Shown here: positions 1 through 64,000 of the stretch, one piece after another
Numbering within the stretch: the first letter of the stretch is position 1
Layout: each line of letters begins with the position of its first letter
Source of the DNA: Edaphobacter acidisoli
Lineage (GTDB): Bacteria > Acidobacteriota > Terriglobia > Terriglobales > Acidobacteriaceae
Reading direction: 5' to 3'
DNA length: 64,000 nucleotides
NCBI RefSeq assembly: GCF_014642855.1
Contig: NZ_BMJB01000001.1
Location: forward strand, 558,001-622,000
The notes under the pieces: model-generated
Database searches by the model: none
What the model was told of the DNA's origin: nothing
What the model saw: only the letters and a program-made list of their open reading frames with translations
Made by a program: the position numbers and the translations under genes

Positions 1-19
1 TGGGGTTTGTTGGGTTCGT

Positions 20-76
20 ACCTGGGGCTTCGCCCCAGGCTGGTATGAATCGGGCCTTTGGCCCTCGCGCTTCGCG
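20..76. repeat. Cluster of three short palindromes (REP-like)
   Basis: Three hairpin-forming palindromes follow each other: CCTGGGGCTTCGCCCCAGG at about 20-38, GGGCCTTTGGCCC at about 52-64, and TCGCGCTTCGCGA at about 65-77. They lie downstream of the FRG-SET gene, which runs leftward. The rest of bases 1-216 holds no convincing gene. The arrangement resembles acidobacterial intergenic REP-like elements and could also act as a transcription stop. The palindromes are seen directly; the class is inferred. Confidence 0.6.
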
Positions 77-216
77 ATCCGGGGGCAATGTATTGTGTTT
101 CAGGTTGGTGGGCACGATTGGTTCAGGGGGCCTGAATGCAGATTTTTTGGTTCGTGGCGGGGTCGAGATTTTACTTCCCCACCCGTCGGCAAAGTGCACA
201 AGCGCCACCGCAGACT

Positions 217-1452
217 TTACTTCGTCTTCTTCGCTCGCCTTCGATTGCGCTTCTCTGAAGGTTCTGGTTCGTCGCTAAAACTGCTGTAATCGATCGTTAG
301 TTCTTGTCCTGCTGGGATCCGGCGTTCTGCATAGAAGTCATAGCTCTCGTCACATCTGGTATTTGGTTTCTTGGAGTCATTCATGAACCATGCTGGTGTA
401 AGCCGATTAAAGGATGTCGGGCACCCATAGCGATCTCCCTTGATGATGGCGAAATCGTCGTAGAGTCGCCGCAACTCCGGGTTTTTAGGGAGAAGTTCCT
501 TGCTTAGCCAGAAGACCTCTTCATTCTCCTCAGCGAATATGCGAGTGCCTTTAGGGATATCTCTAATTGCGAATACACCCACACCTTCCTTGTGGAGGCT
601 CGAAGGCTTGATGCGAACATAAACCCCACGATGCGGTGAATCCGTTTTTGCATCTTTGTAGGCAGTTGCTAATGCACGTCCAAGACCCTCGAGATCGGGA
701 AATATAGTCGTGTCATCGATTCCGTAATCTTTTAGATTTAGCCGAATCCCCTTCACGGCATGGCCCGGTATGATGATCTTCTTTAAGCAGGGCCTCGCGC
801 CCTTCATGAAACGATCAAACCCATCTGCTTCACGACCATGAACAGTGAAGCACGATTTTTGACTACTGATTCGTCGCGCAATATGAGTGGGAAAGATTGC
901 GACCGGGGATTGTGGGATCATCCTTCCTGCCCAACGGGGTGGTAGCCAACGGGCGACCGGTTTGCAGTCCTTCGGGTTTGCCCCGACGGCACTCGGTGAA
1001 ATGACCTCTCCTCTCTTGATAACGCGCCTGTTCAATTCATACGGATTGAGTACCCATACAGAGGAGTCGTAATAACCCGGATTATCACGAACCGCGAAGT
1101 ATAGGGCGATGACAGGGCTTTCTGTCCAATCTAACAATCTTGTTGGGGCGCCGTAATGTTGCATCAGAAAGTAGAGATCCCAATCTACAGTAGGCATTGA
1201 TTCAAAACGACTCAATGCTGGCGCTCGGATGGCAAACTCTTCTCTGATTTCATCCTCAGTATCGGCATCACAGCATCCGATCCTCAAAATGTTTGGCCAG
1301 AGTTTCCACTGTTTTCTTTGTTGTCCGCGATACCATGGCCCACTGACATCTTCACTGTCGAACCGCCATTCAGCGCGAATTTCAGAGGTTACAGACAGGA
1401 ATTCTTCAAGATTTTCTGCGACCCAATTAAGGTGGTCCTTTTTTGTGCTCAC
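217..1452 (-). CDS. FRG domain-SET domain fusion protein
   Basis: A 411-residue protein with two domains rarely seen together. Residues about 36-265 form an FRG domain: the WYRGQ signature is at 40-44 and the hallmark QHYGAPTRLLDW at 98-109. Residues about 277-391 form a SET lysine-methyltransferase-like domain, with GVGVFA at 290-295, FMNDSKKPN at 356-364 in the place of the usual NHSCxPN, and GQELTIDY at 382-389. The C-terminus is a basic tail (KRNRRRAKKTK). It lies 22 bases behind uvrB on the same strand. A hand-counted line (601-660) is 47% GC against 67% in uvrB (2641-2700), which suggests horizontal acquisition. FRG proteins often occur in mobile or defence regions, but the biochemical role here is unknown. 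No signal peptide is seen. Confidence 0.8.
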   Translation of the reverse strand: MSTKKDHLNWVAENLEEFLSVTSEIRAEWRFDSEDVSGPWYRGQQRKQWKLWPNILRIGCCDADTEDEIREEFAIRAPALSRFESMPTVDWDLYFLMQHYGAPTRLLDWTESPVIALYFAVRDNPGYYDSSVWVLNPYELNRRVIKRGEVISPSAVGANPKDCKPVARWLPPRWAGRMIPQSPVAIFPTHIARRISSQKSCFTVHGREADGFDRFMKGARPCLKKIIIPGHAVKGIRLNLKDYGIDDTTIFPDLEGLGRALATAYKDAKTDSPHRGVYVRIKPSSLHKEGVGVFAIRDIPKGTRIFAEENEEVFWLSKELLPKNPELRRLYDDFAIIKGDRYGCPTSFNRLTPAWFMNDSKKPNTRCDESYDFYAERRIPAGQELTIDYSSFSDEPEPSEKRNRRRAKKTK

Positions 1453-1474
1453 GTTCGATCCCCTTCAGGAGATG

Positions 1475-3463
1475 TTAACTAAACAGGAATTCTTTGGTGC
1501 GGAGTTCTTTGACCGTGTCGCGGAGTTTGGCGGCGCGTTCGAATTCGAATTTTTTGGCGGCTTCGCGCATTTCGGTTTCCAGTTTGGCGATGTAGGTGTC
1601 TAGTTCTTGTTGCGTGGCGAAGTCGGGGACGCCTTCGGTCTCTTCGGTGAGGTCGGCGTAGTCGGCTTTTAGGATGCCGGCCAGCGACATTTCGGTGGCG
1701 CGGATGACGGATTGCGGCGTGATACCGTTTTCTTCGTTGTAGGCTTCCTGGATTTCGCGGCGGCGGTTGGTTTCGTCAATGGCGCGCTGCATGGAGTCGG
1801 TCATCTTGTCGGCGTAGAGGATGGCGCGGCCTTCGAGGTGGCGGGCGGCTCGGCCGATGGTTTGGATGAGGGAGCCCTGGCTGCGGAGGAAGCCCTCTTT
1901 GTCGGCGTCGAGGATGGCTACGAGGGAGACTTCGGGAAGGTCGAGGCCCTCGCGCAACAGGTTAATGCCGATGAGGACGTCGTACTCGCCTTTGCGGAGG
2001 TCGCGGAGGAGCTTGATGCGTTCGAGGGTCTCGATCTCGGAGTGCATGTAGCGGCAGCGGACGCCTACTTCGGTGTAGTAGCTGGCGAGGTCTTCGGCCA
2101 TGCGCTTGGTGAGGGTGGTGACGAGGACGCGCTGGTTTTTTTGCGCGCGGTCGCGGATCTCGGCGAGCAGGTCGTCGATCTGGCCTTTGACGGGGCGGAT
2201 TTCAACGGTGGGGTCGATGAGGCCGGTGGGGCGGATGATTTGTTCGACGACTACGCCTGCGGATTTGGTGAGTTCATACGGGCCTGGCGTGGCGGAGACG
2301 TAGATGACCTGGCCGGTGCGGGTCTCGAACTCTTCGAAGCGCAGGGGGCGGTTGTCCATGGCGCTGGGTAATCTGAATCCATAGTCGACGAGGTTTTGTT
2401 TGCGGCTGCGGTCGCCGTGCCACATGCCGTGGAGTTGTGGGACGGTGACGTGCGACTCGTCGATGAAGATGAGGTAGTCCTTGGGGAAGTAGTCGAGGAG
2501 CGTGGGTGGGGGCTCGCCGGGGAGTCGGCCGGACATGTGGCGGGAGTAGTTCTCGATGCCGTGGCAGTAGCCGACGGACTTGATCATCTCGAGGTCGAAG
2601 CGGGTGCGCTGGTGGATGCGTTGGGATTCGACGAGGCGGCCTTCGCGCTCGAGCTGCGTCTCCCACTCGCCGAGTTCTTCGAGGATGGAGGCGATGGCGG
2701 TGGTCTTGCGCTCGGGCTGGACTACGTAGTGCGACTTCGGGTAGATGGGCAGGCGCGAGTACTTTTGGCGGACAGTGCCGAAGAGTGGGTCGATCTGGGA
2801 GAGCGAGTCGATCTCGTCGCCGAAGAGCTCGATGCGGTAGGCGTTCTCGTCGTAGGTGGGGTAGATTTCGATGATGTCGCCACGGACGCGGAAGGTGCCG
2901 CGGCGGAAGTCGACGTCGTTGCGCTCGTAGAGGATTTCTACGAGGCGGCGGGTGATGTCTTCGCGCTTGATGCGCTGGCCTTTTTCGAGCAGGAGCAACA
3001 TGCCGTAGTAGGCTTCGGGGCTGCCGAGGCCGTAGATGCAACTGACTGAGCTGACGATGATGGCATCGCGGCGTTCGAAGAGCGAGCGCGTGGCGGAGAG
3101 GCGGAGCTTGTCTAGCTCTTCGTTGATGGTGGCCTCTTTTTCGATGTAGAGGTCGCCGGCGGGGATGTAGGCTTCGGGCTGGTAGTAGTCGTAGTAGGAG
3201 ACGAAGTACTCGACGGCGTTGGAGGGGAAGAAGCCTTTGAACTCGTGGTAGAGCTGCGCGGCGAGGGTCTTGTTGTGCGCGAGGATGAGCGCGGGGCGCT
3301 GCAGCTCTTCGATGATCTTGGCCATCGTGAAGGTCTTGCCGGAGCCGGTGACGCCGAGCAGGACCTGGTCTTTTTCGCCGGCGTTGATGCCGGAGATGAG
3401 TTCGGCGATGGCGCGCGGCTGGTCGCCCTGCGGCTTGTAGTGGGTGGAGAGCTGGAAGTCCAT
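1475..3463 (-). CDS. uvrB: Excinuclease ABC subunit B
   Basis: UvrB is the damage-verifying helicase-like subunit of nucleotide excision repair; it is loaded by UvrA and recruits UvrC. The 662 residues match the family's usual length. Visible features are the Walker A motif GVTGSGKT (37-44), the beta-hairpin region [11 protein letters not shown] (91-101) that clamps the DNA strand, a DESH Walker B, the SATPGPYE helicase motif, the QTIGRAARH motif VI and a C-terminal UVR domain (last about 40 residues) that binds UvrC. The ATG at 3463 precedes the canonical opening [15 protein letters not shown]. No LexA-type operator was recognised upstream. It is divergent from the phosphatase gene. Confidence 0.98.
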
Positions 3464-3501
3464 TACACATAAGATAGAAGAAATTGTGTGGAGGATTCGG
3501 A

Positions 3502-4086
3502 ATGAGTGCTGGGACTGAGTTGTGGCTGGTGAGACATGGAGAGACGGAGTGGAGCGCGGGTGGGGCGCATACTTCGCGGACGGACATTGCTCTGACGGAG
3601 CATGGGCGGCGGCGGGCGGAGGAGCTGCGGGCGTTTCTGGCGGGGGTGAAGTTTGATGCGGTGTTGGTGAGCCCGATGCAGCGGGCGCGGGAGACGGCTC
3701 GGATTGCGGGGTTTGGCGATGCGGTTGTAGATGATGGGTTGAAGGAGTGGGACTACGGTGTGTACGAGGGGCGAACTACGGCGGAGATTCGTAAGGAGCT
3801 GCCGGAGTGGTCAGTGTGGAAGAACGCGATTGTTGACGGCGAGACGGTGGAGCAGGTTGGTGAGCGCGCGGATGCGGTGATTGCTCGGGCTTTGGCGGCT
3901 GCGCCTGCGGGTGGGAAGGTGGCGCTGTTTGCTCATGCGCATCTGCTGAGGATTCTGGCGTCGCGGTGGGTTGGGTTGTCTGCGGCGGATGGGCGGTTGT
4001 TTGTGCTGGGGACTGGCAGTTTGAGCGTGTTGGGGTGGGAGCGTGAGACGCGGGCGATTGTTAGCTGGAACCGTGGGTTTGAGTAG
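3502..4086 (+). CDS. Histidine phosphatase family protein (phosphoglycerate mutase-like)
   Basis: A 194-residue cytosolic phosphatase of the PGAM/GpmB branch. The catalytic LVRHGETEW motif is close to the N-terminus, followed by the usual [10 protein letters not shown] arginine motif and the second histidine in FAHAHLLRI. The ATG at 3502 is preferred over an in-frame TTG at 3484 because GGAGG at 3490-3494 sits 7 bases before it. The length fits small cofactor-independent phosphatases (GpmB/CobC/broad-specificity type). The substrate cannot be told from sequence. It is divergent from uvrB and convergent with the monooxygenase gene. Confidence 0.9.
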
Positions 4087-4153
4087 GTTACGGTGCTGAT
4101 GTTTTTTGTGGCGAACGAGACAGCTTGGCTGGTATGTGTTGTGGCTGACGGAG

Positions 4154-4223
4154 AAAATACAGGGGTCTCTCCACTCCCCCTTCGACTCGCTCTGCTCGCT
4201 CAGGGTCCGGTCGAGATGACGTG
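4154..4223. repeat. Dispersed intergenic repeat, copy 1
   Basis: A member of a repeat family with the conserved left end AATACAGGGGTCTCTCCACT and right end GGTCCGGTCGAGATGACGTG. The middle (CTTCGACTCGCTCTGCTCGCTCAG) is specific to this copy. It lies between two convergent genes, where it may help stop transcription. Related copies are near 5553, 9773 and 14430. Confidence 0.8.
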
Positions 4224-4259
4224 CTTTAAGCGGAACACTGTTCTTCTCAAGACACGCGC

Positions 4260-5486
4260 TTAAGACGCTGGTTTTGTTTTGATGTGTTGGGGTTGCAGGC
4301 CGAGGCCGATGAAGCGGGCGGTGAGGTGTTGGAAGCCGGGGATGTGGGTGAGGATGCGCAGCGTGAGCGGCATGGTGATGGGGCCGGGGTTGCCGAGGAC
4401 GCGGTTGAGGATGCTGTGGGCAAAGACCTGGAAGGCTTGCGTGCGGTGGACGGCCTTTTCGCGGTAGTGCTGGACCTGTTGCAGATGGTGCGGGGTGAGC
4501 GCGTTTGATTGGAGCGCTTCGGTGAGGATGTTGGCCGTGGCGACGGCGTCCTGCAGGGCGATGTTGATGCCGATGCCGCCGACGGGAGACATGGCGTGCG
4601 CGGCGTCGCCGATGCAGAGCAGGCCGGGTGACGACCACCGCTCCAGATGATTGACCTGCACGGTGAGGAGCTTGACCTTGTCCCAGGAGTCGATCTCGTG
4701 GACGCGGTCGGCGAGGAAGGGAACGATGCGGACGATGCTTTGCTGGAAGGCTTCGAGACCTTGCTGCTGGATCTGCGTGAAGCTGCCTTTGGCGATGATG
4801 TAGGCGACCTGGAAGTAGTCGATGCGGTTGATGAGGACGATGAGTCGTCCGTAGTTGACGTAGCCGAGACCGCTTTCGGTGTCGGATGGTTTGCGCGAGA
4901 GGCGGAGCCAGAGGACGTCGATGGGTACGCCTTCGTCGATGACGTGGAGATGCGCCGCGTCGCGTGAGGTGGCGTGGCGGCCATCGCAGCCTACGGTGAG
5001 CGTGGCGGGGATTTCGACGGGGCCTTCCGGCGTGTTGGCGAGGACTCCTGTGGTGACGCCGTTTTGCTGGATGAGGCCGGTGGCCTCCCAGCCCATACGG
5101 AGGGTGAAGGTGGGGAACTGCGCGGCTTCGGCGGCGAGGAAGTTGAGGAAATCCCACTGCGGCATGAGCGCGACGAATTTGGCGTGCGTGGGGAGGTGGG
5201 TGAGGTTGGCGAGGGTGACGGTGCGGTCGCCGATGGTGACGGTGGCGTGGTCGATCTCGGAGTGGCGGATGGCGAGGAGCTTGTCGAACAGGTCGAGCTC
5301 GTACATGAGTTCGAGTGTGGAGGGGTGGATGGTGTCGCCGCGGAAGTCGCGGAAGAAGTCGTTGTGCTTTTCGAGGACGGTGACGTGGATGCCGCTGCGG
5401 GCGAGCAGGTAGCCGAGCATCATGCCTGCTGGGCCTCCGCCGATGATGCAGGTGGTGGTTTGAGGAGTGGTGAGCGGCACAGCCAT
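4260..5486 (-). CDS. FAD-dependent aromatic/ubiquinone-type monooxygenase
   Basis: A group A flavoprotein monooxygenase of about 408 residues (UbiH/PHBH/PheA-like fold). It has an N-terminal Rossmann FAD motif (IIGGGPAGMMLGYLLARSG), the middle motif CDGRHATSRD that contacts FAD and NAD(P)H, and the ribityl-binding GDAAHAMSPVGGIGINIALQD near residue 300. It should use NAD(P)H and O2 to hydroxylate an aromatic or polyketide-like substrate that the sequence does not define. An in-frame TTG at 5498 is an alternative start; ATG 5486 puts the Rossmann strand at the usual distance. No operon partner is apparent, as both flanks are repeat-rich intergenic DNA. Confidence 0.9.
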   Translation of the reverse strand: MAVPLTTPQTTTCIIGGGPAGMMLGYLLARSGIHVTVLEKHNDFFRDFRGDTIHPSTLELMYELDLFDKLLAIRHSEIDHATVTIGDRTVTLANLTHLPTHAKFVALMPQWDFLNFLAAEAAQFPTFTLRMGWEATGLIQQNGVTTGVLANTPEGPVEIPATLTVGCDGRHATSRDAAHLHVIDEGVPIDVLWLRLSRKPSDTESGLGYVNYGRLIVLINRIDYFQVAYIIAKGSFTQIQQQGLEAFQQSIVRIVPFLADRVHEIDSWDKVKLLTVQVNHLERWSSPGLLCIGDAAHAMSPVGGIGINIALQDAVATANILTEALQSNALTPHHLQQVQHYREKAVHRTQAFQVFAHSILNRVLGNPGPITMPLTLRILTHIPGFQHLTARFIGLGLQPQHIKTKPAS

Positions 5487-5552
5487 AAGGTGCGGCAAGG
5501 GTAACAGGGGAGGTATCGCCGGTCAAAGCTGAAGATATGTGCGTGGGTCGAG

Positions 5553-5715
5553 GAAATACAGGGGTCTCTCCACTCCGCCGCTACGCGGCTCCGGTCGAGA
5601 TGACGTGTGGCGGGTGGGTGCGGCTCCGGTCGAGATGACGTGTGGCGGGTGGGTGCGGCTCCGGTCGAGATGACGTGTGGTGGGTGGGTGCGGCTCTGGT
5701 TGAGATGACATGCAT
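5553..5715. repeat. Dispersed repeat copy 2 with a 35-bp tandem expansion
   Basis: Starts with the family's left end (AAATACAGGGGTCTCTCCAC) and runs into a tandem array of a 35-base unit that begins CGGCTCCGGTCGAGATGACG. Copies lie at 5586-5620, 5621-5655 and 5656-5690, with a decayed partial copy at 5691-5715. Copies 1 and 2 are identical; copy 3 differs by one base. There are no unique spacers, so this is not a CRISPR array. It fills most of the gap between the monooxygenase and phosphatase genes. Confidence 0.9.
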
Positions 5716-5737
5716 TCGATGTCATCCGGATAAATGA

Positions 5738-6445
5738 CTACGTGCGGAATGAGTCGAGGAGCGCTGGCCAGTCGGTGGGGGATTGGGCGAGGTGGTCTGG
5801 TGGGACGGTGATGAGTGATTGCGGGGCGAGGCCGAAGGCGCAGCCGATGGAGTGCGCGCCTGCGTTGCGGGCGGTGAGGACGTCGACGTGTGAGTCACCG
5901 ATCATGATGGTTTCGGCTGGTGTAATGGCGCGGCCAGTGAGTGCCGATGCTTCGGCGATGAGTGTGAGGATGCCGTGCGGGTCGGGCTTTTTGGTGTGGA
6001 AGCTGTTGCCGCCGTAGTTCTGGAAGAAGAAGCGAGCAAGGCCGAGGTGGTTGCAGATGTCGCGTGAGGGGTTGACGGGCTTGTTGGTGAGGACGGCCAT
6101 TGGAAGTGTGGGGTGCGTGGCGCGGATGGCTTCGAGCGAGTCGATGACGCCGGGATAGACGTAGGTGAAGTCAAGTTTGTGGGCGCGGTAGTAGTCGAGG
6201 AAGTATGTGATGACTTCGGTTACATATTCTTCGTCGTGCTGGTCGCCCTCGGGGTCGCCGAGGGCGCGGCGGACGAGCATCGAGACGCCGTCGCCGATGT
6301 AGCTGGCGATGACTGCGTCTGGGAGCTTGGGCTTGTGGAAGTGTTGGAGGGTGGCGTTGACGGAGTTGCAGAGGTCCTGGCGCGAGTCGATGAGGGTGCC
6401 GTCGAGGTCGAAGACGAGAAGGCCCGGGGGTAGAGCAGAAGACAT
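5738..6445 (-). CDS. gph: Phosphoglycolate phosphatase (HAD superfamily)
   Basis: A 235-residue HAD hydrolase that should dephosphorylate 2-phosphoglycolate, a product of DNA-end repair and oxygenase side reactions. Motif I is FDLDGTLIDS with the catalytic Asp13 and Asp15. An alpha-helical cap follows, then motif II in AVLTNKP, a lysine in FHTKKPDP and motif IV in MIGDSHVDVLTARNAG. The length and cap type fit the Gph/PpaX group, but other small phosphomonoesters remain possible. The 57-base gap to the divergent carbonic anhydrase gene holds both promoters. Confidence 0.88.
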   Translation of the reverse strand: MSSALPPGLLVFDLDGTLIDSRQDLCNSVNATLQHFHKPKLPDAVIASYIGDGVSMLVRRALGDPEGDQHDEEYVTEVITYFLDYYRAHKLDFTYVYPGVIDSLEAIRATHPTLPMAVLTNKPVNPSRDICNHLGLARFFFQNYGGNSFHTKKPDPHGILTLIAEASALTGRAITPAETIMIGDSHVDVLTARNAGAHSIGCAFGLAPQSLITVPPDHLAQSPTDWPALLDSFRT

Positions 6446-6502
6446 TTATTAAGGATAACGGACGACGGGTGTAAGCTCTTTGTCAGCTTTCGAGGAGGTC
6501 GT

Positions 6503-7177
6503 ATGAGCGCTTTGACTGGTATGGAGTGGACGCGGCGTCAGTTCGTAACGGCTCTGGCCGCGGCAGGTTTGTCGGGAAGCACAATCGTGGCGGGCAGCGC
6601 AGGTGCGCAGACGCCGCTGGGGCCGGATGAGGCTGTGCGGGAGTTGATGGCGGGCAATGAGAGATTTGTTGCGGGCAAGTTGTCATCGTTCGACCACGAT
6701 CTCGCGATATTGAAGGCGGGGACGGTAGAGAAGCAGGAGCCGTTTGCGGCGGTGCTGTCGTGCGCGGACTCGCGTGTGCCGGTGGAACTGGTGTTTGATC
6801 AGAGCATTGGGCATCTGTTCGTGACGCGGGTTGCGGGGAATATGGTGACGCCGGAGATTATCGGCAGCCTGGAGTATGGCGTGGCGGTGCTGGGCGTGAA
6901 GGCGATTCTGGTGCTGGGTCATGCGAAGTGCGGAGCGGTGAGCGCGGCGATGAAAGGCCAGGACGTGCCGGGGCAGATCAGTGTGCTGTATCAGCATATG
7001 ATGCCTGCGATTGAGAAGGAGCATGATGTGCCGGCTGCGGTGAAAGCGAATGCAGCGTTTCAGGCAAGGCTGCTGGGCGAGAGCTCGACGGTGATTGCGA
7101 AGGCGGTGAAGGATGGAGTGGTGAAGATTGTGGCGGGATACTACGATCTTGCGAGCGGGCGGGTGACACTGGTTTAG
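6503..7177 (+). CDS. Tat-exported beta-class carbonic anhydrase
   Basis: A 224-residue beta-carbonic anhydrase that should hydrate CO2 in the periplasm. A Tat signal (TRRQFVTALAAAG, residues 10-22) ends near AGAQ (about 33-36). The zinc ligands and catalytic dyad are Cys87, Asp89 and Arg91 in SCADSRVP, with His140 and Cys143 in GHAKCGA. The start at 6503 is supported by GAGGAGG at 6492-6498. This is one of two beta-CA homologues in the window; the other (62266-62835) lacks a signal peptide. Confidence 0.93.
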   Translation: MSALTGMEWTRRQFVTALAAAGLSGSTIVAGSAGAQTPLGPDEAVRELMAGNERFVAGKLSSFDHDLAILKAGTVEKQEPFAAVLSCADSRVPVELVFDQSIGHLFVTRVAGNMVTPEIIGSLEYGVAVLGVKAILVLGHAKCGAVSAAMKGQDVPGQISVLYQHMMPAIEKEHDVPAAVKANAAFQARLLGESSTVIAKAVKDGVVKIVAGYYDLASGRVTLV

Positions 7178-7193
7178 TGCGGGGAATTGTGCG

Positions 7194-7219
7194 AGCGGAG
7201 GAAAACAGATTCCTCCGCT
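7194..7219. terminator. Hairpin between convergent genes
   Basis: A perfect 10-bp inverted repeat (AGCGGAGGAA at 7194-7203, TTCCTCCGCT at 7210-7219) with loop AACAGA lies 17 bases after the carbonic anhydrase stop. No U-run follows directly, so intrinsic termination is only possible. The sequence that follows (ACGCTACGGAATG) resembles a common acidobacterial intergenic repeat. Confidence 0.5.
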
Positions 7220-7257
7220 ACGCTACGGAATGGAAATGCAAAAAGAAGCCTGCGTAC

Positions 7258-8127
7258 TTATTTGAATTGGATGTCGCCGGAGCCAGTGCTGGCGTGGATG
7301 GTGGGGCCTCCACCGTTGACTGTGCCGGAGACGTGATGATGGTTGAGGCTGCCTTGCATCATGATGGCCTGCGCGACGTGGATACCGCCGGAGCCTGTGC
7401 TGGCATCGACTGTAAAGTGGGCGCTGCCTAATGCCGCGCGAATGTCTCCGCTCCCTGTGGAGAGACGCCAGTCAGAGGTTGGCTGGCCCTGGACGGTGAT
7501 GCTGCCTGAGCCGGTGCGCGAGAGGAGAGCTCCGGAGATATTGCCTAGCTGGATGTCGCCGGAACCGGTCTCAGCTTTCACGTCGCCGGGTGCGGACTGG
7601 TCGAAGGCGATGTTGCCGGAGCCGGTGCCGAGTGTCGCAGCGCCCTGGACGCCGCTGGCATGGACGTTGCCGGAGCCGCTGTGGGCTTTGAGACTTGCAC
7701 CCGCGCTTTCGATGGTGATGTCTCCGGAGCCGGTGTTGCTGTTGAGCGCGGAGGCGCGGGGCACGGTGACGTCGTAGTCGATGGAGATGTTGCGGTAGAG
7801 GTCGGGGTTGTGCTGCTCGCCGATGATGATGTCGTTGCCATTCTGCGCGATGGGTGGGTTGGCGACGATCTGCTGGACGCGGGATTCGGCGTCGTTGCCG
7901 GAGAACAAGCCGCCGTTGGCATGGACGTGGCCGATGATGTGGACCTGGCTGTCGCTGCCTGCGTGGATGTGGATGTTGCCGGAGCCGGAGTTGACGGTGA
8001 CGTTGGGTGTGCTGCCGGTGGAGAGCGTGCGGTCGAAGGTGGCGTTGGCGTTGGCGATGGTGATGGCCGGGGAGCTGGCTACGGCGAGCGAGAATGCAGC
8101 GGCTAGGGCGATGAGTTGAAGTTTCAT
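7258..8127 (-). CDS. Exported DUF4097-type beta-helix protein with GSG repeats
   Basis: A 289-residue protein with an N-terminal Sec signal (MKLQLIALAAAFSLAVASS). The body carries nine degenerate repeats of the form TGSGDI, for example NSGSGNIHI, NTGSGDITI, ETGSGDIQL and STGSGDIRA, spaced about 15-30 residues apart. This is the usual look of DUF4097/DUF2807 right-handed beta-helix proteins. It lies 27 bases behind the HlyD-type adaptor gene on the same strand, so the two are probably co-transcribed. The function is unknown: such proteins are predicted surface or periplasmic scaffolds, and no catalytic residues are recognisable. Confidence 0.85.
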   Translation of the reverse strand: MKLQLIALAAAFSLAVASSPAITIANANATFDRTLSTGSTPNVTVNSGSGNIHIHAGSDSQVHIIGHVHANGGLFSGNDAESRVQQIVANPPIAQNGNDIIIGEQHNPDLYRNISIDYDVTVPRASALNSNTGSGDITIESAGASLKAHSGSGNVHASGVQGAATLGTGSGNIAFDQSAPGDVKAETGSGDIQLGNISGALLSRTGSGSITVQGQPTSDWRLSTGSGDIRAALGSAHFTVDASTGSGGIHVAQAIMMQGSLNHHHVSGTVNGGGPTIHASTGSGDIQFK

Positions 8128-8154
8128 GCGTGCTCCTTCGTTGGAATTAGACCG

Positions 8155-9363
8155 CTATTGCTGGAGGATGACGGTGTCGCCGGGGTTGAGGCCGGAGAGG
8201 ATTTCGGTCTTGGTGCCGTTGGAGATGCCTGCCTTGATGGCGACGACGCGGTAGCCCTTCTTCTGGTTGGCGTCGGGTACCTGGACGGTGGCGTTGCGGT
8301 CCTTGTCGTAGATGACGGCCTGTTCGGGGACGGTGATGGAGTTCTTGTGGTCTTCGAGGATGATCTCGGCGTTGGCGGTCATCTGGGCTTTGAGCTCGCC
8401 GCCGGGGTTGTCGATGGAGACGCGGACGTCGAAGGTGGTGACGTTGTCTTTTTCGACGCCGAGCGGGGAGATCTTGGTGACTTTGCCGTAGAAGTTTTTG
8501 TCTTTGAAGGACTCGACTTTGATGCGGGCGGTCTGGCCGAGGTAGACCTTGGCGATGTCGGACTCGTCGACCTTGCCGTCGACGTAGACCTGGCCGGTGT
8601 CGCCGACGGTCATGATCTGCGTGGCGGTGGAGCCCATGACGAGGATGGAGCTGACGGCGTCGCCGAGCTCGACGTCGCGTGAGAGAACGGTGCCGTCCAT
8701 CGGCGAGGTGATGGTGGTGTAGCTGAGCTGCTCTTCAAGCTGGGAGAGCGAGGCTTTGGCTTGCGCGACCTGGGCTTCGGCCTGATGGAGGCGCGAGGTG
8801 TCGACGGAGATCTGGGCGACGGCTTTGTCGCGGGTGTTGACCTCGGCGAGATATTTCTGCTCGGCGTCGTCGAGGGCCTGCTTGGAGACTACACCGTCCT
8901 TGGACATTTGAAGATTGCGCTCGTAGGTGTTCTTGAACATGGGCAGGTCGGGAGCTTCAGCGTTGACCTTGTCGTACTTGATGGCTGCCAGGGCGGCGCG
9001 GGCGTTGGCCTCGGCGGCGGAGAGCTGGGCGCGCTGCGCGTTGACCTGAGCGAGAATCTCGACCTGGTCAAGCTGTGCGAGGACCTGGCCCTGTTTGACC
9101 TTGGCGTTGATGTCGACGTAGAGCTTGGTGACGATGCCGGAGGCCTTCGATTTGACGATGACCTGCGTGATGGGAGTGATCTTGCCGGTGGCGACGACGG
9201 AGCGGGCGATGTCGCCGCGCTCGGCCTTGGCCAACTGCGAGGGCTCGAACTTGGTGGCGTTCCCGCTGGCTTTGACGGCGATGGTAAGCGCTCCGCCGAT
9301 GACGATGACGGCGGCGACGATCCAGAGCCAGAGTTTGCGCTTGCTTTTACGATTGCTTGCCAC
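8155..9363 (-). CDS. HlyD/MacA-family periplasmic adaptor (membrane fusion protein)
   Basis: A 402-residue efflux adaptor. A short basic stretch and one N-terminal membrane segment (WLWIVAAVIVIGGALTIAV) are followed by a lipoyl-like half-motif (KSKASGIVTKLYVDINAKVKQGQ cut here for length), a long alpha-helical hairpin rich in Ala/Gln (about residues 105-215), the second lipoyl half (TTITSPMDGTVLS), and a beta-barrel and MP domain ending NPGDTVILQQ. The layout matches MacA-type partners of MacB ABC exporters, yet no ABC permease or outer-membrane channel lies nearby, so the partner must be encoded elsewhere. It is probably co-transcribed with the GSG-repeat gene. Confidence 0.9.
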   Translation of the reverse strand: MASNRKSKRKLWLWIVAAVIVIGGALTIAVKASGNATKFEPSQLAKAERGDIARSVVATGKITPITQVIVKSKASGIVTKLYVDINAKVKQGQVLAQLDQVEILAQVNAQRAQLSAAEANARAALAAIKYDKVNAEAPDLPMFKNTYERNLQMSKDGVVSKQALDDAEQKYLAEVNTRDKAVAQISVDTSRLHQAEAQVAQAKASLSQLEEQLSYTTITSPMDGTVLSRDVELGDAVSSILVMGSTATQIMTVGDTGQVYVDGKVDESDIAKVYLGQTARIKVESFKDKNFYGKVTKISPLGVEKDNVTTFDVRVSIDNPGGELKAQMTANAEIILEDHKNSITVPEQAVIYDKDRNATVQVPDANQKKGYRVVAIKAGISNGTKTEILSGLNPGDTVILQQ

Positions 9364-9429
9364 GGGTGACTCCCAAAAATCGGTTTGAGCTTGTGTCTCG
9401 GAGTGTGGGTACGGAGGAAATCGTGTTGG

Positions 9430-9470
9430 GGTTCCGTGCCGCGGGAAAATGTTTTACGCGGCATAGAACC
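9430..9470. promoter_or_regulatory. Inverted repeat upstream of the adaptor gene
   Basis: GGTTC (9430-9434) and TGCCGCG (9437-9443) pair with CGCGGCA (9457-9463) and GAACC (9466-9470), separated by a 13-base loop with two mismatched bases on each side. It sits 67 bases before the HlyD-type gene start. It could be an operator for a dimeric regulator or an RNA hairpin in a long leader. No regulator family is indicated. Confidence 0.4.
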
Positions 9471-9772
9471 AAAAGAGGTTGCCGGCGATGCCGGACAGTC
9501 GTTTGTCTGACGCAATTCTAGTCAGAAGAGGGGTTTGTGGCCATGACGCAAAGGGAGGATTGGAGGGGGAGGGGTTAATTGGCTTGGGGCCTGAACCGAG
9601 GTCTCAGAATCGAGACTCTTCGACAAGTTCAGGGCAGGCTCTGGGGCACCCGGCGTTGTGGCTGAAAGGGTTGGAGGGTATTGGTAGGATTTGACGGTGT
9701 CGGGGTCCTTCGACTCCGCTTCCTGCGGTCGCTTCGCTCAGGATGACGACTGTTTTGGGAGTGGTCAAAAAC

Positions 9773-9838
9773 GAAATACAGGGGTCTCTCCACTCCGCAT
9801 CGAGATAATGCTGCGCTGCTCCGGTCGAGATGACGTGT
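9773..9838. repeat. Dispersed intergenic repeat, copy 3
   Basis: Has both conserved ends of the family: GAAATACAGGGGTCTCTCCA on the left and GCTCCGGTCGAGATGACGTG on the right, with a copy-specific middle. It lies 26 bases downstream of the lexA stop, in a 3' flanking position like copy 1. Confidence 0.8.
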
Positions 9839-9864
9839 ATTCACAGGAGCGACGTGTCGTCTTT

Positions 9865-10467
9865 TCAGGCGTATTTGCGGAGGACGCCGAGGACTTTGCC
9901 CTGGATGCTGACGCTGGCAGCAGGGGCGTAGATGGGGGACATCTCAGTGTTGGAGGGTTGCAGGCGGATCATGGCGCCTTCGCGGTAGAAGCGCTTGAGA
10001 GTGGCATCGGAGCCGTCGACGAGGGCGACGACGATCTCGCCTTCGCGTGCGGTGCGGGTGCGCTCGACCAGGACGAAGTCGCCGGAGACGATGTGTTCGT
10101 CGCGCATGGAGTCGCCGCGAACCTCGAGGGCGAAGACCTCGCGATTGCCGATGATGTCGCCGAGCGAGATGCTCTCGGCGGTTTCGATGGCCTCGACGGG
10201 CTTGCCGGCGGCGATGCGGCCTATAAGGGGCAGGCGGTCGCCGGCCTTTTTGCTGCGCGGCGGGAGGACATCGATGGAACGGCTGCGGTTGTGTGCGCGC
10301 TGGAGCAGGCCTTTGTTCTGGAGATTGGTGACGTGCTTGTGAACGGTGGCGAGCGAACTGAGGCCGAGGCCACTGGCAATCTCTTCATATGACGGGGAGT
10401 AACCGTTCTTCTGTGTGAAGCCGGAGAGAAAGTCGAGAACCTCTTTTTGCCGCCGCGTGATAGCCAT
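9865..10467 (-). CDS. lexA: SOS regulator LexA
   Basis: A 200-residue LexA repressor/protease that represses DNA-damage genes and self-cleaves when bound to RecA filaments. The winged helix is at residues 1-65. The cleavage site is Ala87-Gly88 (RIAAGKP), and the catalytic dyad is Ser120 (GDSM) and Lys158 (ATLKRF). The length is canonical. The ATG at 10467 sits just below a paired GCGAAT direct repeat that may be its own operator. uvrB is in the same window but shows no matching repeat. Confidence 0.96.
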   Translation of the reverse strand: MAITRRQKEVLDFLSGFTQKNGYSPSYEEIASGLGLSSLATVHKHVTNLQNKGLLQRAHNRSRSIDVLPPRSKKAGDRLPLIGRIAAGKPVEAIETAESISLGDIIGNREVFALEVRGDSMRDEHIVSGDFVLVERTRTAREGEIVVALVDGSDATLKRFYREGAMIRLQPSNTEMSPIYAPAASVSIQGKVLGVLRKYA

Positions 10468-10479
10468 GCGGGAATTGTA

Positions 10480-10496
10480 GCGAATAAAAAGCGAAT
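10480..10496 (-). promoter_or_regulatory. Candidate LexA operator (direct repeat)
   Basis: Two GCGAAT copies on the plus strand, at 10480-10485 and 10491-10496, start 11 bases apart (read on the lexA strand: TTCG-N7-TTCG). They lie 13-29 bases before the lexA start codon. The GTTC-N7-GTTC layout of alphaproteobacterial LexA boxes is similar. The repeat is seen directly; the regulatory role is inferred. Confidence 0.5.
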
Positions 10497-10551
10497 TGCA
10501 AGAGGATTTTTCGCCGCAGGTTATTTAATTGGGTACAGACGGCGCTCGTGT

Positions 10552-10896
10552 TCAGGCGGAAGCTTCTGCGGTTTCGACCGAATCGCGGATATTCAGAACG
10601 CGGTCGACCCGGGTCATTTCGATCAATGCGCGGAGGCGCTCATTGATACCGACGAGGAAGAATTTGTGACCCGCGTCCTGGGCCGCGACGTGGTAGTTCA
10701 TGATGACGCCCATGCCGGCTGAGTCCATATAGGGAACATCGGTCAGATCCATAATCAGGCAGGGAGGTTTCAGTGTTCGCATCTCTGCCTGGAGCGGGAA
10801 CATATTGTTGAGCGTGAATGGACCCGAAAGCCGCAGAATGACGACGTCTTCCCTGGCTCCTTGCGTGCAGGAGAATGTGAGTTCCTTGTCGGCCAT
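10552..10896 (-). CDS. STAS-domain anti-sigma factor antagonist-like protein
   Basis: A 114-residue single STAS domain of the SpoIIAA/RsbV type. The phosphoacceptor region reads VPYMDSAGMGVIM, so the conserved serine is present (Ser in DSAGMG). Such proteins bind and sequester an anti-sigma kinase when unphosphorylated. No anti-sigma kinase or phosphatase gene lies nearby, so its partner is unknown. It stands alone between lexA and an outer-membrane protein gene on the same strand, with about 85 bases to lexA. Confidence 0.88.
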   Translation of the reverse strand: MADKELTFSCTQGAREDVVILRLSGPFTLNNMFPLQAEMRTLKPPCLIMDLTDVPYMDSAGMGVIMNYHVAAQDAGHKFFLVGINERLRALIEMTRVDRVLNIRDSVETAEASA

Positions 10897-10971
10897 GCGT
10901 GCGAGTATAGGCGCGATGCGGCTGGCGATTGTTACGAGACGGTAAATTGTGGATTCGACCCGATGTTTTGA

Positions 10972-11826
10972 CTACCAGAGACGGTAGGCGATGCCTATGG
11001 AGAAGATGGGGAAGATGCGGGCGTCGTTGAGATAGTGATCTCTGCGGGCGATGGCGGCAGCGGTGCTCTGCTGAAGCCTGGAGTCTTGTGCGGCGGGCTG
11101 GCAGACGACGGTATCGGCTTCGGGATCGCAGGAGCTGCCGGTAAAGCCGACCTGAAGGCTGGGTTTTCCGGCGTAATAGAAACCGAATTCTACCGGCATG
11201 GTGAAGCGGCCGTGTTTTCGCGGAAGGATGTTGCCGAAGCCGAGGCTGAGGCCGGGTGAGATTTTGCGAAAATCGACGCGTCCGGTGACGTGGAGTGGGT
11301 CGGTAGCACTGCTGCCGAAGAGATTTCCGCTGATCCGGATCGTGTCGCCGGGAGGGACGTAGGCGGTGGCGCGGAGGCGGTTGTTATTGGCGAAGACGAG
11401 CAGAGGGCTGATGCGGAATCGACCGTTGAATGGGAAATAGTCGAGGGCAGCGTGCGCGGACAGCAGATGGAGATTGACGCCGACGTTGAGGTCTTGCTCC
11501 TGAAGGCTGGTGGATATGGGAAGGAGGTTAGCTCCGGCGCGGAGGTTGAGACGTTGAGCGAGTGGGGTGGCAATATCGATGCCTGGACCGGCGATGCCGA
11601 TCTTGAAGGCTATGGCTGCGTGCGAGAAAGGGCTAAAGCGCTGTGTTTGTGCGGGCTCGGGTGAGGTTTGTGCTGCGATGGGATGAGGCGCGGCGACGAG
11701 AGATAGCAAAAGCAGGATGGCAAGAATAACGCGCAGAGGTATCTGCCGGACCGTCCAGGAGGCTTTGTGGAGGGAGCCGGTCCAGAGGCCTCGGTGGGCA
11801 TGGTTCGGTGGGGAGGAGATTCCCAT
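10972..11826 (-). CDS. Predicted outer-membrane beta-barrel protein
   Basis: A 284-residue protein with an internal signal-peptide-like segment (LRVILAILLLLSLVAAPHPIAAQ, residues about 31-53), which suggests a later start than the ATG at 11826 or a long leader. The rest alternates polar and aromatic beta strands and ends in YRLW with a terminal aromatic residue, as in many outer-membrane barrels. Segments such as NLRAGANLLPIS and SPGLSLGFGNILPRKHGRF resemble acidobacterial barrel proteins of unknown function. No enzymatic motif is visible. It is divergent from the regulator gene at 11969. Confidence 0.6.
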   Translation of the reverse strand: MGISSPPNHAHRGLWTGSLHKASWTVRQIPLRVILAILLLLSLVAAPHPIAAQTSPEPAQTQRFSPFSHAAIAFKIGIAGPGIDIATPLAQRLNLRAGANLLPISTSLQEQDLNVGVNLHLLSAHAALDYFPFNGRFRISPLLVFANNNRLRATAYVPPGDTIRISGNLFGSSATDPLHVTGRVDFRKISPGLSLGFGNILPRKHGRFTMPVEFGFYYAGKPSLQVGFTGSSCDPEADTVVCQPAAQDSRLQQSTAAAIARRDHYLNDARIFPIFSIGIAYRLW

Positions 11827-11899
11827 TTTGAAATTAGTTTATGCAGAAGTTTGCATTTTGTGCTTGTGCGCTCTCATGAAATGACACAAGGTAATAAAA

Positions 11900-11930
11900 C
11901 GCAGCCGGAATCGGTAAGTTACCGGCTGCG
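11900..11930. promoter_or_regulatory. Inverted repeat before the flagellar regulatory trio
   Basis: CGCAGCCGG (11900-11908) pairs perfectly with CCGGCTGCG (11922-11930) around a 13-base spacer. It lies in the 142-base gap between two divergent genes, 38 bases before the response-regulator start. No U-run follows, so an operator or leader hairpin is more likely than a terminator. Confidence 0.45.
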
Positions 11931-11968
11931 GCCGAAGGCATAACAGAGCACGAAATTCGGAGAATTCG

Positions 11969-12700
11969 ATGCGTGTGTTGATTGTTGAAGATGATGCTTC
12001 ACTGGCGTTATTTCTGCAAAAAGGTTTGAAACTGGAAGGGCATGAGGTTGAGTGGGTGGGCGATGGCGAATCGGCGCTGGTGCGGGCCGAGGAGTATCAG
12101 CCGGACCTGATTGTGCTGGATCTGAGTCTGCCGCGTAAGGATGGCACTGAGGTTCTGGCCGAGATGCGCGGGCGCTCCGGCGTGGCGTCTGTGCTGGTGT
12201 TGACGGGCCGCAGCCAGGTTGAGGAGCGCGTGAAGTGCCTGAACCTGGGCGCGGACGATTGCCTGCTGAAGCCGTTCAGCTTTCATGAGCTGACGGCGCG
12301 ATGCAGAGCGTTGCTGCGGCGGAGGGAGCAGTTTGCCGACCCCGTGCTGCGGCATGGCGATGTCGAACTGAACCGCATGGACAGGAGGGTGTCGCGTGGC
12401 GGGCGCGCGGTGGACCTGACCGTGAAGGAATTCAGCCTGCTTGAATTTTTGCTGCAGAGACGCGGGCGCTGCTGCAGCAGAAGCGAGCTGCTGCGCGAGG
12501 TCTGGCAGATGTCTCCCGATGCAGGGACGAATGTGGTGGATGTGTACGTGAACTATCTGCGCAGGAAGCTGGGCAGTGATGGCGACGGCTATGCGGTGAT
12601 CGAAACGGTGCGGGGCGAAGGCTATCGGATGGGCCCGGTTGCAAAGATTCCTGCGGCGATGACGGAGTATTCGGCGGAGGCGGCGCTGGCCGGTGCTTGA
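11969..12700 (+). CDS. OmpR/PhoB-family response regulator
   Basis: A 243-residue regulator. The receiver domain (residues 1-118) has the acidic pair in VEDD (7-9), the phosphoacceptor Asp51 in IVLDLSLP, the Thr of VLTG and the Lys of LLKPF. A winged-helix DNA-binding domain follows (about 128-225; ELLREVW and VDVYVNYLRRKL). A short extra tail of about 18 residues (PAAMTEYSAEAALAGA) is unusual. No sensor kinase is adjacent. Instead it is followed at once by a DHp-like peptide and a sigma-54 activator, so it probably feeds into flagellar control. Confidence 0.92.
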   Translation: MRVLIVEDDASLALFLQKGLKLEGHEVEWVGDGESALVRAEEYQPDLIVLDLSLPRKDGTEVLAEMRGRSGVASVLVLTGRSQVEERVKCLNLGADDCLLKPFSFHELTARCRALLRRREQFADPVLRHGDVELNRMDRRVSRGGRAVDLTVKEFSLLEFLLQRRGRCCSRSELLREVWQMSPDAGTNVVDVYVNYLRRKLGSDGDGYAVIETVRGEGYRMGPVAKIPAAMTEYSAEAALAGA

Positions 12701-12701
12701 G

Positions 12702-12941
12702 ATGACAGAGATGAATGCTTCAGTAGAGCTGGTGGAGCGGATGGATGTTGCTCTGCATCGGCTGTGTCAGCCGCTGACGGTGTTGCAGTGCAGGCTTGCA
12801 CTGAGCGAACTGACCGGCGAGCGGAATGCGATGCAGGAGGCGATTCGTGAGGCGTTGCGCGAGTGCGGCCGGATGAATGCAGCAGTGGGAACGATGCGGG
12901 AGATGTTGCAGCAGGCCGTGAGGACGGCGGAAAGCGAGTGA
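12702..12941 (+). CDS. Stand-alone DHp-like (HisKA-type) peptide
   Basis: A predicted 79-residue, all-helical protein. [18 protein letters not shown] around His19 has the H-x4-P spacing of a histidine-kinase H-box (HELRNPL), with Arg in place of the usual acidic residue. A second amphipathic helix ([16 protein letters not shown]) would complete the dimerisation hairpin. There is no ATPase domain. It starts 1 base after the upstream regulator stop and overlaps the possible GTG start of the downstream activator by 4 bases, so the three genes are probably translationally coupled. GTG 12693 and ATG 12711 are alternative starts. The role as a phosphotransfer or docking hairpin is inference. Confidence 0.6.
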
Positions 12942-12943
12942 GC

Positions 12944-14395
12944 ATGATGAACGGTGTTGAGGCGGGCAGGAATGGGGTGAGGGATGCTGTTGCCAGCGCT
13001 GCCGTGGTGGACATGGTGGCGGTGCGGACGGTCGTGGTGGCGAGTGCGGATGCGGGGTTGCGGCAGAAGCTGAGGAAGTCGCTGACCGGGCTGCGTTGGC
13101 AGGTGCGCGAGGCGACTGGCGGCGCAGAAGCGATGGCGCAACTGGAGGACATGCGTCCGGAGGCTCTGCTGGTGGATAGCTGGCTGCCGGACCTGGAGGT
13201 AAGCGAGTTTGCCAGCGTGGTGCGGATGATGTATCCGAGCATGGAGATGCTGCGCGTGGATGGAGGCACGGATGGCGGGGCGCGGAGCCCGCGGCGGAAT
13301 GAGCTGCTGCATGCGCTGCGCGAGGCGCAGGAGGCTCCAGTGACCGATACGGCGGCGTGGGCTGCTGCGCCGGCTTCGGTGCCGAAGGTAGGTCCGCGGA
13401 CTTCTACGGAGTCGAACGCGGTACGGTCGTTTGTGTTGCCGGATGCGCGCGCTGGTGAGCGTCATGAGAATGATCGCGTGGAATCGCGCGCAGAGTCGCG
13501 GCACGACTCGTTGATGGATGGACGGCAGGATGCTGCGCGGCAGGCGTTGTCGATGTTGCTGGGTCATGGTGAGGCTCCGAGGCGGGAGAAGAGTCCTGCC
13601 GGAGTGCCGCAGGGATTTCAGCCGTTGCCGGAGCTTGTGGGTGAGAGCGTACCGATGCGCGAGCTGACGCGACTGATTCGGCTGGTGGCTCCTCGCTCGT
13701 CGACGGTGTTGATTGAAGGCGAGACGGGCACGGGCAAGGAAGTGATTGCGAAGGCGATTCATCGGCTAAGTGCGCGCTCATCGAAGCCTTTTGTTGTGTT
13801 GAATTGTGCGGCGATTCCTGAGGCATTGCTTGAAGCTGAGTTGTTTGGTCATACGCGCGGGGCCTTTACGGGAGCGGTGCAGTCGCGGACGGGCAGGATT
13901 GAAGCGGCGCATGGCGGCACGCTTTTCCTGGATGAGATTGGCGAGATGCCGCTGGCGTTGCAGGCGAAGATGCTGCGCTTCCTGGAGTGTGGCGAGTTGC
14001 AGCGCGTGGGCGATAACGAACTGCTGCGCGTAGATGTGCGGGTGATTGCAGCGACGCATCAGCCGCTCGAGAAGCTGGCGACGAGCACAGGCGCGGAGCG
14101 GACGTTCCGGCTGGACCTTTATCACCGGCTTGCGGTGTTTCCGTTGGATGTGCCTCCGCTGCGTGAGCGGATGGAGGATATGAATCTTTTGGCCGAGCAT
14201 TTCCTGGAACAGATGGGGCGCGAGATGCCGCGCAAACGGCTGACGATTGAAGCTGAGGCGAAGCTGCATGAACACCACTGGCCGGGGAATGTTCGTGAGT
14301 TGATGCATGTGTTGGAGCGCGGAGCGATTCTTGCAGGAGACAAGATGGAGATTGATGCGGCTGAGATACGGCTTCGGCGGGCCGACAGGAGATGA
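12944..14395 (+). CDS. Sigma-54-dependent activator without DNA-binding domain (FlgR-like)
   Basis: About 483 residues. Residues 27-105 form a degenerate receiver: Asp78 in LLVDSWLP is present, but the N-terminal acidic pair is replaced by ASAD and the second half is missing. After a linker to about 228 comes a full AAA+ domain with Walker A GETGTGKE (259-266), the sigma-54 loop GAFTGA (306-311), Walker B LFLDEIGE (327-334) and the WPGNVREL helix. The protein ends at DRR, about 30 residues after that helix, so the usual Fis-type HTH is absent, as known for Helicobacter FlgR. Its place at the head of the flagellar genes and the sigma-54-like sites downstream point to a flagellar role. GTG 12938 and ATG 12947 are alternative starts. 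Confidence 0.88.
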
Positions 14396-14429
14396 TTGTC
14401 GGCTAAATCTCAATGAAGCAACAAACGCA

Positions 14430-14472
14430 AAAACGAAATACCGGGGTTCTTTGCTTCGCTCAGAATGACAGC
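14430..14472. repeat. Diverged copy of the dispersed repeat, copy 4
   Basis: AAACGAAATACCGGGGTTCT followed by TTGCTTCGCTCAGAATGACA resembles the left end and middle of the family but lacks the CCGGTCGAGATGACG end. It lies between the activator stop and the flgB promoter region. Confidence 0.5.
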
Positions 14473-14542
14473 GTTGTTTTGCGGCGCTATTGAATCTATA
14501 AACGGCTTGATAAGAGCGCTCTCATTCGAGGGCGCTTTTGTT

Positions 14543-14558
14543 TGGCCGCTTGGGTGCA
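14543..14558 (+). promoter_or_regulatory. Candidate sigma-54 promoter of flgB
   Basis: TGGCCGCTTGGGTGCA has GG at 14544-14545 and GC at 14556-14557 with the required 10-base gap. The -24 element matches TGGC; the -12 element is GTGC rather than TTGC. The predicted transcript start is near 14569, 16 bases before the flgB ATG. Confidence 0.5.
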
Positions 14559-14584
14559 TCTGTTCTTCGCGTGGAGGCATGGCG

Positions 14585-14944
14585 ATGCAAGTAACGACTC
14601 CCCTGAGCGATGCGCTGGGAAAATATCTGGACCTGACCAGCGAGCAGATGAAGTTGACGGCCGGCAATATGGCGAACGTCGACACGCCTGGTTACAGGAC
14701 GAAGGGATTCAATTTCGAGCAGGCGTTTCTTGGGGCGTTGAATGATGCAACGGGCTCGCTTGGCGCGCAGGCTCCGGTTGCGAATGTTGACGGGCTGGTT
14801 TCGCGTCCGGATGGCAACAATGTGTCGATGGACCGCGAGGGTATGCAGATGGCGAAGGAGCAGTTGCAGTTTCGCTTTGGCGTCGAAGTGCTCAAGGACC
14901 AGTACTCGAATGTGATGAGCGCGATCCATGCGGAGGACAAGTAA
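14585..14944 (+). CDS. flgB: Flagellar basal-body rod protein FlgB
   Basis: A 119-residue proximal rod protein exported by the flagellar type III system. The N-terminal rod signature includes MANVDTPGYRTKGFNFE; the C-terminus is an amphipathic helix (EVLKDQYSNVMSAIHAEDK) of the rod/hook fold. The ATG at 14585 is chosen because GGAGG at 14573-14577 is 7 bases upstream; the in-frame ATG at 14579 is too close. It is the first structural gene of the operon, 1 base gap or overlap to flgC. Confidence 0.93.
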   Translation: MQVTTPLSDALGKYLDLTSEQMKLTAGNMANVDTPGYRTKGFNFEQAFLGALNDATGSLGAQAPVANVDGLVSRPDGNNVSMDREGMQMAKEQLQFRFGVEVLKDQYSNVMSAIHAEDK

Positions 14945-15484
14945 GTGAATCTGTTTGGCGTGATGGATGTGAGCGCTTCGGCGTTGAGAGCAGAGCGGGT
15001 ACGCGCGGAAGTGGTTGCGTCGAACATGGCAAACGCTGAGACGACGCGCACGGCGGATGGAACACCGTATCAGCGGCACCATGTGGTGTTTGAAGAGGTC
15101 GGCGGCAATGGCAGTTTTCAGCAGACGCTGGCGAGCCAGATGGGCGATGGGCTTGGCGGGTTGAACAATGGCTTCAGTAGCGGAATTCAGCCGTTGGGCT
15201 CGGGCTTGATCGGTGGTTTGAATTCGAGCGCTGTTGCGGCGAATGGTGCGCCGGGCGGTGTTGCAGTGGCGGGAGTGATCAGCGACAACAGCGCTCCTCT
15301 GAGGCGTTACGATCCGGGTAATCCGGATGCGGGGAAGGATGGGTATGTGGCGTATCCGGATATCAATCCGCTGACCGAGATGGTGGACCTGATGGGCGCG
15401 ACGCGATCGTATGGGATGAATGCGTCGGCGGTTCAGGCGGAGAAGAACATGGTGAGTTCTTCACTGGACATTTTGAAGTCGTAA
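14945..15484 (+). CDS. flgC: Flagellar basal-body rod protein FlgC
   Basis: A 179-residue rod protein, longer than the usual 130-140 residues. The N-terminal rod motif (SASALRAERVRAEVVASNMANAETT) and the C-terminal ANPLTEMVDLM-like segment (YPDINPLTEMVDLMGATRSYGMN) are intact. The extra length is a Gly/Ala/Ser-rich insertion around residues 60-110. The GTG start directly follows the flgB stop, with GGAGG at 14932-14936 as ribosome site. It is part of the flgB-flgC-fliE unit. Confidence 0.93.
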   Translation: MNLFGVMDVSASALRAERVRAEVVASNMANAETTRTADGTPYQRHHVVFEEVGGNGSFQQTLASQMGDGLGGLNNGFSSGIQPLGSGLIGGLNSSAVAANGAPGGVAVAGVISDNSAPLRRYDPGNPDAGKDGYVAYPDINPLTEMVDLMGATRSYGMNASAVQAEKNMVSSSLDILKS

Positions 15485-15527
15485 GCAGCGGAAGACCCTG
15501 ACGATTTGAACGAGCTAAGGAGAGAGT

Positions 15528-15857
15528 GTGAGTGGAGCATTGAGCAGCGCGGCGATGATGAACAGCATTGGAGTGGGGAAGCTTGACGATGCGTTTGCGG
15601 GCATGACGAGTGGTGGAGCGGCAAATGCCGCATCGTCGACGGCTTTTTCCGGGGTATTGAAATCGATGGTGGCGGAGACAGGTGCGCTGGACGATCAAGC
15701 GTCGAAAGCTGTGACTGGTGTGCTGGATGGGCAGGGCGTGGATATTCACGACGCGATGATTGCAACGCAGAAAGCGGATATGGCTTTTCAATTAGCGCTT
15801 GAGGTGCGGAACAAGGCTGTGGGCGCGTACCAGCAGATGATGGGCATGCAGTTTTAG
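15528..15857 (+). CDS. fliE: Flagellar hook-basal body complex protein FliE
   Basis: A 109-residue protein that joins the MS ring to the rod and is exported early. The C-terminal half holds the family signature: VDIHDAMIATQKADMAFQLA, then VRNKAVGAYQQMMGMQF. The GTG start is preceded by AAGGAG at 15517-15522, 5 bases away. It lies 43 bases behind flgC in the conserved flgB-flgC-fliE-fliF order. Confidence 0.95.
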   Translation: MSGALSSAAMMNSIGVGKLDDAFAGMTSGGAANAASSTAFSGVLKSMVAETGALDDQASKAVTGVLDGQGVDIHDAMIATQKADMAFQLALEVRNKAVGAYQQMMGMQF

Positions 15858-15886
15858 TGGTGGTGTTTCTTAGGCGCTGAGGCGAG

Positions 15887-17662
15887 ATGGCAGAGACAGA
15901 ACAGACGGGTGGGGCGGGGCTTCAAAGGGCGCCACAGGCAGATGCAGGGCCAGCAAGTCCGCTGGACAAAGCGCAGGCAATGGTCGCCGCGCTGCAGCAT
16001 CGCGTAATGGTGTTGCCGCCGGGGAAGCGCAATCGGTTGATTGCGTCTGCAGTTTTCCTGGCTGCGGCGTGTGCCGCGATGATGTGGTACGCGGGGCGAC
16101 CGGACTGGCGTGTGTTGTTTAGCGGACTGGATGGCAAGGACGTGCAGCAGGTTTCGCAGGAGTTGTCGGCGGCGGGAATTCCGTTCGAGTTGACGCCGGA
16201 TGGTTCGGGCATTCAAGTGCCTGCGGACTCGATTGACAAAGCGCGGATGGAGGTTGCGTCGAAGGGGATGCCGCAATCGGGACGCATGGGATTTGAGCTG
16301 TTCGATAAGCCGAACTGGGTGGGCAGTGAGTTTGATGAGCGTGTGAACTATCAGCGTGCGATGGAGGGCGAACTGGAGCACACGATTGAGACGATCAGCG
16401 CGGTGGAGTCGGCGAGGGTGCATCTGGTGTTGCCGCAACAGTCGCTGTTTACGTCGGAGCAGAAACCGGCGAAGGCTTCGGTCGTGCTGAAATTGCGGCG
16501 TGACTCGCTCGCTCCGGACCAGGCGGATGCAATTCGCAGTCTGGTTGCTGGATCGGTCGAGAGCCTGAGCCCGGACCAGGTGACGCTGGTGGATGCGGAT
16601 GGGCGCGTGAATTTGAAGCCGCGCTCGAACGATTCGGTGACAGAAGAGCAGGAGCAGGAGATGGAGGCCAAGCTGGTGGCGATGCTGGAGCCGCTGGCCG
16701 GCAAGGATAATGTGCGGGCCACGGTGAATATCAGCTACGACGAGGGGACCGAAGAGCATACCGATGAGATCTACGACCCAAGCCAGGAGGCGACGCTGAC
16801 GATGCAGAAGAGTGAACAGACGGCGGCGACTCCGGTGAAGCCTGAGGGGATTCCGGGAACTGCGAGTAATTCACCGGGTGCGGCCGCGGTGGGCGGGGCG
16901 GCGGGGTCGGCTGCGGCGGCTGCGCCGGGTACGCCTCCGCTGCTGCAGAAGGAAGCGCTGCCGGTTTATCCGCAGCAGAATGGCGGAGCGGAGCAGAGCA
17001 TTCACGAAGAGAACGGTACCTATGGTGTGACGAAGCATCTGGTTCACACGGAGGAAGGACCGGGGCGGGTGAGGCGTGTCTCGGCTGCAGTGGTGGTGAA
17101 TGATCGTAGCGTTGTGGTCGGTACGGGCAAGGCCGCGCATGTGGTGTGGCAGCCACGCAGCGCGGATGAGATGCAGCGGTTGAATGAACTGGCCCAGGCT
17201 GCGGTTGGATTCGATCCGAAGCGCGGTGATCAGGTGGTGGTGGAAAACGTCGGCTTCAGTGCGAATACGCCTGCGATTGCGCCTCCGTTGATGGACCGGC
17301 TGACGAATGAGTCGCGGACGCTGCTGAGTTCGCAGCCGGGCCTGATGCGGACGCTTGCGATGGGAATTTGTGGAGTGCTGTTGGTCCTGCTGGTGCTGCG
17401 CCCGGTGGCGCGGCAGGTTACGGCGACTCTGGGTGATCCGATGCTGTTGCAGCCGACAACAGGAACGCTTGTAGACGAGCGGATGCTTGCACCTGTGGTT
17501 GCGAGTGCAGAGGAGATGGCGCTGCCGGTTCGGTCAATTGCGTCGGCGCAGATGCAGCACCAGGGAATCTTTGAGCAGGTTTCAGAACACATACGCCGTG
17601 AGCCCGCACAGAGCACACGGCTGCTGGAAGCGTGGATTGGCACGCACGAGGAGGGTGAGTAA
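15887..17662 (+). CDS. fliF: Flagellar M-ring protein FliF
   Basis: The MS-ring scaffold in the inner membrane, 591 residues. Transmembrane segments are at about 46-66 (LIASAVFLAAACAAMMWYAG) and about 486-505 (TLAMGICGVLLVLLVLRPV). Between them are the ring-building YscJ-like domains (LFSGLDGKDVQQVSQELSAAG; NYQRAMEGELEHTIETI) and a low-complexity Gly/Ala/Pro stretch (about 320-350). The C-terminal tail that binds FliG ends EAWIGTHEEGE. Its stop overlaps the fliG start (ATGG at TAATGG). Confidence 0.97.
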   Translation: MAETEQTGGAGLQRAPQADAGPASPLDKAQAMVAALQHRVMVLPPGKRNRLIASAVFLAAACAAMMWYAGRPDWRVLFSGLDGKDVQQVSQELSAAGIPFELTPDGSGIQVPADSIDKARMEVASKGMPQSGRMGFELFDKPNWVGSEFDERVNYQRAMEGELEHTIETISAVESARVHLVLPQQSLFTSEQKPAKASVVLKLRRDSLAPDQADAIRSLVAGSVESLSPDQVTLVDADGRVNLKPRSNDSVTEEQEQEMEAKLVAMLEPLAGKDNVRATVNISYDEGTEEHTDEIYDPSQEATLTMQKSEQTAATPVKPEGIPGTASNSPGAAAVGGAAGSAAAAAPGTPPLLQKEALPVYPQQNGGAEQSIHEENGTYGVTKHLVHTEEGPGRVRRVSAAVVVNDRSVVVGTGKAAHVVWQPRSADEMQRLNELAQAAVGFDPKRGDQVVVENVGFSANTPAIAPPLMDRLTNESRTLLSSQPGLMRTLAMGICGVLLVLLVLRPVARQVTATLGDPMLLQPTTGTLVDERMLAPVVASAEEMALPVRSIASAQMQHQGIFEQVSEHIRREPAQSTRLLEAWIGTHEEGE

Positions 17663-18750
17663 TGGGGACGGCGGCGCAGATGAGAATGCCGGAGGCGGGC
17701 AAATATAATCCGCTGATGTTGCCTGCAGAGGCTGGATTTGAGGCGGCAGAGATGCCTGGATTGCGCAAGGCCGCGATCCTGATGGTCGCGTTGGGTGATG
17801 AGCTGGCGAAGACACTATTTCAGAGCTTGTCAGAGAACGATGTGCGACGCGTGACCGAAGAGATTACGCGGCTCGGCGAAGTTCCGGCGGCACAGTTGAC
17901 GCAGGTGCTGACGGAGTTTTATGGGCTGCTCGAGACGCAGCAGTACATGGTGCGCGGCGGTCCGGACTATGCGCTGAAGTTGCTGACTGAGGCGTTTGGC
18001 ACGAGCAAGGCCGAAGAGATGCTGGCCCAGGTGAAGAAGATTCGTGAGCGTGCCACTGGTGACATGGCGATGGTGCAGCGAATGGATGCAGTTCACCTGA
18101 GCAAGTTTCTCGAGAACGAACATGCGCAGACGATTGCACTGGTTCTGGCGCATATGGATGCGAAGCGCGGCTCGACGGTGTTGATGAATTTGAAGGGCGC
18201 GATGCGTGTGGATGTGGTGCGGCGGCTGGCAGAGATGCGCCAGTTTTCGCCTGAGATGGCGAAGACAGTGGCGATGACATTGCACAAACGGATGGAGAAG
18301 ATGGGCTCGAGCGGGAGGAAGTCCTACTCCGGCTTCAAGGCTGTGGCGGAGTTGCTGAACCGGCTGGACCAGGTGGAGAGCAAAGGGATTCTGGAAGAGA
18401 TAGAAGTGACGGAGCCACAGACAGCAATCGGAATTCGCAATTTGATGTTTACTTTTGAAGACTTCCTGACGGTGCCGCAGGGAAGTATTCGCGAGTTTGT
18501 GGGTGCGGCGGACAAGAAGACGCTGGCGCTGGCGTTGAAGGGATGCCGGGACAACCTGAAGGCGCACCTGTTCAAGGCGATGAGTTCGCGTGCCGTGGAG
18601 ATGCTGAAGGAAGACATGGAAGTGATGGGGCCGGTGCGCATGAGAGAGGTCAGCCATGCTCAGCAAGAATTGCTTGCGATGGCGCGGCAACTTGAGGCCG
18701 ATGGGCGAATCATTCTCAAGATGGAGATGGACGATGAACTCGCTGTCTGA
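17662..18750 (+). CDS. fliG: Flagellar motor switch protein FliG
   Basis: A 362-residue C-ring protein that contacts FliF, FliM and the stators. The N-terminal FliF-binding domain starts at LRKAAILMVALGDELAKTLFQ, an armadillo middle domain follows (HLSKFLENEHAQTIALVLAHM), and the C-terminal torque domain carries the charged ridge (LKGCRDNLKAHLFKAMSSRAVEMLKEDMEVMG). It overlaps fliF by 1 base and fliH by 17 bases, so translation is coupled. Confidence 0.97.
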   Translation: MGTAAQMRMPEAGKYNPLMLPAEAGFEAAEMPGLRKAAILMVALGDELAKTLFQSLSENDVRRVTEEITRLGEVPAAQLTQVLTEFYGLLETQQYMVRGGPDYALKLLTEAFGTSKAEEMLAQVKKIRERATGDMAMVQRMDAVHLSKFLENEHAQTIALVLAHMDAKRGSTVLMNLKGAMRVDVVRRLAEMRQFSPEMAKTVAMTLHKRMEKMGSSGRKSYSGFKAVAELLNRLDQVESKGILEEIEVTEPQTAIGIRNLMFTFEDFLTVPQGSIREFVGAADKKTLALALKGCRDNLKAHLFKAMSSRAVEMLKEDMEVMGPVRMREVSHAQQELLAMARQLEADGRIILKMEMDDELAV

Positions 18751-19465
18751 TGTGCGATCAGGGGACGGCGAATCTGCCGTGGCTTCGGATGCCTTGCTGG
18801 GAGGAGTGCCACGCAAGCGTGAGGTACTCCGGTTGCAATTCCATACGCTGGGGCAGAGTGAAGGGCCTGGCGAAGAGAAGATAGGCGAGGTAGCGACTGA
18901 AAGTGAGTTGCGACTACGCGAGGAGATTACTGCGCTTCAGTCGAAGCTCGCTGCACAGGCGGAGGCTGCTTCGGTTGAAGTAGAAGGCGCGAAGAGAGAT
19001 GCGGTTGAGAGCGCTGAGGACGAGTGGCGGCGTGGCATGGAAGCGCGAATCGAGCAGGAGCGCGCAAAGATTGCACAAGCGCTTGAGAGGTTTCGCGAAG
19101 AGCGAACGAAGTATTTTGCTGGCGTCGAAGCTGAAGTCGTGAAGCTGTCTCTTGCGGTTGCGGCGCGCGTGCTGCATCGTGAGACGAAGCTCGATCCTTT
19201 GCTCCTCACGGCAGCTGTGCGAGTGTCGCTCGAAAAAGTTGCAGAGCAGAGTGAGGTGGTTCTACGTGTACCTGCGGAAGATGCGACGGCGTGGAACGAA
19301 GCGCTTGGGGAGACTGCTGGCGTCGAGCTGATTGGCGATCAAGCGATGCAGGCGGGAGAGTGTGTGGTGGAGACGAAGGTCGGCAATGTTGACCTGGGTG
19401 TGAGTGCTCAATTGATTGAGATTGAGCGTGGATTCTTTGACTTGCTTCAGCAGAGGCCTGCGTGA
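18734..19465 (+). CDS. fliH: Flagellar assembly protein FliH
   Basis: About 243 residues; the cytosolic regulator and stalk of the FliI export ATPase. A long, charged coiled coil covers about residues 50-145 (rich in Glu/Arg/Lys), followed by the conserved C-terminal FliH/V-ATPase-E-like domain (KLDPLLLTAAVRVSLEKV; LIGDQAMQAGECVVETKVGNVD). The start is taken at ATG 18734 inside the end of fliG, with GGAG upstream at 18723-18726. The gene overlaps fliI by 1-4 bases. Confidence 0.9.
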   Translation: MNSLSDVRSGDGESAVASDALLGGVPRKREVLRLQFHTLGQSEGPGEEKIGEVATESELRLREEITALQSKLAAQAEAASVEVEGAKRDAVESAEDEWRRGMEARIEQERAKIAQALERFREERTKYFAGVEAEVVKLSLAVAARVLHRETKLDPLLLTAAVRVSLEKVAEQSEVVLRVPAEDATAWNEALGETAGVELIGDQAMQAGECVVETKVGNVDLGVSAQLIEIERGFFDLLQQRPA

Positions 19466-20799
19466 TGATTACCTTTGGGCGGGAAGGCTCGGCAACACGC
19501 ACGTTGGAACCTTATTTTTCGCAGCTAGCGCGGCGTCCTGCATGGAGATGGAGCGGTCGCGTAGTTGAGGCGAATGGGCAAACGGTAGAGTCCGAGGGGC
19601 CACTTTGTTCTGTGGGAGAGTGCTGTGAGATTGTGACGAGCGCGGGCCGGCGGCATCGCGCGGAGGTGATTGGCTTTCGTGGCAATCATGTGCTGACGAT
19701 GCCTCTGGAGGCCACACAGGGAATTCGATATGGAGATGATGTGCTTGCGCTGGGAACGGCTCCTTCGATTGGTACAGGAGCGGAGCTTGCAGGGCGCATT
19801 CTGAATGCGCTGGGCGAGCCTTTGGATGGATTCGACGCTGCGCGTGCATCGACGATGTGGCCGCTTGATGGGGCGGTGCCGCATCCAATGGAGCGGGAGC
19901 CGATCAAAGATGCTCTGCAGACGGGCCTACGTGTGCTGGATGGAATGCTGACGGTAGGACGCGGTCAGAGGGTAGGAATCTTTGGTGGATCTGGTGTGGG
20001 CAAGAGCACATTGATCGGCATGATGACGCGCAATACATCGGCAGACATTACGGTGGTGGGTCTGGTTGGTGAACGTGGACGTGAAGTGCGTGAGTTTGTA
20101 GAGGACTCACTTGGTGAAAAAGGACGGAAACGCTCGGTGGTGTTGGTCTCGACATCGGACCAGAGCCCGCTGCTGCGGATGCGTGCAGCGATGGCGGCGA
20201 CGGCCGTTGCAGAGTTCTATGCGGCGCAAGGGAAGCATGTACTGCTCGTGCTGGATTCGCTGACTCGCTATGCGATGGCTGCGCGGGAAATTGGTCTGGC
20301 TGCGGGTGAGCCTCCAGCGACGAAGGGTTATACACCGTCTGTTTTTACGCGGCTGGCGAAGCTGGTAGAGCGGGCGGGAAATTTCGAGAAGGGAAGTATC
20401 ACCGCGTTTTATACGGTGCTGATGGAGGGCGACGATCAACAGGATCCGATTGTGGATTCGGTGCGGTCGCTGTTGGATGGACACGTGGTGTTGTCGCGGT
20501 CGATGGCGGCTGCGGGATGGTATCCGCCGGTTAATGTACTTGATTCGCTAAGTCGGTTGATGCCTGCGGTGACGGCGCGGGAACACCGCGCGAATGCGAT
20601 GGCTGCACGGCGTCTGCTGGCTGCACATGCACGCTCGGAAGACTTGATTCGGATTGGAGCATATAAACCTGGCACGGATGCGGAGCTGGATCGAGCCATC
20701 GAAATGATGCCTCAGCTACGCGCTTTTATGGAACAGACGAGCGATGAGCGGGTAACGATGGTCGAGACGGTCTCGCGTCTCGCAGGGATGGAGTTATAG
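19465..20799 (+). CDS. fliI: Flagellum-specific ATP synthase FliI
   Basis: The export ATPase of the flagellar type III system, 444 residues. F1-beta-like features are Walker A GGSGVGKST (around 172-180), GERGREVREF, the Walker B LLVLDSLTRYAMAAREI, and the C-terminal helical domain ending SRLAGMEL. GTG 19462 overlaps the fliH stop and is an alternative start. It lies directly before fliJ, as is usual. Confidence 0.97.
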   Translation: MITFGREGSATRTLEPYFSQLARRPAWRWSGRVVEANGQTVESEGPLCSVGECCEIVTSAGRRHRAEVIGFRGNHVLTMPLEATQGIRYGDDVLALGTAPSIGTGAELAGRILNALGEPLDGFDAARASTMWPLDGAVPHPMEREPIKDALQTGLRVLDGMLTVGRGQRVGIFGGSGVGKSTLIGMMTRNTSADITVVGLVGERGREVREFVEDSLGEKGRKRSVVLVSTSDQSPLLRMRAAMAATAVAEFYAAQGKHVLLVLDSLTRYAMAAREIGLAAGEPPATKGYTPSVFTRLAKLVERAGNFEKGSITAFYTVLMEGDDQQDPIVDSVRSLLDGHVVLSRSMAAAGWYPPVNVLDSLSRLMPAVTAREHRANAMAARRLLAAHARSEDLIRIGAYKPGTDAELDRAIEMMPQLRAFMEQTSDERVTMVETVSRLAGMEL

Positions 20800-20802
20800 A
20801 CG

Positions 20803-21285
20803 ATGCAAGCACGAATCGAGACATTAAAGCGGCTTACGAAGCTTTATGAAGCAGTCGAAAAGGCGCATTCAGTTGAGTTGAAGCGAACAACCGCAGCGCT
20901 GCATGAGGTTCAGAGCGCTGTGGATGCAGAGGCGAAGATCACACGTCGTGCCGCACACCAAGGCAGGGAGGCACTTGCGTCTGGAGACCGGATGCAATGG
21001 GCTGCGGCAGATTTGCAACGGAAGGCTGCTGGCGCTAAGCGAAACAGGCTGGAGAGTGTCCGGGTTGAGAGGAAGCGATCGAGTGAGACGGCGCGTGAGC
21101 AGTATGTTGCGAGCCGGCGCAAGAGCGAACAGATGCAACGGTTGACAACACGGGCGGCTGAGCAGATCGCTGTCGACGAGGCGAAGAAGATGCAGTCGGC
21201 CACGGATGACAGGTTTCTTGCGCGACGGCGATGGTCGGGCGCTGCAGGCGAACAAGCTAGTACGAAGCGGATGAAGGCTTCTTAA
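20803..21285 (+). CDS. fliJ: Flagellar export protein FliJ
   Basis: A 160-residue, almost wholly helical, highly charged coiled-coil protein (ETLKRLTKLYEAVEKAHSVE; QRKAAGAKRNRLESVRVERK). FliJ sits in the FliI hexamer pore and links the ATPase to FlhA. Sequence conservation in this family is low. The call rests on length, coiled-coil pattern and position 3 bases behind fliI and before fliK. Confidence 0.82.
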   Translation: MQARIETLKRLTKLYEAVEKAHSVELKRTTAALHEVQSAVDAEAKITRRAAHQGREALASGDRMQWAAADLQRKAAGAKRNRLESVRVERKRSSETAREQYVASRRKSEQMQRLTTRAAEQIAVDEAKKMQSATDDRFLARRRWSGAAGEQASTKRMKAS

Positions 21286-21302
21286 TGTCCTCGATTGGCG
21301 CT

Positions 21303-21318
21303 TGGCAGTAGAGTTGCA
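21303..21318 (+). promoter_or_regulatory. Sigma-54 promoter of fliK
   Basis: TGGCAGTAGAGTTGCA matches the sigma-54 consensus closely: TGGCA at -24, TTGCA at -12, GG (21304-21305) and GC (21316-21317) exactly 10 bases apart. The predicted start near 21329 lies 11-17 bases before the fliK ATG. Its presence argues against the upstream TTG (21295) as the fliK start. Confidence 0.75.
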
Positions 21319-21339
21319 TGTGATGTTTCAGGAAAAGGT

Positions 21340-23124
21340 ATGAACATGGCAGCGTCTTCAGTATCGACGATGATTGGGACTGATGTAGCTCCCACGATGA
21401 CGACTATGGAGGGGAGGGTGACAGGATGCGATAGATCCTTTACCGATAGCCTCGATGCGTACATCGCTGTGGACGCAGACGTCGAATTGCCGAAGGCTGC
21501 TATGGAAATGGGCACAGCTCAGACGCAGGACGAGTCGCAGATGCTGATGAATAAAGCTGTGAAACGAGGCGTTATAGCTCCCGCTGTGGTGACAGGCGGC
21601 TCCAATGGAGCGGGCATTGTGGCACAAATTGCGACAACTGCAAAGACAAGCGGATCAGCTGCCGCATTGGTGACGAATTATCAGCCAGGGACCACAGTTA
21701 CCGATGCCAAAGATTTAAAGGGGGCAGATGCTCCTCCATCTGTTGCTATTCCCAATGTGGAGCAGGCTAAGGTGTCCGATGAACAGGCAGATTCGGTAGT
21801 CACGAATGCAGCCGGCATGGTTGACGGTGAAGTATCGGCGGAAGCTTCGAGTGCATTTGTGGGAGAAGCGAAGTGCAGGAGCGACGAACAGCTTCAATCG
21901 GGGAGATCGCAATTGCAGAGTGGTGCGTTCCAATCGACCAACATAAGCAAGGATGTCCCATCGTCATTCAACGAGAACACAATAGCTGTGATCGTCCAGC
22001 AGCAGGTGTCTGCTTCGGCTGGTGCTCAGAAGCACGCCGCTGTCGGCGGTGTGGAAGATATTGTCTCTACGAAGGCTTCTGGAAAGAAGCACGATTCAGC
22101 TAAAGCAGATGTTTCGAGTAAGACAACTGGTGCCACGGCAGATGTTGCGAGCACGACTATTGGTGCGGCTGTTCCTGCTGCGTGCGAAGTGGCAATTTCC
22201 CGCCCAACTGTGGCATGCGGCACGACAAATCGCAATGATGCGAGTACTACGCTGACCGTTTCAAAATCAGTAGCTCCTGCTGTTTCGTCGATAGGTGGTC
22301 AGAGCGTAAAGCAAGCGGCAGGGAGCGTTCAGCAAAACAGCGCGCATGGTGAGAAACCCGTGAACGGCGAAGCTGGAACTGCCAGCGATTCGGGTGCGGA
22401 TGTACACGGGGCGCAGAAAAATACTCAAGCCGATGTGAAGCCTGTGTCGCAGTCTACCGAACAAGTTGTGAAGTCAGTCGCAAAATTACAGGGAGCAGAC
22501 GCGATAGCGCCAACGGTGCATTCTGCAGGACCGCCGGCGACTGTAACAGGCGCCTCGACGGCTCCGCAACCCCCGGTTATTGGTGCGCAAAAAAGCGTGG
22601 CTGGCGATGTCTCGGCTTCTTTAAACGCCTCGCATGGAAATGGCGAACTCTCTAATGCAGGTGGATCACAAGCACCCGCGATGGGGGAAGTGCACAAAAC
22701 GCTGGTGGCAACGCCTACGGTGCTCGAAGTGGGGATCCCAAACGGGACGCAGGGATGGCTGAAGGTGCGCGCTGAGCTTGCGAATGGAGGCATCAATGCA
22801 TCTCTTGCGGCGGCTTCGCCTGGTGGGCAGGAGATGTTGCATCGTGAGTTGCCAGCATTGACAGCGTTTTTGCAGCAGGAAAAAGTTGCAGTGAGCTCGC
22901 TGGTGGTGCAATCGCCGATGACGGGCGGGTTTCGTGATCTGTCTGGCGGGGCTGGAGGCTTTGCGGGCGGTCAGACGCAACAGCAGAATCAGGGCAGGGC
23001 TGGGTCTACTGGCGCTGCTTTCACAGAGGGTGGGGTCCATCCGGATCTGAATATGCAGGCGGACGAAGTATTGACGGCGATGCAGTATCCGAGTGGCGGT
23101 AGCTGGTTGAGTGTGAGGGCGTGA
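21340..23124 (+). CDS. fliK: Flagellar hook-length control protein FliK
   Basis: About 594 residues. Residues 1-460 are low-complexity, rich in Ala, Ser, Thr, Val, Gly and Gln, with no stable fold expected (the molecular ruler part). The C-terminal part carries the FliK switch domain: VLEVGIPNGTQGWLKVRAEL, then HRELPALTAFLQQEKVAVSS and LVVQSP. The protein measures hook length and switches export specificity through FlhB. AGGAAAAGG at 21330-21338 fits ATG 21346 as well as ATG 21340. GC is lower than in neighbours, as expected from the repetitive Ala/Ser/Thr content. The name rests on domain and position. Confidence 0.83.
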   Translation: MNMAASSVSTMIGTDVAPTMTTMEGRVTGCDRSFTDSLDAYIAVDADVELPKAAMEMGTAQTQDESQMLMNKAVKRGVIAPAVVTGGSNGAGIVAQIATTAKTSGSAAALVTNYQPGTTVTDAKDLKGADAPPSVAIPNVEQAKVSDEQADSVVTNAAGMVDGEVSAEASSAFVGEAKCRSDEQLQSGRSQLQSGAFQSTNISKDVPSSFNENTIAVIVQQQVSASAGAQKHAAVGGVEDIVSTKASGKKHDSAKADVSSKTTGATADVASTTIGAAVPAACEVAISRPTVACGTTNRNDASTTLTVSKSVAPAVSSIGGQSVKQAAGSVQQNSAHGEKPVNGEAGTASDSGADVHGAQKNTQADVKPVSQSTEQVVKSVAKLQGADAIAPTVHSAGPPATVTGASTAPQPPVIGAQKSVAGDVSASLNASHGNGELSNAGGSQAPAMGEVHKTLVATPTVLEVGIPNGTQGWLKVRAELANGGINASLAAASPGGQEMLHRELPALTAFLQQEKVAVSSLVVQSPMTGGFRDLSGGAGGFAGGQTQQQNQGRAGSTGAAFTEGGVHPDLNMQADEVLTAMQYPSGGSWLSVRA

Positions 23125-23180
23125 TGAGGTTCGAGGGAATGATTCATCAACAGAACATGTTGGGACAGGGAGAGTGAAAG

Positions 23181-23540
23181 ATGAGTGTTTTCGATAGCAA
23201 TGCGGCTGCGGGCGTCAGCCAGTCTGCGTCTTCAACGGTAGCTTCTGCGTTGAGCGCGAAGAGCAAATCAGCGGTTGCAAGCGCAAAGGACACCTCTGGA
23301 ACAAGCGGAACGAATAGCTCATCGAGCACGAGCTCGGATCCGTCGCAGATTACATCGAGTGATTTTCTGACGTTGCTGGTGAGTGAGTTGCAGAACCAGG
23401 ACCCGACACAGCCTACGGACCCGAATTCTTATATTCAACAGCTCGTCGGCGTGAACAGCTTGCAGCAGTTGATTCAGATTAACCAGGAAGTCGGGTCGAT
23501 TGCGCCTGCGTCGACGACCACATCAACATCAGCCAGTTAA
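23181..23540 (+). CDS. flgD: Flagellar hook assembly scaffold FlgD (short form)
   Basis: A 119-residue hook-cap protein. The conserved N-terminal scaffold is intact: SDFLTLLVSELQNQDPTQPT, then PNSYIQQLVGVNSLQQLIQINQEV. It lacks the C-terminal Tudor/FN3-like domain that brings most FlgD proteins to 200-230 residues and ends in a Ser/Thr tail. The first 55 residues are Ser/Ala-rich. The start at 23181 has GGGAGAG at 23168-23174. It sits between fliK and flgE, as expected. Confidence 0.9.
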   Translation: MSVFDSNAAAGVSQSASSTVASALSAKSKSAVASAKDTSGTSGTNSSSSTSSDPSQITSSDFLTLLVSELQNQDPTQPTDPNSYIQQLVGVNSLQQLIQINQEVGSIAPASTTTSTSAS

Positions 23541-23555
23541 GCGCGTTTTGGCTCA

Positions 23556-23571
23556 TGGCTTGATTCATGCT
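23556..23571 (+). promoter_or_regulatory. Candidate sigma-54 promoter of flgE
   Basis: TGGCTTGATTCATGCT has GG at 23557-23558 and GC at 23569-23570 with the correct 10-base gap; the -12 element is ATGC. The predicted start is near 23582, 42 bases before the flgE ATG. Hook genes are typical sigma-54 targets. Confidence 0.5.
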
Positions 23572-23623
23572 GGAGCTCTATTCACAAGTGCAGTTCAAAC
23601 GGAAGAGTTGAGGAGAAGAACGA

Positions 23624-24853
23624 ATGGGAAATTTTTCAATTGCGCTGTCGGGGCTGCAAGCCAATACGGTTGCGCTAAACACAATTGGCAATAATCTGGC
23701 CAATTTAAATACAACTGCTTATAAGGGGCAGAGCACTTCGTTCGAAGACCTGTTTTATCAGCAGATCGGTGAGTCGGGGTCGGGCGATGCTATTCAATCG
23801 GGCGCCGGCGTCAAGGTGTCTGGGACGGATACGAACTTTTTGCAGGGCACGCTACTGCCTACGACGGACTCTGCGGATATGGCTCTGGCGGGGAATGGCT
23901 TTTTCGTCGTGCAACAGAATGGTGTGCAATCGCTGACCAGGGCAGGTAACTTTCAGCTCGATTCAAATGGCAATCTGACCACGGTTGATGGTGAACAGGT
24001 GATGGGCTACGGGGCCACGAATGGAGTTGTGAACCAGAGTGCAGGGTTGCAGCCGCTGACGATTCCAGTCGGCGCGAACGAGGCGGCGCAGGCAACGGGG
24101 AACATCCAAGTTACGGCGAACCTGGATGCGAGCGCAACGGTGGGAACGACGTTCAGCTCGCCTGTGCAGGTGTTTGATTCACTGGGTTCGAGCCATCAGG
24201 TGACGATTACATATACCAAGACAGGGACGAACACCTGGGACTACTCGGTGGCCTTGCCTGCGGGAGACGCTACGGGTGCTCCTTCTAACAACACGGGAAC
24301 TTTGACATTCAACTCTGCTGGCCAGTTGACTTCGCCGGCAGGGAGCGTCGCCAACATTACATTTCCTGGTTTGACGGACGGTGCAAGTAACCTGAGCTTC
24401 AATTGGGATCTGAATGACAGCAGCGGCAATCCTACGGTGACACAGCTGGCTTCGGCTTCGAGCAACAATGGTACGCAGCAGGATGGTTTCGCCAGCGGTG
24501 TTTATCAGAGCTTTACCGTTGATCCCAGCGGCGTCATCACGGCCCAGTTCAGCAATGGGCGGACCTCGACTATCGGTCAGGTCGCTGTAGCAACGGTGGC
24601 TAATACGGCTGGTTTGACCGTGACTGGTAATAACAACTTCACGACAACCGCTGCGTCCGGCCTGGCGACTGTGGGGGTTGCGGGTACGGGAGGACGTGGC
24701 ACGCTCACGGACGACTCTCTGGAGCAGTCAAATGTCGATATTTCCACAGAGTTTTCTAATCTGATCGTCGCGCAGCGTGCCTTTGAGGCCAACTCGAAGA
24801 CCGTGACTACTTTCGATACCGTGACTCAGGACACACTGGCGCTGATTCGATAG
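23624..24853 (+). CDS. flgE: Flagellar hook protein FlgE
   Basis: A 409-residue hook subunit. The N-terminal rod/hook motif (ALSGLQANTVALNTIGNNLANLNTTAYKG, split here) and the C-terminal helix (NVDISTEFSNLIVAQRAFEANSKTVTTFD, split here) form the D0 coiled coil. The FlgE D2-like region between them includes VFDSLGSSHQVTITYTKTG. Length and domain order are normal. The ribosome site GAGGAGAAG lies at 23609-23617. A strong hairpin follows the stop codon. Confidence 0.95.
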   Translation: MGNFSIALSGLQANTVALNTIGNNLANLNTTAYKGQSTSFEDLFYQQIGESGSGDAIQSGAGVKVSGTDTNFLQGTLLPTTDSADMALAGNGFFVVQQNGVQSLTRAGNFQLDSNGNLTTVDGEQVMGYGATNGVVNQSAGLQPLTIPVGANEAAQATGNIQVTANLDASATVGTTFSSPVQVFDSLGSSHQVTITYTKTGTNTWDYSVALPAGDATGAPSNNTGTLTFNSAGQLTSPAGSVANITFPGLTDGASNLSFNWDLNDSSGNPTVTQLASASSNNGTQQDGFASGVYQSFTVDPSGVITAQFSNGRTSTIGQVAVATVANTAGLTVTGNNNFTTTAASGLATVGVAGTGGRGTLTDDSLEQSNVDISTEFSNLIVAQRAFEANSKTVTTFDTVTQDTLALIR

Positions 24854-24871
24854 GCATTGAAGAGGTGAGAA

Positions 24872-24925
24872 AGAAGGCAGCAGGCGGCGAGGCTGATTGA
24901 TGGCTCGCGGTCCTGCTGCCTTTCT
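24872..24925 (+). terminator. Rho-independent terminator after flgE
   Basis: GGCAGCAGG (24876-24884) pairs with CCTGCTGCC (24912-24920), extended by A-T pairs on the outside, and is followed by TTTCT. It begins 19 bases after the flgE stop. The 27-base loop is long but can fold further. It separates the hook operon from the fliL operon. Confidence 0.75.
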
Positions 24926-24962
24926 ACATGGTGAGAAGCAGCTAATGTTGGAGGGTGGAAGT

Positions 24963-24978
24963 TGGCAGGAAAGCTGCA
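24963..24978 (+). promoter_or_regulatory. Candidate sigma-54 promoter of the fliL operon
   Basis: TGGCAGGAAAGCTGCA has TGGCA at -24 and CTGCA at -12, GG (24964-24965) and GC (24976-24977) 10 bases apart. It lies just past the flgE terminator. The predicted start near 24989 is only 5 bases before the ATG at 24994, so the fliL message would be almost leaderless, or fliL starts further in. Confidence 0.6.
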
Positions 24979-24993
24979 CTTAGTTGTTGCACT

Positions 24994-25569
24994 ATGGCGA
25001 CTCCTCCGACTGTCTTGGCTGCAGAGCCAACTTCGACTTCAACTCCGGCGGCCGCACTTGCGCCCGCCCCAGCCGGATTTCCGATGGGACCGCTGCTCAT
25101 CGCAGTAATTTCCGGAATCGTGATTGCCACGCTCGCTCTCGGCAGTGTCGCGTACTGGCTGCTACGCTCGGGGCGCCTGCCGATGCAAGGCAAGGCATCC
25201 GTGCGGCAGGAGCAGGTAGCACCGACTCCGACCCATGTGGTTGCGCTCGACCCTTTGGTGGTCAACCTAGCTGACGCGGGAGGGAACGCCTATCTCCGTG
25301 TGACGATGGCTCTTCGTGTGGAAGATGTCACTGGCAAGAAAGGCGCAAGCGAGTCGAACGAGAAATCTGGCGATGCGAATGCCAGTGGTTCGGTCGCGGA
25401 GGTGCGAGATACGGCGTTGACGGTGCTGGGGCAGCAGACCTCGACGGAGCTGCTGGCTCCTGGAGGCAAGGAGCACCTCAAGTCGCAGCTCAAGGCGGCG
25501 TTAGCAGCGCATGATCCAGACCTGAAGGTCGTGGATATTTTTTTTACGGATTTTCTAGTGCAGCAGTAG
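24994..25569 (+). CDS. fliL: Flagellar basal body-associated protein FliL
   Basis: About 191 residues; a single-pass inner-membrane protein beside the stators. After a Pro/Ala-rich start comes one membrane helix (PLLIAVISGIVIATLALGSV), then the periplasmic FliL domain (VALDPLVVNLADAGGNAYLR; ALTVLGQQTSTELL; LKVVDIFFTDFLVQQ). An insert rich in Ser/Asn/Lys (about residues 113-130) is unusual. The start is uncertain: ATG 24994 has no ribosome site and nearly coincides with the predicted sigma-54 start; GTG 24955 and ATG 25084 are alternatives. Confidence 0.85.
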   Translation: MATPPTVLAAEPTSTSTPAAALAPAPAGFPMGPLLIAVISGIVIATLALGSVAYWLLRSGRLPMQGKASVRQEQVAPTPTHVVALDPLVVNLADAGGNAYLRVTMALRVEDVTGKKGASESNEKSGDANASGSVAEVRDTALTVLGQQTSTELLAPGGKEHLKSQLKAALAAHDPDLKVVDIFFTDFLVQQ

Positions 25570-25596
25570 AGCAAGGGCAAAGAAAAGGACGGAAAT

Positions 25597-25944
25597 ATGG
25601 CTACGGCAATGATGATTACGCAGCCAGCAGGGCTCATCACTTCGTCTTCCGTTACCGGAAAGCATGAAGAGAGAGCTGTTGCGCCAGAAGACCGGATGGC
25701 TCAGATTGAACAACACTCTGCATGGCCGATGCTCTCACAGATCAGGATGACGATGCGAGCGGAGCTGCCGCTGGATCGCTTCCGTGTTCGAGATCTGCTT
25801 TCACTCGCCAAGGGGCAAGTGTTCGAAACCGTGTCCCCAGATACAGAAGACGTGCCCATCCGGTTTGGAAATGTGCAATTGGGGTGGGGTGAATTTGAAG
25901 TGGTCGAACAGAGGATTGCGCTGCGCTTAACGCGCCTGGATTAG
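25597..25944 (+). CDS. SpoA-domain protein, diverged FliN-like switch component
   Basis: A 115-residue protein whose last 75 residues form a SpoA (FliM/FliN C-terminal) domain: MLSQIRMTMRAELPLDRFRV, RDLLSLAKGQVFET, then VQLGWGEFEVVEQRIALRLTRL. It sits where fliN usually lies (after fliL, before fliO), yet a more typical FliN is encoded at 33477-33773 beside fliM. It lacks the EPVD...ARGEVV core of true FliN. It may be a second C-ring subunit or a specialised variant comparable to SctQ-type short products. The ribosome site is AAGGAC at 25585-25590. Confidence 0.75.
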   Translation: MATAMMITQPAGLITSSSVTGKHEERAVAPEDRMAQIEQHSAWPMLSQIRMTMRAELPLDRFRVRDLLSLAKGQVFETVSPDTEDVPIRFGNVQLGWGEFEVVEQRIALRLTRLD

Positions 25945-25992
25945 CAAGCGCCAATTCACATCGAAGACAAACAGATAGGACGATGCAACGGT

Positions 25993-26292
25993 ATGGAATT
26001 GATACGTGGAGCAAAAGCAACAAGAAAGACGAGCCAGCCTGAGGTGCAGGGTCTTGCCGGATGGGCAATCAATCTGATGAAAAATCGCGGCAGTTTGCGA
26101 GAAGGTTCGGAGCGGCAGATGCGTCTCGAAGAGACACTTTCGCTCGGCGGCAAGAGGCAATTGCTGCTGATTAGCTGCGCGGGAGAGAAATTTCTGGTGG
26201 GCGGAAGTATGGAGAGTGTTGAGGTGATCGTTCCTGTCAGGAGCCACGGATCTACGGAAGCAGCAAAGGGCACGGACACTCAATGCAGTTAG
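25993..26292 (+). CDS. fliO: FliO-like protein lacking a membrane segment
   Basis: A 99-residue protein in the fliO position directly before fliP. The cytoplasmic FliO core is recognisable: MRLEETLSLGGKRQLLLISC, AGEKFLVGGSMESVEVI. FliO normally has an N-terminal transmembrane helix and chaperones FliP into the export gate. Here the first 45 residues are basic and polar with no hydrophobic stretch long enough to cross the membrane. It overlaps fliP by 10 bases. The call rests on motif and synteny. Confidence 0.72.
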   Translation: MELIRGAKATRKTSQPEVQGLAGWAINLMKNRGSLREGSERQMRLEETLSLGGKRQLLLISCAGEKFLVGGSMESVEVIVPVRSHGSTEAAKGTDTQCS

Positions 26293-27116
26293 CGAAGTGG
26301 TCACAATGGGTTGTTATTGTGCTGGCGCTTGCCGTGCCAACGGCCGCTGCTCGTGCGCAGCAGGCTCCCCGCGGTCAATCGACGAGTCGCACACAAACCT
26401 TCAAAAGCGCTGGGGATTCTTCGGATACAGGTTCAGAGTTCGGAGCGGCGGCTTCAAAGGCCGATATTTCGATTGCCGATGCCCTGAAGGCCAACCGAAG
26501 CGTCCCATGGTCGATTGTGCTGGGGCTTACGCTTCTAACGTTGCTGCCCGCATTGTTGCTGTCGATGACACCGATGGTACGTCTGCTGGTGGTCTTTCAT
26601 TTTTTGCGACAGGCCCTGGGTACGCAGACTGCGCCGTCCAACCAGGTCTTGATGGGACTTGCGCTGATGATGACCTGGTTTTTGATGCAGCCGGTGATGG
26701 TTCAAGTAGAGCAGACGGCAGTCGCACCTTACAGTGCAGGAACAATTAGCGGTACAGAGGCAATTGAGCGCGGCATGGCGCCTGTCAAGCAGTACATGCT
26801 CCGCTATGCGCGCGAGAAGGACCTTGCGGTGTTTGCATCGGCTGGTATGGCTTCGCAGCCTCGGACAAAAGATGATCTACCGATGCAGGTCGTTGTGCCC
26901 GCATACATTCTAAGTGAATTGAAGGCCGGGTTCGAAATCGGAGCGATCCTTTTCCTGCCGTTTTTGCTGGTTGATCTCGTGGTAGCGAGCGTGACGACCT
27001 CAGTGGGAATGATGCAGTTGCCGCCGGTGGTGATCTCGACGCCGTTGAAGATTCTGCTGTTTGTGATGGTCGATGGCTGGCATCTGCTGGCTGCCGAGCT
27101 CATCAAGAGCTTTTAG
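26283..27116 (+). CDS. fliP: Flagellar export gate protein FliP
   Basis: A 277-residue gate subunit. It has a cleavable signal peptide (QWVVIVLALAVPTAAARAQ), a Ser-rich linker, and the conserved FliP core: MTPMVRLLVVFHFLRQALGT, PSNQVLMGLALMMTWFLMQP, then IPAYILSELKAGFEIGAILF-like (VPAYILSELKAGFEIGAILF) and MMQLPPVVISTPLKILLFVM. With FliQ and FliR it forms the helical export channel in the MS ring. The order fliO-fliP-fliQ-fliR-flhB-flhA is canonical. Confidence 0.97.
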   Translation: MQLAKWSQWVVIVLALAVPTAAARAQQAPRGQSTSRTQTFKSAGDSSDTGSEFGAAASKADISIADALKANRSVPWSIVLGLTLLTLLPALLLSMTPMVRLLVVFHFLRQALGTQTAPSNQVLMGLALMMTWFLMQPVMVQVEQTAVAPYSAGTISGTEAIERGMAPVKQYMLRYAREKDLAVFASAGMASQPRTKDDLPMQVVVPAYILSELKAGFEIGAILFLPFLLVDLVVASVTTSVGMMQLPPVVISTPLKILLFVMVDGWHLLAAELIKSF

Positions 27117-27122
27117 TGTGCG

Positions 27123-27407
27123 ATGAGGAGTGCATTTGTGGGACCGGACCAGGTAGTGGAGCTGATTCGAAAAACATTGATCGAGGCGATGGTGCTGAGC
27201 ACGCCTCTGCTGCTGGTGACCTGCGTGGTCAGCCTCGCTGTGAGTCTGGTGCAGACGCTGACGAGTGTGCAGGAGCAGACGCTTTCGACGGTTCCGAGGC
27301 TAGTAGCTGTCTTTGTGGCGACGATGGTTGCGCTGCCGTGGATGGTGCATCGCGTTGTGGGTTTCACGGTGCGGATGCTCTCCGATCTTCACCAGTATCT
27401 GGGGTAG
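27123..27407 (+). CDS. fliQ: Flagellar export gate protein FliQ
   Basis: A 94-residue protein with two membrane helices (LIEAMVLSTPLLLVTCVVSL and VPRLVAVFVATMVALPWMVH) joined by the conserved turn SLVQTLTSVQEQTLSTVPR. Length and motif are typical. It starts 6 bases after the fliP stop and ends 3 bases before fliR. Confidence 0.96.
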   Translation: MRSAFVGPDQVVELIRKTLIEAMVLSTPLLLVTCVVSLAVSLVQTLTSVQEQTLSTVPRLVAVFVATMVALPWMVHRVVGFTVRMLSDLHQYLG

Positions 27408-27410
27408 CGC

Positions 27411-28190
27411 ATGAGTCAGGATGCTGCATTGATCGTCGACTGGCAGAGCTATCTCACGGCAGGCGTGCTGGTGCTTGTGCGATTGAGTGGGTTGATGGTG
27501 TTTGCGCCGGTGTTTTCTTCGGCTGCTATCGCTCCACGTATCAAGGCGGGATTTGTCATTGCGATGACAGCACTCCTCGCGCCTGCCGTTATGGTTCTTC
27601 CTGGAGCGCACCCGACGCTGGATATGAAGTCGGTGCTCGGCGAGCTTGCGGTTGGGCTGGTGTTCGGCATCTCGCTTTCGTTGTTGATGGAGGCACTGAT
27701 ATTTGCTGGAGCACTGCTCAGCTTGCAGTTCAGCTTTTCGCTCGTTAACTTGATGGACCCAAACTCGCGCATTGAGATTGACGTGCTTGGCCAGGTACTT
27801 AATTGGCTTGGTTTGTTGGTCATCATTGCGGCGGGTTTGGACAGGACTCTTATTGCGTCGGTGGTGCGCAGCTTCAGCGTAGTTCCCGTTGGTGAAGCAG
27901 TCATGCATGCAAAGACTGGAGCCGCCATCGTAATGATGGCTGGTGGCATTTTTCTTGCCGGTTTGCAATTAGCAGCTCCGGTGCTTGCGGCTTCTCTGAC
28001 GGTTGAGGTAGTAGTTGCGCTGGTATCGCGCCTGGCACCGCAGTTGCCTGCGATGGTGGTGAGTATTCCACTGAAGACGTTGGTCTCGTATGCAGTGCTG
28101 ATTGCCAGCCTTGCAGTGTGGCCTGGATGGATTGAGCGGCACTTTACGGCGCTGCTCGATGCTGCAGGAAGGTTGATGGCGTCCATATGA
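27411..28190 (+). CDS. fliR: Flagellar export gate protein FliR
   Basis: A 259-residue integral membrane protein with about six helices, for example VLVLVRLSGLMVFAPVFSSA and VVIAAGLDRTLIASVVRSF-like (VIIAAGLDRTLIASVVRSF). The family segment RIKAGFVIAMTALLAP and the C-terminal PQLPAMVVSIPLKTLVSYAV are present. Its stop overlaps the flhB start by 4 bases (ATGA). Confidence 0.96.
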   Translation: MSQDAALIVDWQSYLTAGVLVLVRLSGLMVFAPVFSSAAIAPRIKAGFVIAMTALLAPAVMVLPGAHPTLDMKSVLGELAVGLVFGISLSLLMEALIFAGALLSLQFSFSLVNLMDPNSRIEIDVLGQVLNWLGLLVIIAAGLDRTLIASVVRSFSVVPVGEAVMHAKTGAAIVMMAGGIFLAGLQLAAPVLAASLTVEVVVALVSRLAPQLPAMVVSIPLKTLVSYAVLIASLAVWPGWIERHFTALLDAAGRLMASI

Positions 28191-29326
28191 GCGAAAAAGG
28201 TACAGAGCAGGCGACTCCGCAAAAGAAGAAGAAGGCGCGTGAGAAGGGCGACTCTGTGCATAGTCGTGAGTTGCTCTCTGCCGTGGCAATGCTGAGTGGC
28301 GTACTGATGCTGGGGATTGTCGCGCACAACTTCGTGGCTGGTTGGAGAGATGCGTTCGAGGAGTGCGTTCGGATTGCAGCGGCGAGCGATGGGGCGGATG
28401 CGGGCATGATCTGGAGTCGGGCTGCACGAGCAATGCTCGGCCCGGTTGCACTGCCTGTGGGATTGGTATTGGCTGCCAGCTTTGCTGGTGCGTTGATCTC
28501 GGGTCTTGCACAGAGTGGAGGCTTCCAGATCTATGCCAATGCATTGGAGCCAAAGTTTTCGAAGCTTAGCCCAGTCACGAATCTGCAGAACTTGTTTTCG
28601 CTGCGATCGGCTACGCGGATGCTCAAGTCATTGGTGCCGGCAGCTGCGATGGGGTTTCTGGGGTGGAATGCGCTTAGGGCTCTGATGGCGCCGATGCCTG
28701 TGATGAGTCTGGTGAGGTTGCCATCCACATTTTCAACTGCGTACCAACTGGCATTCGATGCCGCATGGATCACGCTTGCGTGGTCGGCGCTGGATTATGC
28801 GGTTGAATGGCGGAGCTGGAATGAGCGGCTGAAGATGACGAAGCAGGAGTTGCGAGACGAGGCTCGTGACACGATGGGCAATCCGCAGATTAAGGCGAAG
28901 ATACGCCAGGTGCAGCGTGCTATGCGTCGGCGAAAGGTGAAGGCTGATATGTCGCGCGCAAGCGTGGTCATCACGAACCCGACGCACTACGCAGTGGCTC
29001 TTGAATTCGACTTCGAAACGATGGCAGCTCCTACGGTGCTGGCTAAGGGGCGCGATCTTCATGCAGCAGAGATACGCGAAGAAGCGCGGTGGGCGGGAGT
29101 TCCGTTGATTGAGAACCCTCCGCTGGCGCGCAGCCTGTACAAGATGGTCGAGCCCGGTCAGTCGATTCCGTTTGAGTTGTATGCCGCAGTGGCTGGAATT
29201 TTGGCGTATCTGTATCGGCAAAAAGTTGCCGAGCGTGTGAGGCGTGAACGAGAAGCGCAGCAGCGTGCTAAGGCGGTGCCTCCAGTGGCGTTTGCGGGCA
29301 TGCGCGGCTTTGGAGGTGGGATGTGA
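28187..29326 (+). CDS. flhB: Flagellar export switch protein FlhB
   Basis: A 379-residue export component. The N-terminal region shows the typical EQATPQKKKKAREKGDSVHS, followed by four membrane helices. The cytoplasmic domain has the self-cleavage motif NPTH in VITNPTHYAVAL, where cleavage between Asn and Pro lets FliK switch export from hook to filament proteins. The tail (RAKAVPPVAFAGMRGFGGGM) extends beyond the conserved domain. It overlaps fliR and flhA by 4 bases each. Confidence 0.97.
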   Translation: MSEKGTEQATPQKKKKAREKGDSVHSRELLSAVAMLSGVLMLGIVAHNFVAGWRDAFEECVRIAAASDGADAGMIWSRAARAMLGPVALPVGLVLAASFAGALISGLAQSGGFQIYANALEPKFSKLSPVTNLQNLFSLRSATRMLKSLVPAAAMGFLGWNALRALMAPMPVMSLVRLPSTFSTAYQLAFDAAWITLAWSALDYAVEWRSWNERLKMTKQELRDEARDTMGNPQIKAKIRQVQRAMRRRKVKADMSRASVVITNPTHYAVALEFDFETMAAPTVLAKGRDLHAAEIREEARWAGVPLIENPPLARSLYKMVEPGQSIPFELYAAVAGILAYLYRQKVAERVRREREAQQRAKAVPPVAFAGMRGFGGGM

Positions 29327-31449
29327 GCGGAGAAACGTTGAAGCGGAGCGGCGTATTGTCAGCCGCAAGTCTGCGAAAAGTATTGTTGCCTGTGACCGCG
29401 GTCAGCATGGTCTTCGTCATGCTGATTCCGATTCCCAGCTTTGTGTTGGATGTGTTGCTGGCGTTGTCGATTACTGCATCGGTGATTGTGTTTCTGACAG
29501 CAGTGCAGCTGAGGCGCGCGGTTGATTTTTCGGTGTTTCCTACACTATTGCTTTTGCTCACACTGTTCCGGCTTTCGCTCAATATTGCATCGAGCCGCAT
29601 GATCCTGCTCCATGGGCATGAAGGCACCCATGCTGCCGGATCGGTGATTGAGGCGTTTGGGCAGTTTGTCATTGGTGGAAATTATGTTGTTGGCTTTGTG
29701 CTGTTTCTCGCGTTGATCGCGATTCAGTTTCTTGTTGTGAGCCATGGTGCTGTGCGGACGGCGGAGGTGACTGCGCGGTTTACGCTCGATGCACTGCCAG
29801 GCAAACAGATGGCGATCGATGCCGATATGAATGCTGGCCTGATTGACGAACAGGGCGCGAGAAAGCGGCGGCATGCGATTGCGCGTGAGGCCGAATTTTA
29901 CGGCGCGATGGATGGCGCCGCGAAGTTCAACCAGAGAGATTCGCTGGCGACGATGCTGATTACCGCAATCAACATTGTTGCGGGACTTTTGATTGGTGTA
30001 CTGCAGCAGGGTGTTGACCTTACGACCGCGGTGAAGACGTATACCACGCTGACGGTTGGCGACGGACTGGTCACGATGATTCCCAGTCTGCTCGTCTCTA
30101 TTGCCGGCGGTATTGTGCTGACGCGGGCTTCGTCAACCGGATCGCTGGATGAGGACCTCGGGACGCAGCTCTTCCGCAAAAAGAACACGCTATGGATTGC
30201 CTGCGGAGTTTTGCTTGCGCTGGCCTTAGTACCTGGTCTGCCTAAGTTGTCGTTTGTATTGATGGCGGTGGGCGTTGGTCTTCTTGCACGCAAGCTTCCA
30301 GAGAAGGATGAGGCGCTTTTGCTTGCCGAGGCGGACGAGACTTCTGTAGGTGCGTCGAAGACTGCCAAGTCTGGCGCTGCGGATTCAGCTAAGGGAGAGA
30401 ATCTGGCATCGTTGCTGAAGATGGACGACCTGACGCTGGAGATTGGATTCCAGTTGATTCCGCTGGTTGACGAAAAACAGGGCGGGCAGATGTTGAACCG
30501 TGTGCGGGCATTGCGGCGTCATCTGGCAACCGAGCTTGGGTTTATCGTTCCGCCGATTCACATTACAGACAACCTGCGGTTGAAGCCACGTGAGTATGTG
30601 GTGAGTTTGCGCGGCACTGAGATTGCGCGTTGGCAGACGGAGCAGAACTGTTTGCTGGCGGTTAACGCCGATCCGAAGGCGCGACAACTGCCCGGAGTAG
30701 AGACGCGCGAGCCTGCGTTCGGCGTGATGGCGCGATGGATCCAGCCTGGACTGGAAGAACAGGCTCTGGCTGCGGGGTACTCCGTGGTGGACCAGACAAC
30801 GGTGATAGGTACTCATATGGCTGAACTTGTGCGACGTCATGCGCATGAGCTTCTGGGGCGGCAGGAGGTGAAGCGCCTGCTCGACAGCATGAATGAGGCG
30901 TATCCCAAGCTGGTTGAGGAACTGGTGCCGAAGCTGATGAGCCTGGGAGAAGTGCAGAAGGTTCTGCAGCAGCTTTTGCGTGAGCAGGTTTCGATTCGCG
31001 ACCTTGGGACGATTCTCGAGGTGCTGGTCGATGCGGCGCAGCAATCGAAGAACGTGGTGCACCTGGTGGAGTGTGTGCGGCAGTCGCTGGGGCGTGGGCT
31101 GGTGCATCCGCTGCTGGATGGCGACGGAGGGTTGCGAGTACTGATGCTGGAACAAGGGTTGGAGACAGAGCTAGTCCATACCTTCGATCCGCAAAATGCG
31201 CCTCTAATGCTGGGCGATGGCGCTCGCTCGGGGGCAGCGCAGGGCGATTATCTGCGGAGGCTTGTGGAATCTGTGAAACGCCTAACCGGAGGGTCCTCTG
31301 GATCGGCAAGCCCCGTGCTGTTATGTCCGAGTCCGGCTCGCTATCACGTGCGACGGTGGCTGGAGCCGTTTCTGCCGAAGGTGACAGTGCTGGCGCCAGC
31401 CGAAATTCCGGCGGAGATAAGAGTAAGGACGATCGGAACGATTGGTTGA
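29323..31449 (+). CDS. flhA: Flagellar export gate protein FlhA
   Basis: A 708-residue protein: eight predicted membrane helices in the first 330 residues (VSMVFVMLIPIPSFVLDVLL opens the first), the FHIPEP-type signature region (RDSLATMLITAINIVAGLLI; TLTVGDGLVTMIPSLLVSIA), a linker at about 345-365 and the large cytoplasmic nonameric ring domain (LEIGFQLIPLVDEKQGGQML; VSIRDLGTILEVLVDAAQQS). It takes up chaperone-substrate complexes. The GTG start lies in a TGTGA overlap with flhB. No flhF or flhG follows. Confidence 0.97.
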   Translation: MSGETLKRSGVLSAASLRKVLLPVTAVSMVFVMLIPIPSFVLDVLLALSITASVIVFLTAVQLRRAVDFSVFPTLLLLLTLFRLSLNIASSRMILLHGHEGTHAAGSVIEAFGQFVIGGNYVVGFVLFLALIAIQFLVVSHGAVRTAEVTARFTLDALPGKQMAIDADMNAGLIDEQGARKRRHAIAREAEFYGAMDGAAKFNQRDSLATMLITAINIVAGLLIGVLQQGVDLTTAVKTYTTLTVGDGLVTMIPSLLVSIAGGIVLTRASSTGSLDEDLGTQLFRKKNTLWIACGVLLALALVPGLPKLSFVLMAVGVGLLARKLPEKDEALLLAEADETSVGASKTAKSGAADSAKGENLASLLKMDDLTLEIGFQLIPLVDEKQGGQMLNRVRALRRHLATELGFIVPPIHITDNLRLKPREYVVSLRGTEIARWQTEQNCLLAVNADPKARQLPGVETREPAFGVMARWIQPGLEEQALAAGYSVVDQTTVIGTHMAELVRRHAHELLGRQEVKRLLDSMNEAYPKLVEELVPKLMSLGEVQKVLQQLLREQVSIRDLGTILEVLVDAAQQSKNVVHLVECVRQSLGRGLVHPLLDGDGGLRVLMLEQGLETELVHTFDPQNAPLMLGDGARSGAAQGDYLRRLVESVKRLTGGSSGSASPVLLCPSPARYHVRRWLEPFLPKVTVLAPAEIPAEIRVRTIGTIG

Positions 31450-31506
31450 GCGAGACGGTAATCAGAGACGGTCTAGTCAATGCGGAGAAGAAAGCGGGGA
31501 AGTGAG

Positions 31507-32424
31507 ATGAGTGCAGGTGGCGCAGTTCCGGCGCGGGTGTTTGAGCAGTTGTCGAAGAAGAGAGGCTTCAACGATGCAGCAGCTTTCGATGACTATGCGG
31601 GGGGAGAAGCGAAAGATGCAAAGGCATCCATGTCCTTTGTGGATAGTGTTGCAGTGTTGCCCGAGAACTACGCGGCACCGGAGCGCGACGTTTTGTTGAT
31701 GGAGCATCTGCCGACTGTGCGATATGTAGCTCGTAGGATTCACGAGCGGCTGCCGCAGCATGTTGATCTCGATGATCTGGTGTCGGCTGGTGTTGTCGGC
31801 TTGATCGATGCGCTTTCGAAGTTTGATCGCAGTAAAAAAGTTCAGTTCAAGAGTTATGCGCAGTTTCGAATTCGCGGCGCAATCCTTGATTCGCTGCGGA
31901 CGCTTGACTGGAGTCCACGTGAGCTTCGTCGCAAGGGCAGGGCAGTGGAAGAGGCGATCCGCGCAGTTACCCAACGTGTTGGCCGTGCACCGCTTGAGCA
32001 GGAGATTGCGACAGAGATGGGGCTGGGCCTTGGGGATTATCAGCAGCTTCTGGGTGAGTTGAAAGGGCTTGAGATTGGAAGCCTGCACATTGAGCGGTCA
32101 GAAGACTCCGGCGATGAGGAGCTTGCATATGTTCCAGGCTCGCCTGAAGAGGACCCGCTCTTTCGCTGTCTGAAAGGTGAGATGAAGCAGCGACTCGCGG
32201 ATGCAATCGATGACTTGCCGGAGAAGGAGCGCATGGTGTTGACGCTCTATTACTATGAGGAACTCACGATGAAGGAGATTGGGTTGACGCTCGGCGTGGT
32301 GGAGTCGCGCGTCTCGCAGATTCATTCTTCGGCGGTGGTTCGTCTGCGTGTTGCGTTGGCAGGGCTGCACAATGGCATTCCGGCAGAGGTCAAGAGTTTG
32401 AAACGTAAGACTGTGGTGCGTTGA
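31507..32424 (+). CDS. fliA: Flagellar sigma factor FliA (sigma-28)
   Basis: About 305 residues. Region 2 is visible as YVARRIHERLPQHVDLDDLVSAGVVGLIDA (split here) with FKSYAQFRIRGAILDSLRTL; region 3 as RKGRAVEEAIRAVTQRVGRA; region 4 as LPEKERMVLTLYYYEELTMKE ending with a helix-turn-helix. This is the FliA/WhiG branch of sigma-70 factors, which transcribes late flagellar genes. An N-terminal extension of about 60 residues is longer than in E. coli FliA. ATG 31507 is preferred over 31480 because GGGGAAG precedes it. No anti-sigma factor FlgM was found here. Confidence 0.93.
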   Translation: MSAGGAVPARVFEQLSKKRGFNDAAAFDDYAGGEAKDAKASMSFVDSVAVLPENYAAPERDVLLMEHLPTVRYVARRIHERLPQHVDLDDLVSAGVVGLIDALSKFDRSKKVQFKSYAQFRIRGAILDSLRTLDWSPRELRRKGRAVEEAIRAVTQRVGRAPLEQEIATEMGLGLGDYQQLLGELKGLEIGSLHIERSEDSGDEELAYVPGSPEEDPLFRCLKGEMKQRLADAIDDLPEKERMVLTLYYYEELTMKEIGLTLGVVESRVSQIHSSAVVRLRVALAGLHNGIPAEVKSLKRKTVVR

Positions 32425-32458
32425 AGATTACTGAGATGAAGAGAGACGAGGGTGATGG

Positions 32459-33463
32459 ATGGGCAAGCAATTAGGACAGGGCGATATTGATGCGCTGTTT
32501 GCGGCAGCAGCGACCAAGGCGGCTTCACAGGACGGCGTGCCAGAGGAGACGCCGATTGAGTTGTACAACTTTAGCCGTGCGGGACAAATCAGCAACGATC
32601 AAATGCGGGCTATTAGTTCAGTGAATGATCTTTTCGCCAGAAATCTGATGCATACGCTTGGTGCATGGCTTCGCGCACAGTTCAAAGTGAAACTGGTTGC
32701 GGGTGAGCAGCTACCATTCAATGAATTTCTGGAACGCATTACTCCTCCGACCTATATATGTTCGGTCAGGCTGGAGCCTTTGGGGGCTGTGGGGTTGTTT
32801 GAATTCGATATGGCGATTGCCGCTCCGATTGTGGATGTGTTGCTCGGAGGAGTTGGGCGCGCATGGGCAGCGCGTGAGCTGACTGAGATTGAGGAAGCCA
32901 TTCTGACCTCGGTAGTGGAGATGGCAGTCGATGAGTTGAACCTGGCCTGGCAGTCTGTGGGGTTGGAGTTTGTGTTTGAGAAGCGCGAGACGGAGGCTGC
33001 CGTTGCGCGCATGCTGACCTTGAGCGAAAAGACACTCTGCGTAAGTTTCGAAGCACGCATGCCCGAGGCGCAGGGAACGATCAATCTGTGTTTGCCGGCG
33101 GTGGTGCTGAATGCAATTCTGCGCAGGTTGATTTCAGAGGGCGATAGGCCGAAGCGGCGGTCTAAGGAAGCGCAGGCGCGTGTGCGCAATTTGATGGGTG
33201 ATGTGAAGCTAAGCGCTGCGCTTCAGTTTCCCGCGATGCGGCTGCGCGCGAGCGATCTGACTGCGCTTGCTCCTGGAACGGTCTTGCGCTTGCCTCTTGC
33301 GAAGCATGCGGCATCAGAACTGCGAATAGGTGGCTTGCAGTTTGGGCGGGCATATCCGGTGCGGAGTGGGGAACACCGCGGAGCGCAACTGGAGGAGTGT
33401 ATCGATGTTGTAGCAGCGGCGAATACAGAACCTGCCTCCGAGCAGACAGCAAGCGTGAATTAG
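32459..33463 (+). CDS. fliM: Flagellar motor switch protein FliM
   Basis: A 334-residue C-ring protein. The N-terminus (MGKQLGQGDIDALFAAAAT) contains the LSQxEIDALF-like peptide that binds CheY-P. The CheC-like middle domain (LEPLGAVGLFEFDMAIAAPI; DVLLGGVG) and a C-terminal SpoA domain (VRNLMGDVKLSAALQFPAMR) follow. The gene lies after fliA rather than at its more common site behind fliL. GAGGGTG precedes the ATG. Confidence 0.94.
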   Translation: MGKQLGQGDIDALFAAAATKAASQDGVPEETPIELYNFSRAGQISNDQMRAISSVNDLFARNLMHTLGAWLRAQFKVKLVAGEQLPFNEFLERITPPTYICSVRLEPLGAVGLFEFDMAIAAPIVDVLLGGVGRAWAARELTEIEEAILTSVVEMAVDELNLAWQSVGLEFVFEKRETEAAVARMLTLSEKTLCVSFEARMPEAQGTINLCLPAVVLNAILRRLISEGDRPKRRSKEAQARVRNLMGDVKLSAALQFPAMRLRASDLTALAPGTVLRLPLAKHAASELRIGGLQFGRAYPVRSGEHRGAQLEECIDVVAAANTEPASEQTASVN

Positions 33464-33476
33464 AGAGGATTGAAGC

Positions 33477-33773
33477 ATGGATGTAGTGGAAACGGTGGGA
33501 GGCGAAGCTGGAATTGATCTGCTCCGCGACATCGAACTTGATGCGACGTTGCAGTTCGGAGAGCGCGAGATGTTTTTGCGCGAGGTGCTGGAACTGGGAC
33601 CGGGAGATGTTGTTGAACTCGACCGGCACGTTTCGGAGCCAGTGGACCTGGTGGTTGGAGATAGGATTGTTGCGCGCGGAGAGGTCGTCGTGATGAACGG
33701 AAACTTCGCGCTGCGTGTGACAGAAGTAGCGACGCCGCAACTGCGGCTGGAGAGTATTCGATGCCTCTTTTGA
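33477..33773 (+). CDS. fliN: Flagellar motor switch protein FliN
   Basis: A 98-residue SpoA-domain protein with the canonical FliN core: LLRDIELDATLQFGEREMFL, REVLELGPGDVVELDRHVSE, PVDLVVGDRIVARGEVVVMN, NFALRVTEV. It forms the base of the C-ring with FliM, encoded 13 bases upstream. It is much closer to typical FliN than the SpoA protein at 25597. It overlaps the next gene by 13 bases. Confidence 0.95.
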   Translation: MDVVETVGGEAGIDLLRDIELDATLQFGEREMFLREVLELGPGDVVELDRHVSEPVDLVVGDRIVARGEVVVMNGNFALRVTEVATPQLRLESIRCLF

Positions 33774-34687
33774 GATTTGGGAAAACCGGTGTTGTGCCGC
33801 CGCAGCATGTCATAGGGAGTGAGCGCGAGACGCTTTGGAGTGAGGACGGGGCGCGGCGTGTCTGCGGCAATTCTGAGTGTGCAGGCGGGTGGACGGCTCC
33901 GTGGCGCAGCCGGCGCAGGCCCATTTTTGAGGGACAGTGGGGTTGCTGCGGGCGGTGCGTTCTGGCGATGGTGCGCGCCGCGGTGCAACGCGAGTCTGTG
34001 GATGGCACTGCCGACGATGTTCCTCACCGGCACAGGGTCCCGCTTGGACTGGTGATGCTTGCACAGGGGTGGATCACGCAGAGTCAGTTGCGCACGGCGC
34101 TCGATGCTCAGCGGGCGCATGGGACGGGCAGAATTGGAGATTGGCTGGTGGCCGAGTGTGGAGTGGGCGCGGAGCGGGTGACGCGTGGGCTGAGCGTGCA
34201 GTGGAATTGTCCGGTGCTGACGACTGAAGGCTTCTCTCCGGAGGCGATGGCCCTGGTAATGCCTCGCATCTTTGTGGAGGAGTTTGGCCTGCTGCCGTTG
34301 CGTGTGGCTGGTTCGCGCATTCTGTATCTGGGATTTCAGGACCGCAGGGATTCGTCGGTTGCGCTTGCACTGGAACAAATGACGGAGTTGCGCGTTGAGA
34401 GCGGCTTGCTTGGCGAGACACAGTTTGCGTCGGTAAGAGAGAAACTGCTTGGCTGCGAAGGCGTTCCTGTGAAGAGCGGAAATGTGGAGGATCTGGATTC
34501 GTTGTCCGCGCGGATTACTGCGGCGTTGGAACAGAAGCAGCCTGTTGCGTCACGACTGCTTCGGGTGCGTGGGTACTTCTGGCTGCGAATGTGGTTGGAG
34601 GCATCTGCCCTGGGGAGAAGTGGAAATCTGCCTGCCTCCGGCGAAGATCTGATGGACTATGTTTTTTCGATTGGTGCAAGAGCGTGA
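33761..34687 (+). CDS. Zinc-ribbon-like plus MshEN (GspE/PilB N-terminal) domain protein
   Basis: A 308-residue protein. Cys35, Cys40, Cys62, Cys63 and Cys66 could bind zinc. Residues 95-148 contain two copies of the MshEN pattern: PLGLVMLAQGWITQSQL..ALDAQ at 95-117 and RIGDWLVAECGVGAERV..LSVQ at 124-147. In PilB/MshE ATPases this repeat binds cyclic di-GMP. The second half of the GspE N-terminal region follows (ALVMPRIFVEEFGLLPLRVA; ILYLGFQDR), but there is no ATPase domain. It overlaps fliN and is the last gene before a strong terminator, so it is co-transcribed with motor switch genes. A role as a c-di-GMP-responsive motor or export effector is inference. Confidence 0.7.
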   Translation: MPLLRFGKTGVVPPQHVIGSERETLWSEDGARRVCGNSECAGGWTAPWRSRRRPIFEGQWGCCGRCVLAMVRAAVQRESVDGTADDVPHRHRVPLGLVMLAQGWITQSQLRTALDAQRAHGTGRIGDWLVAECGVGAERVTRGLSVQWNCPVLTTEGFSPEAMALVMPRIFVEEFGLLPLRVAGSRILYLGFQDRRDSSVALALEQMTELRVESGLLGETQFASVREKLLGCEGVPVKSGNVEDLDSLSARITAALEQKQPVASRLLRVRGYFWLRMWLEASALGRSGNLPASGEDLMDYVFSIGARA

Positions 34688-34723
34688 GATCTATGCGGTT
34701 TTGAACAGGTGTCTGAACAGAAT

Positions 34724-34763
34724 GAGCACGCCCGGCGGAGGAATCGCCGGGCGTGCTCTGTTT
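34724..34763. terminator. Strong terminator closing the flagellar cluster
   Basis: GAGCACGCCCGGCG (34724-34737) pairs perfectly with CGCCGGGCGTGCTC (34745-34758) around a 7-base loop, followed by TGTTT. It starts 37 bases after the MshEN gene stop and may also serve the convergent aqpZ gene. Confidence 0.9.
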
Positions 34764-34803
34764 ACCAGACAAATATGGTTAAAAGTTGTACGTGTCGAAT
34801 TCG

Positions 34804-35532
34804 TTATTTGGACATCTCTTCACGAAGAGTCGGTTGCGGTGTGCCGAAGAGCGCTCGCGCGACGAGTCCTCCGATGATTGCTCCCACGATGGGGGCGACC
34901 CAGAAGAGCCAGAGTTGGTGCGTGGCCCATCCTCCGACGAAGAGCGCCGGGCCTGTGCTGCGGGCAGGATTGACCGAGGTGTTGGTGATGGGAATGCTGA
35001 TCAAATGAATCAGCGTAAGGCACAGGCCGATGGCAATGGGTGCGAAGCCCTTTGGAGCGCGATCGTCGGTTGAACCATGGATGACGAAGAGGAAAAAGGC
35101 AGTCAGCACGACCTCTGCAATGAAGCAGGAGGCCAGCGAGTAGTGATCCGGCGAGTGCGCAGCATAGCCATTGGATGCGAAGCCGTTGGCCAGGGTGAAA
35201 CCTTCCTTGCCCTTGGCGATGATGTACAGCACACCAGAGGCGCAGATGCCTCCGATGACCTGGGCGACGATATACGGAACGATCTCGGAGGCAGGGAATC
35301 GCTTGCCAGCGTAGAGGCCAATGGTGACGGCTGGATTGATGTGGCAACCGGAGATGTGGCCGATGGCGAAGGCCATGGTCAAGAGCGTGAGGCCGAAGGC
35401 AAAAGCAACGCCGACGAAGCCGATGCCGAGTTGCGGATAGGCAGCGGCAACAACAGCCGCACCGCAGCCTCCGAAGACGAGCCAGAATGTGCCGAAAAAC
35501 TCAGCGGCTACACGTTTCGACAGTGGAACCAT
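34804..35532 (-). CDS. aqpZ: Aquaporin Z
   Basis: A 242-residue water channel with six membrane helices and the two half-helix motifs HINPAVT and SVNPARS. The second motif and the [20 protein letters not shown] context are those of AqpZ, a strict water channel, rather than of glycerol facilitators (which carry an Asp after NPAR). It is monocistronic, convergent with the flagellar operon. Confidence 0.94.
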
Positions 35533-35651
35533 GATGCATCTCCCTTCATTGCAAAGGTTAGGTAGTTGGCTTCGAGAGCGGCGTGCAGGTACTCCCGCGA
35601 CCGGCGGAAGTGTAGCATGGCCAGCTATCCGAGGGATAAATTTTGTCGAGG

Positions 35652-36401
35652 TTAGAGACGCTTGAGGTAGGCTTTGGCTTCTTCGAGTTGAGGGAAGAGA
35701 CGTTCTTCAGCTTGAAATTCGCGGGAGTGCACACAACGGCGGCCGGCTTTGACGCGAACCGGATGCTTGAGGTGGAGCATCTCGTGATAGAGCAGATATT
35801 CGATGGCGCAGCGTGGCGTGTCGGGCCTGTCGAAGACGCGACTGACGACGATGGTGTTATGCGCAGCGTCGTAGTGGCCGAGCATGCGGCGGGCGTGATG
35901 GCTGCTCCAGGTGAGTGTAGGGCGGCCGAGCAGTCCGTGGAAGAAGCGGGTGTTGAGTGAGTCGAAGACCTCTTCGAGATCGAAGCGGCCGCCGCGCGAG
36001 GTGAGGATGCGTTTGCGTCCTCGGGTTTGGCGAACGTGCTCGGCTTGTTTGGAGACGGCCTCCGAGCTGACATGGCGGCGGTAGCGGTCAGCATGAATGG
36101 GAGCGATGGGTTTCTTGTAGAGCTTGGCCAGAAGGATGTGGGCGATGGCGCGGTGAACGGATTCTGGCGCATGTTCGAGGATGTCAGAGAGGCGGACGTG
36201 AAGGCGGCCTTCGCGCAGACGGATGGTGGTGTTGAGCGAGGTGAAGCGCCGGAAGCGGATGTCGAAGAGTGGAAAGGGTGCGCGTGGGCGAAGTTCGCGG
36301 TACTGCTCCTGGAAGATGGCGGTTAGATCAAGGTGCGCATGCGTTGGTGCAGCAGACTGGAGAGTGAAGGGCGCGGTGTTTTCTGGGAGTAGCGTGGACA
36401 G
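35652..36401 (-). CDS. SprT-like zinc metalloprotease with probable CTG start
   Basis: The frame is open from 36419 to the stop at 35652, with no ATG, GTG or TTG before codon 173 (ATG at 35885). The codons upstream clearly encode protein: a basic region (about 95-135), then [20 protein letters not shown], typical of the SprT family. The active site YHEMLHLKH has zinc ligands His206 and His210 and catalytic Glu207. ACGGAGA lies 8 bases before a CTG at 36401, which makes CTG the best start (249 residues). Starting at 35885 would remove two-thirds of the protein. An unnoticed sequencing error near the 5' end is the main alternative. It lies downstream of the GH54 gene on the same strand. Confidence 0.72.
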
Positions 36402-36497
36402 GGGGATGTCTCCGTAGAGCTAGTTTACGTGAGAGAGCGAGCCTGTCCTAGTTGCTGGGTTGTGCACTCTGTTGAATCATTCAATGAGTGCATAGCG

Positions 36498-37529
36498 TTA
36501 AGGCTGAAGATCGCCAGTGTATCCAGCGGCCACGATGTTCTTCTGAATTTTTTCCATGGTCTTACGACTGGGCATCCTGCTGGTCATTACACCTTCAAAG
36601 AAATAGCCCGTGGCCCAATTGCTGTTATCACCGCCGATGCCGAGGATGATGGCGCCTTCTTGTTTCATCGGCTGATAGCCGTTCGGAAGAGGGATGATGC
36701 CGGTACTGGTCAGTGTTCCAGACTGGGCGTTGCCTTGGTATATGGCATAGCTGTGCTGACCGTCGCTGGCGCCCATGTCGGTAACGAACTGTGTGCCGCT
36801 GGGTACGGCGAGATGGCCATAGATGCCATTCTCCATATCGAGACCCGCATCCGGTTTGCAAGGGCTGTGGTGGCACATGATGTTGATCGCGTTCATGTGG
36901 CCGGCGTCGTTGTCGAGGTTGTTCGTTTCTGCGTTACCGAAATCAAAGCAGCACTTCTCGTTGAGATGGAGAGCCGAGGTCACCATGTAGACGCCCTCGG
37001 GCTGGCCATTAACCGCTGTACCTTTGGGGGTATCGTTGCGATAGCCCATGCCTGGGGAGATGGAGATGCCGTAGACTTTGTGTCCGCCCACAGTTACCGG
37101 GAGAGCATTAGCCACGGCAGGAATGTCGTAGCCGCCAGGGCCAGGGCCGTGCGCCGCGCCCCCGGGAGGTGCGAGCGTGAGGTCGTTATGATTGGGCGAC
37201 TGGTCGTACAGCTTAGTGATGGTGCAGGATGTGTCGGCGCAGAAAGCGTCCTGCTTGGCGGCATCGGCATAGCCGCCGTGGAGAAGGCCAATGTCGATAG
37301 AGGTTTTATCTGACTGGCGCGTGACCTGGTAAAGCGGGCCGGTGTATGCCTTATACAGGGCGCGGGTAGTGCTAATAGCTGCAACGCACGGTGTCTTGGA
37401 ACCGAAGAGGTCGCACGGACGAGGTTTGACCGATTGCGCTGAAGCAACACAGATCGGAAGCATTGCAACGGCGAAAAGAAGAAGCGTAGATGGCAGAAAT
37501 TTTCCGAACAATGAAGATTTTGGTTGCAT
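36498..37529 (-). CDS. GH54 alpha-L-arabinofuranosidase
   Basis: A 343-residue secreted enzyme that removes arabinofuranosyl side chains from arabinoxylan or arabinan. The signal peptide ends near VASAQS (about 33). The GH54 catalytic domain fills the rest, close in pattern to fungal AbfB: CDLFGSKTPCVAAISTTRAL, KLYDQSPNHNDLTLAPPGG. The likely nucleophile is Glu201 in FGNAE and the acid/base Asp301 in GIGGDNSN. The adjacent cysteines 193-194 match the vicinal disulfide of the family. The arabinose-binding CBM42 found in fungal enzymes is absent. Confidence 0.9.
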   Translation of the reverse strand: MQPKSSLFGKFLPSTLLLFAVAMLPICVASAQSVKPRPCDLFGSKTPCVAAISTTRALYKAYTGPLYQVTRQSDKTSIDIGLLHGGYADAAKQDAFCADTSCTITKLYDQSPNHNDLTLAPPGGAAHGPGPGGYDIPAVANALPVTVGGHKVYGISISPGMGYRNDTPKGTAVNGQPEGVYMVTSALHLNEKCCFDFGNAETNNLDNDAGHMNAINIMCHHSPCKPDAGLDMENGIYGHLAVPSGTQFVTDMGASDGQHSYAIYQGNAQSGTLTSTGIIPLPNGYQPMKQEGAIILGIGGDNSNWATGYFFEGVMTSRMPSRKTMEKIQKNIVAAGYTGDLQP

Positions 37530-37607
37530 GAGATGCCCGTGAGTTCCTTATGGTTGATTGGGTTCACTTTTCTGCTAACAATTAGTCGACACCATCGTCC
37601 TTTATGC

Positions 37608-38465
37608 CTAACGAAGCGATCTCATATATGCCGCATCGATCTTCAAAGACTGCTGCCATGGCATATCAAATTCTTCCTGCTCTACAAATGCGTGCCGAAT
37701 GTGCTGGTTCTTCCTGGCCTGGGCCATTACAGGTTTGTAATCGATGTCTCCGCGTCCCAGCTCTGTGACTTTGGGTTGTTCAGGAGCGGATGCCAGATGG
37801 AAATCCTTCACATGCAACATAGAAAATCTGTACGGATGCTGGTGCATCAGGTCGACAGGATTGTGTCCGGCGACACGCGCCCAGCCACAGTCCAGTTCGA
37901 AGGTCACTTTCTTCGGATCCGTAAGCTTCAGCAACTCTTCGTAGGGAACCACGCCATCGGTTACTTTGAACTCGTGGATGTGGTTGTGATATCCAAACTG
38001 GATTCCGTGTTTCGCCGTCTCTTCTGCGAAGTCATTGAACTTTTCGGCGTTGAAGCGCCAGTCATCCAGGGTGAGCTCCTGGTGGCCTTTATCGGGTGTG
38101 CGTCGTCCCGGGCTTGAGCAGATGATGTACTTCGAACCCAGCTCGGTGTCGAAATCCACCACCTCATCGAAATGATTCGCAAGATCGTTGTATCCGTGAT
38201 GCGAGCTCACACAATGCAGCCCTGCTTTATCGAGCGATGCGCGAATCTCCTTGGCACTCTTCGCGGGAAGGGCAGCGGACTCGACTTCGGTGAATCCCGC
38301 AGCAGCCACGCCTGATAATGCCATGTCCAGGTCCTGTGCCATCTGCTGTCGCACGGAATAAAGCTGGATCGCCAGGGGCAGTCCGAGAGGGTTCGAAAAA
38401 GCAGAGCGGGTGGCAAAGGCAAAAGCGGTCGCCCCGGCAACAAATTCACGGCGATTCAGTTTCAC
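37608..38465 (-). CDS. Tat-exported sugar phosphate isomerase/epimerase-like TIM-barrel protein
   Basis: A 285-residue AP-endonuclease-2-fold protein. The Tat signal (LNRREFVAGATAFAFATRSA) implies a periplasmic location. Metal-site residues appear in GYHNHIHEF, FELDCGWA, HVKDFH and VEQEEF. Members of this fold isomerise sugars or, in glycoside-degrading clusters, eliminate aglycones from 3-keto-glycosides. It lies 9 bases behind the GMC oxidoreductase gene, so the two probably act in sequence. The substrate is not predictable. Confidence 0.85.
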   Translation of the reverse strand: MKLNRREFVAGATAFAFATRSAFSNPLGLPLAIQLYSVRQQMAQDLDMALSGVAAAGFTEVESAALPAKSAKEIRASLDKAGLHCVSSHHGYNDLANHFDEVVDFDTELGSKYIICSSPGRRTPDKGHQELTLDDWRFNAEKFNDFAEETAKHGIQFGYHNHIHEFKVTDGVVPYEELLKLTDPKKVTFELDCGWARVAGHNPVDLMHQHPYRFSMLHVKDFHLASAPEQPKVTELGRGDIDYKPVMAQARKNQHIRHAFVEQEEFDMPWQQSLKIDAAYMRSLR

Positions 38466-38474
38466 TAGAGGCTC

Positions 38475-40046
38475 CTAAATGTTTCCTTTTTTCATTTCGT
38501 CTGCAAGTCGTTCCGAGGCACGCATGGAGAGGGCCAGAATGGTCATGGTCGGGTTCTGCCATCCCGAACTGACAAATCCCGCACCGTCTACGACCCAAAG
38601 GTTTTTGTGGTCATGACTCTGCGACCAGCGGTTGAGCACGCTTGTCTTTGGGTCATTGCCCATGCGACAGGTGCCTACCTCGTGAATCGAATAGCCCGGC
38701 GGGTTGGGGACCTTGTTTGAGACAAGCACTTCAAATCCGGCGTTGTGTGCTACCTCGGACATCGTATCCACCGCATCCGCGGCCATGTTGTACTCATTGT
38801 CGGAGTACTTCGTCTCAATGTGCAGCACTGGAATGCCCCACGCATCGGTCTTCTGCTTGTTGATGCGGACATGATTTTCATATCGCGCAAGTACTTCGCC
38901 CATGATTGTCATGTGGAAGCCGCTTCCCGCATACTGCTCCATCTTTTGGTCCAGTGCTTCTCCGTATTCTGCAAAATTGCTTGCCCCCATTGGTCCGGTA
39001 GCACTGGTCACATTCAAGGCGTATCCCCTGAGGAACTTATCTGATCTGCTGTTTATGTTGCGAAAACGCGGAATGATCGCGCTGCCGCCCATCAAATTGT
39101 CCGTAGCCTTGCCATCACGGGCTTCCGGTACGCTGCATACCAGCCCGACACCATAGGTCTGGTCGTGGAGATAGTGCCCCATTACGCCGCTGGAATTAGC
39201 AAGTCCCGAATTCAGCAGCAGCCGCGTGCTTTCCAGTGTTCCCGCGGCCACAACCACGACACGCGCCTTCACTGCTAATTCGCGATGTGAGCGGCGATCA
39301 ATAAATCTGCATCCGTTCGGCTGTCCCGTGTTTTTATCGACCGTGATTTCGCGTACGACGGCGTCCTGAATGGATGTGAGTTTGCCGGTTTTCTCGGCAT
39401 CCGGCATCAGCAGATTTACAGAACTGGCCAGGCCGTCTCTGCCCAATGCCTGGCGTTGCTTGCACACGGAGATACCCTTCGGTTTTGCCGCATCCATGAA
39501 GCGCAACATCGATTTGCTCCATGGTCTTTCATCCAGAATGAAGTTTCCATCGGGTAACTGCGGCGGACCGTCATTCGCGCCGGATACGCGAAAGATCCCT
39601 TCTACGCGCGAGTAATAAGGCGAAAGTTCCGCGAGGTCGAGGGGCCAGTCTTCTCCGAACCCATCGTGCGACTTGCCTTTCAGTTCGTAGTCGCTCAGTC
39701 GGAACGACTGCCTCGACCAAAATAACGATCGACCGCCAAATAACCGCACACGCACCCAGTTGTAGGGGTCACCGGGGGCGATGGTGTATGGAACCACGGT
39801 TTCGTCGACCCAGACGTTAGCATTGAACTCATTGGCCTGGAAGACATGTGGTACTTTCCCCGGTGGTTTAAAGCCGCGGAACGGGAGTTCATAGGCCGAC
39901 TCGCGCTTCGCCTGATGTGTCACATCCGCAACGGGCCCTGCGTTCAGCATCAGGCAAGAGATGCCTTTCTCCGTCAAAATCTTGGCCGCCATTCCTCCGG
40001 AGTGCCCTGAACCGATAATCAGCACATCTGTAGTGTGTGTCGTCAT
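38475..40046 (-). CDS. GMC-family FAD oxidoreductase (sugar/glycoside dehydrogenase type)
   Basis: About 523 residues. The N-terminal FAD motif is [18 protein letters not shown]; the C-terminal GMC signature includes [29 protein letters not shown], with the catalytic His/Asn pair. It belongs with large subunits of gluconate-2-dehydrogenase or glucoside-3-dehydrogenase complexes rather than with choline or alcohol oxidases. ATG 40046 is chosen: AGGAAGTGG precedes it, while ATG 40112 overlaps the upstream stop without a ribosome site. The Tat-type signal is on the small subunit encoded upstream, which could carry it out by hitch-hiking. Confidence 0.9.
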
Positions 40047-40111
40047 TCCACTTCCTGCTGTGATTAAGAGGTTTTCCTGTTGCAAATTCTGCTGCGAAAC
40101 GCAGGCTCGCA

Positions 40112-40777
40112 TTAGGTTGTCGGCCGCGTGTGAATGCTATCCTGCCGTTCGGCATGCATATCGGGATCAATCGGCGACCAATAAAGCTGCATCGAACTCT
40201 CCTGCGTCTTTGGGGAGAGCGTTTCAAACCATACGTGGGAATTCATCGTTGCTGTGCGAATGTCAGCATGCACAATGTTCACGAAATCCGCATACGACTG
40301 AGTTGGAGGGTGGTCCGTCATCCACGGTCGCAGCCATGGCTTTACGATTGCATCGATCTGCGACGTGTCCAACTGAGCAAAGGGCTCCTTGTGCTTGAGC
40401 TGGGACTGCGCGTTCAGCCAGTTCAAGCCATCGATATAGAGCTTCTCTCGCGCCGCCTGGGAGTGCCCAATCAGAAAATCCAGAAACTGCGGCGTCTCTG
40501 CATCAAGAGCACCGGGGTGATTCTCCGTACGCGGCAACATCACATCAGACAGCTTGCTCAGCGTAGCCATTTGTGTAGCGGAAAAGAACGAAGGCACAGT
40601 GTCGGCGATTACATCGGCCACTGTAGTATGGGGAAGTGGTGTTCGTGGATTGAGGCCGAGCGTCCACGGCACAGGTGCAGGAAGAGCTGGCGCTGCATTG
40701 GTGTTCTGTTGTGCCAACAACCACTTTGGGGTAATGGCAAGCACGGCCATTGCGCGCAACAATTCACGACGCTCCAT
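40112..40777 (-). CDS. Gluconate 2-dehydrogenase subunit 3-family protein
   Basis: A 221-residue small subunit. It starts with a twin-arginine signal ([20 protein letters not shown]) and continues with the subunit-3 pattern ([45 protein letters not shown]). Such subunits escort and stabilise the GMC flavoprotein, encoded 65 bases downstream. A cytochrome c subunit, the third member of such complexes, is not adjacent. Confidence 0.88.
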
Positions 40778-40855
40778 AAGCCTCCTTCATCAACAGAAAA
40801 ACGTTACACCGCATCGGTTTCTGCGTCTACTCTGCCCACCGTGCATCTGTAGGAT

Positions 40856-40898
40856 CTTTCAGTAGCAATCGCGATAACATCGCGATTGCTACTGAAAG
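40856..40898. repeat. Long perfect palindrome (20-bp arms, 3-base loop)
   Basis: The left arm at 40856-40875 starts CTTTCAGTAGC and the right arm at 40879-40898 is its exact reverse complement, around the loop AAC. It lies 78 bases before the GMC small-subunit gene and 100 bases past the GH3 stop. Neither strand has a U-run after it, so it is not a standard terminator. Confidence 0.9.
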
Positions 40899-40957
40899 CC
40901 CTTCATAGATGACGCCAGTGCGTCTTCATGCTCGATGCTGAGCAGGTCAATTAGCTC

Positions 40958-40977
40958 AAAGAGCTATGAAGCTCTTT
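40958..40977 (-). terminator. Hairpin downstream of the GH3 gene
   Basis: AAAGAGCT (40958-40965) and AGCTCTTT (40970-40977) form a perfect 8-bp stem with loop ATGA, 21 bases past the GH3 stop codon on its strand. The sequence after it is GAGCTAATT, so termination would be weak. Confidence 0.5.
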
Positions 40978-40997
40978 CAGATAAGGTGCGGTGGTTC

Positions 40998-43100
40998 TTA
41001 CTGCAGTTTTATCGTTCCTTTAAGCGGCGTCTCAGCCGAAGAATCACCGACCATCACCTGAAACTCGCCCTGTGGTATCTGCCACCCGTGAGTCTTCTCT
41101 GACCAATAGGAGAAAGAGCGGGCATCGAGCTTCAGTTCAACCGTCTTGGATTCGCCAGGATTCAGCATGACCTTGCGAAATCCCTTCAACTGGATCGGCG
41201 GCTCGTTGCCTTCGGCGATGGGTGGGAATCCAAGATACAACTGCGCCACTTCCGCGCCGGAGCGCTTGCCTGTATTCGTTACTTTGAAGCTGACGATTGC
41301 ATTAGCTGCACCCGATAGCGTGCTCGTCTTCAAGTCGGAAAAGCGGAACGTCGTGTAGGAAAGCCCAAAGCCAAACGGAAACAAAGGTGTGACATTGTTG
41401 GCCGCATAGGCGCGATATCCTACCTCAATGCCTTCGCTGTAATGCACCGTGCCATTTTCACCAGGATATTGCTCGGGATGTGCTGCTAGTGTCTGGTCTA
41501 CGCTCCTGGGGAAAGTGAGCGGCAATTTACCCGAAGGGTCAACGGCGCCGGTCAGCACATCAGCTACGGCGTGACCGTCTTCTTCGCCCGGATACCATGC
41601 TTCCAGCACCGCGGCTACGCTATCGAGCCACGGCATCAAAATCGCTGAGCCACTTTTCAGAACGACAATCGTCTTGGGATTTGCTTTTGCGACTGCCGTA
41701 ATCAGGTCATCCTGCGCCTGGGAGAGTGTGAGCGACTGATCACGGCCTTCGCTATCTTCATCCCCAACCATAACGATGGCAATCTGCGCGCGCTTAGCGG
41801 CTGCCGTGGCCGCGTTTAAATCCGAACCATCGAGCACCGATATGCGTGAAGCCATTGCTGCACGCAGGCCATCATCAGGCGTGATGGTGTAGAGAGGAAC
41901 CACGTGCGAGCTGCCGCCCCCGCCCGTGCTAGGCCGCACAGCCCACGGGCCGATGAGCGCGATGTTCCGCACAGCCGGGTCAAGCGGCAGGATGTTGTCC
42001 GCGTTCTTCAAGAGCACCATGCCTTGCGCGGCAATTTTGCGAGCCTCGGCTCCGTGCTCGAATGCCGGGATTGGCGCAGGTTTCGGCTGCGAGCCAAAGA
42101 GTCCGAACTCCATCATCTTGGCGAAGCGCCTCACGAGCATGTCGTCAATCCGCGACTGCGGCACCTGGCCTGATTCGACGGCTTTCTTGAGGTCGTCGCT
42201 GAAGTAACGGCCGGTGGGCATCTCCACGTCGAGCCCGTTCAGCGCACTGGGTACTGTGCTGTGTGTCGCGCCCCAGTCGGAGACGACAAATCCATCGAAG
42301 CCCCATTCTTTCTTCAGCACACCAGTCAGGAGCGGTTCATTCTCGCAGTTGAACGCGCCATTCACCTTGGGATACGCACACATCAGCGAAGCCGAATGAG
42401 CTTCCTTGATGGCGGCTTCAAACTGCGGCATGTAGATCTCACGCAGCGCTCGCTCGCCGATGATCTCGTCGACACTCATCCGCGCCGACTCCTGGTTATT
42501 TGCGATGAAGTGTTTGACGTTGGCAATCATATGCGCGCCATGCACGCGGTCCTGAATGCCTTCAATGTCGGCTACCGCGATGCGCGAGTCGAGATAGGGG
42601 TCTTCTCCGAAGCTCTCGAAGACACGACCGCCCTGCGGAACTCGCGCAATATTGACATCAGGCGCTTCAAAGAGCTGGCTGCCGGTCGAGCGGGTCTCTT
42701 CGCCTTCGAGCTTGCCATAGGCGAAGGCAAGCGAGGGGTCCCACGTGGCCGCGAGCGCGATCGGAGCCGGCATTGCTGTAGCCGGCTTCTGTGGGCCTGC
42801 GCCACCTGGGCCTACGCCTGCAGGGCCGTTGGTCATGTGGAATGCGGGAATGCCGAGACGTGGAAGACCTGGAATTACGCGGAAGTTTTGGGGATCCCGA
42901 ATACCGTGGAGCTGGGCGATCTTCTCATCCAGCGTCATCTTGGCGACGAGCGAGCGGGCTCTGGCCACGGCTTGCGTATGCGTGAGAGCCGCTTGCTGGG
43001 CCGGAAGTGCTGTATCCAAGCCAAGGGCAATAAAAATCACAGTGATGCCGTGCAGCATAACGCCGCGCAGCACAGAACCGAGCCTATTTGTTAAGTTCAT
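40998..43100 (-). CDS. GH3 family beta-glucosidase/beta-xylosidase
   Basis: A 700-residue secreted GH3 enzyme that releases terminal beta-linked sugars. A signal-like segment (HGITVIFIALGLDTALPAQQ) is followed by the (beta/alpha)8 domain with KHFIANNQE and the nucleophile Asp275 in FVVSDWGATHS, the alpha/beta sandwich domain (MVLLKNADNILPL; GDEDSEGRDQ) and a C-terminal fibronectin III-like domain (YTTFRFSDL onward). The substrate could be glucoside, xyloside or arabinoside. It sits between sugar-oxidation genes and a fucosidase. Confidence 0.93.
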   Translation of the reverse strand: MNLTNRLGSVLRGVMLHGITVIFIALGLDTALPAQQAALTHTQAVARARSLVAKMTLDEKIAQLHGIRDPQNFRVIPGLPRLGIPAFHMTNGPAGVGPGGAGPQKPATAMPAPIALAATWDPSLAFAYGKLEGEETRSTGSQLFEAPDVNIARVPQGGRVFESFGEDPYLDSRIAVADIEGIQDRVHGAHMIANVKHFIANNQESARMSVDEIIGERALREIYMPQFEAAIKEAHSASLMCAYPKVNGAFNCENEPLLTGVLKKEWGFDGFVVSDWGATHSTVPSALNGLDVEMPTGRYFSDDLKKAVESGQVPQSRIDDMLVRRFAKMMEFGLFGSQPKPAPIPAFEHGAEARKIAAQGMVLLKNADNILPLDPAVRNIALIGPWAVRPSTGGGGSSHVVPLYTITPDDGLRAAMASRISVLDGSDLNAATAAAKRAQIAIVMVGDEDSEGRDQSLTLSQAQDDLITAVAKANPKTIVVLKSGSAILMPWLDSVAAVLEAWYPGEEDGHAVADVLTGAVDPSGKLPLTFPRSVDQTLAAHPEQYPGENGTVHYSEGIEVGYRAYAANNVTPLFPFGFGLSYTTFRFSDLKTSTLSGAANAIVSFKVTNTGKRSGAEVAQLYLGFPPIAEGNEPPIQLKGFRKVMLNPGESKTVELKLDARSFSYWSEKTHGWQIPQGEFQVMVGDSSAETPLKGTIKLQ

Positions 43101-43452
43101 CTTGTCTCCAGCGGGATTGAAATTTGATTAGAAGCGAACCACAAAAGCGGAATATTGAATGAATGTGAGGCATAATTCATCTTTATAAAATTCAGATCAG
43201 ATCGAACGAATGTACATGTGCTGAGCGCTCGTAGCTTTCATGTTCAAACTGCGTACTTATTCTATCCGCGAACTTGTGCACACCTTTATACGACTACCAG
43301 CCTTGTCATTGCAGGATTAGTTTCCAATTATGGTCGAGTGTTCCATATTTGACTGATCGCCGTGGCCTCATAGGGCTTCAGTGCACAGTCCACACACTTG
43401 CTTTCTACGATTTCGATGACAGTTGCATCTTTATGAGGCTGAACGAGCGTCT
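43101..43452. other. 352-base intergenic region, no gene recognised
   Basis: Between the GH29 stop and the GH3 start. It is AT-richer than the flanks and should hold the GH3 promoter. An AT-rich stretch (CATCTTTATAAAATTCAG near 43180) is the only notable part; no clear operator, repeat or small coding frame with a ribosome site was found. Confidence 0.5.
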
Positions 43453-44895
43453 TTAGTGTCGTATCGCAGAAATACGCAGGCTGACAGCGTAATCATCGAC
43501 AGTTTGCCTGCACAGCGTTTCTGGAAGAGCGATGCTCGTGCCCGCACCGTCACTCTTCCACTTGAGCTGGGTCTCACTCCCGAGCAGATGTATCGTCGCA
43601 GCTCGCGCTGGAACAATACCTTTCAACCTAAGCGTTCCAGGAGCTATCTCGCCTTCGTCGAGCAGATAGATCGCATAAAAAGTCCCATCCTTGCCACGGG
43701 TAAAGCACAGTTTGCCATCGCGGTATGGCGCGACAGGGCGCGTCGCATAGATCGCCTCACCGTTGATCTTTATCCAAGCTCCGATTTCAGCGAGTCGTGC
43801 AACAGCCGCGGTCGGCAGTTCGCCATTTGCATCAGGGCCGACATTGAGCAGATAGTTGCCGCCTTTAGCAACGATGTCTACAAGTATGTGAACAATCTGG
43901 CGCGCAGACTTATAGTGATCATTGGGCTTGTACGACCATGAATTGCCGAGAGTCATGCAGGTTTCCCAGGGATAGGCCAGCGGCGTCTTGGGTATCTGCT
44001 GCTCTGGCGTCCGGTAATTTTCGTAAGGACCACCAACGGCGCGGTCGACGATGATCAGGCCGGGTTGATTCCTGCGTGCAAGCGCAGCCAAACCTGGCAT
44101 GTCGATATCTTGCGGCCATGGTACTTCGCCACTTCCGACGATCGCATCCGGATGGGTCTTTGAATTTACCCAGCCGCCGTCAAGCCAGAGAATATCAAGC
44201 GAGCCATATTCGGAAGTCAACTCTCCGATCTGTCGGTGTACGAATGCGGCGAAGTGTTGCCAGCGTTCAACATATTTACGCGTGTCGTAGTTGACATTCC
44301 GATCGGGAGTGGCCCATTCGGGTGCCCAATAGTCCGGGTTGTGCCAGTCAGGCTTTGAGAAATATGCTCCGATACCGAAAGATTGCTTGCGGAAAGCGGC
44401 AAAGACTTCATTGGCGATGTTTGCGCGGGGATTTGTGTGAAATGGAACGTCAGGCGCGGTGATGCGGTAGTCAGTCTGCCTGGTGTCGAACATTGAAAAG
44501 CCATCGTGGTGCTTGGTCGTGAATACAACGTATTTCGTGCCGGCATTTTTAGCGACGCCTGCCCAGACGTCGGGATCGAACCCGATCGGGTTGAACGTCG
44601 TTGGCAATGCCTCGTATTTTTTCTTGTAATCGACGTAGCTGATGCCCGCAGGACGCCTGATCCAGTCCTCAGAACAGATCGACCACGATTCCACTACACC
44701 CCACTGACTATATGGTCCCCAGTGCATCATGAAACCAAACTTCCAGTCCTGCCACTCATCAAGTTTGCGTAGAACAAGTGAATCAGCCTCGGGCACATAT
44801 GGGTTACTGCTCTCAGCCGCTCCAACTGCCCCGACCGCCTTCACAACCGCCGATATCCCTACTAACTTACAGAATTCTCTCCGCTGCATTGCCAT
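43453..44895 (-). CDS. GH29 alpha-L-fucosidase
   Basis: A 480-residue enzyme that releases alpha-L-fucose, for example from xyloglucan. A twin-arginine-like start (MQRREFCKLVGISAVVKAVG) suggests export. GH29 features are FGFMMHWGPYSQWGVVESW, FTTKHHDGFSMFD (His129-His130) and the nucleophile Asp239 in LDILWLDGGW. The C-terminal beta domain (PYRDGKLCFTRGKDGTFYAI) is shorter than in two-module fucosidases. It is probably its own transcription unit. Confidence 0.92.
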   Translation of the reverse strand: MAMQRREFCKLVGISAVVKAVGAVGAAESSNPYVPEADSLVLRKLDEWQDWKFGFMMHWGPYSQWGVVESWSICSEDWIRRPAGISYVDYKKKYEALPTTFNPIGFDPDVWAGVAKNAGTKYVVFTTKHHDGFSMFDTRQTDYRITAPDVPFHTNPRANIANEVFAAFRKQSFGIGAYFSKPDWHNPDYWAPEWATPDRNVNYDTRKYVERWQHFAAFVHRQIGELTSEYGSLDILWLDGGWVNSKTHPDAIVGSGEVPWPQDIDMPGLAALARRNQPGLIIVDRAVGGPYENYRTPEQQIPKTPLAYPWETCMTLGNSWSYKPNDHYKSARQIVHILVDIVAKGGNYLLNVGPDANGELPTAAVARLAEIGAWIKINGEAIYATRPVAPYRDGKLCFTRGKDGTFYAIYLLDEGEIAPGTLRLKGIVPARAATIHLLGSETQLKWKSDGAGTSIALPETLCRQTVDDYAVSLRISAIRH

Positions 44896-45079
44896 CCCTT
44901 CTTTAAGACTTTGCTAAGTTGGAGCCATGATGGATTGAGAGTGGCTTGAATCATCCCGTTATGACTATATATGCGAGGTCGATGATTATACCGAGGTGAG
45001 TGAGCGTGCGCCTCAGATGTCCATCCTGATGGTCCTGCGCGCCGTAATCATATTCCGTCGATAGCTGAACTTCTTCGCA

Positions 45080-45820
45080 TTAGTAGGCATTGCTGTTGGC
45101 TGGAGGATAGGTCTCGCCAAACTTGTTTTTGTGATGATCCATCACATCGCCTGTGGTGTCGAGGTGAAATGTACCTAGTTGATTGTCCTGCGAGGTAATT
45201 TCGACGATATGGCTGAGCGCGTTGAGCCGATCTTTGTCCACGTCTTCGGCCCACAGGTCCATGCGATAGCTGCCTGGCGGGACGTTGTGAATGACGAGTG
45301 AGCCGTCGGGCGTGGATATTCCATAGTAGGGCGTGTTGAGCGTAATGATGACGGCGCCCATCTCGGGATGGATGTTGCAGAAGATATAGGAGACGCCTTG
45401 GCGGTCGAAGACGACGGTGCGATGCGTGTGCGCTTCGTAGAGGCCGAGGTCGAAACGTTTGCCGTTGAAGAGTGAGAAGACGTTGTGGAAGAACGGGTCG
45501 AGGTTGGGGAAGTCCACGCTGCTACCGGTGGGCACAACGAGCAGGTGCGGAGTGAATTTTTTGTCTTTTTGAATGAGGGTGTAGGTTTGCTTCGCGCGCG
45601 GCGCGGCGATGGGAGGATTTTTTCTTGTCGGCACCAGCCAGATGACGACATCGGCAGAGGATTTGCGGGGGTGTGAGTGCTCGGCACGGCGATCGAGTTG
45701 GATGTGCGCATAGACATCGACTGTCTGCGAGCATCCTGGCGCGGCAAGCAGTAAGAGCACCACTGCAATCGTGATCAGTCCGTGGCGTCGCTTTGTCTGG
45801 TTCGTCGTTGCAGTGTTCAC
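45080..45820 (-). CDS. Cupredoxin-domain lipoprotein
   Basis: A 246-residue lipoprotein: lipobox LAAPGC with Cys30. A plastocyanin-like domain covers about residues 75-165. Type 1 copper ligands fit His112 (FFHNVFS), Cys148, His151 and Met154 in FCNIHPEM. A carboxypeptidase-regulatory-like beta domain follows (GSLVIHNVPPGSYRMDLWAE). It probably handles electrons or copper at the envelope. It is the last gene of the minus-strand run, 20 bases behind the coiled-coil porin gene. Confidence 0.85.
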   Translation of the reverse strand: MNTATTNQTKRRHGLITIAVVLLLLAAPGCSQTVDVYAHIQLDRRAEHSHPRKSSADVVIWLVPTRKNPPIAAPRAKQTYTLIQKDKKFTPHLLVVPTGSSVDFPNLDPFFHNVFSLFNGKRFDLGLYEAHTHRTVVFDRQGVSYIFCNIHPEMGAVIITLNTPYYGISTPDGSLVIHNVPPGSYRMDLWAEDVDKDRLNALSHIVEITSQDNQLGTFHLDTTGDVMDHHKNKFGETYPPANSNAY

Positions 45821-45839
45821 TGAGGCTCTCTGCGGGCGA

Positions 45840-47414
45840 TTAGAACTGGTATCCCGCTGTCAAGGTATAGATGTTTGCAATGTTTGGTGGACCAGTGTAG
45901 CGCCAGCTTTCGATATGCCGATACTCCGGCGAGAAGATGAGGTAAGTCTTTGGTCGAAAGATCAGGTTACTGCCTATGGTGCTGTTGCGCGCGTACAGCT
46001 GGAGCGGATTGGTTGAAGGCGGCAGGACGATGCCGTCAAAGTTGCTACTGAAGGCGTCGTCGAGGCCGAACATGGCGTTGGCCTCGATGGTGGAGCTGAA
46101 CCTCAGCTTTAATTGGCTCCAACCGCCGGCAGCGTCGACACCTTTGGTGACAGTGAGGCCAGTGACTGGGTTCTGGCCGATAAGCGTGTCTTTGTATGCT
46201 CCGCCACCGAGCCCTCCGAGTGCGCGGCCGCGGTAGATTTCGCCGGAGACCTCAACTCTTTTGATTGGAATTCGCCAGTCGCCTGTGACTGCCCAGGAAT
46301 GAATTTGTGTGCTGCTGGAATAAAACTGGCTGCTGGAGTATGCGCCGACACCAAAGGATAGCGACTGCGACGTGCCAAGATTTGGATCGTTGTTCGCGCG
46401 ATAGGAGATGCGGCCCTCGTATCCCGGGCGGCGTGAGGCTTCGACTGGGCTGTCAAGTTGGATGGCCGTGTAGCCGGGAGATTGCGGATCGATGAAGCCA
46501 CCTTCGAAGGCTATAGCATGGCTTGAAAATGGGACGCGCTGTTCGACACGAAGCTGTGGAGACCAGGTCCAGAGGTTTCCGGAGCCCGACAGCGCGGGTT
46601 GCGCGACAGTGGCGTAGGAGGTTGGCGACAGCGGCGAGATGAACGGCCCGGAGAAGCTGGCTTCAACGGTGGTGTTCTGCCAATCGAGAGCGGCCCGCGC
46701 CTGGCGCATACGCATGACGCCGGCGGTGGAGTTGTAGCCGTAGATGTTGGATGCGGACCCGCCGAAGAAGTCTGCGCTAATCGCTGCTGTGCTGCGCGCG
46801 CCTGCTAGTTCGGGACCGGCTGCTTGCAAAGTAAGGAGAGTCTGACGAAGTGTGGCGCCTGCGCTGCCGTGCGACCCGCCTGGAAAGCGGGGCAACGCCA
46901 GTGTGGGAAGCTCGACGTTATCGACGACTCCCGCGTTCGAAAACGCGTTGAACAGCGCCAATCCGGTTATGCGCACGGGATACTTCGAGACGGTCTCGAC
47001 TTTTGTCTGGTCGTGCTGCTTGATCTCAGCCTGCATCGCTTGTTGCTCTTCGCGGATGGACTCGAGATCGCTCTTTTGCGGAGTGGCGCTGACAGTTGCG
47101 GTCTCGGCTGGGGGCTCCACTGAATTGGCAGGGATTTGCGCATGCAGAGATTGCAGTTGCGCGCGAAGCTGCTGGACCTCTGCCAATGATTTCTCAAGCA
47201 CCTGCTGGGTCTGGGTGAGCGTGATGGTCACTTCGTTGAGACGCTGTTCGACTTCGGCGAGACGTTGCGCGTCAGGAGACGCTGTTGCCTGAGTCTGCTG
47301 CAGTTGCGCAAAGAGACACGTACCGCTAACAGCGAACAAAAGATTAGATGCGATGATTCGAATGACGACAGGACGAAGGGAACGAATCCGCGCGAGATGT
47401 ATCGGATGATTCAT
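45840..47414 (-). CDS. Porin-like outer-membrane protein with N-terminal coiled coil
   Basis: A 524-residue protein. After a signal segment (IIASNLLFAVSGTCLFAQ) comes a predicted coiled coil (about 46-95: QRLAEVEQRLNEVTITLTQT), a Pro/Ala/Thr linker, then a long beta-barrel-like domain beginning YPVRITGLALFNAFSNAG and ending in YQF, with a terminal Phe. The layout recalls acidobacterial outer-membrane proteins of unknown substrate found beside cupredoxins. It overlaps the histidine kinase gene by 4 bases, which ties it to that two-component system. Confidence 0.72.
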   Translation of the reverse strand: MNHPIHLARIRSLRPVVIRIIASNLLFAVSGTCLFAQLQQTQATASPDAQRLAEVEQRLNEVTITLTQTQQVLEKSLAEVQQLRAQLQSLHAQIPANSVEPPAETATVSATPQKSDLESIREEQQAMQAEIKQHDQTKVETVSKYPVRITGLALFNAFSNAGVVDNVELPTLALPRFPGGSHGSAGATLRQTLLTLQAAGPELAGARSTAAISADFFGGSASNIYGYNSTAGVMRMRQARAALDWQNTTVEASFSGPFISPLSPTSYATVAQPALSGSGNLWTWSPQLRVEQRVPFSSHAIAFEGGFIDPQSPGYTAIQLDSPVEASRRPGYEGRISYRANNDPNLGTSQSLSFGVGAYSSSQFYSSSTQIHSWAVTGDWRIPIKRVEVSGEIYRGRALGGLGGGAYKDTLIGQNPVTGLTVTKGVDAAGGWSQLKLRFSSTIEANAMFGLDDAFSSNFDGIVLPPSTNPLQLYARNSTIGSNLIFRPKTYLIFSPEYRHIESWRYTGPPNIANIYTLTAGYQF

Positions 47415-49252
47415 GGCTGCTCAAATTCAGGCTTGGTTTCGGTGCTGCCAGCAGTGCCTGTCTGCTCGTTGAGGTTGTTGATCGTCGCAAGCTTCGGCGT
47501 CAAGCGGCCGAGTGCATCGAGGGCTTGTTTGAAGAGGACGATACTGAAGATTGTTCTGCCGGGTTGTGACTCTTCCAGCTTCACTTCTCCGCCGTGTTCC
47601 TGGGCGATGTGCTGTGCGAGAGTGAGTCCGAGGCCGACGCCGTTCTCTTTTCCTGCGCTGATGAATGGTTGGAAGAGAGTTTGACGAATTGCATTGTCTA
47701 CGCCTGGACCCGAGTCTGTGATGCTGATGCGAATAGTCTTGTCGTCTTCTGAGATGCCGACCAAAACTAAAGGAGGGTCGGATCCGGCGCGCGCGGCCTG
47801 ACATGCGTTTAGTAGCAGGTTATAAATGGCGCGACCAAGTTTCTTGCCGTCTACCCATGCTTCGATATGGGGAAGATTAGGGGTCTGGATTTCGATCGCG
47901 CGGCTCTCGGGATGCTGCAGTACGATTCGGATGGTGCGCTCGATCAATTGGTTCAGCGGCTCGCAGGCGAGATGCAGCGACTGACTTGTCTGGCTGAAGA
48001 GAAGCAGTGATTCAATCAGATCGGTCATGCCCTGCACTGCGTCTCGCACTTCGATCAATAGCTCCGCTCTCTCCTCGTTGCGTGTTTGCGCGAGGCTCAT
48101 GAACTCTGCGTTTGCGTAAATGGCGGAGAGGTGATGGCGGAGATCGTGTGAGACGGAGCTGGCCATCCTACCGATGGTGGCAAGACGCTCGGATTCGATG
48201 AGCTCTCGATGCGTGCGCCTCAGTTCCTCTCGCATGCTGTCGAAGGTTTGCGACAGCTCGCGCACCTCGAGCGCACCGTCGGTGCTTAAGTAATAGTCGA
48301 AGTCACCTCGGCCAAGCGCGCGGGCTCCGGCAGCAAGTGTCTCGAGTGGGCGCGTGATGGTGCGTGCGATTGCTGCGGCGAGGACTAGCCCAATCAGCAA
48401 TGAGGCCAAGCCCAGGGCGACAATCCAGCGGTTGACGCGACGCAGGTATTCGCTGGCGCGGTCATAGGACTTGAGCACGACGATTTGTACTTTGCTCTGA
48501 CCCACTGCCGGAAGGGTGGAGACAGCGGCTATGTAGATTTCGTGATTTAGTTGAATTGTTCTGGGAGATGTTCCCAGTGCATCTATAGCCTGACGCTGCG
48601 AACTAAGATCGGCAGATGTCGTAGCAGGCAATGTTGTTGCGGAGATGGTTCCGTCAACGATGAAAGTGACTTCGGCTGCTGCGGCTTCGCTTACCTGGCT
48701 GGCTAGCTGGCTGTCGATGGCGTAGCCGATGATGACATAGCCTAGCTGCGAATCGTTTGCTGGTGGGCCAAAGTATAAGGGTTGGATGGATACAACATAT
48801 AGATGTGGGCCGAATGAGACCATACAAGGGTCGTCCACTGCTGCCATACAGGCCTGGAGCCCTCGCGTTACAAGCGCGTTGTCGAGGCGAGGGCCACGGT
48901 TGGAGTAGGTGAAGAGCTTTCCGGTTTGACTTGTTAGGACGAAGAGATCGCTGCCGCTGATGTTCCAGAACTCCTGGCTGCCGTCCTGAATAGTTTGTGC
49001 ATCCTGCGTGACCATAAGCGCCTTGAGGCTGGGGAGGTCGGCGAGCAGAGCGGCTTCGCGGGAGAGCATGGTGTCGCGTTGATGAGAGATGTTGCGGAAG
49101 GTGCCGAGCGAGTGGTCGAGGTCTGCGTTCAGGCCATTGTGAATCTGCTGCTGCACGCTGATTCGGATGATGAGCAGACACGTGGCCGTTAGCCCAAGTG
49201 ATGCAGCCAGAAGCGAGACCATCAAGGTTGTGCGCATGCGCCAATGCTTCAT
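47411..49252 (-). CDS. Sensor histidine kinase (extracellular sensor, HAMP)
   Basis: A 613-residue inner-membrane kinase: TM1 9-30, a periplasmic double-Cache-like sensor (about 31-275), TM2 276-297, HAMP 298-350, DHp with phospho-His369 in SHDLRHHLSA, and an HATPase with N-box NLLLNACQAA, G1 DSGPGVD and G2 GVGLGLTLA. The H-box has His where most kinases have Pro (HDLRHHL). A short tail follows the ATPase. It lies 24 bases behind the response regulator gene and overlaps the next gene, so they form an operon. Confidence 0.93.
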   Translation of the reverse strand: MKHWRMRTTLMVSLLAASLGLTATCLLIIRISVQQQIHNGLNADLDHSLGTFRNISHQRDTMLSREAALLADLPSLKALMVTQDAQTIQDGSQEFWNISGSDLFVLTSQTGKLFTYSNRGPRLDNALVTRGLQACMAAVDDPCMVSFGPHLYVVSIQPLYFGPPANDSQLGYVIIGYAIDSQLASQVSEAAAAEVTFIVDGTISATTLPATTSADLSSQRQAIDALGTSPRTIQLNHEIYIAAVSTLPAVGQSKVQIVVLKSYDRASEYLRRVNRWIVALGLASLLIGLVLAAAIARTITRPLETLAAGARALGRGDFDYYLSTDGALEVRELSQTFDSMREELRRTHRELIESERLATIGRMASSVSHDLRHHLSAIYANAEFMSLAQTRNEERAELLIEVRDAVQGMTDLIESLLLFSQTSQSLHLACEPLNQLIERTIRIVLQHPESRAIEIQTPNLPHIEAWVDGKKLGRAIYNLLLNACQAARAGSDPPLVLVGISEDDKTIRISITDSGPGVDNAIRQTLFQPFISAGKENGVGLGLTLAQHIAQEHGGEVKLEESQPGRTIFSIVLFKQALDALGRLTPKLATINNLNEQTGTAGSTETKPEFEQP

Positions 49253-49276
49253 GGGTCAACGTTCCCTCTGAGTGAT

Positions 49277-49960
49277 TCAGGTCTGCGGTACGAATTTATA
49301 TCCGACTCCGTGAACTGTGCGAAAGTAGACCGGATTTGCGGGGTCGGTTTCAAGCTTCTGGCGCAGCTTGAGGATTTGGTTATCCACGGTGCGGGTGGTG
49401 AGGTGGAAGCTGAGGCCCCAGACATCGCTGAGCAATTCCTCGCGGGCGATGGCGCGGCCGGCGTTTTCGAAAAAGAAGCGCAGCAACTTGAACTCATGCG
49501 CGGTGAGTGGGACTAGTGTGCCGCTTTTGTATATCTCCATCTTCGAGAAATCGACGGAGACATCGCCGAACCCAATGGGCATGCCCTCGACTTTTCTTCG
49601 TGTACGCCTGACGGCTGCCTGCACTCGTGCGAGAAGCTCGCGTGGACTGAAGGGCTTGGTCATGTAGTCGTCCGCGCCGGTTTCCAGCAAAAGCACCTTG
49701 TCGGCTACCTCAGTCACTGCGCTCAATACGATGACGGGAGTGTCGACCGACCACGACTTAATTTCTTTGCAGACGTTGCGGCCGGAGAGGCCGGGTAGCA
49801 TGAGGTCCAGAACAACCGCTTCGGGACGTAGACGCTTGCAGGCAGCAAGACCCGACGGGCCGTCTCCTTCGATATGAACCTCATAGCTCTCGGCAACAAA
49901 CAGGCGCTGCAATGCGCGCTGGATGCGGGGATCGTCTTCGATAACGAGTATCAGGCTCAT
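49277..49960 (-). CDS. OmpR-family response regulator
   Basis: A 227-residue partner of the adjacent kinase. The receiver has IEDD, phospho-Asp in VVLDLMLPG, VLSA and MTKPF; the winged helix includes ELLSDVWG and HGVGYKFVPQT. ATG 49960 is chosen because GAGGTGG precedes it and the receiver then starts at residue 1; a frame extends back to 50077 but adds 39 residues unlike any receiver. The gene is separated from the MFS gene by about 150 bases, so it probably has its own promoter. Confidence 0.93.
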   Translation of the reverse strand: MSLILVIEDDPRIQRALQRLFVAESYEVHIEGDGPSGLAACKRLRPEAVVLDLMLPGLSGRNVCKEIKSWSVDTPVIVLSAVTEVADKVLLLETGADDYMTKPFSPRELLARVQAAVRRTRRKVEGMPIGFGDVSVDFSKMEIYKSGTLVPLTAHEFKLLRFFFENAGRAIAREELLSDVWGLSFHLTTRTVDNQILKLRQKLETDPANPVYFRTVHGVGYKFVPQT

Positions 49961-50112
49961 GGTGCCACCTCGGTCTGATCGAGATATGGAAGACGCGCTG
50001 TACCTTCCGTATTCAGTTTCCCATCCAGGCGGGTGATGGTTCACTTGCAGCCGGGAGAATTGACAAAAAAGAGACAAAATTCCCGCGCTCCCGGGGCCCG
50101 TGTTGAGACAAA

Positions 50113-51378
50113 CTATAGCTCAAACATGGGATTTTCGGTGGAGGGCGTGTTCTCCGGCAGTTTTCTGAAGACGATTCCCGCTGCGACGGCGAGAACTGCA
50201 ATTATAAGCATTGCGGGAGAGTAGCCAAAGCGCACGATAGCAGTTCCCATCGTAAGCGAGGCGACAGCCTGGGCAATTCCGCTGACAAAGAACGTCGCCG
50301 CGGATGCGCCATTGTGTTCAGTGACAGGAATACGGTCCATCAAAAGACTATAGATGCCAGGCTCATTCATGTTCTGGGCGGCGACGTATATCCAGTAGAT
50401 CGCCGCTGCCGATGCGGTCCCATGAGCGAAAGCAAGCATGCCCAGCGCAAATGCTGTTGAAAACTGTGTCAGCATCACTCCGGTGATCAGTCCGGCTTTG
50501 CGGAAGAGCAGCGGGACGGCAAGGACTGCGATGAACTGCGCGAGGCTTCCGGATGACATAACTGCTCCTGCTCTTTCAAGCGAGAAGCCCATGTGATGCA
50601 CGAAATAGACATTTGCGAATGGAGCAAAGGAACCTGTGACCAGGCTCCAGAGTGCGATTGCAGGAAGGAATTTTCTCAGGAAAGGATTGGAGAAGCGCGG
50701 CAGGCTCACTTCAGAGGCTGCCGGGCGCAAAGTGAGACCGGATATCGGAATCAATGCAACTAACGCGCCAACACATGCGAACAGCAAAGTGGCTTGCTTG
50801 GCTTGTATGGGAGTGAGCGAGGTGAAGTGAAGCTTCTGGATCAATCCGGGCAGGCGACCCGCAGTAAACGAACCAAGCCCGGTCACTCCGATGCCGGATG
50901 CGAAGATCAGGCTAAAGGCGATGGGGCGCTCCTGTTCTGTTGTCAGCGCGGCGATGGAAGGTGAGAGGCAGACAGCCCAGAAGCACAGCGTGAGGCCGAT
51001 GCATATTGCTAGGGCAAACTGCGCGATCTCCGCGACGATACAGGTGCGCAGAATGGAGAGGGTGACAGTCAGCAGTACCCCGACTGTGAGCGTGTGGCGA
51101 AGTCCGAAGCGCTGCGCAATGACTCCGAATGGGATGGTGCCTGCGATGCTGCCGACGGCAATGAGGCTGCCGATTACGCCAAGCGTGCGCTCTGTCATGC
51201 CAAGGTCGAGAAGATAGAGATTGAAGAGGAAAAAAAAGACGGAGAAGCCGAAGTTGAATAAACCTGCGCCAACGAAGAAGAGCCAGAACTGGCCGCGAGG
51301 AGCGTTTGCAAGCCACAGCCGGATTCGCTTCTTCAGCGAGAAGCCTTGTTCGTTAGGCGTGCAGGCAAGCTGCGTCAT
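50113..51378 (-). CDS. Major facilitator superfamily transporter
   Basis: A 421-residue protein with about 12 membrane helices, starting at FWLFFVGAGLFNFGFSVFFF-like (GQFWLFFVGAGLFNFGFSVF). The loop 2-3 motif region reads FGVIAQRFGLRHTL, a recognisable MFS G-x3-D/R-x-G variant. No substrate signature is seen. Its start overlaps the stop of the HprK-like gene (ATGA), so the two are translationally coupled, suggesting export or import of something handled by that kinase. Confidence 0.88.
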   Translation of the reverse strand: MTQLACTPNEQGFSLKKRIRLWLANAPRGQFWLFFVGAGLFNFGFSVFFFLFNLYLLDLGMTERTLGVIGSLIAVGSIAGTIPFGVIAQRFGLRHTLTVGVLLTVTLSILRTCIVAEIAQFALAICIGLTLCFWAVCLSPSIAALTTEQERPIAFSLIFASGIGVTGLGSFTAGRLPGLIQKLHFTSLTPIQAKQATLLFACVGALVALIPISGLTLRPAASEVSLPRFSNPFLRKFLPAIALWSLVTGSFAPFANVYFVHHMGFSLERAGAVMSSGSLAQFIAVLAVPLLFRKAGLITGVMLTQFSTAFALGMLAFAHGTASAAAIYWIYVAAQNMNEPGIYSLLMDRIPVTEHNGASAATFFVSGIAQAVASLTMGTAIVRFGYSPAMLIIAVLAVAAGIVFRKLPENTPSTENPMFEL

Positions 51379-52421
51379 GTGAGTGACTGAGCGCAGTTTC
51401 GCGCTAGAAGATCAAGCTGATCCAGCGCTTGCGGAAGATCTGAGTAGCGAAGCTCGTAGCACTGAATGGTCGAGAGATATTCAAGCGCGTCGCGCTGGAG
51501 CTGGCTGATGGCTTCGGGGGGAAAGACATCGACGCTCTCGCGGAAGTAGTCCATAGCGATGTCTTTGCTGAATGGCCTCAGTTCGGCGGTGGAAGTGGGC
51601 TGCCGGTTGAGAAAGATGGCGCAGTGCGCGGCGGCCTCGTCTGCCGCTACGATGCTCGGCAGTTCAGAGACTGGGACTTCGATGGAGGGTTTGCCTTGAG
51701 CACGAGGAGTCAGACTGCGCCCATGCAGCTCTGGGAAGAGAGTCTTCGCCGATGGGCGAAATCGAAATTGGCGCGAATTGCCGACAAAATACGCGCGTCC
51801 GGCGTCGAGCAGAAGCTGGCTTCCGTCATCGGTGGTATAGGTCCAGCCGGCGCGTGCGCACGCGTAAGCTAGCGTCGATTTGCCCATGCCCGAAGGACCA
51901 CAGAGCAACATGCCGCAGCCGTAGCGGCTGACACAGGCAGCATGAATAGGAACGACATATAACGTCGAGATCAGGACGAGGGTCGGTGCCTCGAGAAAGT
52001 GATAACGCAGGTAATTGCGATGACGGATTGATCCACGATTTACCCACATATAGGCAAAGCCTTCCCTGAGATCGCATAGCGCGTGATTGTGGGAGTCTGC
52101 AATGATGGAAAGTAGATGGCGTTGGGCGCGAACGACAGGCGCGGGTGGGCAGGCCACGAGGCCGCTGTCCCGCACGCCAACGTAGAGCCGCAGCGTAGGA
52201 CGCATGTAGCGATGGCGCATACCTCCCCAGCTTTCAGCTGCGGCATCGAGCACTTCTTGTGAGTTGGTCGCAATCTCTACGGAGAAGCCGAGGGGGTAGA
52301 ACGTGGCTTTGAGGTTCAAAGGAACTTTGCATTGCAGCGGATCATCATTGGGCATATCGACGTCCTGCTCTGCTAGCTCGGCTGCAACGATACTGCGCTC
52401 TTGCTCCAGTTCAATCATCAA
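51375..52421 (-). CDS. HPr kinase (HprK)-like P-loop protein
   Basis: A 348-residue protein. An N-terminal region without clear domain (1-145) precedes an HprK-like kinase core: His160 in VPIHAACVS, P-loop GPSGMGKS (175-182), then TTDDGSQLLL with Asp198-Asp199, equivalent to the metal-binding end of the HprK core. The C-terminal signature of true HprK (K/M-loop and capsid binding segment) is not evident. Such stand-alone HprK homologues occur in peptide-modification clusters, where they phosphorylate precursors. Here it is coupled to an MFS gene and follows a TonB receptor gene by 47 bases. Confidence 0.78.
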   Translation of the reverse strand: MMIELEQERSIVAAELAEQDVDMPNDDPLQCKVPLNLKATFYPLGFSVEIATNSQEVLDAAAESWGGMRHRYMRPTLRLYVGVRDSGLVACPPAPVVRAQRHLLSIIADSHNHALCDLREGFAYMWVNRGSIRHRNYLRYHFLEAPTLVLISTLYVVPIHAACVSRYGCGMLLCGPSGMGKSTLAYACARAGWTYTTDDGSQLLLDAGRAYFVGNSRQFRFRPSAKTLFPELHGRSLTPRAQGKPSIEVPVSELPSIVAADEAAAHCAIFLNRQPTSTAELRPFSKDIAMDYFRESVDVFPPEAISQLQRDALEYLSTIQCYELRYSDLPQALDQLDLLARNCAQSLT

Positions 52422-52468
52422 AACCTCCGATTCAAATCGATTTGTGGTCCGTGATGCCAGTTAACGAC

Positions 52469-55400
52469 TCAGTAGGAATATTTCAGGGCGAACTGGACGA
52501 TGCGTGGGTTAGTTGTTGTGTTCGTGATGAAGCCAAAAGAACTGGAAGAGAGCTCGGTGGATGGATTGCCGAAGTTTGCAGTGTTGGTCATGTTGAAGAA
52601 CTCCGCGCGAAACTGGAGATTGCCTAATTCTTTGACCGGGAACGTGCGGGTCGCAGCGAAGTCGATATTGCGCTGTGCAGGCCCGCGTATGTTGCCGACC
52701 CCACAGTTGCCGAAGAGTGTTGAGTTGGGATCGCCGCCTACGATGGGCGCGGTGGTAAATGCGGCAGAGTCGAAGTAGCCCTGAAGTAGCGAGAAGGTTG
52801 ATCCCGATGCCTTGAGTGGCGCTCCGGTGCATTCAGCGCGCGAGAAGCCTGCGATGTTTCCGTAGATGGAGCCCGCGCGCATGTCTGTAATTACGAGCGG
52901 AGTTCCAGATTCGGCGACGGCAACAATGGAGAACCCCCATCCGGATAAGAGTTGTCGTGCCAGCGCCATCTGTAGAGCGGGCCTGGGCAGTGCGTAGGTG
53001 AGACTCAATACTCCACGGTTAGCGCGGTCGAAGTTACCAAGACCGCGTGCCTGTCGAGGATTGGTCTGGTCGTTGGTGACGAAGCCTAGTTCGAAGTTCG
53101 AGAGCGCTCCGGAGTCGCTGGTTACGTTCAACTCCTTCGACCATGTGTAGCTGCCGAGGAATTCAAGACCATGACTCAGTCTTTGTGTGACGCTGGTCTG
53201 CAATGAATTGTAGGCTGCGCTGAATGCGGTTTTAACGATGTATGAGCCGGGCGCGATGCCTTCAAACGGCAGACGCTGAACGACGTTTTCCACGGTGTTG
53301 GTGGTGGCACCGTTGACCGGATTCGAAGGGCTTGCAAGCAGCGCTTGGTTGAACTCGGTCTGCCCGGTCAGGTGCGTCGACGCGGAGCCGACGTAGCCCA
53401 CCTCGAAGAGCGTGGAATGGCCGAGGCCATATTGAAGATTCAGGTTGTATTGCTGCACGTAAGAGTCGCGCAGGCGAGGCCATACCTCGGCGAGAAAGAG
53501 TCCGCCGCCGGGAACTCGCGGCAGGAAGAGTGGGAAACTGGCGGCTGGCGGCAGCGCGGGAACGTAGGGTTGCTGCAATGTTGCCGCGGCGTTTGCGGCA
53601 CCTGCTTGAAATTGATCAAACGCATAGGGCGGCTGTGCGACCGTGGTCTCGGCGACATCTCCTGATGTCCGGTTGTAGTAGATACCGTAGCCGGAACGCA
53701 GAAGAAGATGGTGCTGCTCAGAGAGTCGCAGCGAAAATCCAAGACGAGGAGATATGTCGGTGTACGGCGTGGACCAGAGCCCTCGTGTTCCGGAACGGAT
53801 GGCTCCGCCGGGAAGCGGGCCCTTGTAGTTCGCCGGCATAACGAAGCCGCTGAGAGACCCGTCATCTGGAACGGCCGCGGTTGCAATAGTGGGGTCGAAG
53901 GTTGGTAGGCGTCCTTGAATCTCTGAGGGGGCGCCGAAGATTTCGTAGCGTATGCCAGCGTTCACTGTAAGACGCTGGCTTATCTTGATGTCATCCTCCG
54001 CAAACCCTGCGTAGTCGGTGTAGCGTTCGTATTTGGGGAAGATGCCGGAGGATGCTGTCGCGGAAAAGACATTGCTGAATGCGCCGCCATTCTGAGCGGC
54101 ACTCTCTCCAAGGAGCAGGTCTGCAAAGGTGTTGATGGAAAGAAAGCCGTCTTCAACAAATGGAACGTTGACATCGACCTGATGACGCTTGAATTCGATA
54201 CCGGCACGCAGGGAGTGGCGGCCATGCGTGAAGGAGATGGTGTCTTGCCAGACATAGGTGTTGGTGTTCTGCCAATAGATCGGCTGGCCGGGCGTGCCGA
54301 TGGTGAACAGGCCATTGACGGCAATGCCTGGGATTTCGGGAAGCGGTCCGGGTGTTGCAATCCCAATGGACGCGGCGGCGATTGGCTGTTGGACTTTGTT
54401 GAACCCGTCGAAACGCATGTAGCCGAGACGCGCGATGTTGATCAGGCTGGCGTGGAACGCATGAGTGTCCGACAGAACAAACATCGTGTTCTGGTCTAAC
54501 TCGGATGTTCCCCAGCCTGGAATGTTTGGTCCGGAGCCAGCGAATGCTACGGTTGTTGGCGCGCGGGAATAGAAGAAACGACCCGACAACTGATTGACTG
54601 GAGACATTGCCTGATCAAGGTTGACGGTGAATTGGTCCTCGCGATATTGCGCGGGAATAGAGAAAGTGGATTCTCCAATAGGAATCTGCGAGTCTGTGGA
54701 AGGCAACAATGTTTGCGGGCTCGGGATTGCATACTTGCCACCGCTCGTTTTGTAGTTGAGCAGTGCAAGCGCGACTGGGTTGATATTGGACCCATCGCAT
54801 GCGATTTGCGTGCCACCCGCAGAGGTGAGGTAGCCGGGGTTGCCGGGATAATTGGCAGGGCAGAACTGTGCGCCGAGTGTTGCGGCGGAGCGATCCGACG
54901 TTAGCTGCGGCAGAATAGCGGTCTGCAACGAACCAGACGCGTCCCCGTCGCGCTGGGTCGTGCCCTGATAGCCGAAGAAGAAAAATGTTTTGTTGTGGCG
55001 AATGGGTCCGCCAAGTGTGCCGCCAAACTGGTTTTGTTTGAGCACGGGGCGGGGTTGGGCATTCATCTTTGCAAAGAAGTCATTGGCGTTCAGCATGTCG
55101 TTGCGGAAGAACTCCCACAGGGAGCCGTGAATCTGGTTTGTTCCCGATTTGCTAATGACGTCTACGTTGGCTCCGGAGCCGCGACCGTACGCCGCATCGT
55201 AGCCGCCTGTCTGTACGTTGAATTCCTGAATGACATCGGGTGCTGGGATGGCCAAACCTACCTCAGATTGATAGCCCGAAGCGGAGTTCTGCGAAAGATT
55301 GTTGGCGTCGATGCCATTGAACTGGAAGTTATTGACTGTTGTGCCTCCGCCGTTTGCACTGACGTTCTGGTTATTGCGGCCAAGGCTGGCGGCATTGGGA

Positions 55401-55906
55401 ATCTCCACTACGACTCCGGGAGAGAGCGCGAGAATCTGAGTGTAGTTTCGGTTGGCGAGCGGCAGAGCTTTGATTGTGGACTCGTCGACGACTCGACCCA
55501 GCGATGTCGTTTGCGGTTGGGTGACATCCACGTCTACGACGATGTCGACTTTGCCGGGGGGCAGGTGGAAGGAGACGCTGGTCACTTCACCGACGATGAC
55601 CGGAATGCCGCGCTTCGCGCCATGATCGAATCCGTCGGCTTGAACCAGCACGGAATATGTTCCAGGGGAGAGATACGGGAGGCGAAAGTCTCCACGCGCG
55701 TCGACTGAAACCGATCGGGAAAGATGCGTCTGTTCGTTCAGAACGTCAATGCTTGCCTTTGTGATGACTGCGCCGGATGAGTCGTAGAGTGTGCCTGCAA
55801 TTGCACCTGTTGCTGCATCCTGCGCGTGGGCTGTCGCTGTTGCGCATAGAGCAGCAGCGACAAGAAGTATCCGAATCTCCTGTCTGAGTATCTTCACTGG
55901 ACTCAC
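52469..55906 (-). CDS. TonB-dependent receptor, Oar-like
   Basis: A 1145-residue outer-membrane receptor. The signal (ILLVAAALCATATAHAQDAA) is followed by a carboxypeptidase-regulatory-like domain (about 30-115: GAIAGTLYDSSGAVITKASI), a plug (DESTIKALPLANRNYTQILA; NVSANGGGTTVNNFQFNGID) and a large barrel ending ALKYSY. This is the Oar/acidobacterial type, often annotated as importers of carbohydrates or peptides. No TonB box or SusD partner is recognisable. A gap of 161 bases to the nucleotidyltransferase gene may hold its promoter. Confidence 0.93.
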   Translation of the reverse strand: MSPVKILRQEIRILLVAAALCATATAHAQDAATGAIAGTLYDSSGAVITKASIDVLNEQTHLSRSVSVDARGDFRLPYLSPGTYSVLVQADGFDHGAKRGIPVIVGEVTSVSFHLPPGKVDIVVDVDVTQPQTTSLGRVVDESTIKALPLANRNYTQILALSPGVVVEIPNAASLGRNNQNVSANGGGTTVNNFQFNGIDANNLSQNSASGYQSEVGLAIPAPDVIQEFNVQTGGYDAAYGRGSGANVDVISKSGTNQIHGSLWEFFRNDMLNANDFFAKMNAQPRPVLKQNQFGGTLGGPIRHNKTFFFFGYQGTTQRDGDASGSLQTAILPQLTSDRSAATLGAQFCPANYPGNPGYLTSAGGTQIACDGSNINPVALALLNYKTSGGKYAIPSPQTLLPSTDSQIPIGESTFSIPAQYREDQFTVNLDQAMSPVNQLSGRFFYSRAPTTVAFAGSGPNIPGWGTSELDQNTMFVLSDTHAFHASLINIARLGYMRFDGFNKVQQPIAAASIGIATPGPLPEIPGIAVNGLFTIGTPGQPIYWQNTNTYVWQDTISFTHGRHSLRAGIEFKRHQVDVNVPFVEDGFLSINTFADLLLGESAAQNGGAFSNVFSATASSGIFPKYERYTDYAGFAEDDIKISQRLTVNAGIRYEIFGAPSEIQGRLPTFDPTIATAAVPDDGSLSGFVMPANYKGPLPGGAIRSGTRGLWSTPYTDISPRLGFSLRLSEQHHLLLRSGYGIYYNRTSGDVAETTVAQPPYAFDQFQAGAANAAATLQQPYVPALPPAASFPLFLPRVPGGGLFLAEVWPRLRDSYVQQYNLNLQYGLGHSTLFEVGYVGSASTHLTGQTEFNQALLASPSNPVNGATTNTVENVVQRLPFEGIAPGSYIVKTAFSAAYNSLQTSVTQRLSHGLEFLGSYTWSKELNVTSDSGALSNFELGFVTNDQTNPRQARGLGNFDRANRGVLSLTYALPRPALQMALARQLLSGWGFSIVAVAESGTPLVITDMRAGSIYGNIAGFSRAECTGAPLKASGSTFSLLQGYFDSAAFTTAPIVGGDPNSTLFGNCGVGNIRGPAQRNIDFAATRTFPVKELGNLQFRAEFFNMTNTANFGNPSTELSSSSFGFITNTTTNPRIVQFALKYSY

Positions 55907-56067
55907 CTTGAGCAGATATGCCTGCTAACGAAGCAAGTGTAGGAAGATATGGCGCTCGTGGTTGTCAGCAAATTGTCCAAATTTAGTCATGTTTTGATGC
56001 GCTGATTGTTCGCGAAGCGGAAAGCGCACAGATGGGTACACCGTCGAAGCGAGCGCTTCAGTTGGGC

Positions 56068-57354
56068 CTACTTTTCAGCAGAAGGAAGAAGATTGTGAAT
56101 TGACTGAGCGGCCAGCAGTCGTTTCCAACGCGACAACTCGATCATGTAACGCAAGTCTTCGACCAGGTGAAAGCGGAGACGGAAGAGCGTGAATCGAGCC
56201 TGGTAGAGCGCACGGCGCATCCGCTTCCACAAACTTTCGTTCTGCTCAGCCAGAGTAATCTGCGGCACTTTGCGCGGCGGGATGAGTCTATGGCGTCTCT
56301 TCACAAGCCATTGTATGTCTCCGCGCCCCAATTCCCCTTCGAGCAGCAGATACAGTTTGGTCCCTGGGAATTTTGAGAGGCAGGCACCATGCCCGTAGCA
56401 GTCGGCCCATAACTTTACGCCCGCAGGCAGGCAGTCAAGTGTCCATTTATTGAGCTGATCGGGAGCACGGCCACCAAAGAAGCGGCGCGACAGCAGGGTC
56501 GCCAAACCTATTGCTATCGCAGCGTCCCGCGTTGCCTGAGAGCGCTCGCGCACGCTCTCCCAAAGTGTTGAGTTATGTTCGTGTGTAGACACGAAACGCA
56601 TATATTCGAGCAGCCACGAAAGACGAGTGCAGGGACTGCGCAGATGCGAAAGGATGTGCAGCGCTTGGATGATGAACTGATCTTCTGGAGCAAAGACAGG
56701 AAAGCTACGTCCATGCCATGTGCGCTGGACGATCCTGGCAAGCTGCGCATCGCACAGCAGCCAGCGCGGTGATCCTACACGTGCAAAGTGCAGTTCCACC
56801 CGGCGCTCTGGTCGCGGTTTGTAGTGGTCTTCTGTGCGCGCTGGTTTCGAAGCGCCTGCTTTGAACTCCCACGCGGATGCTGATTCCACGGACTGCACGT
56901 ATCCAGCGGCGGTTAGAATGCTCCGGCAGCACCCCAGATATTTCTCATCGACTAAAAAGTCGAAATCGAGCTGATTGCGCAGAGCAGAATCGGGGCAGTA
57001 GTCCGGTGCAAGGGTGAACCCCTTTGCGTTGGCGTATCGTATGCCAGCTTGAACGAATGCGCAGTTGATGGCAATGAACTCTTCCATGAGAGCGCTGTTA
57101 CGTCTTCGGTTGTCGGCTAGGTTTTGCTGGAACTTCGCGATGGTTATTGGCGGCAAGGAATCTTCGATGCCCAGCGTCTGCAGTCGATCGAGAAAGTACA
57201 GTGTCATGCCGCTAGCGATGAGCCAAAGATATGCTCGTTCCCAATCCTTGCGGCTGAACGCGGAGAGCCGGGCTCTGGAGCGTTCCACTGAATCGGTGAA
57301 GCTTGCAATGACGGCGTCCGCAATTCTTTCATCAACCGAGATGCTCCAACCCAT
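56068..57354 (-). CDS. Uncharacterised nucleotidyltransferase-family protein
   Basis: A 428-residue, mostly helical protein of the NTP_transf_5 type. The likely catalytic segment is QLDFDFLVDEKYLGCCRSIL (about 127-146) with two Asp residues spaced as in pol-beta-fold transferases, and KPRPERRVELHFA downstream. These proteins appear in polysaccharide and lasso-peptide gene clusters, where the chemistry is poorly known. It lies 19 bases behind the cytochrome c lipoprotein gene and before the TonB receptor gene. Confidence 0.72.
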   Translation of the reverse strand: MGWSISVDERIADAVIASFTDSVERSRARLSAFSRKDWERAYLWLIASGMTLYFLDRLQTLGIEDSLPPITIAKFQQNLADNRRRNSALMEEFIAINCAFVQAGIRYANAKGFTLAPDYCPDSALRNQLDFDFLVDEKYLGCCRSILTAAGYVQSVESASAWEFKAGASKPARTEDHYKPRPERRVELHFARVGSPRWLLCDAQLARIVQRTWHGRSFPVFAPEDQFIIQALHILSHLRSPCTRLSWLLEYMRFVSTHEHNSTLWESVRERSQATRDAAIAIGLATLLSRRFFGGRAPDQLNKWTLDCLPAGVKLWADCYGHGACLSKFPGTKLYLLLEGELGRGDIQWLVKRRHRLIPPRKVPQITLAEQNESLWKRMRRALYQARFTLFRLRFHLVEDLRYMIELSRWKRLLAAQSIHNLLPSAEK

Positions 57355-57372
57355 GACGTTCTCCTAGTGCAT

Positions 57373-57843
57373 TTAGTGGCTGTATACCTCTGGCTCCCCT
57401 AAGCTGCCGGCAGGAGGAAGGTGCCTGAGAAAGAGCACGATCGACCACATCTCATCATCATTAAGAGTGCCTTTTGATGCGGGCATGCCTGAAGGGGCGA
57501 TGCCGTTTTCGACGATCCATTTCAACTGACCGTCGGTGTAACTTTGCACCTCGGGAGAAGCCAGCGATGGCAGCGGTGGAGACATCTGGTCGGCAAACGG
57601 CACGCCCGTACCTTGACCGTCGAGTCCGTGGCATACGGTACAGTAGTGCCCGAACGCCTCTTTGCCATCGGCAAGATTCTCAGTTGTAAGCGGGATCGGA
57701 TTCTGTGCCGACTTGTTGCCCACGGTGATATGGTGTTTCACTTCATGCACCACATAGCGTTCGACTCGATTCGGCGGGCTTACTTTGCAACCTGTGAGCA
57801 GCATGGCTGCGACGAGAATGATCAGATGGCAGCGAGCACGCAT
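57373..57843 (-). CDS. Cytochrome c lipoprotein
   Basis: A 156-residue class I cytochrome c. Lipobox LLTGC (Cys19) anchors it in a membrane. Haem binds at C67-x2-C70-H71 (CTVCH); the axial Met is probably in APSGMPAS. A characteristic QMSPPLPSL segment lies between. It is 5 bases from the CuA-protein gene, and the two probably exchange electrons. Confidence 0.92.
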   Translation of the reverse strand: MRARCHLIILVAAMLLTGCKVSPPNRVERYVVHEVKHHITVGNKSAQNPIPLTTENLADGKEAFGHYCTVCHGLDGQGTGVPFADQMSPPLPSLASPEVQSYTDGQLKWIVENGIAPSGMPASKGTLNDDEMWSIVLFLRHLPPAGSLGEPEVYSH

Positions 57844-57847
57844 CGAC

Positions 57848-58213
57848 TCACTCCGTTACATGCAGCGTCAGCTTCATCGACCCATGTCCCGATCCACAAA
57901 ATACAGAGCACTGGCCGATGAACGTTCCTGTTTGCTGTGGCGTGAACGTGACTTCGGCTGACTTTCCCTTCTTTGCCTTAATGTCGATGCTCAGCTCTTT
58001 AAACTTCAGCCCATGACCTACATCCTGGCTGGTCAAAACCAATACGACGGGCACTCCCTTTTTCAGGGTGATGTCCGCGGGAATGAACTGAAAGCGCTTT
58101 GCTACAACCTCAACCCGCTGAGGCTGATCTTGTGCGCACGCGGACAATGGAAGGATCGACGAAAATATTAGCGCCACTGCAATTACGGCGAGTAAGGCGA
58201 ATTTGGGTCTCAT
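57848..58213 (-). CDS. Exported CuA-type (cytochrome oxidase subunit II-like) cupredoxin
   Basis: A 121-residue periplasmic protein with a signal ending near SACAQ (about 28). The copper site has His67 (VGHGLKF) and the full C-x3-C-x3-H-x2-M pattern: Cys102, Cys106, His110, Met113 in GQCSVFCGSGHGSM. This is the binuclear CuA motif of COX II, without COX II membrane helices or a catalytic COX I subunit nearby. It probably carries electrons between the two cytochromes encoded on either side. Confidence 0.9.
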   Translation of the reverse strand: MRPKFALLAVIAVALIFSSILPLSACAQDQPQRVEVVAKRFQFIPADITLKKGVPVVLVLTSQDVGHGLKFKELSIDIKAKKGKSAEVTFTPQQTGTFIGQCSVFCGSGHGSMKLTLHVTE

Positions 58214-58257
58214 GCAGGTTCTCCCGAATATGTCTAAATGTGCTCTGTATTTGGCCT

Positions 58258-58605
58258 TTATGGGGACAAATAGCGCAGGATGTCTTGTGCGTCTTGTTCA
58301 CTCAGCGAGGCGCGCACGCGCATGTGCATCACGATTGTTCCCGTGATTCGCGGAGATAGCTGCTCCGGCGTCGTGTGGCAACGGCCGCAATTTGCACGGA
58401 ATTTTTCCTCCCCCGGATCGGGCACGGCTTTAGCTGCGCTCGCTTGGTGCAAGCTTTTGGGTTTCGATGACGAGGAGTTGTTCGAATGCGTCTGAGCAAA
58501 CACACTTCCAGATACAGACACTGCTGCGATGCCAACAGAGAGCGCGAGCCTTGCTAGCCATGCGTGCATTATGCGCTGAATCATCTTCATCGTTTGCCTC
58601 GCCAC
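58258..58605 (-). CDS. Small periplasmic cytochrome c
   Basis: A 115-residue protein with a signal segment (LALSVGIAAVSVSGSVFAQ), a Ser/Lys-rich linker and a haem site C73-x2-C76-H77 (CGRCH). The following domain is only about 38 residues, ending QDILRYLSP; candidate axial methionines are in IVMHMRV. It overlaps the upstream porin-like gene by 19 bases. Confidence 0.88.
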   Translation of the reverse strand: MARQTMKMIQRIMHAWLARLALSVGIAAVSVSGSVFAQTHSNNSSSSKPKSLHQASAAKAVPDPGEEKFRANCGRCHTTPEQLSPRITGTIVMHMRVRASLSEQDAQDILRYLSP

Positions 58606-59663
58606 ATGGGAAATAGAAAACGGTATGTCAGGGCTACGTCCCAGATATTTGCATTGCCTGTCGATGAGAACTTTCGCGAATAACTTGTTGTGAAACGGAC
58701 TTCGTTGGGCAGGTGATATATGAATCCAAAGTCTGCCTGTTTCGTGTCGGCTGACGGGAGGCCATCGCCCGGGCCGGGACTGTTGCGGAAGACTTGCTGG
58801 ATGCGAAAGAGTGGCTCCAGACGGCCTATCAGGCTTTCACGGCCTCTCCACTGCGAGAGCCGGTATCCACTCTCCAGCCAGTAGCCTTGCGCATGTGGAT
58901 CGTGTGCGTATTCGGAGCGCACCTGTAAGGGCACTCTCCAGGGCTGCCACCAAAAATGTGCGCCGATGGAATTGTAGTGCGTGTTCTGGAGGAAGCGGGC
59001 GTAGGAGGTCCCAAGTTCGATCCGCGTTGAGGGGAAGTAGAAGTCAATCCGGTCCCCAGCAGAGCGTGCAGATTGAAACTGCGGTACACCGCTGAGCGCG
59101 GAAGAGTAGCCGACATAGTCGACGTGTACGGCATTGCCCGCATAGAGCACGCCGCGCAACATTGCCCCATCGCTTGAACCGGTCGTTCGCGTGCCGATGG
59201 GGGTGATGAGCGGCGCGTCCTGAAAGTTCTGCATCCAAATTGGCGTGAGCCGCTCGTTGTAGGTGCCGAAGGGTGTGAGGAATCTGCCAACTACCAGCGT
59301 CAAGTTCGGAGTGGCTAGATAGTCTAGCTGCAGATACTGCGTTGATTTGAAGAAGGTGCCTTCATAGGGACCACTGGTTCCGTTCTTGCGCCCGACAAAC
59401 TCGCGGAAGTCGAATCGAGACTCCGCCAGCAGGTGTGTGCCGATTGGTGCGGCGACCAGCGGAGCTACAACCGGTTGGACGAAGTGAGCGCCTGTGTTTG
59501 TGCTGTCGAGAAAGCCGATGCCGCCCGAGATGATTGGTGTGTACTGAGCAATGGCGAGCGCGTGGAGCAGAAACAATGCTCCCATGAGCCAGAGCTGTTT
59601 TATCCATCGCCAGCGGTACCGCGTTCTGCTTGCAGCGAGTGATTGTATAGTCAGTTCATCCAC
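58587..59663 (-). CDS. Predicted porin-like outer-membrane protein
   Basis: A 358-residue protein with a signal segment (LWLMGALFLLHALAIAQ) and beta-barrel features: repeated aromatic-rich strands (STQYLQLDYLATPNLTLVVG; VPLQVRSEYAHDPHAQGYWL) and a last strand WDVALTYRFLF. It opens the minus-strand run, followed by two cytochromes and the CuA protein. With these it could form an electron conduit or a pore for a redox substrate; this is inference from position only. Confidence 0.65.
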   Translation of the reverse strand: MDELTIQSLAASRTRYRWRWIKQLWLMGALFLLHALAIAQYTPIISGGIGFLDSTNTGAHFVQPVVAPLVAAPIGTHLLAESRFDFREFVGRKNGTSGPYEGTFFKSTQYLQLDYLATPNLTLVVGRFLTPFGTYNERLTPIWMQNFQDAPLITPIGTRTTGSSDGAMLRGVLYAGNAVHVDYVGYSSALSGVPQFQSARSAGDRIDFYFPSTRIELGTSYARFLQNTHYNSIGAHFWWQPWRVPLQVRSEYAHDPHAQGYWLESGYRLSQWRGRESLIGRLEPLFRIQQVFRNSPGPGDGLPSADTKQADFGFIYHLPNEVRFTTSYSRKFSSTGNANIWDVALTYRFLFPMWRGKR

Positions 59664-59863
59664 ACCCTTACGCTAGCAACGAGTGAGTGATGAAATGTCA
59701 GTGGTCTGTCTGGATCATGTCATGGGTTTGTAACTGGGCTGAATAGGTACTACGGCTGGACAACTCACAAGGGGCCGACTCAAAAACTGATTACGTCAAG
59801 GGGAGATGAATCATCGCTTCGCCTGGCGCTAACAAGAGGAACTAGTCCACAATCCGTCTAACC

Positions 59864-60613
59864 TTAAACCTGACCGACGCCACCGTCTACCATCAGATCC
59901 GCTCCGGTCACATATGAGCTCTGCTCGGAACCCAGAAAGACAGCTGCATTGGCGATTTCCACGGCCTGCGCAAGGCGGTTGATCGGGATCATGTTCAGGT
60001 ACATCTTTACAACTTCGTCTCGTCCGTGCTCTTCCGACTGTGAATCCAGGATAGGGGTATCGGTAACGCCGGGACTCAGAACATTGACACGTATACCGCT
60101 GTCCTTGAACTCAGCAGCCCATGTGCGAGCATAGGAGCGCATCGCCGCCTTAGTCGCAGCGTAGGCTGTATGGTTCGGAATGCCCATGACATGCATTGCA
60201 GAGCCGACCAAGATGATCGAGCCGCCGCGACTCATCAACGGCAATAGCTTCTGCACCAGGAAGACCGGAGCACGTGCCATAAGATTGAATGTCCTATCGA
60301 AATGTTCGGGCGTGATACTTGCTAGCGGCGCCTGCTCCGTAAAGCCCGCATTGGACACGATGATGTCCACGACGCCCTTTCCTGTCTTCACCGCCGCAGC
60401 GATGCGATCGATATCTGCAAGTTGTGAAAGATCTCCTGCTATGGCCGCGACGTTCCTGCCGATCGCAGACACAGCCCTATCCAGTTCTGCTTGCCGGCGT
60501 GCCGTGATGAAAACGTATGCTCCTTCGTCGACAAACCGCTTCGCTGTGGCCAAACCAATTCCACTGTTGCCGCCCGTGACGACTGCTACCTTACCTTCGA
60601 GTACACCCATCAA
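59864..60613 (-). CDS. Short-chain dehydrogenase/reductase
   Basis: A 249-residue classical SDR. The cofactor motif is TGGNSGIGLATAKRF (TGxxxGIG), followed by SNAGFT, the catalytic Ser in VGSAMH, and YAATKAA with the Tyr-x3-Lys pair. The residue pattern after the second strand (TARRQAEL) favours NADP(H). It is divergent from the TetR gene, the usual position for a target of such a repressor. Confidence 0.93.
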   Translation of the reverse strand: MMGVLEGKVAVVTGGNSGIGLATAKRFVDEGAYVFITARRQAELDRAVSAIGRNVAAIAGDLSQLADIDRIAAAVKTGKGVVDIIVSNAGFTEQAPLASITPEHFDRTFNLMARAPVFLVQKLLPLMSRGGSIILVGSAMHVMGIPNHTAYAATKAAMRSYARTWAAEFKDSGIRVNVLSPGVTDTPILDSQSEEHGRDEVVKMYLNMIPINRLAQAVEIANAAVFLGSEQSSYVTGADLMVDGGVGQV

Positions 60614-60659
60614 GTTCTCCTTTTTGTAAACCGTGCATCACGGCTGCCTTCCCGCCGCG

Positions 60660-60701
60660 CGATATTATGCAATGATCACTACGCATTATCGAACAATCAT
60701 T
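60660..60701. promoter_or_regulatory. Possible TetR operator region
   Basis: In the 147-base gap between the SDR and TetR genes, two imperfect inverted repeats overlap: CGATA-TT-ATGC (60660-60670) against GCAT-TATCG (60683-60691), and AATGAT (60671-60676) against ATCATT (60696-60701). The region is AT-rich and placed for control of both promoters. The family of the binding protein is inferred from position. Confidence 0.35.
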
Positions 60702-60760
60702 ACAGATGTGGGCGGAATGCATCGGATTCACAAATTCCCAATCTAAAATGAAAAAACTCT

Positions 60761-61366
60761 ATGAAGACCTCAGCGAAACTCGGAAGACCGGCTGCGTTCA
60801 ACAAAAAGATCGCTTTGGATATCGCTATGCGGCTCTTTTGGGAACGGGGTTATGAGGGGACATCGATGGCGGACCTCTCTCTGGCTATGGGCATCCACCC
60901 ATCGAGCATCTACGCCGCCTTCGGTAACAAACAGGAGCTCTTTGCGCTTGCCGCCAAACGGTACGCTGACGTGCCAGCGCAATATATGGTGAAAGCACTC
61001 GAGCAGCCTACGCTGCGAGACTTCATTCTCGCTGCATTCGACAACACGGTTGAGTTCCTTGGTTCAAAAGAGCATCCTTCCAGTTGCTTCACGCTCACTG
61101 GTGCTATCTCCTGCGGTACGGATACGGAACCTGCAAAAGCCTTGATGCAAAAGATGCGCCTGCAAAACGAGGCGGCCATCAAAGCCCGCCTCCTCAAGGC
61201 TCGAAAAGCTGGAGAGTTTCCACCAGAAGAGAATGTCGACGACTATACGAGGTATCTCTCTTCACTGCTAAGCGGTCTGGCTATTCAGGCCGCGAACGGT
61301 TCAACTAGAGCTGAATTGAAGCGCACGGCGGAGGTCGCGATCAGACACTTGGGTCTTGAAAGATAA
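60761..61366 (+). CDS. TetR-family transcriptional regulator
   Basis: A 201-residue repressor. The N-terminal HTH is in YEGTSMADLSLAMGIHPSSI, YAAFGNKQELF; the C-terminal ligand domain resembles the TetR_C_16/YcdC-like group (KEHPSSCFTLTGAISCGTDT). It probably controls the divergent SDR gene. Confidence 0.92.
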   Translation: MKTSAKLGRPAAFNKKIALDIAMRLFWERGYEGTSMADLSLAMGIHPSSIYAAFGNKQELFALAAKRYADVPAQYMVKALEQPTLRDFILAAFDNTVEFLGSKEHPSSCFTLTGAISCGTDTEPAKALMQKMRLQNEAAIKARLLKARKAGEFPPEENVDDYTRYLSSLLSGLAIQAANGSTRAELKRTAEVAIRHLGLER

Positions 61367-61446
61367 GCTATTAGAGCTGTGGCGTCCCAGAAACACTGAC
61401 TGTCATAAGAGGTCTGCACTCGAATCAGTGACGGAGCGGCGACTTA

Positions 61447-62190
61447 TCAGTGCTGCTCGTGCCTATTGGTTACCGCGTAACGCATTGCCTCCGTCTCTCT
61501 TGCAGTCCCGATGAGCTCGTATCTCTTCTGAAATGTTTCGAGTACTTCAGCGGGTGCGCTCTCCGGAGTTCCACTGTGAAAAATGGGGTTCGGCGAATAC
61601 TCAATGGCAAGCTGAATCTCTTGCGCAGCCGCATCTCCGCGCAAGAGAGAGACCAACGCCAGCGCTCCATCTAGTCCGGCCGTTACGCCTGCGGCGCTGA
61701 TGAGGTTGCCGTCAACCACGACCCTTGCATCGACAAGAATCGCTCCGTAATACTGCATCAAATGCCGTGTGCTCCAATGAGTGGTTACCTGTCTTCCCAG
61801 CAGCACACTCGCTGCACCACAGAGCAGGGCTCCTGTGCAGACTGAAAACAAGAGCTTTTCCCTCTGTACGTGTTTGCGGATGAGTCCTAGTACTTCCTCG
61901 TCGTGCATCAGTGCCTGTTGCCCATAGCCGCCGGGAACAAGCAGTACATCGAATATTCCTGTTTCTGCGATGCTCACATCCGGCGAAAGGCGAAGCCCTT
62001 GCACGTCGCGTACCTGTTTAACTTCTTTTCCGATGATCTGGATGGTTGTATCCGGCATGCGTGAAAGAACTTCAAATGGTCCCGTGAAGTCGATCTGATC
62101 CATTTGATCGAAGATCAAGCAGCCCACAGAAAGCGGTTGCCCAGAAAGCTTTGGCTTAGACCTCTCGCTAACAAATAGTGGAACACTCAT
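61447..62190 (-). CDS. DJ-1/PfpI-family protein (GATase1-like)
   Basis: A 247-residue protein of the isonitrile hydratase/GlxA-like branch. The nucleophile elbow is FSVCTGALLCGAA with Cys, and the motif VTTHWSTRHLMQYYGA follows. No AraC HTH is fused, unlike the gene at 62971. Activity (hydratase, chaperone or ligand sensor) cannot be told. It is 75 bases behind the carbonic-anhydrase-like gene. Confidence 0.88.
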   Translation of the reverse strand: MSVPLFVSERSKPKLSGQPLSVGCLIFDQMDQIDFTGPFEVLSRMPDTTIQIIGKEVKQVRDVQGLRLSPDVSIAETGIFDVLLVPGGYGQQALMHDEEVLGLIRKHVQREKLLFSVCTGALLCGAASVLLGRQVTTHWSTRHLMQYYGAILVDARVVVDGNLISAAGVTAGLDGALALVSLLRGDAAAQEIQLAIEYSPNPIFHSGTPESAPAEVLETFQKRYELIGTARETEAMRYAVTNRHEQH

Positions 62191-62265
62191 CGTGACTCAC
62201 CTCTCCACGGAACCAGTTGAAAACATGTACCCACACGGAGCTCCGGTGCCGGAACATCGGCACCT

Positions 62266-62835
62266 TCATGCGACCTCAACCGCCAGGTTATTTTGACCGG
62301 TACGAATTGGGGCCGCAGGTACTACAACTTCGACAAGCCCAGTAGATATGTCATAAACGAGGCCTGAAATGAGCCATTCGCCCGGCAATGCCGGAATCGC
62401 TCTGAGAGCAGCAACATCGACGACGACCGACTTGCGCGGATCGGAGACTGACTTGGCCGTAACTTCCTTTTCCGGTATCTGAAAGTAGTGCGCCAGCATG
62501 GCAGGGTCTCCCACAAGACGTGTACTGCCACAATCCGTGTGATGAAGCACAATCAGGTGAAATTCCCCACCGTTTCCCGGAATCGTTCCGGCAACTTCTC
62601 CAATTCGTCCGAGCAGCCCAAACTCCTCCAACAGCCCCGGCGTGACTCGACCGCCGATGTTTCTCATGACGACGGCCTCACCGGGCTTGATGCCAAGCAC
62701 CTGAACAGGATCAACGCGCATATCTGCACAACCGATGATTACCGCTTTTAACGTTTGCAAAGATTGTGGAAGCGATGGCATTGGGGTAGCGAGCTCTTTG
62801 TTGTGTTCCAACATAAGGTCGAGGGTATTCATCAT
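62266..62835 (-). CDS. Beta-carbonic-anhydrase-like protein
   Basis: A 189-residue cytosolic protein. Zinc and catalytic residues fit Cys36, Asp38 and Arg40 in GCADMRVDP and His99 and Cys102 in LHHTDCG. The Ser of the usual CADSRV is Met here, a feature of a diverged beta-CA branch. ATG 62835 is chosen because CAGGAG lies 5 bases upstream; a frame extends back to 62955 without a ribosome site. Neighbours are DJ-1-type genes rather than carbon metabolism genes. Confidence 0.85.
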   Translation of the reverse strand: MMNTLDLMLEHNKELATPMPSLPQSLQTLKAVIIGCADMRVDPVQVLGIKPGEAVVMRNIGGRVTPGLLEEFGLLGRIGEVAGTIPGNGGEFHLIVLHHTDCGSTRLVGDPAMLAHYFQIPEKEVTAKSVSDPRKSVVVDVAALRAIPALPGEWLISGLVYDISTGLVEVVVPAAPIRTGQNNLAVEVA

Positions 62836-62970
62836 GATTCTCCTGAAATATGATTGACGGGTAGGCCAGCATAATGATGTACGCATCCATTCGATGCAAG
62901 CATCGACTCGATAAATTCGAGCGATTAGAGACAAAAACCCAACCATTTCTGCCAAATCGCAGGAAGAGGG

Positions 62971-64000
62971 TCACTGCACTCGAGCGCGTCCAAACGAGGC
63001 CCGATATTGGCGAGGTGTAACGCCGAGGCAGCGTGCGAATGCACGACGAAGAGTCTCCGCAGAGGTAAACCCGCAGGAAAGCGCAATTTCCTGGAGAGTC
63101 ATCGCTGTCGATTCGATCTGGCGCCGAGCTGCCTCGATGCGAAGATCTTCGATGTATCTCGCTGGAGTTTTGCCCACTTCCAGGTGAAACACGCGAACGA
63201 AGTTCCGCGGACTCATGGCGGCGCGCCTGGCAAGACCTTCGATGGAGAGGTTGCGTTGGATGTTGTCGGGAAGCCAAGCGAGCACATCACCAAGAGGCCG
63301 CTTCTCAGAAGACTGCGCCATCAGAGTGGCGCTGAACTGCGATTGACCGCCTGGCCGGTGCAAAAACACCACCATCATCTGAGCAACCTTGAGAGCTGTC
63401 TGTCTGCCTAGATCTTCTTCCACAAGTGCGAGCGCGAGATCAATTCCAGCAGTTACACCTGCTGAGGTATAGCAGTTTCCGTCTCTAACAAAGATAGGCG
63501 TGGGATCTACAGTCACTCGCGGATAGTCGCGCGCAAGCTCCTCGCACCAGTTCCAGTGGGTGGTTGCACGCCGTCCATCAAGAAGGCCAGCCTCAGCCAG
63601 GACTAACGCTCCAGTACAGACTGAACCAAAGCGACGGCTGCTCGCACAGCTCTCACTGAGCCATTTTAGAAAGCTCGGTTCGTATCGCACTTTCGAAACC
63701 CCGTCGTACCCGGCGACAAGAAGAGTATCGATCGGACCACAATACTCGCCGTATGTTTGATCTGTGTGAATCGGAAGACCCAGATGGCTCAGAACGTCAC
63801 GATCGGTTCCAGCCGAGACGACAGCAACTTCATAAATTGGCTCTTCGCTTCGAGAGCGGTTGGCATCGCTAAAAACCTCCAGTGGCCCAAACACATCAAG
63901 CGTCCGCACAGGTGGTACAGCCACGATCAGGACACGACGGGTGCTTTGCCCCGGCGAGCGGGCGGGGCCATCGATTCTCTGTGTGGTACGACGCTTGGGA
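62971..64000 (-). CDS. GlxA-family AraC regulator, 5' end beyond the window
   Basis: The frame runs open to base 64000, so the start is outside. Visible are an N-terminal DJ-1/PfpI-like domain (RRVLIVAVPPVRTLDVFGPL; CTGALVLAEAGLLDGRRATT) and a C-terminal AraC domain with two HTHs (NLSIEGLARRAAMSPRNFVR; LQEIALSCGFTSAETLRRAF). GTG 63924 would be an internal start that cuts off the first strand, so it is unlikely. It probably controls the two genes behind it. Confidence 0.9.
   Translation of the reverse strand, partial: PKRRTTQRIDGPARSPGQSTRRVLIVAVPPVRTLDVFGPLEVFSDANRSRSEEPIYEVAVVSAGTDRDVLSHLGLPIHTDQTYGEYCGPIDTLLVAGYDGVSKVRYEPSFLKWLSESCASSRRFGSVCTGALVLAEAGLLDGRRATTHWNWCEELARDYPRVTVDPTPIFVRDGNCYTSAGVTAGIDLALALVEEDLGRQTALKVAQMMVVFLHRPGGQSQFSATLMAQSSEKRPLGDVLAWLPDNIQRNLSIEGLARRAAMSPRNFVRVFHLEVGKTPARYIEDLRIEAARRQIESTAMTLQEIALSCGFTSAETLRRAFARCLGVTPRQYRASFGRARVQ

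Follow-up and report, generated by a model that had tools for sequence, protein, structure and literature searches.

The FRG-SET gene lies close to the start of the window, that is the whole stretch of 64,000 nucleotides (64 kb) of Edaphobacter acidisoli DNA that was analysed. The features of this locus are the following.

1475..3463, minus strand: uvrB (named by eye and in the preliminary description), directly upstream of the FRG-SET gene and in the same direction.
1460..1466, minus strand: possible ribosome-binding site GAAGGGG, before the start of the FRG-SET gene.
217..1452, minus strand: FRG-SET fusion gene, a single intact frame of 411 aa with a GTG start.
652..1419, minus strand: FRG region, residues 12-267, matching PADLOC family PDC-S15, with a predicted ADP-ribosyltransferase-like fold.
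1081-1335, minus strand: Pfam core of FRG, residues 40-124 (profile PF08867).
259..642, minus strand: SET region, residues 271-398, with GVG, N..PN and ELTIDY kept and the His of NHS replaced by Asp.
286-585, minus strand: Pfam core of SET, residues 290-389 (profile PF00856).
220..258, minus strand: Lys/Arg-rich C-terminal tail, residues 399-411, read from the sequence.

The preliminary description had proposed that one reading frame joins an FRG and a SET domain. In agreement with this, both domains scored above their Pfam cut-offs within the intact 411-aa ORF: FRG with 77 bits (E 2.2e-21; cut-off 25) and SET with 39.4 bits (E 9e-10; cut-off 22.4). Five other fusions also exceeded the PF00856 cut-off. 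All the FRG and SET motifs named beforehand are present in the sequence, among them the RG motif of FRG, which reads WYRGQ. The whole protein matched nothing in NCBIfam, and no match was obtained when PDB sequences were searched with it.

Nine further full-length FRG-SET fusions were found, so that there are ten in separate assemblies when the Edaphobacter acidisoli gene is counted. Five of them, with 43-51% identity to the query, come from a set of 398 genomes from its own family; all five are uninterrupted ORFs whose match to the query starts at residue 10-13 and ends at residue 392-409. In genome G654 the match runs to query residue 400 and contains one TGA, which is probably the gene's own stop as the ORF match ends at residue 396. 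Three fusions are located on named Acidobacteriota contigs (L058, L071 and L076), and the last one, with 67% identity, on a viral, prophage-like contig (L134). A Lys-rich tail closes five of the ten aligned fusions, as judged by eye. Searches with the single protein gave matches in 44 of 297 genomes of the phylum and in 75 of the 398 family genomes, mostly to the FRG part alone; full-length fusions account for one phylum genome (its own) and six family genomes (its own included). The same search of named genome contigs gave no match. It had been considered that a frameshift might separate two genes here. Such an artefact, be it a frameshift, an assembly join or the decaying product of a chance fusion, could draw on two relatives that are in pieces (L060 and L107), but it is effectively ruled out by the ten full-length fusions in separate assemblies and by pN values that are low compared to pS, with purifying selection on both the FRG and the SET domain.

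The GC content of the FRG-SET gene is 0.491, compared to 0.615 for uvrB and 0.571 for the 64-kb window. A uvrB match was present in 14 of the 17 genus genomes searched, including its own, and the remaining 13 relatives were compared. In none of them was FRG-SET present in the 1.5 kb behind uvrB, nor did this region match any other protein encoded on L040, a stretch of 19 kb. The genes behind uvrB differ among these relatives; three of them (L215, L222 and L225) share, by eye, a frame with a VVLG/IVLG motif. The stretch downstream of uvrB (window 1-1474; L215-L227) is a possible insertion spot. No exact direct or inverted repeats of at least 10 bases were shared by the two flanks of the gene. 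Based on its low GC content, its absence behind uvrB in the 13 relatives and the vicinity of related fusions to mobile-element genes, the FRG-SET gene looks accessory and transferred, as had been suggested previously from its GC content. Elsewhere in the window, an intergenic tandem repeat with 3.6 copies of a 35-bp unit (96% matches) occupies positions 5585-5709.

The position of the gene, co-directional with uvrB and separated from its stop by 22 bp, would fit a bifunctional enzyme that ADP-ribosylates and methylates one and the same target for regulation rather than defence, as would the constraint on both domains. We consider this unlikely, because the position behind uvrB is not conserved (0 of 13 relatives) and because plain membrane-protein partners have the same SET (see below).

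FRG modelled alone gave a confident prediction, and the predicted fold appears to resemble that of ADP-ribosyltransferases. FRG differs however from members of this superfamily (Tpt1 8tg3, TreTu/TreX, RES and ParT) in that it has no profile similarity to RES and no invariant Glu on the late strand (30 aligned FRG rows). Some ADP-ribosyltransferases lack the late-strand catalytic Glu. A comparison of FRG with PDB sequences resulted in one match, at chance level. Like other FRG proteins (PF08867; PDC-S15) the gene product matches over its whole N-terminal region (PDC-S15, a candidate defence family, residues 12-267, E 2.5e-49); unlike most FRG relatives found, which have no SET, it continues into a SET domain. 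FRG genes without SET are present on 27 viral contigs (L240-L266), and SET was not found within the 3-kb flanks of 27 of 28 viral FRG loci. Since both FRG and one of the membrane families described below (family B) occur without SET, SET is not an obligatory antitoxin of a two-gene toxin-antitoxin system.

A structure prediction, which the preliminary description had proposed as a check, contained the SET fold, and the gene has the SAM-site and catalytic signature GVG, N, PN and ELTIDY. Bacterial SET domains had been described as rare and usually eukaryote-like. This view was not supported: scans revealed SET relatives in 289 genome stretches and 121 viral stretches, and the closest relatives found are bacterial, eukaryote sequences being covered through the PDB only. 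With the same coverage of eukaryotes, a recent import of the SET from that source was rejected. A close SET (profile A4, E of at most 1e-15) is encoded by at least eight of the 398 family genomes and at least one of the 297 phylum genomes. In the SET counts that follow, the 289 genome relatives and the 121 viral relatives are represented by the best 80 of each.

Judged by sequence, the SET of the FRG-SET gene belongs to a distinct subfamily of 42 loci from several phyla and two viral contigs, delimited at 125 bits, a limit chosen after the scores, with their gap from 128 to 116, had been seen. Eight of these loci had also served as seeds of the SET profile. In the tree a branch with 96/95 support separates all 42 close SETs from eight other SETs. 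They are further distinguished from free-standing bacterial and viral SET proteins such as vSET (3kma) by a Trp three residues before the Asn (41 of 42 rows), by linked partners and by the frequent loss of the His of NHS. This His is kept in 11 of 42 close SETs, the column otherwise containing mostly E, D, N or other letters, compared to 34 of 42 other SETs and 68 of 78 other viral SETs; hence it is not universal there either. The change of NHSCxPN to FMNDSKKPN, pointed out before, is real and leaves the motif incomplete; of the 11 FRG-linked SET domains with a scorable position, 10 have another residue instead of the His. Free-standing SET genes were also seen on many viral contigs (L136-L213), and six Synechococcus phage records match SET as well.

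These features bear on whether SET is still an enzyme. It might no longer methylate, and instead sense SAM, SAH or a phage protein and then release an effector. The low frequency of the His in the close SETs is consistent with such a sensor, as are the Ser that one fusion has in the catalytic Tyr column and the combination of a constant SET module with differing partners. A sensor would also be compatible with the loss of the His together with partners that share no invariant lysine. However, conservation is high in the Gly, Asn, Pro-Asn, Glu and Tyr columns (37-42 of the 42 rows), and not all SET enzymes require the side chain of this His. We therefore regard a sensor as possible but rather improbable, and infer methylation from the SAM-site residues that are kept.

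The genes linked to SET were compared between the 42 close loci, 41 other genome loci and 78 other viral loci, divided by profile score; the latter two sets served as controls. Seven duplicates (L056, L059, L061, L064, L072, L080 and L086), which repeat contigs already found (Acidobacteriaceae, Sulfotelmatobacter and others), were left out, as was L052, whose SET is cut by the contig end. Only N-terminal extensions and upstream genes were counted. A partner is fused to, or lies directly before, the SET in 25 of the 42 close loci: FRG in 12 (10 fused, two adjoining), a membrane protein in 11 (four fused, seven adjoining; family B in six, family C in four and another one in one) and family D, added by hand after alignment, in two (both adjoining). 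The FRG loci counted as adjoining are L060, in which FRG is in pieces, and L088. FRG or a membrane partner is present in 23 of 42 close loci (15 of 34 without the eight that seeded the profile), compared to two of 41 other genome loci and none of 78 other viral loci. L107 stands among the controls, although it proved to be a membrane-B-SET gene whose frame breaks further on; an upstream membrane gene in L078, housekeeping-like by eye, was not counted. All counted partners are N-terminal to or upstream of SET, and several overlap it by a few bases. Downstream ORFs with at least three hydrophobic stretches were detected in two close loci (L068 and L091) and in no control locus. Upstream neighbour ORFs as such are no more frequent beside close SETs (25) than beside controls (24); thus, the difference lies in the kind and variety of the partner. 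One upstream family, a sugar-nucleotide reductase by eye, is common to 11 of the 41 control loci. These are ordinary SETs, mostly of Bacteroidota (L097, L113, L114, L119, L120, L123, L124, L125, L130, L132 and L133).

Family B proteins (L048, L055, L062, L074, L081 and L135; fused in L107) have about 165-180 aa and three to four hydrophobic stretches. Families B and C (L047, L052, L067, L068 and L069) are each internally related, do not match each other, and differ from the membrane domain of L077. Family D (L063 7018-7917 and L075 7166-7969) has a Cys-rich part and a C-terminal hydrophobic stretch and lies directly before SET. In the scanned members of families B, C and D, the regions beyond SET gave no Pfam match above the cut-off, and the sole match in PADLOC was a weak one of L069 (family C) to PycTM (E 0.027); searches for families B and D on plasmids gave no match. 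Family B was found in five named phyla and on a viral contig, C in three, FRG in two and on a viral contig, and D in two.

Thus, one SET subfamily pairs with several unrelated partner families. The partner labels are mixed in the free tree, and parsimony requires eight changes for the three labels. This count is weak evidence, since AU tests did not reject a single origin of each class (p of 0.426 for FRG, 0.168 for B and 0.196 for C; 0.52 for FRG without L088 and L045). With AU p values of 0.168-0.52, repeated swapping of partners within a class is unsupported. The partner pattern suggests that SET is constant and FRG one of several partners; the earlier idea that SET acts on a target after an FRG-dependent event found no direct support.

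Some of the loci are on mobile elements. In L134 a phage integrase and a GmrSD_N gene lie on one side of the fusion and tail genes on its opposite side. The family B and SET genes of L135 have a Mu transposase, a repressor-like gene and an AAA gene nearby; a T4SS coupling protein and ArdC are near the fusion of L076; and phage integrases are near L080 and L088. The prophage-like L134, the repressor-like gene and Mu transposase of L135, and the conjugation coupling protein and ArdC of L076 could be taken to mean that the genes are cargo serving a phage or mobile element, in superinfection exclusion or counter-defence, and were captured by chromosomes. This appears quite improbable, as most other loci look chromosomal with housekeeping-like neighbours (largely by eye, with a Pfam tally); it also overlaps with the two-module conflict protein proposed below. 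No defence-island signal was obtained when 104 neighbour proteins, scanned with PADLOC and Pfam and with no matched control set, were surveyed. They are a subset of 156 selected proteins, favouring partner-bearing loci, to which a few genes of L134 and L135 were added by hand; 33 PADLOC families matched among them, and each of the 25 listed did so with one or two proteins. The role in phage defence that the preliminary description had considered is possible, with a match of the FRG part to PDC-S15 but no signal from the gene neighbourhood.

We tentatively favour a model in which the SET module controls interchangeable effectors encoded by mobile genes, probably in phage conflict. According to this model FRG-SET would be a conflict protein of two modules, encoded by a single mobile gene. 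Its effector would be the N-terminal FRG, as suggested by the FRG fold, by PDC-S15 and by the literature (PMC9503650 cites a paper for Frg in immunity; text searches of PMC3980110, PMC8195603, PMC13092281 and PMC7159879 gave no 'FRG'). With its predicted ADP-ribosyltransferase-like fold FRG probably acts on NAD+, and would be toxic. The C-terminal SET, being the constant module, would be the control part: it would bind SAM and, in response to a phage or mobile-element trigger, set the state of the effector, most likely as a methyltransferase that modifies the effector, its own tail or a target that it senses. Elsewhere the same subfamily would control other effectors, notably small membrane proteins.

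CBASS and Pycsar are modular immune systems in which a constant control part is combined with exchangeable effectors. The SET loci are like them in having a constant SET and a differing effector-like partner, and in the PycTM match of L069; they are unlike them in that neither a cyclase nor a known sensor was seen, and that no defence island was seen. Among the open-licence papers returned by the literature searches, none was seen to describe an FRG-SET fusion or a SET-effector module, and none to give SET domains a role in bacterial immunity. The varied partners of the SET subfamily suggest a molecular switch of a kind that has not been described before. With somewhat more reserve than for the model itself, we propose that these loci may represent a hitherto undescribed class of conflict systems of prokaryotes and phages. 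In this class interchangeable effectors (the ADP-ribosyltransferase-like FRG and several unrelated membrane or membrane-linked families) would be controlled by one constant SAM-dependent module with the SET fold, which is familiar mainly from chromatin. If SET gates toxin-like effectors, a group of bacterial SET genes would acquire a testable purpose and SAM-dependent protein modification would be an immune switch; FRG, widespread and little studied, would have both a natural regulator and a likely fold.

Some further arrangements of SET genes were observed. In two related Acidobacteria, at seemingly the same chromosomal spot, SET is preceded by a membrane partner in one (L062 5102-6097) and stands alone in the other (L066 3120-3533). 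In L057 (618-2966) a close SET gene directly follows a gene for a purine enzyme (GARS) with an internal LAGLIDADG match, probably an intein. Finally, an NHN motif is present in the related SET genes of L079, L082, L083 and L084; in three of these four loci the SET gene directly follows what is, by eye, a GNAT acetyltransferase-like gene.
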